Shown here piece after piece: positions 1-64,000 of a DNA stretch of 64,000 bases (position 1 is its first letter; each line of letters begins with the position of its first letter). The translations under genes were made by a program, and so were the position numbers. Below the pieces are notes generated by a model that searched no databases, was not told where the DNA came from, and worked only from the letters and a program-made list of their open reading frames with translations. The stretch spans positions 1 through 64,000 of the forward strand of contig NZ_SKBU01000015.1 in assembly GCF_004337705.1 (NCBI RefSeq), read 5' to 3'. This DNA is from Rubrobacter taiwanensis (lineage in GTDB: Bacteria > Actinomycetota > Rubrobacteria > Rubrobacterales > Rubrobacteraceae).

Positions 1-441
1 GGGGGGGTTGAGATCTCGGGCGAGAAGGTGCCGGATTCCGCGCTCCGGACGCCGGAGGTGAGTGCTGCGGCTTCGGAGGTCTCCCGGCATCCGGTGGTGC
101 GGCGGGTGCTGGTCGGGCGGCAGCGGGCGGCGGCCGAGGCTGCCGGGTCCGTCGTTATGGAGGGTCGGGACATCGGGACGGTGGTGCTGCCGGACGCCGA
201 GGTCAAGGTCTATCTTTCGGCCACGCCCGAGGAGCGGGCGCGGCGTCGGGCGCGCCAGAGTGGCCGGGAGGCGGAGCTGGACCGCATCCGGGATGCGATC
301 CTCGACCGGGACCGGCGGGACTCCGAGCGCGAGGATTCTCCGTTGCGGATCGCCGGCGATGCCGTGGAGATAGACACCACGGGGCTCGGGCTCGGAGAGG
401 TCGTAAGCCGGGTGCTCGCGCTCGTGAAGCGGGGGTGTTGA
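1..441 (+). CDS. cmk: (d)CMP kinase, C-terminal part (5' end outside window)
   Basis: Cytidylate kinase phosphorylates CMP/dCMP with ATP in pyrimidine nucleotide salvage in the cytoplasm. The frame is open from base 1, so the N-terminal P-loop is missing. The visible 146 residues contain the family block around MEGRDIGTVVLPDA and the Arg-rich lid (YLSATPEERARRRA), followed by the usual short C-terminus. It ends one base before plsC, and der follows; cmk-plsC-der is a common bacterial order, although the ispH/rpsA genes often found between them are absent. Identity is firm. Confidence 0.93.
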   Translation, partial: GGVEISGEKVPDSALRTPEVSAAASEVSRHPVVRRVLVGRQRAAAEAAGSVVMEGRDIGTVVLPDAEVKVYLSATPEERARRRARQSGREAELDRIRDAILDRDRRDSEREDSPLRIAGDAVEIDTTGLGLGEVVSRVLALVKRGC

Positions 442-442
442 G

Positions 443-1054
443 GTGCCGCCTTTCTACAGGATCGCCCGTGTCGTGGTGAACGCCGTGGCGCGCGTCGTTC
501 TGGGGTTTACGGTGTATGGTGAGGAGAGAGTTCCCGCTGAGGGGCCGCTCGTGATCGCCGCCAACCACCGGCGTTTTGTCGACCCGATAATAGTTTCCAT
601 GGCGGTGCCCCGGTGGGTCAAGTGGATGGCCAAGAAAGAGCTCTTCAGTTTCGGTCCCTTCGCCCGGGTTCTGTACTTCGTGGGGGCTTTCCCGGTGGAC
701 CGGCAGAAGGGCGGGCGGGCCGCCCTCCGCCGCTCCATGGAGCTGCTCAGAGAGGGGGAGGCGCTCGGCATCTTCCCCGAGGGGACCCGTCAGCGGGAGA
801 GCCTGCCGCGTGCTCAGGCCAAGAGCGGGGTTGCGATGCTCGCGGTGCGCACCGGGGCTCCGGTCGTGCCGGTCTACGTGGGGAGCATCCCGGGGCCGCT
901 GGCGCGTCTGCGCGGGGAGCGGCTGGAGATATACATCGGGGATCCGATAAGGATCGAGGAAGGGGTCCGGGGCGGAGAAGCCTACCGCAAGATAGCGGCC
1001 GGTGTGCTGCAGCGCATCTACGATTTAAGGCCGGAGAAGGAGGGGGGAGTATGA
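443..1054 (+). CDS. plsC: 1-acyl-sn-glycerol-3-phosphate acyltransferase
   Basis: Transfers the second acyl chain to lysophosphatidate to make phosphatidate at the inner face of the membrane. The 203-residue protein has the acyltransferase signature in the form NHRRFVD (His and Asp of the NHx4D motif) near residue 35 and the FPEGTR glycerophosphate-binding motif near residue 110. The start is GTG at 443, one base after the cmk stop. The stop overlaps the der ATG (ATGA). Its product feeds CdsA and PgsA, both encoded in this window. It could prefer another acyl acceptor, but the motifs support the PlsC family. Confidence 0.9.
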   Translation: MPPFYRIARVVVNAVARVVLGFTVYGEERVPAEGPLVIAANHRRFVDPIIVSMAVPRWVKWMAKKELFSFGPFARVLYFVGAFPVDRQKGGRAALRRSMELLREGEALGIFPEGTRQRESLPRAQAKSGVAMLAVRTGAPVVPVYVGSIPGPLARLRGERLEIYIGDPIRIEEGVRGGEAYRKIAAGVLQRIYDLRPEKEGGV

Positions 1055-2343
1055 GCCGGCCGCCGGTCGTGGCCATCGTGGGGGCTCCGAACGTGGGCAA
1101 GTCCACGCTCGTCAACCGCATCCTGCGGCGGAGGAAGGCCGTGGTCTCCGAGACGCCCGGAACCACGCGCGACCGCACCTACCAGCGGGCGGAGTGGGCC
1201 GGGAGGGAGTTTACGCTGGTGGACACGGGGGGCATGGAGCCCGCTGCGAAGGTCGGGCTGGAAGCGCTGGTCACGCTGCAGGCCAGGATCGCCGCCGAGG
1301 AGGCGGACGTCGTGGTGCATCTCACCGATGCCCGGCTGGGCGTCACCGAGGTAGATGCGGCCATCGCCCGTGTGCTGCGGGAGGCTTCGGGAGAGGTCGT
1401 CCTGGCCGTAAACAAGCTCGACGATCCAGCCGACGATTCGGACCGCTACCGCTTCTATGCTCTGGGCGAGGGGGAGCCGTACGGCATCTCTGCCGAGCAC
1501 GGCCTCGGGGTCGGGGATCTTCTAGACGAGATAGTAGCCCGGCTGCCGGAGGCGGGGGCAGGGGCGGAGGTTCGGGCTCCCCGCATAGCCATAGTGGGCC
1601 GGCCGAACGTCGGGAAGAGCACGCTGCTCAACCGCCTGCTGGACGCCGAGCGGGCCGTGGTCTCGGAGGCGGCCGGGACGACCACCGACGCGATAGAGAC
1701 AGAGCTCGTACTGGGGGAGGAGCGCTACGTGCTGCTAGACACGGCGGGGGTGGGGCGCCGGGCGAAGAGGGAGGCCGGGGTTCCTTACTATGCGGCCCTG
1801 CGCACCTACGAGGCGATCCGGCGCTCCGACGTCTCGCTGTTGCTCGTGGACGCCCGGGAGGGGGTGGTGGGCGGAGATTTACAGATAGCGCGGGAGATAG
1901 CCGAGGCCCGCCGGGCCTTCGGGGTGCTGGTCAACAAGCGGGATCTCGTCACGCCCGGGCGGCTGCGCGAGATAGAGGGGCAGGTCGCCTACCGGATGAC
2001 GGACCTCAAGCCGAAGCTGCTCGGGATCTCTGCGCTCACCGGTCGGGGCGTGGACCGGGTCATTCCCTTCGCGGCGGACCTCTACCGGGCCTTCAACCTC
2101 CGGCTCGGGACGCACGAGGTGGCAGAGTTCGTGAGCTCGGTGGTCGGGCGCAGCGCGCCGCCGGGCGGGGTCAAGATCCGGTACGCCACCCAGACCGGGC
2201 AGGCGCCGCCCGTCTTCACGCTCTTCGCGACGCGTCCGGCGGACATACCGGAGAGCTACGTGCGCTATCTGGAGAACGCCTTCCGGGAGCGCTACGATCT
2301 TCACGGGGTAAGCCTCGGGATCAGGCTCAAGAGCAGCCGGTAA
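1051..2343 (+). CDS. der: Ribosome-associated GTPase Der (EngA)
   Basis: Tandem-G-domain GTPase required for 50S subunit maturation. The 430-residue protein shows two complete G domains: P-loops GAPNVGKST near residue 10 and GRPNVGKST near residue 180, with switch motifs DTGG and DTAG, and NKLD and NKRD as G4 motifs. A KH-like C-terminal domain follows. ATG at 1051 overlaps the plsC stop by 4 bases, implying translational coupling. Length and architecture are typical. Confidence 0.96.
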   Translation: MSRPPVVAIVGAPNVGKSTLVNRILRRRKAVVSETPGTTRDRTYQRAEWAGREFTLVDTGGMEPAAKVGLEALVTLQARIAAEEADVVVHLTDARLGVTEVDAAIARVLREASGEVVLAVNKLDDPADDSDRYRFYALGEGEPYGISAEHGLGVGDLLDEIVARLPEAGAGAEVRAPRIAIVGRPNVGKSTLLNRLLDAERAVVSEAAGTTTDAIETELVLGEERYVLLDTAGVGRRAKREAGVPYYAALRTYEAIRRSDVSLLLVDAREGVVGGDLQIAREIAEARRAFGVLVNKRDLVTPGRLREIEGQVAYRMTDLKPKLLGISALTGRGVDRVIPFAADLYRAFNLRLGTHEVAEFVSSVVGRSAPPGGVKIRYATQTGQAPPVFTLFATRPADIPESYVRYLENAFRERYDLHGVSLGIRLKSSR

Positions 2344-2364
2344 GCGTGTGTTAGTCTTCTAGCG

Positions 2365-2886
2365 ATGCAGACCAGCGACAGGATACTCACCGCGGCCAAC
2401 GCGCTCACCCTCTTCCGGCTGCTGTTGGTGCCGGTGATCCTGTGGCTTTTGCTGGCCGAGCGGGATCTGCTGGCGGCGCTGGCCTTCGTGGCGGCCGGGG
2501 TTACGGACTTCTTCGACGGCCGGCTGGCGCGCCGCAGCGCGCCGACTCAGATCGGCCAGCTGCTGGACCCGGCGGCCGACCGCCTGCTGCTCTCGGGATG
2601 TGCCGTGGTTCTGGCCGTACGCGGGATACTCCCCGTTTGGGCTGTTGTCATTCTGGTGGCCCGGGATCTTCTGGCCGTGACGGGCGGGCTCGTCTTCAGG
2701 GGGCGCCTGAGGGTCAACTTCGTCGGCAAGCTGGCCACCGCTGCGCTGATGGCCGCGCTCGCGGCGCTCATCTTCGGGCTGCGGGAGCTGGGGCTGTTGC
2801 TCTTCTACGGCGGGTTCGTTCTGTCGTTAGTATCCGGGGGGATCTACGCCGCCGAGGCCCTCCGGCGGAAGGAGGTCAAACCGTGA
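2365..2886 (+). CDS. pgsA: CDP-diacylglycerol-glycerol-3-phosphate 3-phosphatidyltransferase
   Basis: Forms phosphatidylglycerol phosphate from CDP-diacylglycerol and glycerol-3-phosphate, the committed step to phosphatidylglycerol and cardiolipin, in the inner membrane. The 173-residue protein has several hydrophobic segments and the CDP-alcohol phosphatidyltransferase signature with its acidic residues and AR/G spacing (DFFDGRLAR followed by GQLLDPAAD). The stop overlaps the GTG of the next gene (GTGA). A related CDP-alcohol transferase activity is possible, but length and motif best fit PgsA. Confidence 0.85.
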
Positions 2887-5360
2887 AGGCAGTCATCATG
2901 GCCGGGGGACAGGGGACGCGCCTCAGGCCCCTGACCAGCAATCAGCCGAAGCCCATGATCCCGATCGTGAACACGCCGTGCATGGAGCACATCCTCAACC
3001 TGCTCGGCCGGCACGGCTTTGAGGAGGTCGTCGTCACGCTGCAGTTCATGCCGCAGGTCATCCAGGACTATTTCGGCGACGGCTCGGACTGGGGGATGAA
3101 GATCCACTACTCGGTTGAGGATGCGCCTCTGGGGACCGCGGGCTCGGTGAAGCTGGCCGAGGAACATCTGGACGACGGGCGGTTTCTGGTCATTAGCGGA
3201 GATGCGCTTACGGACGTGGACCTCGGGGAGGTGCTCGGCTTCCACGAAGAGCGGGAGGCCGAGGTGACGATGGTGCTCAAGAGCGTCGAGAACCCGCTGG
3301 AGTTCGGGATCGTGATCACCGAGGAAGACGGCCGCATCTCGCGCTTTTTGGAGAAGCCGGCATGGGGGCAGGTCTTCTCCGACACGATAAACACCGGTAT
3401 CTACGTGCTGGAGCCGCAGGTGCTGGAGGAGATCCCGGAGAACGTGGAGTACGATTTCTCCAAGGAGCTCTTCCCCAAGCTCCTCTCCGGCGGCCGCCGG
3501 CTCTACGGGCACGTCACGGAGAGCTACTGGGAGGACATCGGCACCCTGGAGCAATACATGAAGGCCCAGCGCGACGTGCTGGACGGCCGGGTGCGGGGCG
3601 TGCGTCCGGCCGGGGTGCGGCTGCGGGAGAACGTCTACGTCGGACGCCGGGCCCAGGTGGAGGACGAGAGGCTGGAGGGGCCGGTCGTCATCGGGGAGAA
3701 CGCCCGCGTCTCGCCGGAGGCCGAGATCGGGCCGTACACCGTGCTGGCCCCCAACACCGTGGTGAACGCCGGGGCCAGGATCGAGCGCAGCACGATAGCC
3801 GAGGGCTCCTTTATAGACGAGGGGGCCGAGGTTCGCGACGCGCTCATCGGGCGCTCCTGCTACATCCAGGCGCGGGCGCGCATCCTGGAGCGCAGCGCGC
3901 TCGGGGATGACGTGACCGTCGGGGAGGGCGCCACGGTAGCGCCGGACGTCAAGATCTTCCCCCACAAGGAGATCGAGGCCGAAGCGAACGTGACCCAGAG
4001 CATCATCTACGAGAGCACCGGGATCCGGACGCTCTTCAGGGGCGGGATGGTGCGGGGTAAGTTCAATCTGGAGATCACGCCGGAGTTCGCCATGCGCTTT
4101 GCGGAGTCGTTGGGCTCGACGCTGGAGCCCGGCACGATCGTGACCTGCGGCCGCGACTCCTCGCTTTCAGCGCGTGTGATCCGCTACTCCATCATCTCGG
4201 GCCTGAACGCCACGGGCGTGAACGTGCGCGACCTCAGGGCCGCCCACGTAGGCGTGGTGCGCCACGATGTGCGCTCCGGCAAGTCCTCGGCCGGGGTCTA
4301 CGTGCGTCAGGGGGAGGACCCCCAGGAGGTGCAGATCCTGCTCTACTCCTCGGACGCCACCCCGGTGGATGAGGCCGGCCAGCGCAGCGTGGAGAAGGTC
4401 TACGTGCGCGAGGAGTACCGCCGGGCCTTCCTAGGAGACATCGGGGACATAATCTACCCGGGCCGGGTCGTGGAGCAGTACGTGGAGCGGCTGGAGCGGG
4501 CGCTGGACCGCGAGCGGACCTCCGGGGCGGCCCTGGTCGTGGACTTCTCCGGCGGGGTGGCCGAGCTGGTCTCCAGCCTGGTCTTCCGCCGCCTGGAGGT
4601 GGACGCCGTGGTGGTCTCGGGGTTTTCCAACGCCAACGTCGCCCGGCCGGAGACGGGCTTCAATCTGGAGGAGAGCCTGGAGCGGGTGAGCCGGATCGTG
4701 CCGACCGTGGGGGCGGCGTTCGGGTGCGTTGTCGGGCCCACGGGGGAGGATGTGCACTTCGTGGACGACGCCGGAGCCTACGTGCCGCCGGACGTGATGT
4801 TCGCCTCTTTCCTGCAGGAGACGCGCCCGGAGCGGGCCGTGATCCCGGTCAACCTGAGCGAGGAGTTCGCGGAGCTGGTGCGCCGGAACGGCGGGGAGGT
4901 TATCTACAGCCGCACCGGCTTCGGCAACCTCTCCCAGAAGTTCGCCGACGCGCACGCCGACATAGGGGGGATGGCCGACGGCCGGTACCTGTTCGCCGGA
5001 TTCATCCCAGCCCCGGACTGCTTCGTGACCATCGGCCGGGCGCTGGAGGTCTTCGGACATGCCTCCCTCTCCAGAGTTCGGCGCGAGTTCGGCAAGTCGG
5101 TCGGAAACGTCGTGCGGCGCCGGGTGGAATGTCCCTGGTCTGAGAAGGGGCGGGTCATGCGCCTGCTGGCCGAGAAGTTCGGCAGCGATCCCGACGTGGT
5201 GCTCACCGACGGCGTGAAGCTCAATCTGGATGGCGGCTGGGTGCTCATGATCCCAGACCCGGACCACCCGTTCTTCTACGTCTATGCCGAGTCGGAAGCC
5301 TCCGAGCCGCTGGCCGCGGAGTACTCCCGGCTGGTCGAAGAACTGGTGCGCTCCACCTGA
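2883..5360 (+). CDS. Mannose-1-phosphate guanylyltransferase fused to phosphomannomutase-like domain
   Basis: The 825-residue protein has three parts. Residues 1 to about 235 are a nucleotidyltransferase ([12 protein letters not shown] at the N-terminus, SGDALTDVD metal site) expected to make GDP-mannose or a similar NDP-sugar. About residues 250-365 are left-handed beta-helix hexapeptide repeats. About residues 385-825 resemble the phosphohexomutase fold. In the mutase part I cannot find the TASHNP-type phosphoserine loop; the equivalent stretch reads [12 protein letters not shown], so this domain may be regulatory or structural. The same three-part arrangement is known from other actinobacterial and cyanobacterial proteins. 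GTG at 2883 overlaps the pgsA stop. The exact sugar is uncertain. Confidence 0.82.
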
Positions 5361-5386
5361 CATTTCACTTCAGGTTGAGGCGAAGC

Positions 5387-5392
5387 TATAAT
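5387..5392 (+). promoter_or_regulatory. -10 box (TATAAT) at the rsiG start
   Basis: A perfect TATAAT in a GC-rich context, overlapping the first possible ATG (5391). Transcription starting 7-8 bases downstream would begin at or next to the in-frame ATG at 5400, giving a leaderless mRNA. No convincing -35 hexamer is seen 16-18 bases upstream. Strand composition changes here (100-base hand counts: 31 G/31 C before, 45 G/21 C after). Confidence 0.5.
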
Positions 5393-5630
5393 GCAGCATA
5401 TGGGAGAGATCGAGTGGAGGGAGATGCCGGACCTCACGCTCCTCGGGGAAGAGGAGCTGCGGGACCTGCTGAACGAGCTGGTGGAGCAGGAGCGGGAGCT
5501 CAGCTACCGGCGCCGGGTGCTGCACGGGAGGATAGACCTCATCCGGGCCGAGCTGGTCCGGCGCGGCGGAGGGTTCTCCGCCGCTGAGCTGGCGGACATC
5601 CTGATGGAGGGGCGCCGGGCAGATGATTAG
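5391..5630 (+). CDS. rsiG: RsiG-like anti-sigma factor with one c-di-GMP-binding motif
   Basis: Small 79-residue, mostly helical protein. Residues 34-49 (numbered from the 5391 ATG) match the RsiG signature E(X)3S(X)2R(X)3Q(X)3D except that the Gln position is His45: E34, S38, R41, H45, D49. RsiG binds cyclic di-GMP and sequesters the sporulation sigma factor WhiG in Streptomyces; a single-motif form acting as a homodimer is known from Rubrobacter radiotolerans. A WhiG-type sigma factor is encoded at 41491-42309. The gene overlaps the next one by 8 bases. ATG 5400 may be the true start (76 residues). Assignment rests on motif, length and the partner gene. Confidence 0.72.
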   Translation: MQHMGEIEWREMPDLTLLGEEELRDLLNELVEQERELSYRRRVLHGRIDLIRAELVRRGGGFSAAELADILMEGRRADD

Positions 5631-6063
5631 ATGTCCCAACTGCGGCACCGAGGTTCCCGAGACGGCCAAGTTCTGCAGCGAGTGCGGGGTGCGGCTCGGC
5701 GTGGGGGATTCCACCATCTCCTACTCGCCGCTCTTCGAGGAGGACGAGGCGGCGGGTGGTGCGGGGAGCGCTGCCCTGATCGAGCTCGACCAGGTCGAGG
5801 GCACCGCCGGCCGCCGGATGCACGATATTACGGACGAGCGGGTGACGGTGGGCCGCTCGCCGGAGAGCGACATCTTCATAGACGATGTGACCGTCTCCCG
5901 CGAGCACGCGGAGATAGTGCGCAACGAGAGGGGTTACCGCATCCGGGACGTGGGCAGCCTCAACGGTACCTACGTCAACCGGGTGCGGGTGGATTCCGTG
6001 GACCTGCGAAACGGGGATGAGATACAGATCGGGAAGTTCAGGTTCAAGTTCGTCGTAACCTAG
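5623..6063 (+). CDS. Zinc-ribbon plus FHA-domain protein (GarA/OdhI-like)
   Basis: The 146-residue protein starts with a CxxC...CxxC zinc ribbon (CPNCG and CSECG, residues about 4-22), then an acidic linker, then a forkhead-associated domain with the conserved phosphothreonine-binding residues (VGRSPESDI, SREHAEI, SLNGTYVNR). The FHA part and the ftsR neighbour match the garA-ftsR pair of mycobacteria and corynebacteria, where GarA/OdhI controls 2-oxoglutarate and glutamate metabolism under Ser/Thr kinases. Here the N-terminal ETTS-type phosphosite segment is replaced by the zinc ribbon, so the mode of control may differ. It overlaps rsiG by 8 bases. Confidence 0.78.
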   Translation: MIRCPNCGTEVPETAKFCSECGVRLGVGDSTISYSPLFEEDEAAGGAGSAALIELDQVEGTAGRRMHDITDERVTVGRSPESDIFIDDVTVSREHAEIVRNERGYRIRDVGSLNGTYVNRVRVDSVDLRNGDEIQIGKFRFKFVVT

Positions 6064-6077
6064 GGAGGGCTCTTCAG

Positions 6078-6749
6078 GTGGAAGGCAGCGAGGACCGCAA
6101 GGAACAGTACACCATAGGCGAGGTCGTAGCCAGGCTGAAGAAGGAGTTCCCCACGCTCTCGGTCAGCAAGGTGCGCTATCTGGAGCGCCGCCGCCTGATA
6201 AACCTCTCGCGCACGCGCGGCGGGTACCGGCTCTTCACGCCGCAGGACATAGAGCTGTTGCGCTATATCCTGAAGATGCAGGAGGAGGAGTACCTGCCGC
6301 TCAAGGTGATAAAGAAGCGCATCGAGGCCGGAGCTCCCTCCATGCGCACCGGTGATTCGGGCTCCGAATACGCCCGCGTTCTGGAGGACCGCACCTACAC
6401 CAAGGAGGAGCTCGCCGACTCTTTAGGGGTCGAGACACGCTTCGTCGAGGAGCTCCTCTCGGTGCAGGTCATCGGGCGGGGGGGCGAGATCACGCACCGG
6501 GACGCCGAGATCGCGCGCCTGGCCCTGGACCTGGCCCGGTACGGCATCCAGCCCCGGCACCTGCGCGGCATCATGGCCGCCGTCGAGCGGGAGGCGGCCA
6601 TGTTTAAGCAGATCCTGAACCCCGACCTCCGCTCGGGAGATGAGCAGCGAGTGGCCGAGGCGATGCACAAGGCCCGCCACCTGGCCTCCGTGGACTCCCG
6701 CATGAAAGAGCTGATGATGTCCAATATTATCGAGAGCTTCGCCTCTTAG
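6078..6749 (+). CDS. ftsR: MerR-family transcriptional regulator, FtsR-like
   Basis: The 223-residue protein has a MerR-type winged helix in the first ~75 residues (YTIGEVVARL, SVSKVRYLERRRLI, GGYRLFTPQDI). A second helical region has a helix-turn-helix-like stretch (YTKEELADSLGV) but no cysteine cluster for metal sensing. In mycobacteria and corynebacteria the gene after garA/odhI is this regulator, which activates ftsZ in Corynebacterium. The start is GTG 6078, with a GGAGGG ribosome-binding site at 6064-6069. It is followed after one base by apt. Its regulon here is not visible. Confidence 0.75.
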   Translation: MEGSEDRKEQYTIGEVVARLKKEFPTLSVSKVRYLERRRLINLSRTRGGYRLFTPQDIELLRYILKMQEEEYLPLKVIKKRIEAGAPSMRTGDSGSEYARVLEDRTYTKEELADSLGVETRFVEELLSVQVIGRGGEITHRDAEIARLALDLARYGIQPRHLRGIMAAVEREAAMFKQILNPDLRSGDEQRVAEAMHKARHLASVDSRMKELMMSNIIESFAS

Positions 6750-6750
6750 C

Positions 6751-7284
6751 ATGAACGCCGCCGAGATCCGCTCCTACATCCGAGAGGTCCCGGACTTCCC
6801 GAGACCCGGCGTCTCCTTTAAGGATATAACCCCCCTTATCGAGGACGGCAGTGCCTTCCACGCCGCCGTGGACCTCCTGGCCCGCGCCACCGACGACCTC
6901 GACTACGAACGCATACTCTCAGCCGAAGCCCGGGGATTTGTCTTCGGAACCGCCCTCGCATACCGCTCCCGCAAAGGACTCATCCTCGCCCGTAAACCCA
7001 ACAAACTGCCGCGGGAGACCGTCGCCGCTACCTACCAGCTGGAGTACGGAGAGGACGCCCTGCATATTCATGCCGACTCCGTAACCCCAGGAACCCGCGT
7101 GCTGGTGGTGGACGACCTCCTCGCCACCGGCGGTACCGCCCGCGCCATGTGCCAGCTCGTGGAGAACGCCGGAGGAAAAGTAGCCGGCGTCGCCGTACTC
7201 ATAGAGCTCGCCTTCCTGAACGGCCGCAAGACCCTCGAACCCTACCATGTGGTCTCGATCCTCTCCTACGATGCCGGAGAATAA
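6751..7284 (+). CDS. apt: Adenine phosphoribosyltransferase
   Basis: Salvages adenine to AMP with PRPP in the cytoplasm. The 177-residue protein has the PRPP-binding motif VLVVDDLLATGGT near residue 115 and the N-terminal PDFPRPGVSFKDITPL block of APRT. It begins one base after the ftsR stop, so the rsiG-FHA-ftsR-apt genes may be co-transcribed. On this strand its coding sequence is notably C-rich, in contrast to the recombinase gene that follows. Confidence 0.93.
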   Translation: MNAAEIRSYIREVPDFPRPGVSFKDITPLIEDGSAFHAAVDLLARATDDLDYERILSAEARGFVFGTALAYRSRKGLILARKPNKLPRETVAATYQLEYGEDALHIHADSVTPGTRVLVVDDLLATGGTARAMCQLVENAGGKVAGVAVLIELAFLNGRKTLEPYHVVSILSYDAGE

Positions 7285-8206
7285 TACCCTCCCCGAAACC
7301 CGGAAGACCCCGGAAGATAAGCTCCTTAACGTCTTCCTCCGGACCCTCTCCAGCCCCCAGACGGTAAAAACGTATAATACAGAGCTGCGCATGTTTTTGC
7401 GCTATCTGGCGCGGGAGTTGGGCAAGGGGTTAGAGGAGTTAACGGCGGAGGACATTTCGCTATACAGGGAGCACATTGCGGGGAGGTATGCTCCGGCGAC
7501 GGCGGCGAAGAAGCTGGCGGCGCTGAGGCGTTTTCTGGTATTTGCGTACATGGGTGGGGCGACGCGTGTAAATCCGGAGGCGGTGAAGTACTTTGCCCGG
7601 AGTCCGAGGGTGCATCAGGATTCGTCCTACAACGTACTTACGCCGAGGGAGCTCTCCAGGGTGTTGGAGGCTGCGCGGCGGAGGAGCTACCGGGACTACG
7701 TGATGCTGGCGGTGATGGCGCGTTGTGGTCTACGGGAGGCGGAGGTGGTGGGTGTGAGGATCGGGGACTTCGGGGAGGTGGATGACGGGCAGGTCTTCTT
7801 GAGGGTGGTCGGCAAGGGTGAGAAGCCCCGGAGTGTGCCGGTGGGCCGGGATCTCTGGGAGCTGGTGCAGCGGTTCGTGCTGCTGAGCGGGCGCAGCTTC
7901 GCTTCGCATGCTGATGCCCGCAAGCCGCTCTTCGTTTCAAGGAAGGGCAAGGACCGGCCGCTGACCACGCGGGCCGTAAGGTACATCGTGAAGAAGTACG
8001 TAAGAGAGGCGGGAATAACCAAGGCCATCTCGCCGCACTCCATACGCCACACGGCAGGCACCAACATGGCCCTCAACCGGGCGCCGCTGCTCGTGATCCA
8101 GCAGTTCCTCGGTCACTCGGACCCCAAGACCACCATGCGCTATATCCGCCGCGCCGAGGAGCTGTCGAGCCAGGCCCACACCTACAACACGCTGCCGCTC
8201 GAATGA
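7271..8206 (+). CDS. Tyrosine recombinase (XerC/XerD-like)
   Basis: Site-specific recombinase of 311 residues from ATG 7271. Residues about 15-95 form the SAM-like core-binding domain. The catalytic residues are all present: R155, K182, H256-x-x-R259, H282 and Y291. The size fits XerC/D, which resolve chromosome dimers, but the neighbourhood (a lone lyase and a micro-ORF) also allows a phage- or integron-type role. An alternative ATG at 7247 would add 8 residues and overlap apt further; neither start has a clear ribosome-binding site. Codon third positions change from C-rich to G-rich at about 7375, inside the gene. Confidence 0.85.
   Translation: MPENNTLPETRKTPEDKLLNVFLRTLSSPQTVKTYNTELRMFLRYLARELGKGLEELTAEDISLYREHIAGRYAPATAAKKLAALRRFLVFAYMGGATRVNPEAVKYFARSPRVHQDSSYNVLTPRELSRVLEAARRRSYRDYVMLAVMARCGLREAEVVGVRIGDFGEVDDGQVFLRVVGKGEKPRSVPVGRDLWELVQRFVLLSGRSFASHADARKPLFVSRKGKDRPLTTRAVRYIVKKYVREAGITKAISPHSIRHTAGTNMALNRAPLLVIQQFLGHSDPKTTMRYIRRAEELSSQAHTYNTLPLE
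7373..7378 (+). promoter_or_regulatory. Intragenic TATAAT at a strand-composition flip
   Basis: TATAAT inside GTATAATAC (7372-7380), within the recombinase frame (codons for Tyr-Asn-Thr). Hand counts on the + strand: 19 G/37 C in the 100 bases before (7271-7370), 38 G/18 C in 7381-7480. Could be an internal, possibly divergent, promoter; no -35 box is evident. Confidence 0.35.
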
Positions 8207-8428
8207 GCGCTCACGGCGGAGGCGGCGCCGGGCTCTGAAGCAGGAACGCCGTATAGACGATGACGATAGCTATCGTCATAATGACGACCATGATCACAAG
8301 CTCCCTCAAAGCGATCTCACCCCTCAAACATCTCTCAAACACATAGAAAAAGGATAGCAGGATCCAACCACCCAGAATGTGATCCCACCCCCTCGCATGA
8401 ATTTCCGAGAATTCCTCTTATCGGAAAT
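8207..8428. other. Intergenic region between convergent genes
   Basis: 222 bases between the + strand recombinase and the - strand lyase. It holds a possible 28-codon membrane-peptide ORF on the - strand, three CTCAAA copies (8305, 8323, 8334) and one arm of a 10-bp inverted repeat. The right half is more AT-rich than its surroundings. No intrinsic terminator with a T-tract is seen for either flanking gene. Confidence 0.6.
8211..8297 (-). CDS. Possible 28-residue single-pass membrane peptide
   Basis: Reading from GTG 8297 gives a peptide that is almost entirely hydrophobic (MVVIMTIAIVIVYTAFLL core) and ends in QSPAPPPP. A GAGGGAG Shine-Dalgarno-like stretch lies just upstream; the alternative ATG at 8291 has better spacing and gives 26 residues. 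It resembles other short single-pass membrane peptides in style, but I recognise no family. It could be chance, since the reading frame is short. It does not overlap any confident gene. Confidence 0.35.
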   Translation of the reverse strand: MIMVVIMTIAIVIVYTAFLLQSPAPPPP

Positions 8429-8430
8429 TC
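8399..8430. repeat. Perfect 10-bp inverted repeat at the 3' end of the lyase gene
   Basis: GAATTTCCGA (8399-8408) and TCGGAAATTC (8421-8430) are exact reverse complements separated by 12 bases. The right arm contains part of the lyase stop codon. There is no T-tract on either side, so it does not look like a standard intrinsic terminator; a protein-binding site or mRNA 3' stem-loop is possible. Confidence 0.55.
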
Positions 8431-10333
8431 ACCATTGGGAGAGGGGTATGACGGAGACCGGGCTGCCGTCTGGGGCTTCTCCTTCTTTCAGGGGCAGGAG
8501 GAGTACGGCCAGGCGGGAGCGTCTTTTGCGGTGCAGGCGGATGGCGAGCTTACGGACGCCGTTGTTGGACGCCTGCGGCGGGTTTGGGGAGCTTTTGAGG
8601 GGCGCTGCGTCCATCACGGAGAAGCGCACGTCGGGAGCTGAGGGTGCCAGGATCACGGCCAGGAGCCGCCTGTCTCCGCGGGAGAGCGTAGCCTTGCGGC
8701 CGTCTTTCGAGACGAGGACGTTGGCCCGGAAGTGCATAAACCAGAAGGCATCGACCGGGCTTTGGGCGGAGAGTTCGTCCTGGATAAGGACGCAGTTGCG
8801 ATCCAGCATGGCGATGCCGCGCCGGAGGTCTTCGACGCGGCCGAAGTAGAGCGGGGTGAGGTCTGCGATAACGAAGGTCCGGTAAGGAGCGCGGCCGAAC
8901 CGGACTATCCCGGCCGAGGCTTCGGGGTCTTGATCCGGGCCGGAGCCAGGATCTATAACCAGCGTATTGTGTCCTTCGGCCCGCGCCCGGTAGTATTCCC
9001 AGCGGCGTCCCTCCCGCCAGTTATATCCGGGAGAGGTGTAGGGTTCGCCGCGCAAGTCTATAGCCCAGCGTTCGCCCAGGGCATCCAGGACGAACGAGCC
9101 CTGATCCAGGTGCGCATGATTCTCCCGGTTGCTGCCCGCCTTGAAGCCCAGGAAGGTGGAGTTTGCATCTTCCCAGGATCCCCGCATGGTCACTACGCCA
9201 AGTCCTCTGAAGAGCCTGGAGGTGGGAAGGCCGGCCCGGGAGGGACTCAGCTGCCGGGCATCGTACCAGAGGAGATCCAGCGGATGCGGAGAGGCGGTGC
9301 CCTCTTCGAGCTGCCGGTGGTGAAGCCAGACGTATTCGGGATGCCCAAAGCGCCGGGAGTGCAGATAGAGCTGCGGCGAGGGATTCCAGAGATCACCATC
9401 CGTATCACCGTAGTTGAAGACCCTCATCCCGGGTCCGGTGAGATAGAGCGGGAACAGGCCCGTCTCGGAAAACCCCGGACTGCCGGCGAGGTCGGGGTGC
9501 GGAAGCCCCGAGGTGCGCAGGGCTTCGATGAACACCGTGGCGTAGAAGGTTCCATACCCCCAGTACGTGTAACCCTCCGGCCACCCGCCATCCGGCGCGA
9601 ACCTTCCCAGGGCATGCTCTATGGAGGAGAGCGCGCCCTCGAGCACCTCCCGCGCATCTCCGTCCACGTCCTCCCCCAAGACGGCGAGCGCCCCGGCCCC
9701 AACGCCCCCGTTACAGACCAGATTCCAGTTGGTATCGGCCGTTACCCACCGGCCCCGGTGCGGCTCCAGGCCCCTGTAGCATCTGAGGGCGGGGCGGAGC
9801 CCCTTCCGGTGTATGGCCTCCCGCAATAGCGTGCGCCTCTCCCGCCCCAGATGGCCGTGGAGCCAGTCGTACCCCACGGCGAGCGCGAACGTCATCTCGG
9901 CCGTGCTCAGGAAGTGGTCCGGGTACCAGTCCGGAAACCGGGCCGCCGCGTGCATCTCCTGCCAGGCCCGCCGGGCGTAGCGCTCATCGGGGATGAGTCT
10001 GAAGATGAGAGCCAGGGTCATAACCCGGCGCAGGACCTGGCGGGCGGTGCGCAGCAGATTGTGGTTGCCTCCTACGGGATCCGGGATGCCGTACCTGGAG
10101 GGCGGCTCCCGCAGGATGGCATCCGCCTCCTCCTTGAGGGACGCGTAGTAGTGGTTGAGCCAGCTGCTCGCCGGAGCCTCAGCTATCCGGCCCCGCAACC
10201 GGTCGAAGTCCCCCGCCGTGGCGAGCAGCCGGGGCCTGCCGGAGGCGCCTCCCGCCTCCCGGGCACGCCCCGCAGCTAACACTCCGGCCAGCAGCGCTCC
10301 CGAGAGCCGGATGAATTGCCGGCGAGTGAGCAG
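8429..10333 (-). CDS. Tat-exported heparinase II/III-like polysaccharide lyase
   Basis: Predicted secreted polysaccharide lyase of about 634 residues. The frame extends upstream of the first GTG (10282) into a clear twin-arginine signal (TRRQFIRLSGALLAG followed by VLAAG), so I start it at CTG 10333, preceded by a GGAGGAGG ribosome-binding site. An alpha-helical toroid-like domain covers roughly residues 45-370. A heparinase II/III-type beta domain follows, with the conserved ENHAHLDQGSFVLDA and EGHNTLVI segments carrying the His residues. The substrate (uronic acid-rich glycan or exopolysaccharide) cannot be told. It is the only evident carbohydrate-degrading gene in the window and lies just downstream of hflX. 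Confidence 0.75.
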   Translation of the reverse strand: MLTRRQFIRLSGALLAGVLAAGRAREAGGASGRPRLLATAGDFDRLRGRIAEAPASSWLNHYYASLKEEADAILREPPSRYGIPDPVGGNHNLLRTARQVLRRVMTLALIFRLIPDERYARRAWQEMHAAARFPDWYPDHFLSTAEMTFALAVGYDWLHGHLGRERRTLLREAIHRKGLRPALRCYRGLEPHRGRWVTADTNWNLVCNGGVGAGALAVLGEDVDGDAREVLEGALSSIEHALGRFAPDGGWPEGYTYWGYGTFYATVFIEALRTSGLPHPDLAGSPGFSETGLFPLYLTGPGMRVFNYGDTDGDLWNPSPQLYLHSRRFGHPEYVWLHHRQLEEGTASPHPLDLLWYDARQLSPSRAGLPTSRLFRGLGVVTMRGSWEDANSTFLGFKAGSNRENHAHLDQGSFVLDALGERWAIDLRGEPYTSPGYNWREGRRWEYYRARAEGHNTLVIDPGSGPDQDPEASAGIVRFGRAPYRTFVIADLTPLYFGRVEDLRRGIAMLDRNCVLIQDELSAQSPVDAFWFMHFRANVLVSKDGRKATLSRGDRRLLAVILAPSAPDVRFSVMDAAPLKSSPNPPQASNNGVRKLAIRLHRKRRSRLAVLLLPLKEGEAPDGSPVSVIPLSQW

Positions 10334-10362
10334 AGCCTCCCCCCTCCTCCATGCCTGAACCT

Positions 10363-11610
10363 CTAGCCGAGGGTGTATCTGGCGTACCTCTCCCTCTTCT
10401 CCTCGGGCAGGGTGACGTCCATGATAACACCTTCGGCGGTGTTCTCGCTGCTGTGTATCTCGGCCGTTCCGTAAAGGCCGGCGACCTCGGAGTAGTCCGA
10501 GTGAGGTATCAGGATGCGCATCCTGGGCCGGAGGCTGGCGATGCTCCGGTATATACTCTGCTTGAGGGGATCTGTGCTCTTAAGCGCGCTTATCTTTACC
10601 GCCTGCGGGTAGCGGCGCTCTATCTCCCTCTTTGCCTCCTCGGGCACCGCATCCAGCTTGTTGAGACACAGGATGGCGTCTTCTGCATCCACACCGGAGG
10701 CGACTAGGGTCTCCCTGACGACGTCTATCTCCTCCGCGAGTTCCGGGCTCGAGGCATCGGCACAGATCACGACCACATCCGCTTCACGGGCCGCCTGCAG
10801 CGTGCCGGCGAACGACTCCACGAGCTGCGTCGGGAGCTTGCGGATGAAGCCCACGGTATCGGTGACGACGAAGTCGGGACGGACTACGCCGTCCTCGCGG
10901 CCGCCTTCGACCAGCCGGGTGCTGGTCTCAAGGGTCTCGAAGAGCCAGTCGCGCACGGAGCGGCCGGCGCCGCTCAGAGAGTTTAGTATGGTGGTCTTGC
11001 CGGCGTTGGTGTATCCGACGAGGGCCACGGCCGGAGGACCGCTCTTCTTCAGGCGGGACGAGCGCACCCGGCGGGAGGCCCGCTCATCCTTCAGCTTCCT
11101 CCTTATGGTCCGGATGCGGTCCCGGATCATGCGCCGGTCGTACTCGAGCTGCTGCTCGCCCGGCCCCCGCGTGGCCCCCCGCAGACCGCGGCCTCCACCA
11201 CCCTCCTGCCGCTCCAGGTGGGTCCACATGCCGCGGGTGCGGGGCAGCAGGTACTCCAGCTCCGCCAGCTCGACCTGCAGCTTGCTGGCGGCATCCCGGG
11301 CGTGGGACTCGAAGATCTTGATGATCAGCTCCGTCCTGTCCATAACCGGTAGCCCGGCATCCCGCTCCAGCACCCGCGCCTGAGAAGCGGTCAGCTCATC
11401 GTCGGTCACCACAACCTGGGCACCGAGCTCTGAGGCCCGACGCCCCAGCTCCCGGCGCTTGCCCCGGCCCAGATACCCCGCCCCATCCCGGCGCGGCTGC
11501 TCCAGCCGCCCGCAGACCTCAAGACCCAGCGTCGCCGCCAGACGCCCGAGCTCGTCCAGATGCCGGTCCTCCCCCGCCGCAACCAGTATCGCTCTGCTGA
11601 TGCCGTTCAT
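10363..11610 (-). CDS. hflX: Ribosome-splitting GTPase HflX
   Basis: HflX binds 50S subunits and splits stalled ribosomes after heat or antibiotic stress. The 415-residue protein has the N-terminal HflX domain, a coiled-coil-like Arg/Glu segment and a G domain with GYTNAGKTT, DTVGFIRKLP and NKLD. ATG 11610 overlaps the miaA stop (ATGA). A TATAAT box at 11620-11625 lies 9 bases upstream, so an mRNA from it would be almost leaderless. A perfect dyad (11625-11645) overlaps the upstream edge of that box, suggesting a repressor site. Confidence 0.93.
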   Translation of the reverse strand: MNGISRAILVAAGEDRHLDELGRLAATLGLEVCGRLEQPRRDGAGYLGRGKRRELGRRASELGAQVVVTDDELTASQARVLERDAGLPVMDRTELIIKIFESHARDAASKLQVELAELEYLLPRTRGMWTHLERQEGGGGRGLRGATRGPGEQQLEYDRRMIRDRIRTIRRKLKDERASRRVRSSRLKKSGPPAVALVGYTNAGKTTILNSLSGAGRSVRDWLFETLETSTRLVEGGREDGVVRPDFVVTDTVGFIRKLPTQLVESFAGTLQAAREADVVVICADASSPELAEEIDVVRETLVASGVDAEDAILCLNKLDAVPEEAKREIERRYPQAVKISALKSTDPLKQSIYRSIASLRPRMRILIPHSDYSEVAGLYGTAEIHSSENTAEGVIMDVTLPEEKRERYARYTLG

Positions 11611-12431
11611 CGTGCGCAGATTATATCATGCATAGAATGCATGATTTCTTGAGGGGTTTCGGCTACGGTGACCGGGGTATTTTCCGGCAGGGTACGGATC
11701 AACTTATCGAACCAGCGCAGCTGGCGTCTGGCCAGCTGTCTGGTCCTGATATTTATCTTCTCTTCGGCTTCCTGCGGGGAGATTCTTCTGCGGGCCGCCT
11801 GCATCATCTCCCGCACCCCGACCGCATCTCTCACGGAGGGGTTGGGGTTCATCTGGAGCAGTCTCTGGGCTTCTTGGAGGCCGTGGCGGGTGATGTGGCG
11901 GGAGCGGGCGGCTATTCTGGCGTCCAGCCGGGAGCGTTCGGGGCGCAGGTAGATGATTTGCACGTCGTATCTTGGTCTGCCTTCCCAGATGGAGCCTCTC
12001 GCCGGGGTGCCCGCGAGCTGGAGCTCCAGCTCGCGGGCACGGCGCCGGGGGTTTTCGGCGGAGCGGGCTAGTCTCTGGGCTCGGGCGCGGATCTCCTGCG
12101 GCACGGCGGGGGCCAGCGGTATCTCCAGTATCGTGGCGTTCAGGTACATGCCGGTTCCGGCGTCGAGCACGGCCGGGGCTTCCGAGCGCTCTATGATCTC
12201 TCTGGCGGCCCGGGAGTGGTCGGCCACGGTCCAGCTATCTTCCACGGAGATGATACCGGTCAGGTAAGCGGGGTGCCGGCGGTGCTGGTTTGAGATGACC
12301 GGTATCTCCCGGTAGACCTGCATCGAGTCTATAACGATGGCCTTGGAGGAGAGGGTTTCGGCTGCTGCGTCGGCCAGCTCGCTCTTCCCGCTCGCGGTGG
12401 GCCCGCAGATTACGAGCAGCTCTCTACTCAG
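11607..12431 (-). CDS. miaA: tRNA dimethylallyltransferase
   Basis: Adds dimethylallyl to A37 of tRNAs reading UNN codons; MiaB, encoded next to it, then methylthiolates the product. The P-loop GPTASGKS and the DSMQVYREI motif are encoded upstream of the first in-frame ATG, so the gene must begin further up. The best candidate is CTG 12431, whose CTGA overlaps the miaB stop, giving 274 residues. An AGGAGA stretch lies about 11 bases upstream. No ATG, GTG or TTG is available in frame between miaB's stop and the P-loop. Confidence 0.88.
   Translation of the reverse strand: MSRELLVICGPTASGKSELADAAAETLSSKAIVIDSMQVYREIPVISNQHRRHPAYLTGIISVEDSWTVADHSRAAREIIERSEAPAVLDAGTGMYLNATILEIPLAPAVPQEIRARAQRLARSAENPRRRARELELQLAGTPARGSIWEGRPRYDVQIIYLRPERSRLDARIAARSRHITRHGLQEAQRLLQMNPNPSVRDAVGVREMMQAARRRISPQEAEEKINIRTRQLARRQLRWFDKLIRTLPENTPVTVAETPQEIMHSMHDIICAR
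11620..11645 (-). promoter_or_regulatory. hflX -10 box with overlapping 9-bp palindrome
   Basis: On the - strand TATAAT occupies 11625..11620. Immediately upstream, ATCATGCAT (11625-11633) and ATGCATGAT (11637-11645) form a perfect inverted repeat around AGA. This is a good geometry for an operator in the -10/-35 spacer. No consensus -35 is visible. Strand composition changes here: 24 G/43 C in 11511-11610, 33 G/24 C in 11641-11740. Confidence 0.5.
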
Positions 12432-13759
12432 TTTGCCGGCTCTCCTGCGTAGAGTACGTGCGGTCCCGCCGACTCTATCCTGGCCTTCACGTAGCTGCCG
12501 GGTTCGGCTTCGGCCGGGACGTGTACGGCGTGCCCGCTCCAGGTCTCTCCGATGGCCCGGCCGTTTCGCGTTCGGCCCTCGCGGATGAAGATCTCTTCTA
12601 TGCTGCCGATCTTGTCCCGGTTCTGCCGGAGCGCGTTCTGCTCTACTGCGCGCAGGACCTCTAAGAAGCGCCGCTGCACCACCTCGTCCGGGACCCGGTC
12701 CGGCATCTCTGCGGCCTCGGTGCCCCTTCGCGGGGAGAACTTGAAGATGTAAGCGGTGTCGAATCTGCAGTCCTCGACCAGGCGCAGCGTGGCTTCGTGA
12801 TCTTCCTCCGTCTCGCCGGGGTGCCCCACTATTATGTCCGTGCTCAGCGTACCGTCCGCTACCTCCTCTCTGAAGACCTCTATCTTGCGCCGGTAGCGGT
12901 CGGACTTGTATCCTCGGTGCATCATCTTCAGCATCCGATCCGACCCGGACTGCACCGGCAGGTGCAGCCGCTTTACTATCGAGGGGCTCTCACCGATTAT
13001 CCTGAGCGTCCTGTCCTCCATGTTGGACGGGTGGCTGGTGGTGAACCACACCCGCGGTGCTATCTCCGCCACGCGCTTCAAGAGATCCGCAAACCGCTTC
13101 CCGCTCTCCCGCCAGGCGTCGACCGTCTGGCCGAGCAGCGTGATGTACTCGGTGCCCCCGGCCGTCAGTCGCTGCACCTCCTCCAGAACGTCGTCCATCG
13201 AGCGGCAGATCATGCGCCCCCGTACCGCCGGCACGATGCAGTAGCTGCACCGGTAGTTGCACCCGGTCATTATCGTGACGAACGCGCTGTGCCTCCCCTC
13301 TACCCCCGGCAGGTTCGGCGTGTACGTCTCCCGCATCGTCGGCAGGCCGATGAATTCTGCCAGCTCGTAAGTATTATGCGTGCCCAGGACGAGATCTATG
13401 CCGTACTGCTCCTTGAGCTCGGCTGATTCCTCGGCGGCTCCGATGCAGCCGGTCAGGGCTATCTTCTTGACCTTGCCCTCGCGCCGGAGGCGGTTGAGCT
13501 GGCCGAGGTGCCCGCGCACGCGGTCCACGGCGTTCTCGCGCACGTAGCAGGTGTTCAGCACCACGAGGTCTGCGCTCTCGTAGTCCTGCACCTCCGAGAG
13601 GCCGGCGTCCAGGATCATGCGCCGCATGCGGTCCGAGTCGTGGACGTTCATCTGGCAGCCGAAGGTCCGGATGCAGGCGGTTTTGAGCTCCCCCGCCGGA
13701 GCGCTCCTCGCCCCAGACTCGGCCGGCTTCTTCGTGATCGCAACGCGCATCCTACTCAT
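12428..13759 (-). CDS. miaB: tRNA-2-methylthio-N6-dimethylallyladenosine synthase
   Basis: Radical-SAM methylthiotransferase acting on the MiaA product. The 443-residue protein has the N-terminal UPF0004 domain starting TFGCQMN, the radical SAM cluster motif GCNYRCSYC, and a C-terminal TRAM domain. I place the start at ATG 13759, where a GAGGAGG site is well spaced; ATG 13762 and 13750 are alternatives. The start overlaps the end of the GHKL ATPase gene by 8 bases. Confidence 0.93.
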   Translation of the reverse strand: MSRMRVAITKKPAESGARSAPAGELKTACIRTFGCQMNVHDSDRMRRMILDAGLSEVQDYESADLVVLNTCYVRENAVDRVRGHLGQLNRLRREGKVKKIALTGCIGAAEESAELKEQYGIDLVLGTHNTYELAEFIGLPTMRETYTPNLPGVEGRHSAFVTIMTGCNYRCSYCIVPAVRGRMICRSMDDVLEEVQRLTAGGTEYITLLGQTVDAWRESGKRFADLLKRVAEIAPRVWFTTSHPSNMEDRTLRIIGESPSIVKRLHLPVQSGSDRMLKMMHRGYKSDRYRRKIEVFREEVADGTLSTDIIVGHPGETEEDHEATLRLVEDCRFDTAYIFKFSPRRGTEAAEMPDRVPDEVVQRRFLEVLRAVEQNALRQNRDKIGSIEEIFIREGRTRNGRAIGETWSGHAVHVPAEAEPGSYVKARIESAGPHVLYAGEPAN

Positions 13760-14654
13760 CATACTCCTCCTCAGGCTCGTAGACCCGGACCCTGAGGCTG
13801 ACGTAGCCGGGCCCGCTCTCAGACTCAACGCGGTCTACGGCGAGATAGCTCGCCCGCGCCGCCTCGCTCAGTATATCCCCTATCCTCCGCACGTCATCCG
13901 GCTCCAGCCTCAACACCGGACCAGAGCCACCCCCTCCTCTGCCACCCGCCCGCCTCCGAATCCCCGCCCCTCCCTCTCTAACCCTCCCCGCCGGCTCTAC
14001 CTCCCCCCGCAAAACACGCTGTACCGTGCGCAGCGATACCTCAAGCCCCAGCCTCTCAGCCTCGGCCCGGAGCTCCTTCGATCCGCTCTTTTGTATTATA
14101 TGATCTTCTAACAGGCGGGCGAGGATGGTGGAGGGGGTGCCGAGGAAGATGGAGACGCCGGGGTTTTTCCGGGCCAGTTTCGAGAGGGTGGCCTGCAGGT
14201 TAGAGTTAGATGGGCGGGATGCGGACTGGAGTGTACGTTCGGGGAGGGTTTGGGTATCGAAGGTGGTTTGGATGGAGGTGGGGTTATGGGTGGAGAGTAC
14301 CCTGGCGTGTAGGGCGGAGCGCCGGATATGGTAGAGGGAGAGCCCGGCGCCGTGGGCTCCGAACTCGTCTGCTACGGGCTTCAGGTGCCGGCTGGTGACG
14401 CCGGGTTCGAAGACGGTCTCCCGGTGGGGTTCTGGTATACCGCAGCCGTCGTCTATAACGGTGAGGGTACGGTAGCGGCGGCGTTTGAGGGTGGAGGCGA
14501 CCAGTATGTTACGGGCTCCGGCGTCGCGGGCGTTACGCACCAGTTCTCGGGCGGCATGCTCTATGGAGGTGATACGTGAGGGGCTGCGGCGGGCGCCTTC
14601 GGGTCCGGCAAGGCGGGCGAGGCCGCGGCCGAGATCTCTGTAGGGTCCCTGCAT
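13752..14654 (-). CDS. GHKL-type ATPase of unknown role (position of mutS/mutL)
   Basis: The 300-residue protein has a GHKL ATP-binding domain: N-box with E37, N41 and D44 (ELVRNARDAGA), G1 box DDGCGI (68-73) and G2 box GAHGAGLSLY (99-108). The DAGA and GVTSR segments recall MutL, but the G2 box is nearer to kinase/Hsp90-type forms. The C-terminal half (basic, with an acidic end EPEEEYDE) is not recognised. It sits between miaB and rny, where Bacillota carry mutS-mutL, and no MutS is seen here. There is no sensor or kinase H-box. The composition flip at about 14095 falls inside the gene. Function unassigned. Confidence 0.7.
   Translation of the reverse strand: MQGPYRDLGRGLARLAGPEGARRSPSRITSIEHAARELVRNARDAGARNILVASTLKRRRYRTLTVIDDGCGIPEPHRETVFEPGVTSRHLKPVADEFGAHGAGLSLYHIRRSALHARVLSTHNPTSIQTTFDTQTLPERTLQSASRPSNSNLQATLSKLARKNPGVSIFLGTPSTILARLLEDHIIQKSGSKELRAEAERLGLEVSLRTVQRVLRGEVEPAGRVREGGAGIRRRAGGRGGGGSGPVLRLEPDDVRRIGDILSEAARASYLAVDRVESESGPGYVSLRVRVYEPEEEYDE
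14095..14100 (-). promoter_or_regulatory. Intragenic TATAAT at the sharpest strand-composition flip
   Basis: On the - strand TATAAT lies within ATATAATAC (14101..14093), inside the GHKL gene (codons for Ile-Ile-Gln). + strand counts: 20 G/46 C in 13991-14090 against 45 G/18 C in 14101-14200. Possible internal, perhaps bidirectional, promoter. Confidence 0.35.
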
Positions 14655-14660
14655 CCTCTC

Positions 14661-16205
14661 CTAGCGCGCGTACTCGGTGGCGCGGCTCTCCCGGATGACG
14701 GTGACCCGGATCTGCCCCGGGTACTCCAGTTCCTCTTCTATCTGGCGGGAGATATCGTGGGCGAGTTTGGCGGCGACCCGGTCGTCGACCTCTGCGGGCT
14801 GGACCATGACCCGGATCTCGCGCCCGGCCTGGATGGCGTAGGCCTTATCCACCCCGCGATGCGAGAGCGCGATATCCTCCAGAGCGCGCAGTCGCTCGAT
14901 GTAGGTCTCTGTCGTCTCCCGCCGGGCTCCGGGACGGGCGGCGGAGATGGCGTCGGCGGTCGCCACCAGCACATCCTCGACGGTCTCCATCTCGATCTCG
15001 TGATGATGGGCTTGGATGGCGCGCACCACCTCGTCTGACTCGCCGTGCTTCTTAGCGAAACGCCCCCCGACGATGGCGTGCGGTCCCTCCATCTCGTGAT
15101 CCAGCGCCTTCCCGATGTCGTGCAGGAGCCCGGCTCGGCGGGCGACCTTCACGTTCGCTCCCAGCTCATGTGCCATTATCCCGCAGAGATTGGCTACCTC
15201 CACGGAGTGCGCCAGCACGTTCTGCCCGTAGGAGCTGCGGTACTTCAGGGCGCCAAGGAGCTTTATCAGTTCCCCGTGCATGCCGCCCGAGATCCTGGCA
15301 TCGTAGAGCGCCTGACGCCCGGCGTTCTTGATGTCCTTCTCCACCTCCTTCCGGGCCTTGGCGACCAGCTGCTCGATCCGGCCCGGGTGAATGCGCCCGT
15401 CCTCAACCAGCCGGCTCATCGCCACCCGGGCCACCTCCCGGCGCACCGGATCGAAGGAGGAGATCACGACCGTCTCCGGCGTGTCGTCTATGATCACATC
15501 CACCCCGGTGGCCGCCTCGAACGCCCGGATGTTGCGCCCCTCGCGCCCGATGATCCGGCCCTTCATGTCGTCCGAAGGAAGCGAGACCGCCTTGACCGTG
15601 GCCTCCGAGGTGTGCTCAGAAGCCAGCCGCTCCAGCGCCGTGGAGATGATCCGCCGAGCCTCCGTATCGGCCCGCAGCTCGGCCTCGACCGTCCTCTCAT
15701 GCACCATCCGGCCCAGACGATCCTGAAGCTCCACCTCCAGCGAGGAGAAGAGCCGCCGCTCGGCCTCCTCCCGGCTTAACCCCGAGATCTCCTCCAGCCG
15801 CCGCCGCTGCTCGGCCTCCCGCTCCTGCAGCTGGGAGTCCCGGCCCTCAAGGCTCTCCTCCCAACGCCTCAGCTCCCGGCGGCGCTCATCCAGCTCCTCC
15901 TCGCGCCTGTCCAGCGCCTCGTCCCGGCTCTCCAGCCGATCCTCAACCCGGCTCAGCTCCGCCCGCCGCCGGCGGATCTCCGCCTCAGCCTCGTCCTTCA
16001 TCCGGAGCGCAGCCTCCTTGGCAGCCAGCTCAGCCTCCCTCCGGGTCGCCTCCGCCGCCCGGTTCGCATCCTCTATGATCGAACGCGCATCCGAACGAGC
16101 CTCGGCCTGCCGGGCCTCAATCCGGGACTTCGCAACCAAATACCCGGAAACGGCACCGCCCGCCAGACCTATTATTAGCCCGGCGATTAACAGCACAATC
16201 TCCAT
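14661..16205 (-). CDS. rny: Ribonuclease Y
   Basis: Membrane-anchored endoribonuclease that starts mRNA decay. From ATG 16205 (GGAGG 8 bases upstream) the protein has 514 residues: an N-terminal transmembrane helix ([17 protein letters not shown]), a long charged coiled coil to about residue 190, a KH domain ([14 protein letters not shown]) and an HD domain ([12 protein letters not shown]). Length matches the family; ATG 16220 is possible but has no ribosome-binding site. The rny-recX-recA order is shared with many Gram-positive bacteria. Confidence 0.95.
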
Positions 16206-16281
16206 CTTCTCTTCCTCCATGAGGGACCGCCCCAGCGAACGGCCCCCGGTCTCTAGCAACTAAACAGCTTTCCCGTAAACT

Positions 16282-16893
16282 TTAACCGCTGAGATACTCT
16301 CTGGCCACCGCCGCACATACCTCGGCAGAATACCCCCGGCGTGCAAGGAACTGATACACCCGCCGCGCCTGGGACTCGGAACGCTCCTCAGTATTATACT
16401 TATTTTTCGCCAAATTTCGGGCGTCCTCTAGTTCGGGGCGTCCGCCGAGCTGTTCTTCTATCGCTGCGGCGGCGGTCTCTTCGGGGACGCCTCTTTTGCG
16501 CAGTTCGGCGTGCAGGCGGCGGCGTCCCCACTCGCCGGCGCGCCGGCGGACGAGCGCGCGGGCGAACTCGCGATCGTTCAGGTAGTCCAGCTCGCGCAGG
16601 CGGGCGACGCTCCTTTCGATGGCGCGTTCGGCGTGTCCGAAGCGCCGCAGCCGGGCGCGCACTTCGCCTTCGGAGCGGGTGTGGTAGCTGAGGAAGTCCA
16701 TGGCGCGCCGGAGGGCCAGGGCGTACTCGGCGGATTCTCCGGCGCGCTGCAGTTCCTCTGTGGAGAGCTCCGCTCCTTCGAGGATACCGTGCTCTTCGGC
16801 GGCTCCGGCGTCGAGGGTCTTCCAGTATTCACCGTCCACGTAGACGGTTAGGAGGCCTCGCCGGCGCCGGACGGCCCGGGTTATGCGCGGCAA
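16282..16893 (-). CDS. recX: Recombination regulator RecX
   Basis: RecX binds and modulates RecA filaments. The 203-residue helical protein has the tandem three-helix RecX repeats (RRAMDFLSYHTRSEGEVRARL, RELDYLNDREFAR broken here for length). It starts at TTG 16893, 4 bases after the recA stop, so expression is probably coupled to recA. The composition switch at about 16395 lies in its 3' third. Confidence 0.9.
   Translation of the reverse strand: MPRITRAVRRRRGLLTVYVDGEYWKTLDAGAAEEHGILEGAELSTEELQRAGESAEYALALRRAMDFLSYHTRSEGEVRARLRRFGHAERAIERSVARLRELDYLNDREFARALVRRRAGEWGRRRLHAELRKRGVPEETAAAAIEEQLGGRPELEDARNLAKNKYNTEERSESQARRVYQFLARRGYSAEVCAAVAREYLSG
16393..16398 (-). promoter_or_regulatory. 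Intragenic TATAAT within recX
   Basis: GTATTATAC at 16391-16399 reads TATAAT on the - strand (codons Tyr-Asn-Thr in recX) beside an A/T-rich patch. + strand counts go from 25 G/38 C (16291-16390) to 33 G/31 C (16411-16510), the weaker end of the flip series. It could drive rny, about 190 bases downstream. Confidence 0.35.
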
Positions 16894-16897
16894 GGTA

Positions 16898-17920
<1,023 letters not shown>

Positions 17921-17960
17921 AAGGCATCCTCCAGAGATTCAAGCTCTTTGGCGCACCCAG

Positions 17961-17989
17961 ATTATACTTGAGGGGAAGGTGTCTCCCAA
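17961..17989 (-). promoter_or_regulatory. recA promoter (TTGGGA, 17 bp, TATAAT)
   Basis: On the - strand TTGGGA (17989..17984) and TATAAT (17966..17961) are separated by exactly 17 bases, close to the primary sigma consensus. The predicted start is near 17954. It lies mostly between the rodZ stop (17998) and recA, so recA and recX can be transcribed independently of the ftsK-rodZ genes. Confidence 0.75.
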
Positions 17990-17997
17990 CGGCCCTC

Positions 17998-18867
17998 TCA
18001 GCCGCCGGCCTTGTGCTCGTAGGTTCTGGTTACCACCTCGCCGCTCCGGCCCATCGGGCCGAGATCCTGCCCGTTGACCGAGACGGTCACAGCTCCGGCG
18101 TCTCCGGAGGTTATGCTCACCTCTTCCCGGGCGTCGAAGCTCCGGGTGAAGCCCGGCGGTGCGACCTGCGCCAGCACCACCTCGCCATCGGCGGCGACCT
18201 CGAGCCAGGCCTCCCGCTCCTGCACGCTGACCTCTACCCGGAAGGTCTCCGATTCCGCCCCGGGATCCTCGCCGCCGGTCGCCCCGTTCTGCTGCTCCTC
18301 TCCGGCGGGCGGCGGCTGGCCCTCGTCGGGAGCCTGCTGCTGAGCGGGCGCTCCCCCCTCCTGCACCGCGACCCCGCCGTCCCCCTCCTCGGGCTGAGCT
18401 CCGCGGCCGATCCAGTACAGCGTGCCCACGACGGAGAGCAGGATCACGACCGCCAGCGCGATGGTGAACAGGGTGGGGCCGGAGAAGCGCCGCCGCTCGG
18501 TCCCGGCCAGCCCGCCCGGAGAGATGAGCGGCCTGTTGAAGTCGCTCTCCTCTTCCGGCGGCCGGGCGTACTGCTCGGTCTTGCGGTCCCGGCGGGGCGA
18601 GCGGTGGGCCCTGAGCTCCCGGGCCATCTGCTCCCCGTCCAGACCGAGGTAGTTGGCATAGGTCTTGAGGAAGCCCTGCACGTAGACGGCGTCCGGGAGA
18701 ACCGTGAAGTCCTCCTGCTCCAGCCCTTCGAGATAGCGGGCCCGGATCTTGGTCTCCCGCTCCACGTCTTTAAGCGAAAGCCCCTTCTCGATGCGGGCCT
18801 GCTCCAGCCTCCGCCCTATGCCGGGCCCCTGGTAGGCTCTGGCGTTATCCTCCCCGTTGGTGCTCAT
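17998..18867 (-). CDS. rodZ: RodZ-like protein: helix-turn-helix, one membrane helix, C-terminal beta domain
   Basis: The 289-residue protein has a Cro/CI-like helix-turn-helix at residues about 15-75 (RLEQARIEKGLSLKDVE...), a basic juxtamembrane stretch, a single transmembrane helix (FTIALAVVILLSVVGTLYWI), a Gln/Pro/Gly-rich linker and a C-terminal domain of the RodZ type (AWLEVAADGEVV). RodZ links the cytoskeleton to cell-shape machinery. ATG 18867 has GGAGG upstream. Whether the host has MreB is not visible here, so a role in cell shape is inferred from architecture. Confidence 0.82.
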   Translation of the reverse strand: MSTNGEDNARAYQGPGIGRRLEQARIEKGLSLKDVERETKIRARYLEGLEQEDFTVLPDAVYVQGFLKTYANYLGLDGEQMARELRAHRSPRRDRKTEQYARPPEEESDFNRPLISPGGLAGTERRRFSGPTLFTIALAVVILLSVVGTLYWIGRGAQPEEGDGGVAVQEGGAPAQQQAPDEGQPPPAGEEQQNGATGGEDPGAESETFRVEVSVQEREAWLEVAADGEVVLAQVAPPGFTRSFDAREEVSITSGDAGAVTVSVNGQDLGPMGRSGEVVTRTYEHKAGG

Positions 18868-18897
18868 ACTGCCTCCAGTCTACCGCAGACCCGGCGG

Positions 18898-21057
18898 TTA
18901 ATCATCTTCCTCGCCGAAGATGGCGGGCAGCTCGTGCTCGGCGACGATCACCGACCGGCTCTTGGACCCCTCATAGGGCCCCACAACCCCCTTGCGCTCC
19001 AGCGCATCCACGATGCGCCCGGCACGTGAGTATCCGACGCGGAAGCGGCGCTGGATGGCGCTCACCGAGGCCTGCTGCGTGGAGACCACGAAGCTGGCAG
19101 CCTCGCGCAGCAGCTCGTCTTCCATCTCCTCCTCTTCCCGCGCCTCTCTGGGAGGCTCGGTGACCTCCTCCACGAAGCGCTGCCGGGCCCGCTCGGCCGC
19201 AACCCCGACGACCTTCTCGACCTCCTCCTCGGAGATGAAGGCCCCCTGCAGGCGTACGGGGCGCGAAGCAGAGACGGGCTTGAAGAGCATGTCCCCCCGG
19301 CCCAGCAGCGCCTCGGCCCCCGGAGAGTCCAGGATCACGCGGCTGTCCACCTGGCTGGAGACGGCGAACGCGATGCGGCTGGGGATGTTGGCCTTGATCA
19401 TGCCCGTGATCACGTCCACGCTCGGCCGCTGAGTGGCCACGACCAGATGTATCCCCACCGCCCGCGCCTTCTGCGCGAGGCGGATCACGGCGTCCTCGAC
19501 CTTGGCCGCCGCGGTCATCATGAGGTCGGCGAGCTCGTCGATGACGATGAGCACGTAGGGCATGGGAGCGTCGGCCCGGGCGTTGTACCCCTCGATCGAA
19601 CGCACCCCGATCCGCTCCAGAACCTCGTAGCGGCGGTCCATCTCGGCCACCGCCCATGAGAGGGCGTTGGAGGCCCGCTTGACGTCCGTAACTACCGGGG
19701 TTATGAGGTGCGGCACTTTCGCAAACTGGGAGAGCTCGACCCTCTTGGGGTCTATGAGCACCATCTTGACCTCGCGCGGGTCGGTGGTCAGAAGCAGCGA
19801 GGTGAGCATCGCGTTGAGCATCACGCTCTTCCCGCTCCCCGTGGTCCCCGCGATCAGGAGGTGCGGCATGTCCCCCAGATCTATGAACTGCGCCCGGCCC
19901 GAGATGTCCTTCCCCAGCCCCACCGGCAGCCGCCAGTCGTTGCCGGCCGGATACTCCTGGAAGACGTCCCCGAGCGTGACCTGAGCAGGCCGGGTGTTGG
20001 GCACCTCCACCCCCACGGCGCTCTTGCCGGGTATGGGAGCCAGGATCCTTACCTCGGTCGCCGCCAGCGCGTAGGCTATGTCCTGCTGCAGGTTGCGCAC
20101 CTTGCTGACCTTGACCCCGGAGCCAAGCCGCAGCTCGTAGCGCGTCACCCGCGGCCCGACCACAGCCCGGATGACCCGCGCCTCAACCCCCAGCTCCGCA
20201 AGCGCTCCGGTAAGCCGGCGGCTAATCTCCCCAGCGTCGTGCTCAACCCCAGCACGCCCCCGCCGCAGCAGCGAGACCGGCGGCGGCGTGTAGTCCCCGG
20301 TAAAAAGCGGCTCCTCCGAGGTATCCCCCGGCTCAACCTCCTCGGGAAGCACCACCTTGAACTCCTCAGAAGCAGCAGGCTCCTCCGGCTCCCCGACCGG
20401 CTCGCGCCGCTCCGGAAGCGGCCTCCGGGCAGGGGGCCGCACCACCCGCCGGCGTTCGGCCAGCCGCGCAGCAGCAGCATCCCGGATGCGCCCCGCACTC
20501 TCGCCCACAAAGCCGGCGAAGGTCCGCAGATCGGTGAAGGTCAGACCGGTGAGCAGCGAGATGCCGGCAGCGTAGAGGGCCAGAACGAAGACAACAGTAC
20601 CTATGAGACCCCCTACCCGCCCCACCCCGTAGTAGAACGCGCTGCCAACAATCCCCCCGTACTCCGGGTAGACCGCCCGCTCGAAGAGCCGGACCTCCGG
20701 AACGAAGGCCGCAAGCGCCGTGGCAGTCGCCAGCAGAACTAGAGCCGCCCCCGCCACCCACCGCCCGCGCAGCCTCCCGAACAGCAGCAGAACCCCGCCC
20801 GCCACCGCCAGCGGAGCTACCGCAAAACCGGCCAGCCCCAGAAGATGCGTGAGAGCAACCCTCCCCACCTCACCCAGAAGCGCCCCGTGACCGGTCAGAA
20901 ACGCAGCCGTAAAGAAGACGCCCAAAACCACCAGAACCGCCCCCAGAACCTCAGGGCGGAAAAGCCTCCCCGATGCGAGGCTCCAGCGCTTACCGCGCCT
21001 ACTACCCTTCCTGCGCTTCGTCCCGCGCCGGTTGGCCGTGCGTCTGGACGATGCCAT
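18898..21057 (-). CDS. ftsK: DNA translocase FtsK/SpoIIIE
   Basis: Septal DNA pump for chromosome segregation. The 719-residue protein starts with a strongly basic tail, then four to five membrane segments (residues about 35-165), a Pro/Glu-rich linker, and the RecA-like motor with Walker A GTTGSGKS and Walker B LIVIDELADL. The C-terminal winged-helix gamma domain (RRFRVGYSRAGRIVDALE) reads KOPS-type orienting sequences. Two XerCD-like partners would be expected; one tyrosine recombinase lies at 7271-8206. Confidence 0.95.
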   Translation of the reverse strand: MASSRRTANRRGTKRRKGSRRGKRWSLASGRLFRPEVLGAVLVVLGVFFTAAFLTGHGALLGEVGRVALTHLLGLAGFAVAPLAVAGGVLLLFGRLRGRWVAGAALVLLATATALAAFVPEVRLFERAVYPEYGGIVGSAFYYGVGRVGGLIGTVVFVLALYAAGISLLTGLTFTDLRTFAGFVGESAGRIRDAAAARLAERRRVVRPPARRPLPERREPVGEPEEPAASEEFKVVLPEEVEPGDTSEEPLFTGDYTPPPVSLLRRGRAGVEHDAGEISRRLTGALAELGVEARVIRAVVGPRVTRYELRLGSGVKVSKVRNLQQDIAYALAATEVRILAPIPGKSAVGVEVPNTRPAQVTLGDVFQEYPAGNDWRLPVGLGKDISGRAQFIDLGDMPHLLIAGTTGSGKSVMLNAMLTSLLLTTDPREVKMVLIDPKRVELSQFAKVPHLITPVVTDVKRASNALSWAVAEMDRRYEVLERIGVRSIEGYNARADAPMPYVLIVIDELADLMMTAAAKVEDAVIRLAQKARAVGIHLVVATQRPSVDVITGMIKANIPSRIAFAVSSQVDSRVILDSPGAEALLGRGDMLFKPVSASRPVRLQGAFISEEEVEKVVGVAAERARQRFVEEVTEPPREAREEEEMEDELLREAASFVVSTQQASVSAIQRRFRVGYSRAGRIVDALERKGVVGPYEGSKSRSVIVAEHELPAIFGEEDD

Positions 21058-21182
21058 GCCCTCCGCTCCATCTCTTACTACGCCTGCCTTACGCGTCCCA
21101 GTCTACCGCAAAAGGCGGGCTTGTAACAGGAGACGCTACATGTTGTGGTGTTCCGAACCGTGAAGCTCAACCACAGGGGCCA

Positions 21183-22847
21183 TTAGACCTCAACTATAAG
21201 GGGAAGGATGATCGGGCGCTTTCCGGTCCGGTCTGCCAGGAAGCGTGAGAGGTCGCGCCGGATGGAGTTCTTGAGCTCTCCCCAGTCGGTTATGTGGTGG
21301 CGGGCGGTCTCTTGCAGGGTGGAGCTCACCACCTCTATGGCCTCTTGCAGCAGGCCGTCGGCATCGCGCATGTAGACGAAGCCGCGCGAGATGACGTCTG
21401 GGGCACCGAGCAGTTCGCCGCTCTGGGCGTTGATGCGGGCGACGACGACGAACATACCGTCGGCGGAGAGCTGCTGGCGCTCGCGCACGACCACGTCCGA
21501 GGCCGTATCGCCGAAGCTGGCACCGTCGATGAGGAACATACCGGCGGGGACGTTCTGCAGGCGGCGGGCTTCGCCGGCGCGGAACTCCAGCTGCGATCCG
21601 TTCTCCAGCAGGAAGATGCGTTCGGTGGGGAATCCCATCGAGACGGCGGTGTTAAAGTGGTGTCGCAGGTGGCGGTATTCGCCGTGGACCGGCACCAGGT
21701 AGCGGGGTTTGAGGAGGGAGAGCATTATCTTCTGTTCCTCCTGGGCTGCGTGGCCGGAGACGTGCACGGGTTTCAAGGGGCTGTAGTGCACATCGGCCCC
21801 GCGTTTCATGAGGTCGTTGATGACGCGCGAGACCTTCCGTTCGTTGCCCGGGATCGGGTGCGCGGCGATGATAACGGTATCGTCCTGACGCACCCGGATG
21901 GTCTTGTGGGTCTCGTTGGCGATACGCGAGAGCGCAGAAAGCGGCTCGCCCTGGGAGCCGGTAGTCAGGATGACCAGATCCCGGTCGGGGATGTTGTTGA
22001 TCTCGTGTTGCTCGACCATCATAGAGGCCGGGATGTTCAGGTAGCCCAGATCGCGCGCGATCTGGACGTTGCGCACCATCGAGCGTCCCGTAACGGCGAT
22101 GAGCCGGTCGTGGAGCTTCGCGGCCTCCACCACCTGGCCGATACGGTGCAGGTGCGAGGCGAAGGAGGCCACGATGATGCGGCCCGGGGCCTCGTCGAAG
22201 ATGTCGCGCAGGGCGTTGGAGACCACCCGCTCGGAGGGCACGTACCCCGGCCGCTCGGAGTTCGTGGAGTCTCCGAAGTAGGCGAGGACGCCCTGGGAGC
22301 CTAGAGCGGCCAGGCGTGAGAGGTCCGTGGTCCCGCCTTCTATGGGCGTCAGGTCTATCTTGTAGTCGCCGGAGAAGACCACGAGCCCGGCCGCCGTGTG
22401 GGCGGCTATCGCCACTGCGTCCGGGATGGAGTGGTTGACGTGGATGAACTCCAAAGTGTAGCCTGCTGTGTCCACCCGTTCTCCGGGCCTCACCTCCCGC
22501 AGTTCGGCGTTCTTGATGCCGAACTCCCGCAGCTTGGGCCGCACCAGCTCCAGCGTCAGCCGGGTCCCGTAGACCGGGACCTCCGGGAACTCCCGCAGCA
22601 GGTAGGGCAGGGCTCCGACGTGGTCCTCGTGCCCGTGGGTGAGGAAGACGCCTCTGAGCTCGGAAGCGTGCTCCCTTACGTACGTGAAGTCCGGCAGGAC
22701 GAGGTCTATGCCGGGCATCTCTTCGTCCGGGAAGGAGAGGCCGGCGTCTATGAGGATCATGCCGCTCGCCTGCCGCAAGGCGGTCATGTTCTTGCCGATC
22801 TCGCCCAACCCGCCGAGGGGGACGACTCTCAGCGCGGTGCTATCCAT
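21183..22847 (-). CDS. rnj: Ribonuclease J
   Basis: 5'-3' exo- and endoribonuclease of the metallo-beta-lactamase/beta-CASP family. The 554-residue protein has the zinc motif HGHEDH near residue 72, further His/Asp ligands (GDYKIDLTP, HVNHS) and the beta-CASP region (SGHAAQEEQ, PVHGEYRH). ATG 22847 has GGAGG upstream. Together with Rny and PNPase it makes up the RNA-decay set in this region. Confidence 0.95.
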   Translation of the reverse strand: MDSTALRVVPLGGLGEIGKNMTALRQASGMILIDAGLSFPDEEMPGIDLVLPDFTYVREHASELRGVFLTHGHEDHVGALPYLLREFPEVPVYGTRLTLELVRPKLREFGIKNAELREVRPGERVDTAGYTLEFIHVNHSIPDAVAIAAHTAAGLVVFSGDYKIDLTPIEGGTTDLSRLAALGSQGVLAYFGDSTNSERPGYVPSERVVSNALRDIFDEAPGRIIVASFASHLHRIGQVVEAAKLHDRLIAVTGRSMVRNVQIARDLGYLNIPASMMVEQHEINNIPDRDLVILTTGSQGEPLSALSRIANETHKTIRVRQDDTVIIAAHPIPGNERKVSRVINDLMKRGADVHYSPLKPVHVSGHAAQEEQKIMLSLLKPRYLVPVHGEYRHLRHHFNTAVSMGFPTERIFLLENGSQLEFRAGEARRLQNVPAGMFLIDGASFGDTASDVVVRERQQLSADGMFVVVARINAQSGELLGAPDVISRGFVYMRDADGLLQEAIEVVSSTLQETARHHITDWGELKNSIRRDLSRFLADRTGKRPIILPLIVEV

Positions 22848-22865
22848 CTGCCTCCAGGTTCTTCT

Positions 22866-24128
22866 CTAGTTCGCGGATATGTAGCGTTGCAGATCCAGCT
22901 CCTTCGGACCGATCGCTGCCAGATACATCCGCTCTGGCGCCAGATGCCGCCGTGCCAGACGCAGCACGTCTTCGGCGGTCACGGCGTCTATGCGCCCGGC
23001 GATCTCCTCTGGCGTGAGCAGCTCGGCACCGGTGATGACGCTGCGGCCTATGCGGCTCATGCGGGCGCCGGTGCTCTCCAGCGCGAGCAGCGTGGAGCTC
23101 TTGAGCTGCTCTTTGGTGCGGGAGAGCTCCTCCTCTGAGACCGGCTCCTCGCGCAGCGAGGCGATCTGCTCGGAGATCACGCGCACCGCCTCCTGCACGT
23201 TCCCGGCGGTGGAGCCGGCGTAGATCTCCAGCTCCCCCGCGTCCGAGTAGCTCTGGTGGTAGGAGTAGACCGCGTAGGCCAGCCCGCGCTTCTCCCGCAC
23301 CTCCTGGAAGAGCCGGCTCGACATCCCGCCGCCGAGGATGTTGTTCAGGGCGGCCATGGCGAACCGGTCCTCGTCCGAGGCGGAGATGCCGGAGGCGCCG
23401 AGCGCCACGTGGTACTGCTCGGTCTCCTTGAAGGTGAACGAGGCGCGACTCTCCGGCGGCTGCGGCCGCGCGGCACGCTCGAAGGGCCGGCCCTCCGGCA
23501 GGCCGGAGAGCCTCTCCTCGACCAGGCGCTCCAGGCGTTCGGGATTTAGGCGTCCGGCCGCTGCGACGAAGACGTTGGGCGCCGTGTAGGCGCCGCGGTG
23601 GAAGTCGCGCAGGGTGTTGTGGTCCACGCTCCGCACGGTCTCGGCCGTGCCGATCACGGGCCGCCCCAGAGGATCGCGGTTGAAGATCAGGCCCGAGAGA
23701 TACTCGCCGACCATCTGGTCCGGCCGGTCCTCGTACATCTTGATCTCCTCCACGATCACCTCGCGCTCCCGCTCCAGGTCCGCGAGCGTCGGGTTTACGA
23801 CCATGTCGGTCATGATCTCGAGCGCCCTCTCGAGGTGCTGCGGCAGGAAGCGGGCGTAGACGAAGGTGTACTCCTGGCTGGTGGCCGCATTCTCCTGCGC
23901 CCCGATGCTCTCGAACGCCTGGGCGAGGCCTAAAGCGTCCAGCCGCGGCGTGCCCTTGAAGAGCATGTGCTCCATCAGGTGCGTGATGCCGGCCCTCTCC
24001 TCCGGCTCGTCCCGGCTGCCGGCCCGGATCCAGACCCCGAGCGCGACGCTCGTCGCCTCGCGCATCGGCTCGGTATAGACCCGGACCCCGTTCTCCAGCG
24101 TCCTCAAGCGAACGTTGGCGTCGGCCAA
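22866..24128 (-). CDS. M16 family zinc peptidase (processing-peptidase-like)
   Basis: The 420-residue protein has the inverted zinc motif HLMEH near residue 50 and the downstream Glu (EREVIVEEIKMYEDRP), as in mitochondrial processing peptidase-like M16B enzymes. It starts at TTG 24128, 4 bases after the pnp stop, and is probably translated from the same mRNA; a peptidase of this family after pnp is also found in Bacillus. The substrate is unknown. Confidence 0.9.
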   Translation of the reverse strand: MADANVRLRTLENGVRVYTEPMREATSVALGVWIRAGSRDEPEERAGITHLMEHMLFKGTPRLDALGLAQAFESIGAQENAATSQEYTFVYARFLPQHLERALEIMTDMVVNPTLADLEREREVIVEEIKMYEDRPDQMVGEYLSGLIFNRDPLGRPVIGTAETVRSVDHNTLRDFHRGAYTAPNVFVAAAGRLNPERLERLVEERLSGLPEGRPFERAARPQPPESRASFTFKETEQYHVALGASGISASDEDRFAMAALNNILGGGMSSRLFQEVREKRGLAYAVYSYHQSYSDAGELEIYAGSTAGNVQEAVRVISEQIASLREEPVSEEELSRTKEQLKSSTLLALESTGARMSRIGRSVITGAELLTPEEIAGRIDAVTAEDVLRLARRHLAPERMYLAAIGPKELDLQRYISAN

Positions 24129-24132
24129 GAGC

Positions 24133-26193
24133 CTAATCCTCCACCCGCTCCAGCGAGATGCGGTCCTGGCTGTCCACGTCCAGCACCCGCACCTTGATCA
24201 CATCTCCGGTCTTCACCACGTCCTCCACCCGCTCGACGCGGCCCGGGGCCAGCCGGGAGATGTGCAGCAGGCCGTCCTTGCCGGGCTTCAACTCGACGAA
24301 CGCGCCGAAGTTGGTGGTCTTCACGACCCGCCCGGTGAAGATGTCCCCGGCCTCGATGTCCTTGACCATCCCCCGGATGACCGAGAGCGCTTGCTCGACG
24401 GCCTCGGCATTGACGCCGGCCACGAAGACCGTCCCGTCGTTCTCGACCGTGATGCTGACCCCGTACTCGTCCTGGATCGCGTTGATCGTCTTCCCACCGG
24501 GACCGATAAGCAGCCCGATCTTGTCCGTGTCTATGCGCAGGCTCTCCACCCGCGGCGCGTAGCGCGAGATCTCCGGCCGCGGCTCGGGGATGGTCTTGAG
24601 CATGATGTCCAGGATCTCCAGCCGCCCCCTGCGGGCCTGCTTCAGCGCCTCGCTCAGCAGCCCGGAGGAGACGCCCGTGATCTTCATATCCATCTGCAGC
24701 GCCGTGATCCCCTCGCGCGTGCCGGCGACCTTGAAGTCCATGTCGCCCAGGTGGTCCTCAAGCCCCTGGATGTCGGTGAGGATGACGTAGTCATCTCCCT
24801 CTTTTACGAGGCCCATCGCCACCCCGGCGACCGGGGCCTTGATCCCTACGCCCCCGTCCATCAGCGCGAGCGTGGAGCCGCAGACGCTCGCCATCGAGGA
24901 GGAGCCGTTGGACTCCAGGACCTCGGAGATGATCCGGATGGCGTACGGGAACTCCTCCTCGGACGGGATCACCGGCAGGAGCGCCCGCTCGGCCAGAGCG
25001 CCGTGCCCGATCTCGCGCCGCTTCGGCCCCCGCAGAAACGCCGTCTCGCCCGTCGAGTACGGCGGGAAGTTGTAGTGGTGTAGATAGCGCTTCTCGGTTA
25101 TGGGTTCGGCCGTGTCCAGCCGCTGCACCAGCCCGAGATCTGCGAGCGCCAGCGAGCTTAAGACCTGCGTCTCGCCCCGGGTGAAGAGCCCCGTCCCGTG
25201 CACCCGTGGCAACACGCCTACCTCGGCCGTGGTGGGCCGGATCTCGTCGAAAGCCCTCAGGTCGGTGCGCTTGCGGTCCTCGAGATATAGCTTCCTGAAC
25301 GCCTCCTTCTTGAGCGTCCCGAAGGCTTCCTGAACCCGCAGCACCTCCTCCTCGTCCTCGCGCCCGGCAAGCATCTCCTCCAGAAGCTCATCCAGCTCCC
25401 GGTTGCGCGCCCGGCGGTCGGTGGTGACGATGGCGTCCTTGACGCGGCCCAAGTACCGCTCGCGCAGCTCCCCGAGCAGAGGGTTGGGCTCCTCCTCCGG
25501 GACGGCCTGCTTCTCCTTCCCGACCTCGGCCGCCCACCGCTCGATGGCCTCCGCCTGAGCCGCAACGTTCTGCTGCGCAAACTCCATGGCCTCCACGATC
25601 AGCCCCTCGGGCACCTCGTTGGCCCCGGCCTCGACCATCGTTATGGCCTCCCTGGTGCCGGCCACGACGAGGTCCAGATCGCTCTCGGCGATCTGATCGT
25701 AGGTCGGGTTGAGGATGAACTCGCCGTCGGGGCCCCGCCCCACGCGCACCGCCCCGATCGGCCCCCGGAACGGGATGTCCGAAATCGCCAGCGCCGCCGA
25801 AGCCCCGACCATGCTGACCGTGTCGTAGGGCGTCTCCTGATCGGCGGCAAATACGGTCCCGATGATCTGTACCTCGTAGAAGTAGTTCTCCGGGAAGAGC
25901 GGCCTCAGCGGCCGGTCGGTGAGCCGGGCGGTCAGAATGGCCTTCTCACTCGGACGTCCCTCCCGCTTGATGTAGCCGCCGGGGATCTTGCCGGCGGCCG
26001 ACATCCTCTCCTCTATGTCCACGCTGAGCGGCAGGAATCCTGCCCCCTCCCGCGGCGTCTGCGAACGCGTGGCCGTGGAGAGCACGAGCGTGTCCCCGAG
26101 CCGCGCGGTTACCGCACCGCCCGCCTGCCGGGCCAGCTTCCCGGTCTCAAGCACGAGCGAGCGCTCGCCGATGGGTATCTCTAGGCGCATCAT
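24133..26193 (-). CDS. pnp: Polyribonucleotide nucleotidyltransferase (PNPase)
   Basis: Phosphorolytic 3'-5' exoribonuclease. The 686-residue protein has two RNase PH-like domains, a KH domain (GPGGKTINAIQDEYG) and a C-terminal S1 domain (GDIFTGRVVKTTNFGAFVEL). Start at ATG 26193 or the adjacent ATG 26190, with GGAG upstream. It follows rpsO, the usual rpsO-pnp pair, in which pnp is often autoregulated through its leader. Confidence 0.96.
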   Translation of the reverse strand: MMRLEIPIGERSLVLETGKLARQAGGAVTARLGDTLVLSTATRSQTPREGAGFLPLSVDIEERMSAAGKIPGGYIKREGRPSEKAILTARLTDRPLRPLFPENYFYEVQIIGTVFAADQETPYDTVSMVGASAALAISDIPFRGPIGAVRVGRGPDGEFILNPTYDQIAESDLDLVVAGTREAITMVEAGANEVPEGLIVEAMEFAQQNVAAQAEAIERWAAEVGKEKQAVPEEEPNPLLGELRERYLGRVKDAIVTTDRRARNRELDELLEEMLAGREDEEEVLRVQEAFGTLKKEAFRKLYLEDRKRTDLRAFDEIRPTTAEVGVLPRVHGTGLFTRGETQVLSSLALADLGLVQRLDTAEPITEKRYLHHYNFPPYSTGETAFLRGPKRREIGHGALAERALLPVIPSEEEFPYAIRIISEVLESNGSSSMASVCGSTLALMDGGVGIKAPVAGVAMGLVKEGDDYVILTDIQGLEDHLGDMDFKVAGTREGITALQMDMKITGVSSGLLSEALKQARRGRLEILDIMLKTIPEPRPEISRYAPRVESLRIDTDKIGLLIGPGGKTINAIQDEYGVSITVENDGTVFVAGVNAEAVEQALSVIRGMVKDIEAGDIFTGRVVKTTNFGAFVELKPGKDGLLHISRLAPGRVERVEDVVKTGDVIKVRVLDVDSQDRISLERVED

Positions 26194-26216
26194 GTATTTC
26201 TCCTCTTGGATCTTCG

Positions 26217-26483
26217 TTACCGGCGCAGGCCGAGCCGCGAGATGAGCGCCCTGTAGCGCTCGACGTCCTGATTCTGCAGGTACCTTAGCAGCCGCCGCCG
26301 GCGGCCGACCATCTTTAGAAGCCCCCGCCGGGAATGATAGTCGTGCTTGTGAACCCGCAGGTGCTCGGTGAGGTGATTGATCCGCTCGGTAAGTATCGCC
26401 ACCTGCACCTCGGGAGACCCGGTGTCGCTCTCGTGGGTCCTGTACTCCTCGATGATCTTCTCTTTGTTCTCCACTGCCGCCAA
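26217..26483 (-). CDS. rpsO: 30S ribosomal protein S15
   Basis: Primary 16S rRNA-binding protein of the small subunit. The core ([19 protein letters not shown] and [20 protein letters not shown]) is unmistakable. The open frame runs up to ATG 26549, but the first 22 codons are purine- and AT-rich and unlike S15. TTG 26483 gives 88 residues, matching the usual 88-89; GTG 26474 is an alternative. The start choice is inferred from length. Confidence 0.9.
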
Positions 26484-26556
26484 CTTCTCTCTATCCTCTT
26501 CTTCTCTATCCTTGCCTCTTATCTCTTCTTCCAGCATATATGCTAACACATACTTT
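26484..26556 (-). promoter_or_regulatory. AT-rich rpsO 5' region with a 12-bp palindrome
   Basis: The 73 bases between ribF and the likely rpsO start are far more A/T- and purine-rich than their surroundings. They include the perfect palindrome AGCATATATGCT at 26533-26544. Probably the rpsO promoter/leader, but no consensus promoter with correct spacing could be fixed. Confidence 0.4.
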
Positions 26557-27450
26557 TTAGCTTTTATTGCGAGCCGCGGCTATCTCCCGCGCCTGCCTTA
26601 CATCTTGCTCTAACTGAGCTACAAGCTCCTCCACCCCGCCGAACTTCTTCTCCTCCCTGAGACGGTGCGTGAAGTACACGTCTATCTCCCACCCGTAGAT
26701 GTCCCGGTCGAAGTCCAGTATGTAGGCCTCCACCCGCGGCACCCCACGCCCGAAGGTGGGCGCAATCCCCACGTTTATGCACGCCCCGAACCGCTCCCTC
26801 CCTACCACAGCCTCCCCCGCATATACCCCGCGCCCAGGCACCACCACCCCCGCTTCCGGGATCAGATTCGCCGTCGGGAACCCGATGGTGCGCCCGCGCC
26901 GGTCCCCCTCCACAACCTTCCCCCGCAGCGTGAACGGGCGCCCGAGCAACCGGGCCGCCTCCTCGACCCGACCCTCGGCTACCGCCCGCCGGATCCGGGT
27001 CGAGCTTACCTCTCCTCCAGCCTCAAGCACCCCCACGCTCCACACCCGGCCGCCAAAACCATCCATAAGACGCCGCAACGCCTCCACGTCCCCGACAGCT
27101 CCCCGGCCGAACCGGAAGTTCTCTCCCACTACAACCCCGGCCGCATCAAGCTCCCCGACGAGCACCTCCCGGACGAACTCCTCCGGGGTCTTCAGCGAGA
27201 GCTCCCGCGTGAACGGTATCGTAACCACCTCATCTACCCCGAGCCCCAACAGAAGCTCGCGGCGCACCCCGATCGGCGTCAGAAGCGCCGGCTCAGTCCC
27301 CGGACGCACCACGGACCGCGGATGCGGATGGAAGGTGGCAGCAACGGAAGACAGCCCCAGCCTCCTGCCCTCCACAACCGCCCGACGTACCACCGCCTGA
27401 TGCCCCAAATGCACCCCGTCGAACGTCCCGAGCGCTACTACCGCGGCCAC
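26557..27450 (-). CDS. ribF: Bifunctional riboflavin kinase/FAD synthetase
   Basis: Makes FMN and then FAD. From GTG 27450 (GGAGGT 6 bases upstream) the protein is 297 residues: the FAD synthetase nucleotidyl motif [12 protein letters not shown] at the N-terminus, then the riboflavin kinase domain ([21 protein letters not shown]). The start overlaps the truB end by 13 bases. The open frame extends upstream to 27567 but that part is Gly-rich and unlike RibF. On the + strand the gene is very C-rich. Confidence 0.92.
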
Positions 27451-28307
27451 AATACCACCTCCGCCCGCGCAACCTTGCCATCCCCCCGGTAAACCGCCAG
27501 CAACTCGCCCCCCGACTCCACCCGGAAGCTCCCCTCCAGATTGCAGGCGAACCGCCCACCCCCGCACACCACCGCCGCCAGCCCGGAGCCGATCTCCACC
27601 ACCGGTAGATGCTGCACAGCCGCACGCATGTGTATTATGCGGCTCTGGAGGTCGGCCGGGGTCTTCAGTTCGTCGGGGGTGGCGGCGTCCTCCACGCTCA
27701 GGTGTCCGACCCGGGTACGGCGCAGGGCGGTGAGGTAGGCTCCGGAGCCGAGGGAGCGGGCGAGGTCGGCTATGAGGGAGCGGACGTAGGTTCCGCTGCT
27801 GCAGGAGATGTGGAACTCGGCCCTCTGTTCTTCGGGTTCGAAGGCGGTCAGTTCGAACTCATACACCGTCACCCGGCGGGGTTCGCGCTCCACCTCCACG
27901 CCCCGCCGGTGCAGTTCGTAGAGACGCCTTCCGCCGACTTTGACGGCCGAGGCCATGGGAGGCAGCTGGGAGATCTCGCCGGTAAGAGCGGGGATGGCCC
28001 GGCGGAGGGCGTCTTCATCCACGGGGGGGACGTCGAGCTCTGAGATCTCACCCTCTGCGTCCAGCGTGTCCGAGACCGCGCCGAAGCGGGCGGCCGCCGT
28101 GTAGGTCTTGTCCAGCGCGGTGACGTAGCGTGCGAGGCGGGTGGCGCGTCCCACCGCGAGCACCAGCAGTCCCGAGGCCAGTGGGTCTAAGGTGCCGGTG
28201 TGTCCGACCTTCGTCTTTGCGGGCAGGAGGCGCTTCACCCGGGAGACCGCCCGGGCGCTGGTGATGCCCGGCGGTTTGTCCAGCAGCAGCAGGCCTGCGG
28301 GTGTTAT
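27438..28307 (-). CDS. truB: tRNA pseudouridine-55 synthase
   Basis: Converts U55 in the tRNA T-loop. The motifs LLLLDKPPG and KVGHTGTLDPLASG (catalytic Asp) are clear. The N-terminal motif lies upstream of every in-frame ATG, GTG or TTG: an in-frame TGA precedes it, and the only plausible start is ATA 28307, which overlaps the nrnA stop as ATAA and has GGAGG 6 bases upstream. That gives 289 residues, a normal length. CTG codons within LLLL are alternatives but lack a ribosome-binding site. Confidence 0.88.
   Translation of the reverse strand: MTPAGLLLLDKPPGITSARAVSRVKRLLPAKTKVGHTGTLDPLASGLLVLAVGRATRLARYVTALDKTYTAAARFGAVSDTLDAEGEISELDVPPVDEDALRRAIPALTGEISQLPPMASAVKVGGRRLYELHRRGVEVEREPRRVTVYEFELTAFEPEEQRAEFHISCSSGTYVRSLIADLARSLGSGAYLTALRRTRVGHLSVEDAATPDELKTPADLQSRIIHMRAAVQHLPVVEIGSGLAAVVCGGGRFACNLEGSFRVESGGELLAVYRGDGKVARAEVVLWPR
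27634..27639 (-). promoter_or_regulatory. Intragenic CATAAT at a strand-composition flip in truB
   Basis: GTATTATGC at 27632-27640 reads CATAAT on the - strand (codons Ile-Ile-His). + strand counts: 23 G/48 C in 27531-27630, 45 G/28 C in 27641-27740. It lies about 180 bases upstream of ribF and could be its promoter; no -35 box seen. Confidence 0.35.
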
Positions 28308-29260
28308 GCCTCACCTCCGAGGTCCACGACGTCCGCCAGGGCCTTGAGTAGCTCGTCGCGTGCCACAAGCGGCGAGTGCGGGGAGGTATAACCGGCGGCC
28401 AGTCTGTGACCCCCGCCGCCGAACCGGCGTGCGATATCGCCCACATCCACGCTCTCGGAGCGCAGGGAGACCTTGGTCCCGGCCGGGGTCTCGCGCAGAT
28501 GTGCCACGACCTCCACACCGGCGACCATCCGCAGGTAGTCTATCGCCTCTTTGGAGTCCAGTTCGGTGGCGCCCGCGCGCCGGTAGTCCTCGGCATCCAC
28601 GATTGAGACGAGCGCCCGGCCGTAGCGCACCGCGCGGGCGAGCGAGATCCCGATAATGTTCAGCTGCTCGACGGTGGCGGCGCGGTTGAGCCGGTCGTGC
28701 ACCTCGGCCGGGACGACGCCGGCGCGCAGGAGGCCGGCGGCGATCTCGTGCACCTCCGGGGAGATGTTGCGGAATCGGAAGCCGCCGGTATCGGTCATGA
28801 TGCCGGTGTAGATGGCCTCGGCCGCCTGCACGGTGAGCGGAACCTCCAGCTCCCGGAAGAGCTCCAGCACGATACGAGCGCTGGCGGCGGCCTTCGGCCA
28901 CACCAGGTTCAGCTCGCCGTAGAGCGGGTTGTCCTCGTGGTGATCTATGTTCAGGGCTGTCCGGTCGTGCGCCACGGCGGCCCGGTCCTCACGCGAGGTA
29001 TCCACGACCAGCAGCGGGTACCCGGCCGGCAGCTCCCTGAGCGGCGGCTCGGGCAAAAGCCAGCGGAGGTAGTTCGGGATCTCCTCCCGGTGGCAGAAGA
29101 CGGCCTCGGCCCCCAGCGAGCGCATCAGGTACAGGAGCGCGACGGCTGAACCGATCGCGTCCCCGTCGGGCCCGACGTGGGTCGTGATCGCGGCCCGGTC
29201 CTGCTGCTTTAGGAACCCCGCGACCTCAGCGGTGGTGTTGACCGTCTTGCTCACTACCAT
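28304..29260 (-). CDS. nrnA: DHH-family phosphoesterase (NrnA/pAp phosphatase-like)
   Basis: Predicted to degrade nanoRNAs and/or dephosphorylate pAp. The 318-residue protein has the DHH-family metal motifs THVGPDGDAIGS near residue 30, NIDHHEDN near residue 105, and a DHHA1 C-terminus with GGGGHRLAAG. ATG 29260 lies within the last codons of rbfA (35-base overlap). The truB-nrnA-rbfA neighbourhood is widespread in Gram-positive bacteria. Confidence 0.88.
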   Translation of the reverse strand: MVVSKTVNTTAEVAGFLKQQDRAAITTHVGPDGDAIGSAVALLYLMRSLGAEAVFCHREEIPNYLRWLLPEPPLRELPAGYPLLVVDTSREDRAAVAHDRTALNIDHHEDNPLYGELNLVWPKAAASARIVLELFRELEVPLTVQAAEAIYTGIMTDTGGFRFRNISPEVHEIAAGLLRAGVVPAEVHDRLNRAATVEQLNIIGISLARAVRYGRALVSIVDAEDYRRAGATELDSKEAIDYLRMVAGVEVVAHLRETPAGTKVSLRSESVDVGDIARRFGGGGHRLAAGYTSPHSPLVARDELLKALADVVDLGGEA

Positions 29261-29588
29261 GTCGCCTTATCTCCTTCAGAGCCGCTTCTATCTTCTCAGC
29301 CCGCTCGACGGCGGGGTCGGGTTCGAACGCGAGCTTCGGGGTCCGCTTGAGGTGCATCTGCCGGTTTATTGCGGCCTGTATCCTGCCGGCGGCGCTCTGC
29401 AGCCCCTCGCGCGCCTCTTCGGCGCCCTCCATCGCGCTGTAGTAGACCGTGGCGTGTCCCAGATCCGGGCTCACCCGCACGCCGGTCACGGTCACCAGCC
29501 CATGAATGCGCGGGTCCGAGAGGGAGTCCACCTCTTCCCCGATGATCTCCATCAACTGAGATTCCACCTTGCGCGTCCGCTCGCTCAC
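29226..29588 (-). CDS. rbfA: Ribosome-binding factor A
   Basis: Binds the 30S subunit and assists 16S rRNA 5'-end maturation, especially in the cold. From GTG 29588 (GTGA overlap with ylxP's stop) the protein has 120 residues, including the KH-like core (VTVTGVRVSPDLGHATVYYS). The upstream part of the open frame overlaps ylxP and is not RbfA-like, so the shorter start is preferred. Confidence 0.9.
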   Translation of the reverse strand: MSERTRKVESQLMEIIGEEVDSLSDPRIHGLVTVTGVRVSPDLGHATVYYSAMEGAEEAREGLQSAAGRIQAAINRQMHLKRTPKLAFEPDPAVERAEKIEAALKEIRRHGSEQDGQHHR

Positions 29589-29866
29589 AGCTTGATGACC
29601 TCCTCGTGCCAGTCGAGGATGAACAGGTCGTCGTAGGCGAGGAGGATCTGCCGGATCTCCTGCAGCTTCTCGTCCGCGGCCCCGTGCGAGACCGCGGCCG
29701 CGGCGAACTCCAGCGTGGCCCGGCGCCACGAATCGTGGCGGTCCACCTCGGCCACCGAGATGTTCCTCCGGCGCAGGCGGTCCTTCACGGACCGGAGCGT
29801 CTGGCGCTTATCCTTGAGGCTGAAGGCGTGGGGCAGCTCCAGCTCCAGCCGCAGAACGCAGAACAT
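29585..29866 (-). CDS. ylxP: YlxP-like conserved protein (DUF503)
   Basis: 93-residue protein of the DUF503 family, recognised by the N-terminal LELELPHAFSLKDKRQTLRS and the NISVAEVDRHDSWRRATL segment. In Bacillus and many others the same gene lies between infB and rbfA, which suggests a ribosome-related role, but the molecular function is not known to me. It begins 12 bases after the infB stop. Confidence 0.85.
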   Translation of the reverse strand: MFCVLRLELELPHAFSLKDKRQTLRSVKDRLRRRNISVAEVDRHDSWRRATLEFAAAAVSHGAADEKLQEIRQILLAYDDLFILDWHEEVIKL

Positions 29867-29878
29867 CCCGGGCGAAGG

Positions 29879-31927
29879 CTACCGCTCGACCTCTACGATC
29901 CTGAAGAACTCCAGGACGTCGCCTTCCTTGACGTCGTTGAAGTTCTCGATGCCGATGCCGCACTCGAACCCCTGCCGCACCGAGCGCACGTCGTCCTTGA
30001 AGCGCTTGAGCGAAGCCACCTCGCCCTCGTAGATCACCGTGCCGTCGCGCACCACGCGCACCCGGTCGTTGCGGGAGATCTCGCCCTCGGTCACGTAGCA
30101 GCCGGCTACGGTACCCACGTTCGGAACCCGGAAGGTCTGGCGCACCTCCGCAACGCCGGTCTCGCGCTCGGCGGTCTCCGGGGCCAGCATGCCCTTCATG
30201 GCGGCCTCGATCTCCTCCAGCGCCTGGTAGATCACGCCATAGGTCCGGATCTCGACGCCCTCGCGCTCGGCCACTTGCTTGGCCGTCGCCGTGGGGCGCA
30301 CGTTGAATCCGAGCACGATACCCTCGCTCGCCGCACCGAGCTTCACGTCCGCGTCGTTGATGGCGCCCACGCCGCTGCGCACGATGTTCACGCGCACCTC
30401 GTCGGTGGAGAGCCGGGTGAGGGCGTCCCGGAGTGCCTCCACGGAGCCGGCCACGTCCGCCTTGACGATGAGGTTGAGGTCCTTCACCCCGCTCTGGCCG
30501 AGCAGGTCCTCAAGAGTCCGGCGGGTGGGGCCGCCCTGAGCCAGCTCCTGCCGCCGCAACGCCGCCTCGGCCTGCTGCGCCCGGGCGCGCGCCATGCGTT
30601 CGTGCTCGACGACCTCAAAGCCGGTGCCGGCCTCGGGAACTCCCTGCAGGCCCAGGATCTCTACCGGCATACCGGGTCCGGCCTCCTCCACGCGGTGCCC
30701 CGTGTAGTCCATCATGGCGCGCACGCGGCCGTAGGAGGTGCCGGCGAGCACGATATCTCCCCGGTGCAGCGTGCCCCGCGTCAGCAGCAGGGTGGCGACC
30801 GTGCCCCGGCCGGGATCGAGCTGGCTCTCGATCACGTACCCGCTCGCGGGAGCGTTGGGGTTGGCCTTCAGCTCCTCCAGCTCGGCTACGATGAGGATGT
30901 TCTCGATCAGGTCCTCTATCCCCTCGCCCGTCTTGGCCGAGACGGGCACGGTGACCGTATCGCCGCCCCAGGCCTCGGGGGTCAGTCCCCGCTCGGCGAG
31001 CTGCCCCATCACCATGTCCGGGTTGGCATTCGGCACGTCGATCTTGTTCAGGGCCACGACGATGGGGACCCCGGCCGCCCGGGCGTGCTCGATGGCCTCC
31101 TCGGTCTGCGGCATCACACCGTCGTCGGCAGCCACCACGAGCACCACCACGTCCGTTATCTTCGCGCCGCGGGCGCGCATCTCGGTGAACGCCTCGTGCC
31201 CCGGGGTGTCTATGAAGGTGACCTTCCGGCCGCCGCTCTCCACCTGATAGGCCCCGATGTGCTGCGTTATGCCGCCGGCCTCGCGCGCGGCGACCTCGGT
31301 CTGGCGGATCTTATCCAGAAGCGAGGTCTTGCCGTGATCCACATGCCCCATCACCGTGACCACCGGGGGCTTCTCGATCAGATCCTCCGGAGCGTCCTCG
31401 ACCTCCGGCTCCGGGGCGGAGAGATCCACGGCCTCCGTGAGCTCGACCCGCACCCCCAGCTCCTCGGCGACGAGCTCGATCTCCTCCTCGGTGAGCGTCT
31501 GGTTCTGGGTCTTCATCTCCCCCAGGCTGAAGAGGATCTTCACCACCCGGGCCGGCGGAACCCCGGCCGCATCCGCCAGATCCTTAACCGTCGCGCCGGG
31601 CTCCAGTCGGATCACCCCGTCTCCCCGCTCCTTCTCGGGCTCCGGCTCGGCCTTCTTTGCGGGCGCCGGCCGGTCACCGCCGGCGGCGCGAGAAGGCTTG
31701 CTGGTCGCACTGGCGTCGATAACGACGCGCCGGCGCTTCTTGGAGCCCTTGCCTCCCCGGGGAGAGTTCTGCTTCCGCCCGTTGCCGAACACCCGCTCGT
31801 AGAGCTCGTCATCCACCGCCGCGAAGTGGTTCTTCACCTCCACCCCGGCGTCTTGCAGCCGCCGCATGACCTCTTTCGTGTCCAGCGACAGCTCCCTGGC
31901 TATCTCGTAGACTCGCCTGTTGCTCAC
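29879..31927 (-). CDS. infB: Translation initiation factor IF-2
   Basis: GTPase that brings initiator tRNA to the 30S subunit. The 682-residue protein has the short N-terminal IF2N helix region ([21 protein letters not shown]), a Lys/Glu linker, a second IF2N unit, the G domain ([21 protein letters not shown]) and the C-terminal beta-barrels. GTG 31927 follows the nusA stop by 14 bases; no ylxR or L7Ae-like gene lies between them. Confidence 0.96.
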
Positions 31928-31941
31928 GCTATCCCCCCTTC

Positions 31942-33057
31942 CTAGGAGCCGCTCTCTCTCTGGCCTTCAAACTCCTCCGCCTGGGCCTGATGCGAGGGGA
32001 TGCCGCAGAAGAGCGAGCCCGGCAGGGCCATGTTGGCGCAGCGCCGGCCGTTGGCGAGGATCGCGCGGCACCGGTGCATCGAAGACTCCTCGGGCTCCCA
32101 GTCGTCCTCCTCCTCGTACTCCACGGCCTGGCTCTCCGGCTTTATGTCTATCTTCCAGTCGGTGAGCTTCACCGCCAGGCGGGCGTTCTGCCCCTCCTTG
32201 CCGATCGCCAGGGAGAGCTGGTCGTCCGGTACGATGACCTCGGCCTGCCGCTCGTCCTCATCCAGGTACACCTCCCGCACCCGGGCCGGAGAGAGCGCCT
32301 TCGCTATGAAGCGTGCCGGATCGGGGTCCCACTGGATGATGTCTATCTTCTCGTTTCTGAGCTCCGAGACCACGGCCCGGACCCGGCTGCCCCGCGGCCC
32401 TACGCAGGCCCCCACGGGATCTATGCCGGGCTCCTCCGACCACACGGCAACCTTGGAACGCAGCCCGGCCTCCCGCGCAACGGCCTTTATCTCCACCAGC
32501 CCGTCGTAGATCTCGGGCACCTCCAGCTCGAAGAGCCCCCTCAGAAGCCCCTCGTGGCGGCGGCTCACGATCAGGCTGGGCCCGCGGCCGGACTCGCGCA
32601 CCTCGAGCAGATAGCACTTGATGCGCTGACCGTTCTCGTACCGCTCGCCCGGGACCTGCTCACTCGGCGGCAGCAGCGCCTCGACCCGGCCCAGATCTAC
32701 GAGCGTCATCCGGCGGTGGGTCTGCTGGATTATGCCGTTGACCACATCCCCGACACGCCCCCCGTACTCGGCCAGAAGCTCCTCGCTGATAACCTCGTTC
32801 AGCCGCTGGTAGAAGGTCTGGCGCATGTGGTACGCGGCCATGCGGGTGAAATCGTGGGGCGTCACGTCCTCCCCGTCCTTCATAACCCGCAGCTCACCGG
32901 TCTCCCGGTCCATCACCACCCGGGCGCCCTCTACCGCATCCTCCCGGCGCTGGTACGCCGTGAGCAGCGATTCCTCAAGAACGCTCTTCAGCTTCTCGAA
33001 CGGAATGCCCTTGTTCGTCTCTATCTCATGCAGTGCCGAAAGTAGTGCCGTATTCAT
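31942..33057 (-). CDS. nusA: Transcription factor NusA with C-terminal Cys/His knuckle
   Basis: Elongation/termination/antitermination factor. From ATG 33057 (ATGA overlap with rimP) the protein is 371 residues: N-terminal RNAP-binding domain, S1 domain, and two KH domains (DPVGACVGPRGSRVRAV; LAIGKEGQNARLAVKL). After an acidic linker the last ~45 residues add C330, C340, C351 and H356 in an arrangement like small zinc-binding CxnCxnCxnH domains; I do not know this tail from standard NusA. The ylxR gene that often follows nusA is missing. It may regulate its own operon (see the rimP leader). Confidence 0.93.
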   Translation of the reverse strand: MNTALLSALHEIETNKGIPFEKLKSVLEESLLTAYQRREDAVEGARVVMDRETGELRVMKDGEDVTPHDFTRMAAYHMRQTFYQRLNEVISEELLAEYGGRVGDVVNGIIQQTHRRMTLVDLGRVEALLPPSEQVPGERYENGQRIKCYLLEVRESGRGPSLIVSRRHEGLLRGLFELEVPEIYDGLVEIKAVAREAGLRSKVAVWSEEPGIDPVGACVGPRGSRVRAVVSELRNEKIDIIQWDPDPARFIAKALSPARVREVYLDEDERQAEVIVPDDQLSLAIGKEGQNARLAVKLTDWKIDIKPESQAVEYEEEDDWEPEESSMHRCRAILANGRRCANMALPGSLFCGIPSHQAQAEEFEGQRESGS

Positions 33058-33506
33058 GCTTCCTCTATTTCCTCCTTGAGGTGTGCCCGCGCGATGGAGC
33101 CGAACCCGATCTCCACCTCCGCTCCCCCCTCCAAGGGTCTGAGGACCACGCCGGACTCCGTCACCCGCTCGATAACCCCGGTGAAGTTCCTCCGGTCCCC
33201 GATCTTCTCCACCGTCCGCACCCGCGCCTTCCTGCCGGCGTAGCGCCGGAAATGCTCCGGCTTGGTGAGCGGACGCTCGATCCCCGGAGACGAGACCTCC
33301 AGCATCCCGCCGAAGCCCTCGCCCTCCAGCACCGGCGAGACCTCGGAGATTATGCGCGCGCAGAACTCGTGGTCGACCGGACCGTCGAACCGGTCGATCT
33401 GCAGCGTCAGCAGAGGCTCCCGCCCGCCCGAGATCCGCGCGTCCAAAAGCTCGGCCTCCGGCGGCAGAGCGCCCTCCACGATCTCCGTGATTCTCTCCAG
33501 CCGCAC
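33054..33506 (-). CDS. rimP: Ribosome maturation factor RimP
   Basis: Needed for 30S assembly. 150 residues with the RimP pattern (PLLTLQIDR, VSPVLEGEG, EVSSPGIERPL). GTG 33506 has GGAG upstream. First gene of the rimP-nusA-infB-ylxP-rbfA-nrnA-truB-ribF series; a promoter and an intrinsic terminator-like hairpin lie in its 5' leader. Confidence 0.92.
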   Translation of the reverse strand: MRLERITEIVEGALPPEAELLDARISGGREPLLTLQIDRFDGPVDHEFCARIISEVSPVLEGEGFGGMLEVSSPGIERPLTKPEHFRRYAGRKARVRTVEKIGDRRNFTGVIERVTESGVVLRPLEGGAEVEIGFGSIARAHLKEEIEEA

Positions 33507-33540
33507 CGTCTCCGATCACCTACTTCCTCGCCGAGACGTT

Positions 33541-33573
33541 AAAAAAGCAACGGGCCCGTGAGAGCCCCTTGCT
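33541..33573 (-). terminator. Intrinsic terminator in the rimP-nusA-infB leader (probable attenuator)
   Basis: On the - strand the arms GCAAGGGGC (33572..33564) and GCCCGTTGC (33555..33547) pair with one mismatch around an 8-base loop and are followed at once by six T (33546..33541). It lies downstream of the -10 box at 33591 and upstream of rimP, so it can cut transcription before the operon. A competing hairpin TTGC-GGA-GCAA (33579..33569) uses the terminator's upstream arm. Confidence 0.65.
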
Positions 33574-33590
33574 CCGCAACGCTCCCGATG

Positions 33591-33618
33591 ATTATACAGC
33601 AACGTATGAGAGTTACAA
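33591..33618 (-). promoter_or_regulatory. rimP-nusA-infB promoter (TTGTAA, 16 bp, TATAAT)
   Basis: On the - strand TTGTAA (33618..33613) and TATAAT (33596..33591) are 16 bases apart. Predicted start about 33585, giving an ~80-base leader to rimP. It lies between the ispG stop and the leader terminator. Confidence 0.65.
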
Positions 33619-33633
33619 GGCGCGCCTTGTAAG

Positions 33634-34707
33634 CTACCTGCGCCCGTCCTTCTCTATCTCCTCAAAGAGGGCGTCGAAGATCTCCTCCGCCTTCACCTTC
33701 CGCAGGGGCCTGCCCTTGGCGAAGATCACGCCGTCATCCTTGCCGCCGGCGACGCCGTAGTCTGCGTCCCGCGCCTCGCCGGGACCGTTGACGATGCAGC
33801 CCATGACCGCAACCGTGAAGTGGTCCTCGTAGTGTTTGAGCCTCTCCTCGACCCTGGCGGCCATCCCGATCACGTCGAAGCCCAAGGTACGGGCGCAACT
33901 CGGACAGGCGATAACGTTCGGCCCCCGGTGGCGCAGCTCCAGCGCACCCAGGATCTGGTAGGCGACCGGGATCTCCTCCAGCGGATCTTCGGCCAGCGAG
34001 ATGCGGATGGTGTCGCCGATGCCGTAGGGCAACAGCTGTCCGAGCGCCGCAGCGCTCTTGATCGCTCCGGGGAGCTTGGTGCCGGCCTCGGTGACCCCCA
34101 GGTGCAGCGGCGCGTCGGAGTGCTCGCGGAACTTCTTGTTGGCCTCGACCATCACGGGGACGTGGCTGGCCTTGAGCGAGACCTTGAAGTTCGTGAAGCC
34201 CATCTCCTCGGCTATCTCTACCTTGTGCAGCGCGCTGGCGACCATCGCCTCGGCCTTCGGCAGGTGCCAGAACCGCTTCTCGACCGAGCCGGAGTTCACG
34301 CCGATGCGCATGGCGATCCCCTTCTCCTGACACTTCTCGATCACGGCCCGGAAGCGGTCGTCGTTTCCGATGTTGCCGGGATTGATGCGCACGCACGCCG
34401 CTCCGGCATCCGCCGCTCCGAGCGCCATCCGGTAGTCGAAGTGTATGTCGGCGATCAGCGGCACCGGCGAGCGGGGAACGATCTCCCGGAACCCGGCCAG
34501 CGCCTTGGAACCGTTGACCGAGACGCGCACCAGATCCGCGCCCGCGCTGCTCAGGTCGTAGATCTGCTGCACGGTCGCCTCCACGTCGTAGGTCATCGTG
34601 TTGGTCATGGATTGCACGGCGATCTGCGCCCCGCCCCCGATCGGCACGTCCCCGACCATGATCCGGCGGCTGGTAACAGGTCTCTCCGGCGCTGCTGTCT
34701 CGGTCAT
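33634..34707 (-). CDS. ispG: 4-hydroxy-3-methylbut-2-en-1-yl diphosphate synthase (GcpE)
   Basis: [4Fe-4S] enzyme of the methylerythritol phosphate pathway. The 357-residue protein has the TIM-barrel N-terminus (AVQSMTNTMTYDVEAT) and the cluster cysteines in ACPSCAR and GCIVNGPGEA. ATG 34707 has GGGAG upstream. dxr is two genes upstream and uppS further up, so isoprenoid precursor and undecaprenyl synthesis are grouped. A likely own promoter is at 34744-34772. Confidence 0.95.
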   Translation of the reverse strand: MTETAAPERPVTSRRIMVGDVPIGGGAQIAVQSMTNTMTYDVEATVQQIYDLSSAGADLVRVSVNGSKALAGFREIVPRSPVPLIADIHFDYRMALGAADAGAACVRINPGNIGNDDRFRAVIEKCQEKGIAMRIGVNSGSVEKRFWHLPKAEAMVASALHKVEIAEEMGFTNFKVSLKASHVPVMVEANKKFREHSDAPLHLGVTEAGTKLPGAIKSAAALGQLLPYGIGDTIRISLAEDPLEEIPVAYQILGALELRHRGPNVIACPSCARTLGFDVIGMAARVEERLKHYEDHFTVAVMGCIVNGPGEARDADYGVAGGKDDGVIFAKGRPLRKVKAEEIFDALFEEIEKDGRR

Positions 34708-34743
34708 ATCACTCCCGTGGGACTGGCTCCACTCCGGCCCCTG

Positions 34744-34772
34744 ATTTTACCCGTTTTGCAGCCCGTTGCTAA
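34744..34772 (-). promoter_or_regulatory. Candidate ispG promoter (TTAGCA, 17 bp, TAAAAT)
   Basis: On the - strand TTAGCA (34772..34767) and TAAAAT (34749..34744) are 17 bases apart in a 72-base gap between rseP and ispG, the only sizeable gap in this stretch. The match to consensus is moderate. Confidence 0.45.
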
Positions 34773-34779
34773 CGTTCGC

Positions 34780-35832
34780 CTACTCCGGCGGCTGCTCCGG
34801 GATCAACGGCTCGCCGGATATCAGCCGTCCCACGTCTCCGACGGTCACGAAGATGACGAAGAGAATAAGCACGGCGAACCCGATGAACCCGATCTTGCCC
34901 ATCGTCTCCCGGCTCACGGGGCGCCCACGAACTTTCTCTGCAGCGATGAAGAGCAGGTGCCCGCCGTCGAGCGGCAAGAACGGCAGCAGGTTGAAGATGG
35001 CGAGCTGCAGGCTGATGAACGCCAGCAGCAGGAAGAAGAACCCCTGCTGCACGGACTCGCCCGTTATGGTCACGATCCCGACCGGCCCGGCCACATTCTC
35101 CCGGAAGCTCTGCTCACCGGTGATGATCTGCCCGATAAAGTCCCCGAGCGCCAGCAGGATCGCCACGTTGAACTGCACCGCCCGCGCGAGAGCCTCGCTC
35201 ACCGGCAGCCGCTCCTGCACCGTAACGGGCGAGACGCCTACCAGCGGGCGGTCCGGGTCCTCCGGGCTGGCGGTGAGCGTGCCGCTGAACTCCAGCTCGC
35301 GGCCCCCGCGTTCGACGACGACCGTAACCTCTTCCCCCGGCGAGCGCTGGGCCACGGCGCTTACGAACCCCTCCCAGCCCTCTATGCGCTCGCCGTCCAC
35401 GGCGATCAGCTCATCTCCCGGCCGGATGCCGACTTCCTCGGCCATGCTGTTCGGACTGACCTCCGCCACCTCCGCCCGGGGCACGGGCGCGGGAGCGAGG
35501 GCGAAGAAGGCGAAAGCGATGAGCACGGCGGCGACGAGGTTGGCCAGCGGCCCGGCGAAGATTATGAACGCCCGCCGCCAGGGCGGCTTGGAGCTGTAGG
35601 AGTCCGGCCCCGCCTCGCCGTCGTCCATGCCCTTCATGCGCACGAAGCCGCCGAAGAGGATCCAGCGCAGAGAGTAGTGCGTCTTGCCGATCTTCTTCCG
35701 CAGAATCGGCTGCCCGAACCCCACAGCATACTCCTTGACGTGCACCCCCATCGCCCGCGCGGCCAGCATGTGCCCGGCCTCGTGCACCACGATCAGGAAG
35801 CTCAGACCGAGTATCGCTATGAGAATCGTCAC
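34780..35832 (-). CDS. rseP: Site-2 protease RseP/RasP (M50)
   Basis: Intramembrane zinc metalloprotease that cleaves membrane anti-sigma factors and remnant signal peptides. The 350-residue protein has HEAGH in the first membrane helix, a PDZ domain near residues 120-200 and the third ligand motif LDGGHLLFI near residue 290, with four membrane segments. ATG overlaps the dxr stop (ATGA). The dxr-rseP-ispG order is common in bacteria. Confidence 0.93.
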   Translation of the reverse strand: MTILIAILGLSFLIVVHEAGHMLAARAMGVHVKEYAVGFGQPILRKKIGKTHYSLRWILFGGFVRMKGMDDGEAGPDSYSSKPPWRRAFIIFAGPLANLVAAVLIAFAFFALAPAPVPRAEVAEVSPNSMAEEVGIRPGDELIAVDGERIEGWEGFVSAVAQRSPGEEVTVVVERGGRELEFSGTLTASPEDPDRPLVGVSPVTVQERLPVSEALARAVQFNVAILLALGDFIGQIITGEQSFRENVAGPVGIVTITGESVQQGFFFLLLAFISLQLAIFNLLPFLPLDGGHLLFIAAEKVRGRPVSRETMGKIGFIGFAVLILFVIFVTVGDVGRLISGEPLIPEQPPE

Positions 35833-36950
35833 CGGTGTGAAACCTCTCTCTCAGCAAGCTCCCGCGCCGCCCGGTCCACGGCGGTTATGGCCTCCATGGA
35901 GTCCGGCCTCCCGGCCGCGGGGATCCGTTCCAAAACACCCTCTATGATATCCGCGATCTCCAGAAACGCTATCCTCTTCTCCAGAAACGCCGCGACCGCC
36001 ACCTCGTCGGCCGCGTTGAGCGCGATCGGGTACGCACCCCCGGCCCGCCCGGCCTCGAGCGCGAGCGGCAGGCACCGGAAGATCTCATCCCGCGGCTCCT
36101 GGAAGGTCCAGACCGCGTCGAACGGCACCGTCTCCACCCCCGTCTCCACGCGCTCGGGGTGCGAGAGCCCGTAGGCTATGGGGATGCGCATATCCGGGAG
36201 GGCCGCGTGCAGGATCACCGACCCGTCCTTTAGCATCACCCCGCCGTGCACGATGGACTGCCGGTGCACGGCCACCTTTATGTCGTCGTAGGGGACGCCG
36301 AAGAGATGGTGCGCCTCTATGACCTCCAACCCCTTGTTCATCATCGTGGCGGAGTCCACTGTCACCCGCGCGCCCATCTCCCAGTTCGGGTGCTTGAGGG
36401 CGTCCTCCGGCCCCACCTCCAGCAGGTCCCGCTTCTCCAGCTCGAAGAACGGCCCGCCGGAGGCGGTGAGCAGCACACCGGCCAGCCCGCCGCCTCCCTC
36501 CAGACACTGGAAGATGGCCGAGTGCTCGGAGTCCACGGGGATGATCTGCCCCTCCCCGGCCAGCGACATCACCCACTCTCCACCGGCCACCAGCGACTCC
36601 TTGTTCGCCAGCGCCAGCCTGTTACCGGCCCGCAGGGCGCTCACCGTCGCCGCCAGACCGGCGAACCCCACGATGCCGTTGAGCACCACATCCACCGGGA
36701 CGGCCGCCAGCTCCTCCGCGGCCCGCTCGCCGCAGAGAAGCTTCGTTCCGGACGGGACGGACGGAACCTCGTCCCGGACGGCCACGTACTCCGGGCGGAA
36801 CTCGGCCGCCTGCCGCTCCAACACCTCCACGCTGGAGCCTCCCGCCGCCAGCCCGGCGACCTCGAACCTCTCCGGGTGGCGGCGGATCACATCGAGCGCC
36901 TGACGCCCGATGCTGCCGGTCGAACCGAGTACTGTCACACGCCGCCTCAT
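35829..36950 (-). CDS. dxr: 1-deoxy-D-xylulose 5-phosphate reductoisomerase
   Basis: NADPH enzyme making MEP from DXP. 373 residues with the N-terminal dinucleotide-binding motif GSTGSIGRQALDVI, the substrate/metal motif PVDSEHSAIFQCLEG and the MMNKGLEVIEAHHLF segment. It overlaps cdsA upstream and rseP downstream by 4 bases each, so is translated as part of a tight operon. Confidence 0.96.
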   Translation of the reverse strand: MRRRVTVLGSTGSIGRQALDVIRRHPERFEVAGLAAGGSSVEVLERQAAEFRPEYVAVRDEVPSVPSGTKLLCGERAAEELAAVPVDVVLNGIVGFAGLAATVSALRAGNRLALANKESLVAGGEWVMSLAGEGQIIPVDSEHSAIFQCLEGGGGLAGVLLTASGGPFFELEKRDLLEVGPEDALKHPNWEMGARVTVDSATMMNKGLEVIEAHHLFGVPYDDIKVAVHRQSIVHGGVMLKDGSVILHAALPDMRIPIAYGLSHPERVETGVETVPFDAVWTFQEPRDEIFRCLPLALEAGRAGGAYPIALNAADEVAVAAFLEKRIAFLEIADIIEGVLERIPAAGRPDSMEAITAVDRAARELAEREVSHR

Positions 36951-37723
36951 GGATGGATGATAAGGAGCGCGTAGTATACCGCAGGCGCGGTGAAGAGCAG
37001 GCTGTCTATCCGGTCCAGCACCCCGCCGTGGCCCGGCAGCATGTGGCCGGTGTCCTTGATGTCCAGAATGCGCTTCAGCAGCGACTCGAAGAGATCCCCT
37101 GCCTGGCTGAAGAGCGCCACCACGCCCCCCAGAAAGACGGCTGCAAGCGCCGGAAGCCCCAGAAAGACCGCGGAGGCGAGCCCGACGGCCAGCACGGTCA
37201 GCGCGCCCCCACCGACGGCCCCCTCCACCGTCTTGTTGGGGCTGGCGAGCGGGAAGATGCGATGCCGGCCGAAGAAGAGGCCGCAGAAGTAAGCCCCGGC
37301 GTCCGATATCCAGGGGCCTACGACGGCTATCAGCAGCGGCACGACGGGCTCCGGCAGCTCGGAGAGCAGGATCAGGTGCGCAAAAGCCGCCCCGATCCAG
37401 ACAGATCCCAGCAAAGCCCCCACCGCCGAGCGGAGCGAGCGCCGCTCCGGCCGCACAACGAGCCAGAGGAGGATCACCGGCAGGCTCAGCATGACCCCCG
37501 CCAGCGCCCCCACCTCATCCAGCGGGATCGCGAGCACAACGGGAGCGAGCGCGACGGTGATCGCGGCCGGAGCAGAGAGCGGCCGCAGGGCTCGAGAGAG
37601 CTCGCGGGCGGCGAGCCCGGCGAAGATGAGCACAGCAGCCACCACCGTCCAGCGGCCCAGATAGATGGCGGCCAGGATCGCCGGCGCCAGAACTGCGGCG
37701 GTGGCGAATCGCCACCTCAGCAT
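36947..37723 (-). CDS. cdsA: Phosphatidate cytidylyltransferase
   Basis: Makes CDP-diacylglycerol for PgsA. 258 residues, about seven membrane segments, and the C-terminal CDS signature (SLLKRILDIKD then PGHGGVLDRIDS). Located between uppS and dxr in the standard uppS-cdsA-dxr order. Confidence 0.94.
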   Translation of the reverse strand: MLRWRFATAAVLAPAILAAIYLGRWTVVAAVLIFAGLAARELSRALRPLSAPAAITVALAPVVLAIPLDEVGALAGVMLSLPVILLWLVVRPERRSLRSAVGALLGSVWIGAAFAHLILLSELPEPVVPLLIAVVGPWISDAGAYFCGLFFGRHRIFPLASPNKTVEGAVGGGALTVLAVGLASAVFLGLPALAAVFLGGVVALFSQAGDLFESLLKRILDIKDTGHMLPGHGGVLDRIDSLLFTAPAVYYALLIIHP

Positions 37724-37726
37724 CCC

Positions 37727-38470
37727 CTACACTCCACCCCGCCGGCGGGAGCGGTTGGCGTAGGCGTCGAGCGCGTGCAGGAACTCCTCCGGCGAGAAGT
37801 CCGGCCAGAGGGTATCGGTCACGTAGAACTCGGCATAGGCTATCTGCCAGAGCAGGAAGTTGGAGATCCTGAGCTCGCCGCTGGTGCGGATGAGCAGATC
37901 CACCTCCGGAAGCTCCGGCGCGTAGAGGTGGCGGGCGAAGGTCTCCTCGTCCACCTCGCCCGGGGACAGCCCGGCCGCAAGCATGCGCCGGGCGGCGTCC
38001 ACGATCTCGCTCCGCCCGCCGTAGTTGAGCGCTATGTAGACGTTGAGCCTCTCGTTGCGGCGGGTCAGCTCCTCGGCCTCCCCGATCGCCCGCAGCACGC
38101 TCTCCGGCAACCCGTCCCGGCGGCCGAGGAAGCGCAGGCGCGCCCCGCGCTCGTGCAGCTCCGGAACCTTGCCCCGAGCCGTCTCCAGAAAGAGCGACAT
38201 GAGGGCGTCGACCTCCTCCTCCGGCCGCACCCAGTTCTCGGTCGAGAAGGCGTACAGGGTGAGGTACTTGACCCCGGCCCGGCCGGCCGTCTCCAGAAGC
38301 GGCGTGAGCACCTGCACCCCGGCCCGGTGACCGGCCGTCCGGGGCAGCCAGCGGCGCCGGGCCCAGCGGCCGTTGCCGTCCATGATAATGGCGACGTGGC
38401 GCGGGACCCTCGCGGGGTCCAGTCGGGCGAGGACCTCCTCCGCCCGGTCCTTGTGAGCGAGCCTGAGTAT
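37727..38470 (-). CDS. uppS: Undecaprenyl diphosphate synthase (cis-prenyltransferase)
   Basis: Builds the C55 lipid carrier for peptidoglycan from FPP and IPP. The signature RHVAIIMDGNGRWARRR (catalytic Asp) and the C-terminal DLLIRTSGELRISNFLLWQ are clear. The motif RHVAII precedes the first in-frame ATG, so the gene must start upstream. Options are ATA 38470 (GGAGG 8 bases before, 247 residues) or CTG 38422 (AGGAGG 11 bases before, 231 residues). I show the longer form; the start is uncertain. Confidence 0.88.
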   Translation of the reverse strand: MLRLAHKDRAEEVLARLDPARVPRHVAIIMDGNGRWARRRWLPRTAGHRAGVQVLTPLLETAGRAGVKYLTLYAFSTENWVRPEEEVDALMSLFLETARGKVPELHERGARLRFLGRRDGLPESVLRAIGEAEELTRRNERLNVYIALNYGGRSEIVDAARRMLAAGLSPGEVDEETFARHLYAPELPEVDLLIRTSGELRISNFLLWQIAYAEFYVTDTLWPDFSPEEFLHALDAYANRSRRRGGV

Positions 38471-38473
38471 CGG

Positions 38474-39034
38474 CTAGACCTCCATCAGCTCGGCCTCTTT
38501 GTCCCTAAGCATGGCGTCTATCTGGCCGATGTAGCGGTCGGTCAGCCTCTGCAGCTCCTCCTCCACCCGCCGCTCGTCGTCCTCAGAGATCTCACCCTCC
38601 CGGCGCCACTCGCCAATCTCGCGCATCTCGGCCCGGCGGATGTTCCGTATGGAGACCCGCCCCTCCTCGGCCATGCCGCGCACGACCCGGATCAGCTCCC
38701 GGCGCCGCTCCTCGGTCAGCTCGGGGATGGGCAGGCGGATGACCTTGCCGTCGCTCTGCGGGTTCAGCCCGATGTCCGACTCCCGGATGGCCTTCTCGAT
38801 GGCCTTGATGGTGTTGGGGTCGAACGGGGTGACCGTGATCAGACGAGCCTCGGGCACGTTTATCCCGGCCACGCTCCTGAGCGGCATCCGCGAGCCGTAG
38901 GCCTCAACCTCGATGCGGTCCAGGATGGCGGGGTTGGCCCGTCCGGTGCGGACGGTGGCGAACTCCCGCCGGACGGCCTCGACCGACTTCTTCATGCGCG
39001 CTTCGGCACCGGAGAGGTCCACAACGTCCGTCAT
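38474..39034 (-). CDS. frr: Ribosome recycling factor
   Basis: Splits post-termination ribosomes with EF-G. 186 residues with the tRNA-mimic helices (RTGRANPAILDRIEVEAYG, PFDPNTIKAIEKAI) and a C-terminal helix. Sits in the rpsB-tsf-pyrH-frr-uppS-cdsA order, which is widely conserved; 4 bases separate it from pyrH. Confidence 0.96.
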   Translation of the reverse strand: MTDVVDLSGAEARMKKSVEAVRREFATVRTGRANPAILDRIEVEAYGSRMPLRSVAGINVPEARLITVTPFDPNTIKAIEKAIRESDIGLNPQSDGKVIRLPIPELTEERRRELIRVVRGMAEEGRVSIRNIRRAEMREIGEWRREGEISEDDERRVEEELQRLTDRYIGQIDAMLRDKEAELMEV

Positions 39035-39038
39035 CTCT

Positions 39039-39791
39039 TCAATCTCCTCTTTCGCCGCCGTTCCAGATCAGGGACCCTACGCGCTCCCCCTGCAGGATCC
39101 TGCGGAGGTTGCCGGATCTAAGTATATCGAAAACGACTATCGGCAAGCGCTCCCCGCTGCACAGCGTGGCGGCCGTGTGGTCCATGACCCGGAGGTTCCT
39201 GGAGAGGAGCTCCATGTAGTCCAGGTACGGGATGCGCCGGGCGTCCGGATGCTTGAGCGGGTCCTTGTCGTAGACGCCGTCCACCCGGTTTTTGGCCATC
39301 AGCAGCGCGTCGGCCCCGATCTCCAGCGCCCTGAGCGCCGCCCCGGTGTCGGTGGTGAAGAAGGGGTTGCCCGTCCCGGCCGCGAAGATGACCACCCGGC
39401 CCTTCTCCAGATGCCTTATGGCGCGCCGGCGGATGTACGGCTCGGCGACCTCCTGGATCTGGATCGCGGTCTGCACCCGGGTGGGGATCTCCCGCCGCTC
39501 CAGCGCGGACTGCAGGGCCACGGCGTTGATAACCGTGCCTAGCATGGCCATGTAGTCCGCTGTGGCACTCTCTATCCCCAGCTCCTCGGCCACCTGTGAG
39601 CCGCGGAAGATGTTTCCGCCCCCGACCACGATGGCGAGCTCGGCCCCCGCTTCGACGGCCTCCTCGACCTGGGTGGCCGTCACCTCCAGGCTCTTCGGGT
39701 CTATGCCGTAGCCCTCGTCCCCGGCCATGCTCTCGCCGGAGAGCTTGAGCACGACCCGCCTTACGGGGCCCAGCGTGATCTCGGAGGCCAA
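39039..39791 (-). CDS. pyrH: UMP kinase
   Basis: Phosphorylates UMP in pyrimidine nucleotide synthesis. 250 residues with the amino-acid-kinase motifs [20 protein letters not shown] and [22 protein letters not shown] 39791 is the most likely start; it lies 4 bases after the tsf stop. Confidence 0.95.
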
Positions 39792-39795
39792 CTCG

Positions 39796-40383
39796 TTAGA
39801 GCTCGTAGCGGGTGAACCGCCGGACGGTTATGTTCTCTCCGATCCTTCCGATCGCCTCCTGTACCAGCTCGCCGACGGTCCTCTCCGGGTCCTTGACGAA
39901 GGGCTGGGTCATGAGGGCCTGCTCGGCCTCCCACTTCTTCAGCTTCCCCTCGACGATGGAGCGCGTCACCTGCTCGGGCTTGTTCATCTCGGCCGCCTGC
40001 TTCTCGAAGATGGCCCGCTCCTGCGCCCTCACCTCTTCAGGGATGTCCTCCGGTCTTACGACCAGGGGCTTCATCGAGGCGATGTGCATCGCGATGTCGC
40101 GCACGAGCTGCCTGAACTCCTCCGTGCGGGCCACGAAGTCCGTCTCACAGTTGACCTCGACGAGAACCCCAACCCTGCCGTTGAAGTGTATGTAGGCGTC
40201 TATCAGGCCCTCGTTCGTCTCGCGGGCGCTCTTCTTGGCCGCGATCGCCTGCCCGCGCTCCTTGAGGATCCGGCGCGCGCCGTCGAGATCTCCACCGGAC
40301 TCCTCGAGAGCCCTCTTGACGTCCATCATCCCCGCCGCGGTCTCCTCCCGCAGCTGCTTGATCTTCTCTATGGTGCTCGCCAC
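39796..40383 (-). CDS. tsf: Elongation factor Ts (short form)
   Basis: Nucleotide exchange factor for EF-Tu. 195 residues: UBA-like N-terminus ([19 protein letters not shown]) and a core with NCETDFVAR. It lacks much of the second subdomain present in the ~280-residue E. coli form and matches the short Thermus-like type. It follows rpsB after 1 base. Confidence 0.95.
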
Positions 40384-40384
40384 T

Positions 40385-41341
40385 CTACTTCTCCTCGGTC
40401 TCGTCGGTGGTCTCCGCGCCGCTCGTCGTGCCCTCGGACCGCCCGGCCTCGGCCGGCTCCTGGGCGGCGAACGCCGACGCCTCCTCCGCCTCCGGCTGCT
40501 CCTCGCCCATCGCCTCGCCGGCCGCCTCCGGAGCGGGCCCGGCCCCGGTCTCCCGCCGCTGCGCGGCGACCGAGACTATCTCCTCACCGACCTGCGCCTC
40601 CTCCACGACGGGCGGGAGCGGCCGGTCCGAAGACTCGCCCCCGGTACCGCCCCGGCCCTCCAGGATGGCATCCGCTATGAGGCGGGTGATGAGGTTGATG
40701 GAACGGATGGCGTCGTCGTTGCCCGGGATGACGTAGTCTATGACGTCCGGGTCGCAGTTGGTGTCGGTTATGGCGACGACCGGGATCTTGAGCCGGTTGG
40801 CCTCCCGGACGATCAGCTCCTCCCGCCTGGGGTCCACGACGAAGAGCGCCGCCGGCAGCCGCTCCATCTCGGTGATGCCGGCGAAGTTCCGGCGCAGCTT
40901 CTGAAACTCCCGGTACAGGGCGAACCACTCCTTGCCGGTCCGCTCCTCCTCGGGGGTCGCCTCCACCCGGGCCATGAGGTCCTTGAAGTACTGGATGCGG
41001 CCATGGATGGTCTGGAAGTTGGTGAGCATCCCCCCGATGTACCGCTCGGCGACATAGGGCATTCCACAGCGGATGGCCTGCTCGGCTATGGTGAGCTGGG
41101 CCTGCTTCTTGGTGCCCACAAAGAGCACCTCACGCCCGGCCTCGGCCACACTGCGGACGAACCTGCGCGCCTCCTCCAGCAGCTCCAGCGTCTGGTCCAG
41201 ATCGATGATGTGAACCCCGGCGCGTTCGGCGAAGATGTAGGGCTTCATCTTGGGGTTCCACCGGCGGGCCTGATGCCCGAAGTGGACGCCGGCCTCAAGC
41301 AACTCTCTGACGCCTATACCCTGCGTGCTTGTGGTCTCCAA
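40385..41341 (-). CDS. rpsB: 30S ribosomal protein S2 with acidic C-terminal extension
   Basis: Small-subunit protein. TTG 41341 with GGAGAG upstream gives 318 residues; the first conserved part is VRELLEAGVHFGHQARRWNPKM. The S2 core ends near residue 230; the remaining ~85 residues are an Ala/Glu/Gly/Pro-rich acidic tail. Long tails of this sort occur in some actinobacterial S2 proteins. An apparently structured leader precedes it. Confidence 0.93.
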   Translation of the reverse strand: METTSTQGIGVRELLEAGVHFGHQARRWNPKMKPYIFAERAGVHIIDLDQTLELLEEARRFVRSVAEAGREVLFVGTKKQAQLTIAEQAIRCGMPYVAERYIGGMLTNFQTIHGRIQYFKDLMARVEATPEEERTGKEWFALYREFQKLRRNFAGITEMERLPAALFVVDPRREELIVREANRLKIPVVAITDTNCDPDVIDYVIPGNDDAIRSINLITRLIADAILEGRGGTGGESSDRPLPPVVEEAQVGEEIVSVAAQRRETGAGPAPEAAGEAMGEEQPEAEEASAFAAQEPAEAGRSEGTTSGAETTDETEEK

Positions 41342-41490
41342 AGCTCTCTCCTTTAGAGGTGGTTCGCTCCTCCGCCCGCGCTCGCAATCCGGAAGGTCTC
41401 CGGACCACCACCCGGGCCCGAAGCGGGCCATCGCGGGCGTGCGTGATCCTGTTAAACCCGCGAAATGTTAGCACAAGCCTCCCCGCGCTT
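41342..41490 (-). promoter_or_regulatory. rpsB promoter and structured 5' leader
   Basis: 149 bases between the whiG stop and rpsB. Two stable hairpins are visible: GGCCCG/CGGGCC with a 3-base loop (41415-41429) and TCCGGA/TCCGGA with a 5-base loop (41388-41404). A weak promoter candidate (TTGTGC near 41472 and TAACAG about 16 bases on) lies upstream. An S2 autoregulatory leader is a reasonable guess. Confidence 0.4.
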
Positions 41491-42309
41491 CTACAGGTTC
41501 AGCGCCACCGGGTGGTGGGCCAGATGCTCCCGGAGCTTCCTGAGGGCCTTCTGCCGGATCTGGGAGACCCGGCCCTCGGTCAGATTCATGGCCCGGCCGA
41601 TCTCCTTCAGTGTGAGCCCCTCATAGAAGTAGAACATGGCCACGAGCCGCTCCCTGTCATCCAGCGTCTCTATGGCGGCGATGAGCTGCTCCCGAAGCTC
41701 CCTGCGATCGGCCCACGACTGGGGGTCCGGCGCCCCGGTATCGGCTATGAGCGACTGGAACTCCACACCCTCTTCGCCCTCGATGCGCGCCTCCAGCGAG
41801 GCCACTTGAGACCGGGAGTACTGGCTCTGAAACCTGCGGTACTCCTCGAAGCTTATGCCCAGCTCCTCGGCCACCTCCTCGTCGCTGGGGGTCCGCCTGA
41901 GGCGATGGATGAGGGCGTTGGTGGCCCGCTCCACGTCCTGAGCCCTGCGGCGGACGCTGCGCGGCACCCAGTCCTGCTGGCGGATCTCGTTGAGCATGGC
42001 CCAGCGGATCTTGGAGATGGCGTAGGACTCGAACTTGACGTTGCGCTCCGGCTCGAAGCTCTCCACGGCCTCGAGCAAACCCACCAGCCCCCAGGAGATG
42101 AGATCCCCGAGGTCCAGATGCTTGCCGACGCGTGCGTACACCCTGCCCGCAACGTACTTCACGAGCGGAGAGTAGTTGGTCACCAACCGGTCCCGGTAGC
42201 CGTCCGCCCGCCGGCGGAGCTCCCGCCCACGGGAGGCGTCCGCCTCCGCCAGCCGCCGCCGGGCCTCGAAGTACCGCTGCCAAAGGGATCCGAGCGTCTC
42301 GCGGGTCAT
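41491..42309 (-). CDS. whiG: WhiG/FliA-type RNA polymerase sigma factor
   Basis: 272-residue sigma-70 family member lacking region 1.1. Region 2 reads LVTNYSPLVKYVAGRV...DLISWGLVGLLEAVE and contains YAISKIRWAMLNEIRQQDW; region 4 has LTLKEIGRAMNLTEGRVSQI. This is the WhiG/FliA subgroup; with no flagellar genes and with an RsiG-like protein at 5391, WhiG is favoured. ATG 42309 overlaps the dprA stop. The whiG location beside dprA/comM and rpsB matches Streptomyces. Confidence 0.87.
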   Translation of the reverse strand: MTRETLGSLWQRYFEARRRLAEADASRGRELRRRADGYRDRLVTNYSPLVKYVAGRVYARVGKHLDLGDLISWGLVGLLEAVESFEPERNVKFESYAISKIRWAMLNEIRQQDWVPRSVRRRAQDVERATNALIHRLRRTPSDEEVAEELGISFEEYRRFQSQYSRSQVASLEARIEGEEGVEFQSLIADTGAPDPQSWADRRELREQLIAAIETLDDRERLVAMFYFYEGLTLKEIGRAMNLTEGRVSQIRQKALRKLREHLAHHPVALNL

Positions 42310-43397
42310 TCCACCCTCACCCGGACGTAGGCGTTGCCGGGGCTCCGCACCACATACCCCTTGACCTCCAGCATCGAGAGCGCCGGGAGGAGCTCCTCCA
42401 TCCCGAACCCACCGCGCGTGGCGATCTCATCCACCGGCGTCGGCTCCCAGCCCACCTCCCGCAGCACCGCCGCCTCCACCGCGGGCAGCTCGCCGGACAG
42501 CGGCCCGTCACCACGCTCCGGCTCTCCACCGGGGGCGACGAGCTCCAGAAACTCCCGCACGTCCCAGATCACGCCCGCCCCGTCGGCGAGGAGCCGGTTC
42601 GAGCCCCGGCACTCCGGCGCCCGCACAGGACCGGGGACGGCGAAGACGTCCCGCCCCTGCTCCAGAGCGTGGCGGGCCGTGATGAGCGCCCCGCTCTTCT
42701 CGGCAGCCTCAACCACGACCACTACCTCGGCCAGCCCGGAGATGATCCGATTGCGGGCCGGGAAGCGCCACGGCAGCGGGGCCTCGCCGGGAGGATACTC
42801 GGAGATTATGCACCCCGCCTCCCTCACGCCCCTGAAGAGCCGCGCGTTTTGCCGGGGATAGATAACGTCCACACCGCATCCGAGCACCCCCGCAGTGCTC
42901 CCCCCGGCCTCCAAAGCACCGGCGTGCGCCGCGGCGTCTATGCCGAGCGCCAGACCGCTCACGACGCACACCCCGCGCTCCCCGAGCCCCCGTCCCAGCT
43001 CCCGCGCAATCTCCCGGCCGCCCGCCGTGGCCTTGCGCGACCCGACCACGGCGACCGCGGAACGCTCCTCGGGAAACTCTCTGCCCAGCCGGAAGAGGGC
43101 CGGCGGCGGATCGGGGATCTGGCGCAGCCTCCCGGGGTAGGCGGCATCGGCGAGCGTGTCGGCCCGAACCCCGGAGCGCGCCAGCCGCGCAAGCAGCTCC
43201 TCCGGATCGTAGCTCTCCCGCAGCCGCCGGTAGATCCGGCGCGCCCCGCCCCGCAGCCCCGCCCGTTCGCAGAACTCCTCGGGCGGCAGCTCCAGCACGC
43301 TCTCCGGCGGCATCCCGTCCATGCGGGAGGTGAAGCTGCTCCCCGCGGCGGCCTGCAGCAGGGAGAGGAACAGGAAGGCCTCACGCGCGCTAACCAT
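42306..43397 (-). CDS. dprA: DNA processing protein DprA
   Basis: Loads RecA on incoming single-stranded DNA in transformation. 363 residues: N-terminal helical domain, Rossmann core (VGSRKATAGG, VSGLALGIDAAAHAGAL, GCGVDVIYP, SEYPPG) and a C-terminal winged helix. I choose ATG 43397, just inside the end of comM; TTG 43403 is possible. Overlaps whiG by 4 bases. Confidence 0.93.
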   Translation of the reverse strand: MVSAREAFLFLSLLQAAAGSSFTSRMDGMPPESVLELPPEEFCERAGLRGGARRIYRRLRESYDPEELLARLARSGVRADTLADAAYPGRLRQIPDPPPALFRLGREFPEERSAVAVVGSRKATAGGREIARELGRGLGERGVCVVSGLALGIDAAAHAGALEAGGSTAGVLGCGVDVIYPRQNARLFRGVREAGCIISEYPPGEAPLPWRFPARNRIISGLAEVVVVVEAAEKSGALITARHALEQGRDVFAVPGPVRAPECRGSNRLLADGAGVIWDVREFLELVAPGGEPERGDGPLSGELPAVEAAVLREVGWEPTPVDEIATRGGFGMEELLPALSMLEVKGYVVRSPGNAYVRVRVE

Positions 43398-44898
43398 CCG
43401 CAACCCCGGCCTTCCTGTAATTGAGCGCCTCGGCGAGATGGCGGGCGGAGATCTCTCCCTCCCCCTCCAGATCGGCCACGGTGCGCGCGACCTTCAAAAC
43501 CCGGTCGTGCGCCCGGCCGGAGAGCCCCAGGCCGTCGATCGCCCGGGCGAGCAGCGCCTCGGCGTCGTGCCCAAGACGGCAGACCTCCCGCAGCTTCCGG
43601 ACCGGCAGCGCCGCGTTCGGCACCCCCTGCCGCGCGAGCTGTATCTGCCGGGCCCGCACCACCCGCTCCCGGATCGTGGCCGAGGGCTCGGAGCGCTCCT
43701 CTCCCCGCAGCTCCCGCCGTGCAAGCCGCGCCACCTCAATGAAGATGTCCAGCCGGTCCAGCAGCGGCCCGGAGAGACGGCTCCGGTAGCGCTCGATCTG
43801 CCCGGCCGAACACCGGCATTCCCGCCGCGGATCTCCCAGATACCCGCACGGACAGGGGTTCATGGAGCAGACGAGCGTGATCCGAGCCGGGTAGGTGAGC
43901 GACCCCGCCGCGCGCGAGATGGTCACGCACCCGTCCTCCAGCGGCTGGCGCAGGGCCTCTATCGCAGCCCGGCCGAACTCCGGGAACTCGTCCAGGAAGA
44001 GCACCCCGTTGTGCGCCAGTGAGATCTCCCCGGGCCGGGGATTGCTTCCGCCCCCGGCGAGCCCGGCGGTCGAGATGGTGTGGTGCGGTGCCCGGAAGGG
44101 CCGCCGCCGTCGCAGCCCGCCCCCTTCCCCGGCGGCGCTGTAGATCTTGGCAACCTCGATCCCCTCCTCCGTGGTGAGCGGCGGCAGAATACCCGGCAGC
44201 CTCCGGGAGAGCATCGTCTTCCCCGAACCGGGTGGGCCGCTCATGAGCACGTTGTGCGCCCCGGCCGCCGCGACCTCCAGCGCCCGCTTGGCGTGCCGCT
44301 GGCCGAAGACGTCGGCGAAGTCTTCCGGAGGAACCCGTTCCTCCGCCGAGTCAAGACCGCCCGGCCCGGCGGGGGGAATGGTCCGCTCTCCCGCCAGAAA
44401 ATCCACGGCCTCCCGCAAACTCCGGACCCCGTACACCTCTATCCCCCGGACGCACGCGGCCTCGGCCGCGTTTTCCGCGGGTATCACGAGCCGCCGCAGC
44501 CCCCGCCGGCGAGCCCCCTCGGCCAGCGAGAGCGCCCCCCGGACGCCCCGCACTCCCCCCTCCAGCGAGAGCTCCCCCGCAAAAGCCGCGTCCTCCAGCA
44601 CGCCGCGCTCCAACACGCCCGAGACGGCCAGGATCGCCAGAGCTATGGGCAGGTCGAAGGCCGGCCCCTCCTTGCGCAGATCGGCGGGAGCCAGATTAAC
44701 TATGACCTTCCTGCCGGGGAACCGGAAGCCGCTGTTGGAGATGGCGACCCGCACCCGCTCCCTCGACTCCTGTACCGCGGCATCCGGCAACCCCACCACG
44801 GCGAAGCCCGGCAGGCCGGAACTTATGTCCACCTCCACCTCGACCGGCAGCGCATCTATGCCGACCAGCGCCAGGCTCCAAGCTCGACAGAAAGACAT
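43390..44898 (-). CDS. comM: ComM/YifB-family AAA+ ATPase
   Basis: Hexameric branch-migration helicase that aids natural transformation; older annotations call it Mg-chelatase-like. 502 residues: Lon-protease-like N-terminal domain (VEVDISSGLPGFAVVGLPD), AAA+ core with Walker A GPPGSGKTM and Walker B FLDEFPEF, and a CxnCxCx zinc-like cluster (CSMNPCPCGYLGD...CRC). ATG 44898. Upstream is a TATAAT box at 44988-44993. Confidence 0.93.
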   Translation of the reverse strand: MSFCRAWSLALVGIDALPVEVEVDISSGLPGFAVVGLPDAAVQESRERVRVAISNSGFRFPGRKVIVNLAPADLRKEGPAFDLPIALAILAVSGVLERGVLEDAAFAGELSLEGGVRGVRGALSLAEGARRRGLRRLVIPAENAAEAACVRGIEVYGVRSLREAVDFLAGERTIPPAGPGGLDSAEERVPPEDFADVFGQRHAKRALEVAAAGAHNVLMSGPPGSGKTMLSRRLPGILPPLTTEEGIEVAKIYSAAGEGGGLRRRRPFRAPHHTISTAGLAGGGSNPRPGEISLAHNGVLFLDEFPEFGRAAIEALRQPLEDGCVTISRAAGSLTYPARITLVCSMNPCPCGYLGDPRRECRCSAGQIERYRSRLSGPLLDRLDIFIEVARLARRELRGEERSEPSATIRERVVRARQIQLARQGVPNAALPVRKLREVCRLGHDAEALLARAIDGLGLSGRAHDRVLKVARTVADLEGEGEISARHLAEALNYRKAGVADG

Positions 44899-44987
44899 AT
44901 GGGTAAGGAGCCATCCTCCCTAGAGCTCTGTGCCTATCTCCCTGTCCCCTGAGCCGTTCCTTCGTATGCTTCAGGAAACCAACCTGT

Positions 44988-44993
44988 ATTATA
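44988..44993 (-). promoter_or_regulatory. -10 box upstream of comM-dprA-whiG
   Basis: TATAAT on the - strand within GTATTATAT (44986-44994) in the 130-base gap between yraN and comM. Predicted start about 44981, leader about 84 bases. No good -35. Here strand composition does not flip. Confidence 0.5.
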
Positions 44994-45028
44994 TGCGATC
45001 CAGACTCGCCGGAGAACGGACGCCTGCT

Positions 45029-45382
45029 CTAGAATGCGCCCTCGACGTGACGGACCCTGATCCGCCCGTCACGCCCCGCCAGCACGCCGACGACGTCGAA
45101 GCGCAGCTCCTCGAACTCAGCCCCCTCCCGGACCAGGTAATGCTCGGCCACGCGCCGGATCTTCCGCCGCTTGCGGGCCGTGACGCTCTCTACAGGCTCC
45201 CCAAAGCCCAGCCCCCGCCGCAGCTTGACCTCCACGAAGACGAGGAGCGCGCCCCTGCGCACGATGAGATCCACCTCCCCGAACCGTGTGCGGTAGTTAC
45301 GGGCTACGAGCTCGTACCCCGCTCGCGCCAGGTAGCGGGCCGCGATCTCCTCCCCGGCCCTCCCGGCATCGCGGGTGCTCAG
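45029..45382 (-). CDS. yraN: YraN-like nuclease-fold protein (UPF0102)
   Basis: 117-residue protein with a restriction-endonuclease-like fold: RNYRTRFGEVDLIVRRG and LVFVEVKLR give the D...ExK-type residues. The cellular role is unknown. The start is probably CTG 45382, overlapping the rnhB stop as CTGA, giving the typical N-terminus; the frame is open to 45436 but overlaps rnhB. The rnhB-yraN-comM-dprA order is widespread. Confidence 0.85.
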   Translation of the reverse strand: MSTRDAGRAGEEIAARYLARAGYELVARNYRTRFGEVDLIVRRGALLVFVEVKLRRGLGFGEPVESVTARKRRKIRRVAEHYLVREGAEFEELRFDVVGVLAGRDGRIRVRHVEGAF

Positions 45383-45978
45383 CTCTCCACCCCGGCGTAG
45401 CTGAGGCGGTGAACCCGGCAGGGACCGAGCTCGCACAGCGCCCGCCGGTGCTCGGGCGTCCCGTAGCCCGCGTGTCGCCCGAACCCGTACCCCGGGTAGC
45501 GCTCCCCGAGCGCACGCATCGCCCGGTCCCGCAACACCTTGGCGACCACGCTCGCCGCAGCCACGGCAGCACTCTCACCGTCCGCGCGCGGCAGCGCTAC
45601 TATTCCGTCCCCGAGACGCAGCCGACCATCCGCGAGGAAGCACCCGGCGTGGGACCTCAGGGCTGAGATAGCGCGCTCCAGGGCGGTCCGGTTCGCCGCC
45701 CCGAGCCCGTGCCGGTCCACCCACCAGGCCGGCAGCAGGACCGCACTCACCGCCGCGGCCCGCCCGAGCACCCCCCGGAACACCTCCTCGCGCCGCTCGC
45801 GGCTCAGGCGCTTGGAGTCGTTCAGAAGCGGGATCTCACGCTCGCCCAGGACCACCGCGGCCGCGACCAGCGGGCCGGCCCAGGCCCCGCGTCCGGCCTC
45901 GTCCGCTCCGCACAGCGGTCCCCCGCGCCCGGAGGACCAGGCCGCATCGAAGGCGTACAGGCAAGCGGGCCCGCCCAC
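45379..45978 (-). CDS. rnhB: Ribonuclease HII
   Basis: Removes RNA from RNA/DNA hybrids and single ribonucleotides. 199 residues with GADEAGRGAWAGPLVAAAVVL (catalytic Asp and Glu) and the later VAAASVVAKVLRD. GTG 45978 follows the rplS stop by 9 bases. Confidence 0.94.
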   Translation of the reverse strand: MGGPACLYAFDAAWSSGRGGPLCGADEAGRGAWAGPLVAAAVVLGEREIPLLNDSKRLSRERREEVFRGVLGRAAAVSAVLLPAWWVDRHGLGAANRTALERAISALRSHAGCFLADGRLRLGDGIVALPRADGESAAVAAASVVAKVLRDRAMRALGERYPGYGFGRHAGYGTPEHRRALCELGPCRVHRLSYAGVES

Positions 45979-45987
45979 GGCCCCCTC

Positions 45988-46314
45988 TTACCGGGCCCGC
46001 TTGACCCGGGCCTTCTTGCCGACCTTCTCCCGGATATAGTAGAGCTTCGCCTTGCGCACGTCCCCGCGCGAGACGACCTCTATCCTGGCGATCTTGGGCG
46101 AATGCAACGGGAAGATGCGCTCCACAAAGACCCCGAAGGAGTTCTTGCGCACCGTGAACGTCTCGCTCGGACCGCCGCCCTGCCGGGCGATACACAGCCC
46201 CTCGAAGACCTGGATGCGCTCGCGGTTGCCCTCGATCACCCGGTAATGTACCCGCACGGTGTCGCCCGGTCGGAAGTCTACGATGTTCCTGGAAGCCTGC
46301 TCGGTGGTGACCAT
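45988..46314 (-). CDS. rplS: 50S ribosomal protein L19
   Basis: Large-subunit protein at the subunit interface. 108 residues, typical: [40 protein letters not shown]. It follows trmD by 2 bases, in the standard rpsP-khpA-rimM-trmD-rplS order. Confidence 0.97.
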
Positions 46315-46316
46315 GG

Positions 46317-47027
46317 TTATACTCCTTTCGCTGAAGAAGTCTCGGTTCGGCTAGGACCTGCCCCCGAGAACCGCTCCCTGGCCCGGCGCTCCCGCCAGGC
46401 CCGGATCTCGGCGTGATTGCCGGATAATAGCACGTCGGGCACCCGGACTCCATCCCACTCGGCGGGCCGGGTGTACTGCGGCGGTCCCATGACTCCCTCG
46501 GCGGTGAAAGACTCGCCCTCCAGGCTCTCCCGGTTGCCCAGAACCCCCTCGTGCAGCCGGAAGACGGCGTCGGCCAGCGCAGCCGCGACGATCTCCCCCC
46601 CGGAGAGCACGAACTCGCCCAAAGAGACGGCCTCGGTGCACAGCTCGGTGCGCACCCGCTCGTCCACTCCCTCGTAGCGGCCGCAGATGACCGTAAGCTC
46701 CCCGGCATCCGCCAACTCGCGCACGTAACGCTGGTCCAGCCGGCGACCGGCGGGATCGGTGAGTATGACCCGCCGGTGCCGCCTCACCTCGCGGGGTGGC
46801 ATCCCGTAGACCTCCTCAAGCGCCCGGGCCACCACGTCGACCCGGATGACCATCCCGGCCCCGCCGCCGTAGGGCATGTCGTCCACACGCCCGGTCTCCG
46901 AGAACCGCCGCAGGTCGAAGGTGCGCAGCTCCACCACACCCCGCTCGAGGGCGCGGCCGACCACGCCCACCCTGACGGCGGCCTCAACGGCCTCGGGGAA
47001 CAGGCAGAAGACGTCTATCCGGGACAC
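46317..47027 (-). CDS. trmD: tRNA (guanine-37-N1)-methyltransferase
   Basis: SPOUT methyltransferase preventing +1 frameshifting. 236 residues: [24 protein letters not shown] and the trefoil-knot segment [18 protein letters not shown] 47027 is 10 bases after the rimM stop. Confidence 0.96.
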
Positions 47028-47037
47028 GGCCTCCCTC

Positions 47038-47523
47038 CTACCGGCTGGGCAGGAGGCGGACGATCACCACCCCCTTCTCAAGATCCACCTTAAGAACCTG
47101 CTCGGAGACGAAAGGCACCAGAACCTCGCGCCCGCCGTCCCGGATCACGAGCGTCTCGTGCGCCGGATTCTCCAGCACCCCGACCACCTCCCCGAGAGGC
47201 GCCCCGCCCTCCTCCACGGCCCTCAGCCCGATCAGCTCGTCGAAGTAGAACTCCTCGGGACCGAGCTCGTCCAGCTCCGTGCGCTCCAGAGCGAGCTCGG
47301 CACCGCGCAGCGCGGCGGCGGCATCCCGGCTCTCCACGCCCTCAAGATCCACCAGAAAGCCCTTCGGCGTCTTCCTCACCCGCACGATGCGCCGCCGCTC
47401 GCCATCGACCAGCGGCCTCACCCCCTCGCGCAGGTGGCGTCCGGAACCGGGGGCCGAGACCCGCAGGGTGCCGCGGACACCGTGCGGCGCGCGGACCACG
47501 CCGATCACGACCCTCTCCTCCAA
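47038..47523 (-). CDS. rimM: Ribosome maturation factor RimM
   Basis: 16S rRNA processing and 30S assembly factor. 161 residues: N-terminal barrel (VVIGVVRAPHGVRGTLRV) and C-terminal PRC-like barrel (EEFYFDELIGLRAVEEGG, VLVPFVSEQVLKVDLE). TTG 47523; 4 bases after khpA. Confidence 0.94.
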   Translation of the reverse strand: MEERVVIGVVRAPHGVRGTLRVSAPGSGRHLREGVRPLVDGERRRIVRVRKTPKGFLVDLEGVESRDAAAALRGAELALERTELDELGPEEFYFDELIGLRAVEEGGAPLGEVVGVLENPAHETLVIRDGGREVLVPFVSEQVLKVDLEKGVVIVRLLPSR

Positions 47524-47527
47524 GGCT

Positions 47528-47767
47528 CTAGTCTACGATCTCGACTATGACCTTCTTGCCGTAGCGGACGGCCGAGGCCTTCACGACGGTCCGGATAGCC
47601 CGGGCGATGCGCCCCTGCTTGCCGATCACCTTCCCTATGTCGTCCGGAGCGACCCGCAGCTCCAGTACCACCGTGGACTCCAGCTCCGTGGCCGTGACCT
47701 TCACGCCGTCGGGATCGTCCACGAGCGACTGAGCCAGAACTTCCAGCAACCTCTTCAACTGCGGCAT
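47528..47767 (-). CDS. khpA: KH-domain RNA-binding protein KhpA
   Basis: 79-residue single KH domain protein (APDDIGKVIGKQGRIARAIRT carries the GxxG loop as GKQG). KhpA acts with KhpB in RNA binding linked to cell elongation in other Gram-positive bacteria. Its place between rpsP and rimM is the standard one. Confidence 0.9.
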   Translation of the reverse strand: MPQLKRLLEVLAQSLVDDPDGVKVTATELESTVVLELRVAPDDIGKVIGKQGRIARAIRTVVKASAVRYGKKVIVEIVD

Positions 47768-47821
47768 CGGCCCTCCTCCATCACCGTGGCGGGCCCGCAG
47801 AGGATCAGCGTTTCCTATGAT

Positions 47822-48070
47822 CTATCTCTCCAGAGCGCCGGAGATCTGCAACAGCTTGCGGACCTGATCTGTCGGCTGCGCACCCTTGCTCAGCCACTCC
47901 CGGGCCTTCTCCACGTCGACCCGGATATCCGAGGGCTCCGTGCGCGGGTTGTAGGTCCCGATGCGGTCTATGAAACGCCCGTCTCTGGGGCTCCGCGAGT
48001 CTGCCACCACTATGCGGTAGAACGGGTTCTTCTTCGATCCGTGCCTGGCGAGTCGAATCTTAACCGCCAT
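47822..48070 (-). CDS. rpsP: 30S ribosomal protein S16
   Basis: Small-subunit protein. From ATG 48070 (GAGGTGA upstream) 82 residues: [20 protein letters not shown] and the [10 protein letters not shown] segment. The frame is open to 48094 but the first eight codons overlap the ribosome-binding site. Confidence 0.96.
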
Positions 48071-48090
48071 ACTACAGCTCACCTCCTGTC

Positions 48091-49416
48091 TCAACCTGTC
48101 CTGAAAGGAAGCCGGGGCATCCCCCTGCCCTTGCCCATCTGCCGCATCATCTTCTGCATCTGGTTGAACTGCTTGATGAGCTTCTGGACTTCCTGGGGAG
48201 AGGACCCGCTGCCGCGCGCTATCCTACGCACCCGGCTCTGGTTTTGCAACAGCTTGGGGTTGCGCCGCTCTTCCGGCGTCATGGAGGTGATCATGGCCTC
48301 CACCCGGTTGAGCACCCGGTCGTCTATCTCAACCCCCTGCAGCTGCTTGTTCAGCCCCGGGATCATGCCCAGAAGCCCCGAGAGAGGTCCCATCCTCTTG
48401 ACCATCTGCATCTGCTCCAGGAAGTCCTCGAACGTGAGCTTCCCGGCCATCAGCTTCTTGCCCTGCTTCTCGGCCTCGGCCTTATCTACCTGCTGCTCGG
48501 CCTTCTCGATGAGCGTCAGCACGTCTCCCATCCCCAGGATGCGGCCCGCCATCCGGTCCGGGTAGAAGTAGTCGAACTCGCTCATCTTCTCGCCCTCAGA
48601 GGCGAACTTGATGGGCCGCCCGGTCACCGAGACCACCGAGAGCGCCGCGCCGCCGCGGGCGTCACCGTCCAGCTTGGTCAGGATCATGCCGTCGAAGTCG
48701 GCGTACTCCTGAAAGGCCTGCGCCACCTCGACGGCGTTCTGACCCGTCACCACATCCAGAACCAGGAGCACCGAGTGCGGCCGCGCCGCCTTCCGAACCC
48801 GCTTGAGCTCCTCCATCATCTCCAGGTCCACGACCTGCCGGCCCGCCGTGTCTATGATGACGAAGTCGTAGCCGCCGTCGCGGGCGGCCCGGATGCCCCG
48901 TTCGGCGATCTCCTCCGGCGCGGGCTCAACACCCTCAGCGTAGACCGGCACGTTTATCTCCCGGCCGATCTGCTGCAGCTGCTCGACGGCCGCCGGCCGG
49001 TAGGTGTCGCACGCAACCATGAACGGCTGCTTGCCGAGCTTGCGCACGAACAGCGCCAGCTTGCCCGCCGCCGTGGTCTTGCCGTGCCCGTTGAGCCCCG
49101 CGAGCATCACGACCGTCGGCGGCCGGGAGGCGAAGCTGAGCTTGTGAGCCGAGCCGCCCATGAGCCGGGCCAGCTCCTCGTTTACGATCTTCACCACCTG
49201 CTGACCCGGCGAGAGCGCCTTCGAAACCTCCGCCCCCGTCGCCCGCTCGCGCACGTTGGAGACGAACTCCTTTACGACACCGTAGTTGACGTCGGCCTCC
49301 AACAGCGCGAGCCGGATCTCGCGCGTCACCTTCTTGACCTGATCCTCGGTCAGCGTCCCGGAGCCCCGGACGCCGTCCAGAGCCGTGTTCAGTCTCTCGC
49401 TTAATGTATCAAACAT
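48091..49416 (-). CDS. ffh: Signal recognition particle protein Ffh
   Basis: SRP54 GTPase for co-translational membrane targeting. 441 residues: N domain, G domain (GLNGHGKTT in place of the usual [26 protein letters not shown]) and a Met-rich M domain ([19 protein letters not shown]). It lies beside ftsY, its receptor. The 4.5S RNA gene is not seen here. Confidence 0.96.
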
Positions 49417-49459
49417 GATTATTCCGCCCTGATCTTACATCCCCGCCGCGGAGTTTCAA

Positions 49460-50488
49460 CTACAGCTCCCCGAAGAGCGCCTCGGCGAACTGCCGGGCAT
49501 CGAAGGGGTGCAGATCCTCCACCTTCTCGCCGACGGAGATGAGCTTGATCGGTACGCCCACCTCGTCGGCGATGGCCAGCGCGATGCCGCCCCGGGCCGT
49601 GCCGTCCAGCTTGGTGAGCACCACCCCCGTCACCCCCACCGACTCCTTGAAGAGCCTGGCCTGCCGCAGCCCGTTCTGGCCGGTGGTTGCGTCCACCGTG
49701 AGCAGCACCTCGTGCGGCGCTCCGGGCATCTGGCGCTCGATTACACGCCGCACCTTCTCCAGCTCGGCCATCAGGTTGACCTTGGTGTGCAGCCTGCCCG
49801 CCGTGTCTATGATGAGGACGTCGGTGCCCTCCCGGCGGGCGGCGTCTACGGCATCATAGACCACGGCGGCCGCGTCCGCGCCCCGCTCGCGCGCGATGAC
49901 GGGCGCACCGGTCCGCTCGCCCCACAACTGCAGCTGCTCGATGGCCGCCGCCCGAAAGGTGTCCGCAGCGGCGAACATGACCTCGCCCGGCAGGTAGCGC
50001 GCCAGCTTGCCGATGGTAGTCGTCTTGCCGGTCCCGTTCACCCCGACCATCAGGATCACACTCGGCCTGTGCGAGAGATCCAGCGAAACGTCCCCCTCCA
50101 GCATCCGGGCCGTGATATCTACCATCAGCTCCCGCAGCTCCCGGCCGCTGGTTATGTTACGCTCCAACGCCCGCTGCTCCAGCTCCGCGACGAGCTTCGC
50201 CGTGGTGTTCACACCCACATCCGAGGAGATCAGAATCTCCTCGATCCGCTCCCAGAACTCCTCGTCCTCGGCGTCCCGGAACTCGGAGACCGCCGCGTTG
50301 AGCTGACCGACGAACGCCTGCCGGCTCTTATGCAGCCCCCGCCGCAGACGCCCGAACCACCCGGCCTCTTCCTGGACCCGCTCCGGCCCGGCGTCACCGG
50401 AGACCTCCTCGGTAGAGACCGAGCCCTCCTCGCGCCGCTCCTCTTCTTCAGTACCCCACTTGAAAAAGTTCCGCCAGGAACGCGCCAT
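49460..50488 (-). CDS. ftsY: SRP receptor FtsY
   Basis: GTPase docking the SRP at the membrane. From ATG 50488 342 residues: a short acidic A region (WGTEEEERREEG), N domain and G domain (GVNGTGKTTTIGKLA, DTAGRLHTKVNLM, TKLDGTARGG). The open frame further upstream overlaps smc and is not FtsY-like. Starts just after the smc stop. Confidence 0.95.
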   Translation of the reverse strand: MARSWRNFFKWGTEEEERREEGSVSTEEVSGDAGPERVQEEAGWFGRLRRGLHKSRQAFVGQLNAAVSEFRDAEDEEFWERIEEILISSDVGVNTTAKLVAELEQRALERNITSGRELRELMVDITARMLEGDVSLDLSHRPSVILMVGVNGTGKTTTIGKLARYLPGEVMFAAADTFRAAAIEQLQLWGERTGAPVIARERGADAAAVVYDAVDAARREGTDVLIIDTAGRLHTKVNLMAELEKVRRVIERQMPGAPHEVLLTVDATTGQNGLRQARLFKESVGVTGVVLTKLDGTARGGIALAIADEVGVPIKLISVGEKVEDLHPFDARQFAEALFGEL

Positions 50489-50489
50489 G

Positions 50490-53400
50490 CTATCCCTCTG
50501 CAACCTCTCCCGACAACCGCTTGGATACCACCGCAGATGCCCCCGAGGCGTCCACCGTGACGCCGTAGAGCACGTCCGCCGCAGCCATCGTACGTTTCTG
50601 ATGGGTGACCAGCACGAACTGGCCACCGGACCGGTAAGAGTCTACCACAGACAGAAAGCGGGCCAGATTCACGTCGTCCAACGCAGCCTCGGCCTCGTCC
50701 AGAATGCAAAAGACGCCCCGGCGCGCCAGGAAGATGCTGAAGAGATAGGAGAGCGCCAGAAGCGCCCGCTCCCCCCCAGAGAGCATGTGCAGCGGACGCC
50801 ACCCCTTGCGCCGCAGCCGGAGACCGATCTCTATCCCCTCCTCCGTGAGCTCCAGATCCCCCGACGCCTCGGCCATCATGCGCGGTATGATCTCCCGAAA
50901 CGCCGCCCGTATCCTCCGGAACGTGCGGTCGAAACGCTCCTTTAGCTCCCGATCTATCTCTTGTATTATGCGTTTTAGGTCTTCTGCGGCGGCTTCGGCA
51001 TCCCGGCGCTGGCCGGAGACGAATTCGTAGCGCCGGCGTTCCTCATCTTCCTGCGCGATGGCGAGCAGGTTCACGTCGCCGAATCGGTTGACCCGGCGCG
51101 CGAGCTCGCGGCGTTCTTTCTCGATCTCTTCCGGGAGGCTTTCGGACTCCTGTTGCGCTTCCTCGAGGGTGGCACCCCACTCGTCGGAGATCTCGGCCCG
51201 CGCCCGGCGGGAGCTCTCGTGCAGGCGTGAGAGCTCTTCCCGGGCCCGTTCCGCTTCGGCCCGAGCCCGGGCCAGCTCCCCGGCCGCCTCCAGCTGGAGA
51301 TTGGCGACGCGGTCTCTCTCCGATGAGGTCTCCCGCTGCCTCCGGGAGAGGCCATCCCGCTGCCGCCGCAGCTCGTCCAGCCGCCGGGTGAGCGTCCGGG
51401 AGGCGCGCTCTCCGGTCTGGAGGGCGCGCCGGGCGAGCTGGTGCAGCGCTCCGGGCTCGGAGTCGGCGAAGCGCTCAAGACGCCGGATACGCCGCGTGAG
51501 CCGCCGGTGCCGTTCGCGGGCCTGATCGCGGCGCAGTTGATCGCCGGTGAGCCGGGCGTCGAGCCTCTGGAGCCGCTCCCGGGATTTCTCCGCGGCCTTC
51601 TCGGCCCGCTTCAGATCTTCGGTCCCGGCCTGCAGCTCGCCGCGGCTCCGGGACAGCTCGCGCTTCAGGGAGGCGATCTCGCGCTCCAGTTCATCCAGCT
51701 CCTCCCGGATCCGGCCCGAGTGCGCCAGCTCCGACTCCAGCGTCCGCAACCTGCCCTCGACCCCGGCCCCGATCCGGTCGCTCAGGCGCCAGACCCTCTG
51801 GGAGACGGCGGAGAGCGCATCCCCGGTGACCATGATGCCGTCCAGCCTCCGCTCCGCGTCGCGGACCGTGTCCTGCAGGCTCCGCAGGCGCCCCCCGAGC
51901 TCCTCCCGGAGCAGGCGCAGGCGCTCCACGCCGGCCTCGAAGCGAGCCCGGCGGGAGAACTCGCCCTCCTCCACGCGGCGGCTCACGCTGGCGCGCGTGA
52001 TGCGCATGCCGTCCCGGGTGACCGCGATCCAGCCGTTCAGCCGGACCCGGGGGTTCGGCTCCTCGACCACGAAGAAGCTCCCGAGCAGGCTCTCTATGGC
52101 GTCGGCGTGCTCTCCCTTGAGGATCTGGACGCACTCGATCAGGGGCCGGCCGGGCGGGCGGCCGGCGACCCGCTCGGCGTCCAGCCGCACCGCGACGCGT
52201 TCACCGGCGGCCAGCGCACGCCGGCCGCCCTCCAGGCTCTCCACCATCACGCCGCCCGCCAGCTCGCCGAGTGCAGCCTCCACTGCCGCCTCGTAGCCCG
52301 GCAGAGCCCGGATGGAGTCTTCAAGCCGCGCTGCGCCCTCCCTTCTCCGGGGCTCCAGCGCGCGCACCTCGGCTTCGAGCCGTCCCACCACGGCCGCGAG
52401 CGCTCCCTCCCGCCGGTTCAGCTCCGCCGCGAGGCGCCGGGCGGTCCTGCGGGCGCGCGCCAGCCGTCCGGGGAGCGGCCCGCCCGTTCCCCTCCGGAGG
52501 GTGAGCGTATCCAGCTCTTCCCTGAGAGATGAGATGCGCCGCAGCAGGGGCTCCGGGAGGGGGTCCGGGGCATTCTCAAGCGCCCGGCGCAGCTTCTCGC
52601 GGCGGTCCAGCAGCCTCTGCAGCTCCCGCTTTAGGCGCTCGACTCCGGAGGCCGCGGCGGCGCTGCGGTCGCGTTCTTCCCGGAGGCGCTCCTCGGCCTC
52701 CTCCAGCGCCTGCCGCTCTCGGGAGTGGAGCCGCTCCAGACGCCGGACCCTCTCCTCCAGCTCCTCCGCGGCGCGGGCGGCGTTCTCCTGCTCCATCCCG
52801 AGCCGGTTCAGAGCCCGCTTGAGCCCCTCGCGCCGCGAGCCCGCGGCGGCGTGCCGGGCTGAGATCCGCTCGCCCCGCACCAGCTCCCCTGCCAGATCCC
52901 CCGAGACCCGTTCCAGACGCCTGATCGCGGCATCCAGCTCCCGGACGCCGGAGTCTAGGTCCCGCAGCGAGCGCTCCAGTTCCTCCCGGCGCGTCCGGAG
53001 TCTCTCCCCGCGCTCGAAGAGCTCGGCCACCCGCCGTTCACGGCGCCGCACCTCCTCTTCGCGTTCCCCGACGCCCCGGGTCGCCATCCGGTAGAGGTGC
53101 GCAAGAGAGAGCCGGCGCAGCCGGGATTCCAGCTCCCGGTACTCTCGCGCGGCGGCCGCCTCCTGCTCCATCTGCCGCAGCCGCCCGGCGACCTCTCGCT
53201 CCAGCTCCCGGCTGCGCTCCAGCCGCTCGGCCGCGCGCTCCAGCCGGCGGGCCGCCGCATGCCGCCGGCGGCGGTAGATGCCAAGCCCGGCGGCTTCCTC
53301 CAGCGCGCTGCGGCACGCCTCCGCCCCGCCGGAGACTATCGCGTCCACGGCTCCCTGCCGCAGGATGCTGTGCTGTCCGATGCCCGCCTCACCCGCCACG

Positions 53401-53774
53401 GCGCGCACGTCCTGCAGGCGGCTCCGGACACCGTTGATCCTGTACTCGCTCTCCCCCGAGCGCGTGAGGCGGCGGGTGAGCGCGACCTCCCGGTAGGGGA
53501 GCGAGATCTCACCCCCGCCGTTATCCAGCACCAGCGTCACCTCGGCGGCGCGGGCGGCGGGCAGCGTCTCGGAGCCGGAGAAGATCACGTCCGTCATCGT
53601 CCCGGCCCGCAGGACGTTCGGCCGCTGCTCGCCCAGCGCCCAGGCGACCGCGTCCGCGATGTTGCTCTTGCCCGACCCGTTGGGGCCCACCACGGAGGTG
53701 ATGCCACGCCCCAGCGGCATCCGGACCGGCCGGGCGAAGGTCTTGAACCCCTTGATATATATGGCCCGCAGCAT
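50490..53774 (-). CDS. smc: Chromosome segregation protein SMC (short-armed)
   Basis: Condensin ATPase. 1094 residues from ATG 53774: Walker A GPNGSGKSN near residue 32, coiled coil, hinge near residue 500, coiled coil, then the signature LSGGERALLALS and Walker B CILDEAEAALDD. It is about 80 residues shorter than usual SMCs, mainly in the arms. A TAAAAT box 9 bases before ATG and the lack of a ribosome-binding site suggest a near-leaderless start. The scpA/scpB partners are not in this window. A composition switch lies near 50965 in its 3' part. Confidence 0.94.
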   Translation of the reverse strand: MLRAIYIKGFKTFARPVRMPLGRGITSVVGPNGSGKSNIADAVAWALGEQRPNVLRAGTMTDVIFSGSETLPAARAAEVTLVLDNGGGEISLPYREVALTRRLTRSGESEYRINGVRSRLQDVRAVAGEAGIGQHSILRQGAVDAIVSGGAEACRSALEEAAGLGIYRRRRHAAARRLERAAERLERSRELEREVAGRLRQMEQEAAAAREYRELESRLRRLSLAHLYRMATRGVGEREEEVRRRERRVAELFERGERLRTRREELERSLRDLDSGVRELDAAIRRLERVSGDLAGELVRGERISARHAAAGSRREGLKRALNRLGMEQENAARAAEELEERVRRLERLHSRERQALEEAEERLREERDRSAAAASGVERLKRELQRLLDRREKLRRALENAPDPLPEPLLRRISSLREELDTLTLRRGTGGPLPGRLARARRTARRLAAELNRREGALAAVVGRLEAEVRALEPRRREGAARLEDSIRALPGYEAAVEAALGELAGGVMVESLEGGRRALAAGERVAVRLDAERVAGRPPGRPLIECVQILKGEHADAIESLLGSFFVVEEPNPRVRLNGWIAVTRDGMRITRASVSRRVEEGEFSRRARFEAGVERLRLLREELGGRLRSLQDTVRDAERRLDGIMVTGDALSAVSQRVWRLSDRIGAGVEGRLRTLESELAHSGRIREELDELEREIASLKRELSRSRGELQAGTEDLKRAEKAAEKSRERLQRLDARLTGDQLRRDQARERHRRLTRRIRRLERFADSEPGALHQLARRALQTGERASRTLTRRLDELRRQRDGLSRRQRETSSERDRVANLQLEAAGELARARAEAERAREELSRLHESSRRARAEISDEWGATLEEAQQESESLPEEIEKERRELARRVNRFGDVNLLAIAQEDEERRRYEFVSGQRRDAEAAAEDLKRIIQEIDRELKERFDRTFRRIRAAFREIIPRMMAEASGDLELTEEGIEIGLRLRRKGWRPLHMLSGGERALLALSYLFSIFLARRGVFCILDEAEAALDDVNLARFLSVVDSYRSGGQFVLVTHQKRTMAAADVLYGVTVDASGASAVVSKRLSGEVAEG
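50965..50970 (-). promoter_or_regulatory. Intragenic CATAAT at a composition flip in smc
   Basis: GTATTATGC at 50963-50971 (codons Ile-Ile-Gln). + strand counts: 23 G/41 C in 50851-50950, 34 G/31 C in 50971-51070. Could supply ftsY-ffh transcription, about 480 bases downstream; no -35 seen. Confidence 0.35.
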
Positions 53775-53800
53775 CAACGCGGCATTTTACTAGCAATCGG

Positions 53801-53833
53801 AGGAGAAAGAGAAAAGGGCTGCAAACGGCCCTT
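53801..53833 (-). terminator. Intrinsic terminator after rnc
   Basis: On the - strand the arms AAGGGC (53833..53828) and GCCCTT (53819..53814) form a 6-bp stem with an 8-base loop, followed by a T-rich run (53813..53801, interrupted by C). It lies between the rnc stop (53850) and the smc start, so it separates the fab-rnc genes from smc-ftsY-ffh. Confidence 0.6.
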
Positions 53834-53849
53834 CTTCGAAGGGGAGGCC

Positions 53850-54509
53850 CTACGCTCCGACGTGAATCTCCACCGGCGAGCGCACCGAGGGGCGCGCCCC
53901 CAGGATCTCCAGCGCCGCCCGGGCTGCGGCCTGCTCGCTCTCCTTGATGGAGTGCCCCCTCCCGGAGGCGACCTCCCGGCCGTTCACCGAAACGGCGGAG
54001 ACGAACTCCGGCCGGTGCGGTGGACCGTGCTTGGAGCGCACCCGGTAGGTGGGCCGCAAACCCTCGGCCTGCAGCGTCTCCTGCAGGAGCGTCTTCCAGT
54101 CCCGCAGCTCCTCGGTATCCACCTCGGCCGGGTTAAAGATCTCATCTATCGTGCGGTAGACGAGCTCCGGATCTATCAGGTACGCCGCCCCGATGATCGC
54201 CTCCACCGTGTCGGCGATCACCGAGTCGTTGATGACCGAGCTCTCGATCAGTTCCTCTATCCCTTCGCTCCGGCCGACCTCCGCCAGCGAGGACTTGCGC
54301 ACCAGGTGCGCCCGGATGCGCGTGAGATCCCCCTCCAGAAGCTCCGGGTAGGCATGGAAGACCAGCTCCGCCACCCGCGCCCCCAGGATCGAATCCCCCA
54401 GGAACTCCAGCCGCCCGTTCGAGTCGTACGGGTCGGCGACGCTGGGGTGGGTGAGCGCCCGCTGGCGGAGCGGCTCCGGAAGTATCCCTATGAGTTCTCT
54501 TATCGACAC
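53850..54509 (-). CDS. rnc: Ribonuclease III
   Basis: Double-strand RNA endonuclease for rRNA processing. From GTG 54509 219 residues: NGRLEFLGDSILGARVAELV (catalytic acids), DTVEAIIGAAYL, and a C-terminal dsRNA-binding domain (GRGHSIKESEQAAARAALE). No ribosome-binding site is obvious; the start is 13 bases after the fabF stop. Confidence 0.94.
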   Translation of the reverse strand: MSIRELIGILPEPLRQRALTHPSVADPYDSNGRLEFLGDSILGARVAELVFHAYPELLEGDLTRIRAHLVRKSSLAEVGRSEGIEELIESSVINDSVIADTVEAIIGAAYLIDPELVYRTIDEIFNPAEVDTEELRDWKTLLQETLQAEGLRPTYRVRSKHGPPHRPEFVSAVSVNGREVASGRGHSIKESEQAAARAALEILGARPSVRSPVEIHVGA

Positions 54510-54522
54510 TATGTAATAGAGC

Positions 54523-55767
54523 TTACCGCACGCTGGAGAATGCCACAACCACGTTGTGTCCCCCGAAGCCCATCGAGTTGCTGAACGCCGCCTCCAGCTC
54601 CGGCGCCTCCCGGGCTTCTCCCGCCACGTAGTCGAGCCTCTCGCAGTCCTCGGCCAAATTCTCCAGGTTTATGGTCGGCGGCACGACTCTCTCCTTGAGC
54701 GCCAGGGCGCACATGATCCCTTCCGTGGCCCCGACCGCGCCGAACGAGTGTCCCGTCATGGACTTGGTGGCCGAGACCAGCGCGTGCGGCACGACGCGGG
54801 CGATGGCCTTGCTCTCCGGCCCGTCCCCGGTAGGGGTCGCGGTGGCGTGAGCGTTGACGTGTCCGATCTGCTCCGCCGAGAGCCCGGCATCCTCAAGACA
54901 CAGCCGCATCGCCCGTTCCACACCCCGTCCCTCCTCGTCGGGCGCGGTGATGTGGTAGGCGTCGGTGCTGCGTCCGTACCCGGCCACGGCGGCCAGCGGC
55001 TCGGCGCCGCGCCGCTCGGCGTGCTCCGGGCTCTCCAGCACTACGGCTCCCGCGCCCTCGCTCATCACGAAGCCGTCGCGGTCGCGGTCGAACGGGCGGC
55101 TCGCCCGGTGCGGCTCGTCGTTGCGCCGGGAGATGGCCCGGATGGCGCAGAAACCAGCCATGGACAGGGGGGTTATCGGGGCTTCGGAGGCCCCCGCTAT
55201 GACGATGTCGGCATCCCCGCGCCGGATCATCTCCAACCCCTCGGCGATCGCCTCCCCACCGGTGGCGCAGGCCAGCACCGGACACTGCGTCGGGCCGGTC
55301 GCCCCGAGCATGATCGCCAACTGCCCGGCGGCCATGTTGGGGACCATCATCGTGATCATGAACGGGCTGACCCTCCCCGGCCCCCGTTCGTGCATCACGC
55401 GGTATTCCCGCTCCCAGGTCGAGAGCCCCCCGATGCCGCTCCCCATGACTATAGCCGTGCGCTCCGGATTCTTCCGGATCGCCTCCGCAACCCCAGCCTC
55501 CTCGACCGCCTGAATCCCGGCGGCGATGCCAAACTGGGCGAATCGGTCCATCCGCCGGGCCTCCTTCCTGGACATAAAATCCAGCGGATCGAAGTCCCGG
55601 CACTCGCCCGCGATGTGCGAGGGGAAGGGCGTCGGATCGAAGAGCGTGATCTCCCCGATACCGCTCTTGCCGTGCAGGGCAGCGTCCCAGAAGGCCTCCG
55701 TGCCGGTCCCCAGCGGGGTGACGGCCCCGGTGCCGGTTATGAGGGCGTGACCGTTGCCGCCGGTCAC
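54523..55767 (-). CDS. fabF: 3-oxoacyl-[acyl-carrier-protein] synthase II
   Basis: Elongating condensing enzyme of type II fatty acid synthesis. 414 residues with the active Cys in [14 protein letters not shown] and the two His in [11 protein letters not shown] and [16 protein letters not shown] 55767 overlaps the acpP stop (GTGA). Confidence 0.95.
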
Positions 55768-56009
55768 GCGGGCTGGTTCTCCATCACGTAATCAACCGCC
55801 TCCTCGACGGTCGTGATCTTCTCGGCCTCCTCGTCCGGGATCTCCATGCCGAACTGCTCCTCCAGCTCCATGATGAGCTCGACGAGGTCCAGCGAGTCGG
55901 CCTCCAGATCCTCCCGGAAGGAGGATTCGGGGGTTATCTCGCTCTCGTCTATCCCGAGCCGGTCGGCGGAGATCTCCCGGATCTTCTCGAACACCTCTTC
56001 TCTCGTCAT
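55764..56009 (-). CDS. acpP: Acyl carrier protein
   Basis: Carries growing acyl chains on phosphopantetheine. From ATG 56009 (AGGAG 8 bases upstream) 81 residues; acidic, with the modified Ser in [18 protein letters not shown]. Lies between fabG and fabF as usual. Confidence 0.96.
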
Positions 56010-56065
56010 ACAGGGTCTCCTTGTCAACGCTTCCTCTCGCTAGCTGCGTAGTGTAACCCAAAAGA

Positions 56066-56806
56066 CTATTGCATCACCATTCCGCCGTCCACCCCGATGG
56101 TCTGACCGGTGATGTACCCGGCGGACTCCCGCGCCAGAAAGGCCACGACCTCCGCCACCTCCTCCGGCCGCCCGAAGCGCCCCACCGGGATCTGGGCGAG
56201 TATCTGCTGCTGCACGGACTCCGGCAGCTCCCCGGTGATGTCCGTCTCGATGTAGCCCGGGGTAACGGCGTTGGCGGTGATACCCCGCTCGGCCAGCTCG
56301 CGCGCCACGCTCTTGGTGAACCCGATGATCCCGGCCTTGGAGGCCGCATAGTTGGCCTGCCCGGCGTTGCCCATGAGCCCCACCACCGAGCTTATGTTGA
56401 TGATCCTGCCGTAGCGCGCCCGGATCATGGGCCGCAGCGCAGCCCTGGTGCAGTAGTACGTCCCGCGCAGGTTGGTGTTTATGACCTCGTCGAACTCGGA
56501 GTCCTTCATCCTGAGCAGCAGATTGTCGCGGGTTATGCCCGCGTTGTTCACCAGGATGTCCACCCCGCCGAAGGTCTCGAGTATCTGCTTGAAGATACCC
56601 CTGACATCTTCGGCGGAGGCGACATCCCCCCGGAACAGCTCCACCTCGCCGCCGGCCGCCTCCACCAGCCCGGCGGTCTCCTCGGCCGCGGCATCGTTGG
56701 AGCGGTAGACGACCGCCACGCGAGCTCCCTCCCGGCCCAAACGCTCGGCGACGGCCCGGCCTATCCCGCGCCCGCCTCCGGTCACAACGGCTACTCTTCC
56801 CCGCAT
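56066..56806 (-). CDS. fabG: 3-oxoacyl-[acyl-carrier-protein] reductase
   Basis: NADPH-dependent reduction step of fatty acid elongation. From ATG 56806 246 residues of the SDR fold: VVTGGGRGIGRAVAERLG, NNAG, catalytic S-Y-K (NISSVVGLMGNAGQANYAASKAG broken as ISSV and YAASK), and PGYIETDI. The open frame upstream overlaps fabZ and is not SDR-like. Confidence 0.95.
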   Translation of the reverse strand: MRGRVAVVTGGGRGIGRAVAERLGREGARVAVVYRSNDAAAEETAGLVEAAGGEVELFRGDVASAEDVRGIFKQILETFGGVDILVNNAGITRDNLLLRMKDSEFDEVINTNLRGTYYCTRAALRPMIRARYGRIINISSVVGLMGNAGQANYAASKAGIIGFTKSVARELAERGITANAVTPGYIETDITGELPESVQQQILAQIPVGRFGRPEEVAEVVAFLARESAGYITGQTIGVDGGMVMQ

Positions 56807-56816
56807 GTACCTCCCT

Positions 56817-57254
56817 CTACTCTTCCCGCTTCTCGAAGGCGAACATGATGTCGGCCTCGGCCGCCTTCTGCCCGTCAACGCTCGCAAGCCCCCGGCCGCG
56901 GCCGATCCGGCCGCCGAGCCGCTCTATCTGAACCTCCATCCTGAGCACGTCCCCGGGAACGACTAAGCGCCGGAAGCGTGCCCGGTCTATGCCGGCGAAG
57001 AGCGCGAGCCTCCCACGGAACTCCTCCTTCGCCATGACCCCCACAGCCCCGACCTGCGCCATCGCCTCGATGATGAGCACACCGGGCATGATCGGACGCT
57101 CCGGAAAGTGACCCTGAAAGAAGGGCTCGTTGTGCGTGACGTTCTTGATCCCCACCGCCCGCAGCCCGGGCTCCAGCTCCTCCACCCTGTCCACCAGGAG
57201 GAACGGGTAGCGGTGCGGAATGAGGTCCCGGATCTCATCAGGCCCCAGCATCAC
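56817..57254 (-). CDS. fabZ: 3-hydroxyacyl-[acyl-carrier-protein] dehydratase
   Basis: Dehydratase of fatty acid elongation. 145 residues, hot-dog fold with the active His in [19 protein letters not shown] and Glu in EAMAQ. GTG 57254 overlaps the fabD stop; ATG 57251 is the alternative. Confidence 0.95.
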
Positions 57255-58066
57255 ACCGGAAGCTCCCGCGCAACCCGCCCCCTAAAGGGCAGCCCTCCGA
57301 AGTCTTTCAGCATCCTGACGAGCGTGCCCCCCTCACCGACCTCCACCACCTCCTCTACCCCGAGCGCGGCCAGGCGCTCGATCACCGCGACCCAGCGCAC
57401 GGGCGAGAGCATCTGCTCCTGCAACGCTCGCCGTACCTGATCTCCCGTCTCCAATACCCGACCGTCCAGCCCGCTGACCAGCGGGTACTCCGGGTCCCGG
57501 ACCTCCGCCGCCTCGAGCAGCCCGCACATCCCCTCTGAAGCGTCGCGCATCAACTCCGAGTGGAAGGCCCCGATCACCTTCAGCGGGATCTTCCTGCCCC
57601 CCACCTTCCCCGCAGCCTCCTCCACCGCCTCCGGCGCACCGGAGAGCACCGTCTGCCGCGGCGTGTTGAAGTTGGCCGCCACCACAACCCCCGAGACGGA
57701 CTCGGCGGCCGCCACCACCTCCTCCGGATCCGCCCGCAGCACCGCAACCATCTTCCCCGGATTCCGCCGCGCAGCCTCCGTCATCAGGCGGTCGCGCTCG
57801 GCTACGAGCCGGATGGCCTCCTTAAGCCCGAAGCAGCCCGCCGCATACGCCGCCGTGTACTCCCCGAGCGAATGCCCGGCGACCGCGGCCGGCTCCACAC
57901 CCCGCTCGCGCAGCACGCGCAAACACTCCACCGATCCGGCGAAGACAGACAGCTGATAGGGCACCTCAGAAGCGCCCGTCACCTCCTCTATCGTGCTCCT
58001 CAGCTCCGGGGAGAGCCCGCCGCCCGCAGTGCCCTGCCCCGGAAATACGAACGCAACTCCGCCCAA
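57251..58066 (-). CDS. fabD: Malonyl-CoA:ACP transacylase
   Basis: Loads malonate on ACP. 271 residues: VFPGQG at the N-terminus, active Ser in [15 protein letters not shown], and the His-containing GAFHSELM. Shorter than the ~310-residue E. coli enzyme; the N-terminal oxyanion loop and core are present but the segment after GQG is compressed. TTG 58066. Confidence 0.93.
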
Positions 58067-58077
58067 ATCCTCCCCCC

Positions 58078-59025
58078 TCAGATGCGATACAGATTGGCCG
58101 CCCAGGTCAGACCGAAACCAAACCCGACCGTTATCACATACCTCCCCGGCTCCAGACTCTCATAGATGTCCGGGTAGGAGATCGGGATGCTCGCCGCCGA
58201 AGTGTTCCCGAAGCGGTCCACGTTGATCACTACCTTCTCCTCCGGCACGTCCAGCTTGCGCATCGCAGCTTGTATTATGCGTGCATTAGCCTGATGCGGG
58301 ATTATATACTGCACCTCTTCCAGCGAGATGCCGTTACGGGCGAGGAGCTTCTCGACCATCTCGGGGAAGATCCTGACGGCGAACTTGAAGACCTCGCGTC
58401 CGTTCTGGTAGAGCTTGTCTCCGTTGCCGGGGTGTCCGGCGTATCCGAGCGGGGCCATACGCCCGTCGGCCCCCAGGATGTGATCCACGAACCCGGAGCT
58501 CTCGTCGCCCGAATCCAGCACCACGGCTCCGGCCCCATCACCGAAGAGCACGGCCGTCGAGCGGTCTCTCTGGTCCACGATCGCGGTCATGGCGTCGGCT
58601 CCGACGACGAGCGCCCGGCGGGCCACGCCGCTCTCCAGCATGGAGCTGGCCACTGCCGCCGCGTAGGAGAAGCCGGCGCAGGCCGCGGCCACGTCCAGCG
58701 CCCCGACCCCGACCGCTCCCACGGCCTCCCCGATCAGGCAGGCCACGGAGGGCATTGAGGCGGGTCCGGTGGAGGTGGCACACACGACGAGGTCCACCGA
58801 CTCCCCGGGAACCCCGGCGTGCGCGAGCGCTTTACGGGAGGCCTCCACGGCGAGCGTAACGGTGTCCTGCCCGTCGGTCACGAAGCGTCGCTCGCGGATG
58901 CCGGTGCGGGTGGAGATCCACTCGTCCGAGGTGTCCAGCACGGTCTCCAGGTCGCGGTTGGTCACCACCCGGCCGCCGAGCGCCCGGCCGACCCCGACGA
59001 TCCTGCCCGCCGCCCGGCCGTTCAA
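58078..59025 (-). CDS. fabH: 3-oxoacyl-[acyl-carrier-protein] synthase III
   Basis: Starts fatty acid synthesis from acyl-CoA and malonyl-ACP. 315 residues: Cys in [11 protein letters not shown], His in [11 protein letters not shown], Asn in the [11 protein letters not shown] segment. TTG 59025 overlaps the plsX stop (TTGA). Two AT-rich -10-like motifs lie inside the 3' third (58274 and 58301). Confidence 0.95.
58274..58306 (-). promoter_or_regulatory. Two intragenic -10-like boxes in fabH
   Basis: CATAAT (58279..58274, within GTATTATGC) and TATAAT (58306..58301) on the - strand, in codons for the conserved [13 protein letters not shown] stretch. + strand counts change mildly: 29 G/34 C in 58171-58270, 31 G/27 C in 58281-58380. 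Conserved protein sequence here could by itself force AT-rich codons, but ATA is avoidable. Possible promoter for fabD onward. Confidence 0.3.
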
Positions 59026-60017
59026 AGCGCTCCCTCCCGGCGCAGGCTCTCACCCAGATCGCCGGCGAGTCCGGCTCCGGCGCGGGAGATGCCCCGGATG
59101 GCGTTCTCCACGCCCCGGGCCCGGGTGTTACCGTGCCCGATGACCACCACTCCGTCGACCCCCAGCAGGAAAGATCCACCGTAGGTCTCGGGGTCCAGCC
59201 GGGACCTTAAGGCCAGAAGCCGCGGGCGCAGGATGCCGGCCGCGGCCCGGTGCAGGAGGCTGCCGCTCACCGCATCCCGGACGGCGGCCAGGATCTCGCG
59301 GGCCACCCCCTCGGCCGTCTTGAGCACCACATTCCCGGTAAACCCGTCCGTAACCAGCACGTCTGCGGCTCCTCGTCCGATATCCCGGCCCTCCACGTTT
59401 CCGACGAAGCGGATTGTAGCGCAACCGGCGAGCAGTTTGTGCGCCTCCCTGGCGAGCCGGCCGCCCTTCCCGGGCTCCTCTCCGACGTTTACGAGCCCGA
59501 CGCGGGGCTCCTCGATCTTCATGTACCGCCGGGCGAAGATGCTCCCCATGACGGCGAAACTCAGCAGGTCCTGCGGCCGGCACTCGACGGTCGCCCCCGC
59601 ATCCAGCAGCAGCACGCTCCCCTTGGGGAAGGGCATCACGGTGGCTATCGCGGGCCGCCGGATGCCCCGGATCCGCCCCACCCAGAGCAGAGCCGCCGCA
59701 ACCGTAGCCCCCGTGTTCCCGGCGGAGAAGAAGGCCTCGGCCTCTCCGGATCGCACCAGCCGCGCCGCCACCGCTACGCTGGCCTCCGGCCGCGCCCGCA
59801 GGCTGGCGGCCGGATCCTCCTCCATCCCGACGCTCCCCCGGGACGGGCGGAGGCTGAGATTCTCCGGCCGGTCGCTCCCGAGAAGCGGCTCCACGGTCTC
59901 AGGATCGCCGACGAGCAGTATCTCGTCGGCGAGGAGGCCACGGGCCGCAGCGAGCGCTCCGGAGACCACCTCCTCCGGGGCGTAATCGCCGCCCAGAGCA
60001 TCAACGGCGATGCGCAA
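59022..60017 (-). CDS. plsX: Phosphate acyltransferase PlsX
   Basis: Makes acyl-phosphate from acyl-ACP for phospholipid synthesis. 331 residues: [18 protein letters not shown] at the N-terminus, [19 protein letters not shown], and [13 protein letters not shown] 60017 with GGAG upstream. The rpmF-plsX-fabH-fabD order is classic. Confidence 0.95.
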
Positions 60018-60045
60018 ATGCGTTACGCTCCGCGCCGGAGGCGGC

Positions 60046-60231
60046 CTACTCGGTTATCTCGACTTCGGTTACCGTGCGGCCCTTGTAGCTGCCGCACTCC
60101 CGGCAGACGCGGTGCGGCAGGGTGGGAGCACCGCAGGTCGGGCACGGGACCAGACCCGGCGTCCCCAGCGCGTGGTGGGCCCGGCGCTTGTTGCGGCGGG
60201 CACGCGAAGTCTTCCTCTTGGGTACTGCCAT
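60046..60231 (-). CDS. rpmF: 50S ribosomal protein L32
   Basis: 61 residues, basic N-terminus ([19 protein letters not shown]) and a four-Cys zinc ribbon (CPTCG, CRECG), so the zinc-binding form. Sits between yceD and plsX as in most bacteria. Confidence 0.96.
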
Positions 60232-60259
60232 CCTGCTACCTCCGTGTATTCTTCTCTCT

Positions 60260-60715
60260 TTAGAAACCGGCGGCGATGTCCCGGAGACCGCGCCACCGCG
60301 GGTCTATCTCATCCTCGTCCCGGTCCCTGCCCACAGGTTCGGTGCCGGGAGCGAAGACCTGCATGGGGATCTCGGTCGGCAGGATCCTCTCGGCGTACTC
60401 CTGAAGATCCAGCTCCCAGTCCCGGATGTACAGCTCGGGATCGTTCGGCCGCGAGACGTACTCCGAGTCGCCGAACCGGGCCTCGAAGACGGTCGGCTCC
60501 AGCGTGCGGTCGCAGAGCGTCCTTATCTCGCAGAGTACCGTGAGATCCAGATATACCCCCTGCGCCAGCCGGGTCACCGAGACCTCGGCCGTAGCACTCC
60601 TCACCTCGTGATGGCGCCCGTAGAGATCGAAGTCCCCGATCTCCAGCTCGACGCGCTCCTCCTGAGGCTCGCCGAGCGCAGCCTCGGGCCGCCGGAGTTG
60701 AATCATATGCCGCAT
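60260..60715 (-). CDS. yceD: YceD-like protein (DUF177)
   Basis: 151-residue acidic protein of the DUF177/YceD family, which is linked to 23S rRNA/50S accumulation in bacteria and plastids. Recognised by the position before rpmF, by [20 protein letters not shown] and by the C-terminal [10 protein letters not shown]. Some members have a Cys cluster in the LCDRTL region; here only isolated Cys residues remain. ATG 60715 or 60706. Confidence 0.82.
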
Positions 60716-60755
60716 GCCGGATCAGCCCTCCGGAAAACCGCTAAAACCAGAAACA

Positions 60756-61211
60756 CTACTCTTCCTGAACCCCCTGCAGCTTGGAGCGCCCCCGCTGCAC
60801 GGCCTCCAGAAGCCGGGTGAGGTTCTCCTCCAGGTTGGCGAGCACCTCGTCGGCGTAATCCTCAGCTCCGAGCCGGATCTCCCGCTCCCGCCGCCGGGTC
60901 TCCTCCAGGATCTCCTGACTGCGCCGCTCGGCCCGCTTGAGCACCTCCTCCTCGGAGGTGATCTTCTCCGCCTCCTCCTGAGCCATGCGGATGATGCGGT
61001 CGCTCTCGCTGCGGGCCTCGTCCAGCATCGCCTGACGCTCCTTGACTATCCACCGAGCCTGCTTCAACTCCTCGGGGATCGTCTGACGCATCTGGTCGAT
61101 GATCTCGAAGGCGGCGTCACGGTCTATCATGGCCGTGTTGCCGAAGCCGGGGAAGCTGCGGGACTCCTCCACCAGCTCCTCGAGCCTGTCAATCAACACC
61201 AGTACGTCCAT
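60756..61211 (-). CDS. sepIVA: SepIVA/DivIVA-like coiled-coil cell division protein
   Basis: From ATG 61211 (GAGGTGG upstream) 151 residues, almost all helical and charged, with an N-terminal VLVLIDRLEELVEESR and a long coiled coil from about residue 35. In mycobacteria the essential septation factor SepIVA is encoded in the same place, between coaD and the yceD gene. It could also be described as DivIVA- or ATP-synthase-b-like on coiled-coil grounds alone; position makes SepIVA the better call. Confidence 0.7.
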   Translation of the reverse strand: MDVLVLIDRLEELVEESRSFPGFGNTAMIDRDAAFEIIDQMRQTIPEELKQARWIVKERQAMLDEARSESDRIIRMAQEEAEKITSEEEVLKRAERRSQEILEETRRREREIRLGAEDYADEVLANLEENLTRLLEAVQRGRSKLQGVQEE

Positions 61212-61241
61212 CCGCAAGCCACCTCTTGTCTCCATTAGCAC

Positions 61242-62270
61242 CTATTTACCCGCTCCCGAGTATATTTCACGCACGGTGTCCAGTATCTCATCCGGCACCA
61301 GCCCCTTTATATCACCGCCGTAGCTCGCCACCTCCCGCACGACGCTGGAGGACAGGAAGCTGTGCTCCGACGAGGCCATGATGAAGATGGTTTCGAGCTC
61401 CGGATAGAGTTTCCTGTTTACCTGAGCCTGCACGAACTCGGACTCGAAGTCGGAGACGGCGCGCAGACCCTTGACTATCACGCGAGCCCCGTGCTCACGT
61501 GCAAAGTCTACCAGAAGCCCGTCCATGACTTCCACAGAGACGTTCTCAAGCCCCTTGGTGGCGCGCTCTATCATGCGGGCGCGCTCCTCCTTGGAGACCG
61601 GCTGCCGCTTCTGGATGTTGCCCCCGACGGCCACGACCACGTGCCCGAAGATGCTCGCCGCCCGCCGGATGATCTCCAGATGGCCGCTGGTGAGGGGGTC
61701 GAAGCTCCCGGGACATATGGCAACGTCGGTGTTCAAGTCGGACCCGTCATAGATGGTTACCGTGGTCCCCCCGTAGCGATAGCTCTCTCCTGCACCGGAT
61801 CCCGCATCGTGCCGGGACGCCCCGCTCTCCAGCACCACCCGACCCGCAGGGTGCAGGAAGCCCGGCATACGCCCCAGAAGACGCTCCAGCTCCGTCCGCG
61901 AGATTCTATACGGAGGATCTAAAAATATCAAATGAAATTGCTGGTTTCGCGGCAGGCGGTCCAGCACGCGGCCGACGTCCCCCCGGATAACCTCGGCCCT
62001 CTCCTCGAACCCGCACCGCCGCAGGTTCTCCCGGATGGTCCGCACCGCCGCCCCGCTGCGGTCCACGAACACGGCCCGCTCGCAGCCGCGGGAGAGGGCC
62101 TCTATCCCGAGAGCGCCCGTACCGGCGAAGAGGTCCAGCACCTCTCCGCCCGCGAAGAACTGCCCCAGCCGGTTGAAGAGGCTCTCCCGCACCCGGTCGG
62201 AGGTCGGCCGCACGCCGCGCGGCACGGGGGCGAGCCGGGTACCGCGGGCCGTGCCGGAGATTATCCTCAC
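61242..62270 (-). CDS. RsmD-CoaD fusion: 16S rRNA m2G966 methyltransferase and phosphopantetheine adenylyltransferase
   Basis: One 342-residue frame holds two enzymes usually made from adjacent genes. Residues 1 to about 175 are RsmD (SAM motif LDLFAGTGALGIEAL, catalytic LDPPY at 117-121). About 180-342 are CoaD (CPGSFDPLTSGH with His197, later SSSVVRE), which makes dephospho-CoA. No stop separates them; the join is about VTIYDGSDLNTDVAI. A TTG at the join could give extra free CoaD. GTG 62270 is 4 bases after the recG stop. Confidence 0.88.
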   Translation of the reverse strand: MRIISGTARGTRLAPVPRGVRPTSDRVRESLFNRLGQFFAGGEVLDLFAGTGALGIEALSRGCERAVFVDRSGAAVRTIRENLRRCGFEERAEVIRGDVGRVLDRLPRNQQFHLIFLDPPYRISRTELERLLGRMPGFLHPAGRVVLESGASRHDAGSGAGESYRYGGTTVTIYDGSDLNTDVAICPGSFDPLTSGHLEIIRRAASIFGHVVVAVGGNIQKRQPVSKEERARMIERATKGLENVSVEVMDGLLVDFAREHGARVIVKGLRAVSDFESEFVQAQVNRKLYPELETIFIMASSEHSFLSSSVVREVASYGGDIKGLVPDEILDTVREIYSGAGK

Positions 62271-62274
62271 GCCG

Positions 62275-64000
62275 CTATTCCCGGAAGAGCCACTCTATGT
62301 CCGCCCCCAGCAGTTCCTCCACCTCCCGCTTGAGTGGGCCGTGAGCCGGGTCCCGGAGGTAGGGGTCATTCGCGACGAGAGCGAACGCCTCCTTGCGGGC
62401 TTCGACCAGGACCTCAACGTCGCGCAGGAGCTTGGCGACCTTGAGGTCCGGCATCCCGCTCTGGCGGCTCCCGAAGAGCGTCCCCTCGCCCCGGATCGCG
62501 AGGTCTGCCTCCGAGAGGCGGAAGCCGTCCTGATAACGGATCATCGCATCGAGCCGGGCACGGGAGTCCTCCGTCTGCGGATCGCCAACGAGGAAGCAGC
62601 GCGGCGGGTGCTCTCCGCGGCAGACTCGTCCGCGGAGCTGGTGCAGCTGCGAGAGGCCGAACCGCTCGGCGCCCTCGATCACGATTATGCTGGCATTGGG
62701 CACGTCCACGCCGACCTCCACGACTACGGTAGCGACGAGCACCTCAATCCCGCCTCCCCGGAAGGCGGCCATCACCTCCCGCTTCTCCGCAGCGCTCATG
62801 CGTCCGTGCAGGAGCCCGACGCGCCGATGCGGGAAGACCTTCTCCGAGAGCTCGCCGTAGAGCTCCTCGGCCGCCCGCACCTCCTCCAGTGCCTCCGACT
62901 CCTCGACGAGGGGGCAGATCACGTACGCCTGCCGCCCCTCATCCAGCTCCTCTTCGACGGCCGCGTACGCCTCCATCCGCCGGGCGGACTCCACGTGCAC
63001 CGTCTCGACCGGCTTGCGGCCGGGCGGCAGCTCGTCTATCACCGAGACCTCCAGATCCCCGTAGAGCGTGAGCGAGAGGGTGCGCGGGATCGGGGTGGCG
63101 GTCATGATGAGGGTGTCCGGGCTGATGCCCTTCTCCTTGAACACCGCCCTCTGGGAGACACCGAACCGGTGCTGCTCGTCCACGACCACGAGCGAGAGGT
63201 CCCGGAACCTGACATGCCGCTGTATGAGCGCGTGGGTCCCGATGATGAGGTGCGCTTGCCCGTTCTCTATCGCGTTCAGGCAGACCCGGCGCTCGGCGGC
63301 GGTCTGCGAGCCGGTGAGCAGCACTACCTCCACCGGCAGCTCCTCGAGGGCGTTTGAGACGGAGAGGTAGTGCTGCTCGGCCAGCACCTCGGTCGGAGCC
63401 ATTATCGCGCCCTGCCGGCCGGCCTCGATGGCCGTCAGGAGCGCGCAGATGGCGACCGCCGTCTTGCCGCTCCCCACATCCCCCTGCACCAGCCGGCGCA
63501 TCGGGCGCTCCGAGCTCATGTCGGCCAGCACCTCCTCCACCACCCGCTCCTGCGCCCCGGTGAGCGCGAACGGCAGCCCGTTCAGGTAGCGGTTCACCAG
63601 GCTGCCGTCGCCGCGGTTGCTGCGGCCCGGTTCCGACCGCTCCAGATGCATCTTGCGGGCGGCGAGCCCGATCTGCACCAGAAACAGCTCGTGGAAGACG
63701 AGCCGCCGCATGGCTCGCTGCAGCCGGTCCCTGCTCTCCGGGAAGTGGACCTCTCGGATGGCATCATGCAGGTTGGGTAGCCGCCGGCTCTCCAGCACCG
63801 AGACCGGCAGCGGGTCCGGAATGTAGCCTGCGGCGTCCAGGGCGCGGTGGATCAGGGCCCGCAAGCGCCGGGGCGTGATACCCCGCCCGGCGGGATAGAT
63901 CGGGACGAACTTCCCGGTGTGGGCCCCGTCACCGAACGAGCCCGGATCGTCCACGATCTCGAGCGTTCTGGCCGCAATCTGAATCCCGTACCGGCGCTGA
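62275..64000 (-). CDS. recG: ATP-dependent DNA helicase RecG (N-terminus outside window)
   Basis: Branch-migrating helicase that reverses stalled forks. The frame is open to the right edge, so the first part of the wedge/OB domain is missing. Visible: end of the wedge (FVPIYPAGRGI), Walker A QGDVGSGKTAVA, DEQHRFGVSQR (DEQH box), TATPIPRTL, LLHGRMSAAEK, and the TRG-like C-terminal motif. The coaD-recG neighbourhood is common. Confidence 0.95.
   Translation of the reverse strand, partial: QRRYGIQIAARTLEIVDDPGSFGDGAHTGKFVPIYPAGRGITPRRLRALIHRALDAAGYIPDPLPVSVLESRRLPNLHDAIREVHFPESRDRLQRAMRRLVFHELFLVQIGLAARKMHLERSEPGRSNRGDGSLVNRYLNGLPFALTGAQERVVEEVLADMSSERPMRRLVQGDVGSGKTAVAICALLTAIEAGRQGAIMAPTEVLAEQHYLSVSNALEELPVEVVLLTGSQTAAERRVCLNAIENGQAHLIIGTHALIQRHVRFRDLSLVVVDEQHRFGVSQRAVFKEKGISPDTLIMTATPIPRTLSLTLYGDLEVSVIDELPPGRKPVETVHVESARRMEAYAAVEEELDEGRQAYVICPLVEESEALEEVRAAEELYGELSEKVFPHRRVGLLHGRMSAAEKREVMAAFRGGGIEVLVATVVVEVGVDVPNASIIVIEGAERFGLSQLHQLRGRVCRGEHPPRCFLVGDPQTEDSRARLDAMIRYQDGFRLSEADLAIRGEGTLFGSRQSGMPDLKVAKLLRDVEVLVEARKEAFALVANDPYLRDPAHGPLKREVEELLGADIEWLFRE

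Follow-up and report, generated by a model that had tools for sequence, protein, structure and literature searches.

A conserved promoter and terminator hairpin ahead of rimP-nusA-infB in Rubrobacteraceae, with a conserved ACG at the probable start of rimP

The rimP-nusA-infB locus and its promoter

The window, that is, the whole stretch of 64,000 nucleotides analysed here, comes from the genome of Rubrobacter taiwanensis (3.04 Mb, 57 contigs, 99.69% complete; hereafter the own genome). Its minus strand carries ispG (stop at 33634), a promoter, a hairpin, rimP, nusA and infB, in this order; the genes upstream of rimP are ones that we take to be ispG, rseP and ispC. The features used below are as follows.

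33591 to 33618, minus strand: rimP promoter, with exact letters TTGTAA (-35, 33618-33613), a 16-nt spacer and TATAAT (-10, 33596-33591)
33583, minus strand: predicted transcription start, about 8 nt past the -10, placed from sequence
33569 to 33579, minus strand: hairpin TTGC-GGA-GCAA, proposed earlier as a competitor of the terminator; present in the letters, unsupported as a functional antiterminator
33546 to 33573, minus strand: terminator hairpin AGCAA/TTGCT, G.G mismatch, GGGCTC/GGGCCC, loop TCAC (letters and folding)
33541 to 33546, minus strand: terminator T-run of six T (letters)
33514 to 33521, minus strand: Shine-Dalgarno match AGGTGATC, in register 9 nt before the ACG
33507 to 33509, minus strand: probable rimP start ACG (ACG in 35/35 family loci)
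33054 to 33509, minus strand: rimP coding sequence counted from the ACG (Pfam RimP_N and DUF150_C above cut-off)
31942 to 33057, minus strand: nusA (TIGR01953 NusA above cut-off)
29879 to 31927, minus strand: infB, encoding IF2 (TIGR00487 IF-2 above cut-off)

RimP was searched for in 60 genomes, the own genome included, and was found in 54. The subset belonging to Rubrobacteraceae (the family) comprised 36 genomes, of which 35, again including the own genome, contained RimP; the one miss, G017, is 60% complete. The rimP product of the window also matched the NCBIfam RimP models, all below the model cut-offs. The rimP stop and the nusA ATG overlap in the window (ATGA), and this 4-nt overlap occurred in 14 family loci, window included. 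The distance from the rimP stop to the nusA start was 0-4 nt in 20 family loci, no nusA start was called in L013, and AAGGAGG precedes nusA in many relatives. An open frame at 31942-33519 (525 codons) spans the whole of rimP and runs on into nusA, which is probably a result of high GC. NusA in the window ends in a Cys/His-rich C-terminal tail (HRCRAILANGRRCANMALPGSLFCGIPSHQ, 31987-32076). The tail was present in 28/35 family loci, which are those with nusA read to its end, and a related pattern was found in none of 56 loci outside the family, some of them lacking the nusA end; in Pfam, the tail gave a CCCH zinc-finger match below threshold only.

The promoter TTGTAA-16-TATAAT that the sequence-only reading had proposed before rimP is present at that site on the minus strand, and its exact form (TTGTAA-N16-TATAAT) is a single copy in the 3.04-Mb genome. 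TTGTAA, a 16-nt spacer and TANAAT were found in all 34 family loci that reached far enough upstream, and a GYTG motif starts 7-8 nt past the -10 in 26 of these 34. The spacer (33597-33612, 16 nt) is conserved across the family well beyond the hexamers, which is unusual for a promoter spacer; its first part reads roughly CCTACATACTCTG in the family, from which the window departs (CTCTCATACGTTG). With up to two mismatches, TTGTAACCTACATACTCTG had one site each in 27/36 sampled genomes, at rimP, the own genome being outside the 27, and a search of the own genome for the promoter element returned the rimP site only. Since each genome with a site had a single one, always at rimP, the idea that this element marks a regulon was rejected. 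A perfect 20-bp palindrome, TTACAAGGCGCGCCTTGTAA, at 33613-33632 overlaps the -35; its left half is, by eye, not conserved in relatives.

Terminators ahead of rimP within and outside the family

A terminator hairpin followed by six T on the minus strand had been described between the promoter and rimP, and it is there, its lower stem pairing 33573-33569 with 33550-33546 (AGCAA/TTGCT). The 45-nt leader folds with -21.2 kcal/mol (z = -2.6; equalled by 3/200 shuffles). A bare consensus scan of 3 kb returned 1 terminator-like site against a shuffle mean of 1.3, which is within chance, and the significance of the terminator therefore comes from its conservation and not from a single-sequence scan. 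In the predicted transcript, the terminator lies about 43 nt in; leader length, counted from 8 nt past the -10, was 39-45 nt in 32/34 loci and 53 nt in two. From the end of the T-run to the rimP ACG there are 31 nt in the window.

All 35 family rimP loci contained the terminator, and the pattern AGCAAGG-N(10-38)-GTTGCTTTTT occurred exactly once, at rimP, in 35/36 sampled family genomes, the sole genome without it being the one that is 60% complete. The sequence-only reading had named conservation of its hairpins in relatives as a check, and the terminator stem passed it: in the 26 of 35 leaders that were aligned, the stem of 11 pairs had standard pairs in 286/286 cells, pairing fell to 31-58% in slid-partner controls, the covariation score was above all 500 shuffles, and RNAalifold independently recovered the same stem. 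Seven of the eleven pairs never vary in these leaders and three changed on both sides, a number reached by 88/500 shuffles. The lower stem, with 5/5 pairs and the G.G mismatch, was complete in 35/35 family loci, and the first four upper pairs in 34/35, L032 keeping only 3/4. Exact GGGC..GCCC was found in the window alone; in the other loci the upper 5′ side reads GGGT (28/35), GGGC (5) or GAGC (1). The T-run consists of 6 T in 16/35 loci and 7 T in 19/35.

Two sets of other Actinomycetota were compared with the family, sharing two genomes (G040, and G042, whose locus was too short in both). By a simple terminator definition, a hairpin with a T-run lay within 200 nt of rimP in 12/14 loci of the first set (15 loci, one too short upstream), against 9/214 background windows from other parts of these loci; Rubrobacteraceae gave 33/35 by that definition, against 9/387 background windows. 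The second set, 41 loci including one too short, consisted of the 30 top-scoring loci from a Pfam search with matches in 161/198 genomes of the phylum, and eleven others. A terminator was found within 260 nt upstream of rimP in 36/40 of these loci, against 7/375 background windows, and 34 of the 36 terminators carried GGG in one arm and CCC in the other. Of the four loci lacking a terminator, one (L091) bears the label Holophaga and does not belong to the actinobacteria. In both sets the contrast is flattered by the background windows, most of which are coding sequence.

Rfam family RF01770 (rimP) has the same gene context as the leader described here. It gave no match in the own genome, so that nothing there reached its gathering score, and no match of the Rfam rimP family was obtained in the region at E up to 10; among 14 control genomes, it matched Escherichia coli only. 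The leader resembles more closely the rimP-leader of Naville and Gautheret (2010, PMC2965389), which is described there as a short GGGc..gCCC terminator, mostly with no antiterminator, for which NusA was proposed as the regulator. Shared with it are an intrinsic terminator in the 5′ UTR, just before rimP-nusA-infB, a G-rich 5′ arm, a C-rich 3′ arm and a T-run (GGGC..GCCC and 6 T in the window), and there is no larger conserved element. Unlike the rimP-leader, the Rubrobacteraceae leader has AGCAA/TTGCT as its lower stem and an invariant G.G mismatch, and the GGGT of most family loci departs from the GGGc of the published motif. Rubrobacter is unmentioned in the main text of PMC2965389. The predicted attenuator belongs to a known type, of which it is a well-conserved form particular to the family.

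Proposed attenuation of the operon and candidate regulators

An attenuator ahead of rimP-nusA-infB, as the sequence-only reading had suggested, agrees with the family-wide conservation, with the terminators in most other Actinomycetota sampled and with the published rimP-leader. What such a hairpin does at this locus could be read in several ways. In the window it lies downstream of ispG, whose stop is 127 nt upstream of GTG 33506, and it might thus be an ordinary terminator that closes the ispC-rseP-ispG genes at their 3′ end. The hairpin is, however, downstream of the rimP promoter, and in the 20/34 relatives with ispG in the fetched stretch, the ispG stop is between 179 and 2,796 nt upstream, whereas the promoter and the hairpin always accompany rimP (in the other 14/34, ispG is outside the fetched stretch, which is short in several). 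As the promoter-hairpin module tracks rimP and not ispG, we rejected this explanation, which we regard as highly improbable.

The sequence-only reading had further pointed to TTGC-GGA-GCAA, which shares an arm with the terminator, as a hairpin that would prevent termination, and its letters are indeed present at 33579-33569. A true RNA switch would require that this or a similar 5′ hairpin sequesters the 5′ terminator arm and blocks termination. Four-base pairing to GCAA with a loop of 3-9 nt was possible in 21/34 loci, against a mean of 4.0 for shuffled 5′ segments (0/500 reached it), and a 3-bp GYU/AGC pairing was possible in 92% of cells. No double change was seen in the latter, whose 3′ side is invariant. 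In the register proposed earlier, 45.5% of cells pair, with zero double changes; the loop-3 form TTG[CT]-NNN-GCAA was found in just 7/34 loci, with TTGC in the window only. A better control than the shuffle test was to compare each of the 256 possible four-base arms with the 5′ segments of the loci; 40 arms, GCAA included, scored at least as high as GCAA, so that a conserved GYTGT motif close to the predicted start of transcription can account for the enrichment. Folding energies are -16.6 to -25.7 kcal/mol for the whole leader and only -0.4 to -5.9 kcal/mol for its 5′ part; this gap of more than 10 kcal/mol also speaks against an antiterminator. The antiterminator hairpin was rejected by three tests, though the shuffle test alone favoured an RNA switch, and we consider such a switch very unlikely. 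Thus, of the two stems that the sequence-only reading expected to be conserved, the terminator stem is and the competing stem is not, and the role assigned to the latter is unsupported. Absence of a clear antiterminator is a further likeness to the rimP-leader in most species, the four-base and 3-bp pairings being the contrary hints.

The hairpin might also act as a fixed brake, or be controlled by a factor other than NusA, such as an initiation factor, RimP itself or a protein that binds DNA at the conserved promoter spacer. The conservation of the spacer well beyond the hexamers, and the sites of TTGTAACCTACATACTCTG at rimP, are in keeping with such control, and we give this reading an appreciable, though minor, chance. 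No candidate non-NusA regulator was identified, and NusA has published precedent in the rimP-leader, S. agalactiae and B. subtilis. For B. subtilis, the account in a 2025 review (PMC12288461) is that NusA is autoregulated via NusA-stimulated termination in the 5′ leader; the terminator likewise lies before the NusA gene, and the NusA dependence is reported for B. subtilis. RNA-seq of Streptococcus agalactiae is described as placing termination in the same operon 31 nt after the start. In the text of PMC8060035, as far as it was covered by a text search, there was no mention of a NusA operon leader.

We therefore favour, as the likely reading of these sequences, a leader of the rimP-leader kind, in which rimP-nusA-infB would have its own promoter and an intrinsic terminator, with NusA as the most likely regulator. 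Some polymerases would stop at the leader terminator and release a tiny leader RNA, and the remaining polymerases would read through into rimP-nusA-infB. Abundant NusA would stimulate pausing and release at the hairpin, resulting in less NusA, RimP and IF2, and no alternative RNA hairpin would be required. A sensor domain would not fit into so short a leader, which argues against an RNA switch and favours direct NusA-stimulated termination. On the read-through mRNA, rimP would be translated from a weak ACG slightly downstream of the terminator. Termination in the cell is predicted here from the conserved hairpin and T-run, and by analogy with the cases cited above, NusA autoregulation of rimP-nusA-infB is plausible; that a terminator of this strength (-21 kcal/mol, 6-7 T) allows sufficient read-through and depends on NusA is not obvious.

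The probable start codons of rimP and infC

The most surprising result is a conserved ACG at the probable start of rimP. In the window, the codon after this ACG is GTG (33506-33504), where annotation would put the start, and an in-frame TGA lies three codons upstream of the ACG. With a tolerance of three adjacent in-frame positions, ACG was found in 35/35 family loci: in 33/35 it occupies one shared position of the alignment, and in L016 and L021, which have one extra residue, it lies a codon further up. The 35 loci are related and do not count as independent observations. The in-register distance from the best Shine-Dalgarno match to the ACG was 8 nt in 19 loci, 7 in 9, 9 in 4, 5 in 2 and 6 in 1.

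Should rimP start elsewhere, the ACG would encode plain threonine, and candidates are at hand: GTG is at codon -3 in 22/35 loci and TTG at codon -2 in 3/35, and the window has GTG as codon 2. The upstream GTG or TTG codons (25/35 loci), however, lie right against the best Shine-Dalgarno match or overlap it, and 10/35 loci, window included, have no in-frame ATG, GTG or TTG within 20 codons upstream; 5/35, again including the window, have an in-frame TGA at codon -3. Threonine elsewhere in rimP is encoded by ACG in 94/202 codons, against 35/35 at the start, and only 3/142 gap-free columns of rimP are codon-invariant (the ACG column is outside these 142, as the extra residue in two loci leaves it not gap-free). 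We consider a start elsewhere improbable. The family loci therefore combine a conserved codon, Shine-Dalgarno distance and the lack of a suitable canonical alternative upstream, with the window having GTG as codon 2, and rimP in the window probably starts at ACG 33509-33507, not at GTG 33506. The conservation of the ACG is directly visible in the alignment, and its use by the ribosome is what this pattern suggests. Outside the family, a canonical in-frame rimP start was present in all second-set loci by a lenient criterion.

A dedicated ACG-reading initiator tRNA was considered and rejected, as in the own genome GGGCTCRTAACCC matched only the CAT-anticodon form. The CGT-anticodon form was found once each in 7/36 genomes, which is inconsistent, and is a candidate tRNA by pattern only. 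Among the listed titles and abstract openings of open-access papers, no ACG start of a bacterial gene was found, which is weak evidence of absence; the one listed paper that names both Rubrobacter and rimP is on waste repositories, and 'ACG' is absent from the main text of PMC5472188, PMC1805508 and PMC11497404.

A second non-canonical start seems to occur in infC, encoding IF3. The sequence GGAG-(6-11)-GTA-GC was found in 16/16 loci (L063, L064, L066, L069-L081) fetched out of 23 family genomes with an infC match. In 15/16, no ATG, GTG or TTG was in frame over the preceding 15 codons or as far as the stop, the exception being the own genome with a GTG 12 codons upstream. The family infC thus seems, from its sequence context, to start at GTA. 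By eye, several other Actinomycetota infC loci have ATA, ATC or ATT there and no canonical start nearby. Non-canonical infC starts (ATT in E. coli, ATC in Streptomyces) with feedback by IF3 are treated in PMC5472188, as is the tested precedent of Streptomyces sigR, whose GTC start is non-canonical and repressed by IF3. A more sceptical note comes from a 2007 study (PMC1805508), which remarks that the E. coli genes credited at the time with other atypical starts mostly encode defective or unknown proteins. Like the infC and sigR starts described in PMC5472188, the ACG of rimP would be a conserved start outside ATG, GTG and TTG, and in the family a Shine-Dalgarno match precedes it; unlike them, it has a middle base that does not match the initiator anticodon, and an effect of IF3 on it is hypothetical.

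Control of the operon by start-codon discrimination through IF3 is a testable hypothesis. It is possible, though we hold this only tentatively, that two feedback devices are stacked in Rubrobacteraceae, namely a NusA-responsive terminator in the leader of about 43 nt and an IF3-discriminated ACG start on rimP. IF3 would then discriminate against the rimP ACG as against the GTA of its own gene infC, and the levels of IF3 and NusA would jointly set the synthesis of RimP, NusA and, through coupling, IF2. As the rimP stop overlaps the nusA start or lies 0-4 nt from it, weak initiation at the ACG could affect nusA too, though in many relatives nusA has an AAGGAGG of its own in front.

The attenuator extends the known rimP-leader to Rubrobacteraceae, and the conservation of its promoter and stem permits direct tests. 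The ACG start, if confirmed, would be a case of ACG serving as a bacterial start codon throughout a lineage and would add a rare type to the few regulatory non-canonical starts of bacteria, such as those of infC and sigR; any annotation that admits only ATG, GTG and TTG would place the rimP start wrongly, and the fidelity of initiation would be tied to the expression of the IF2 operon.
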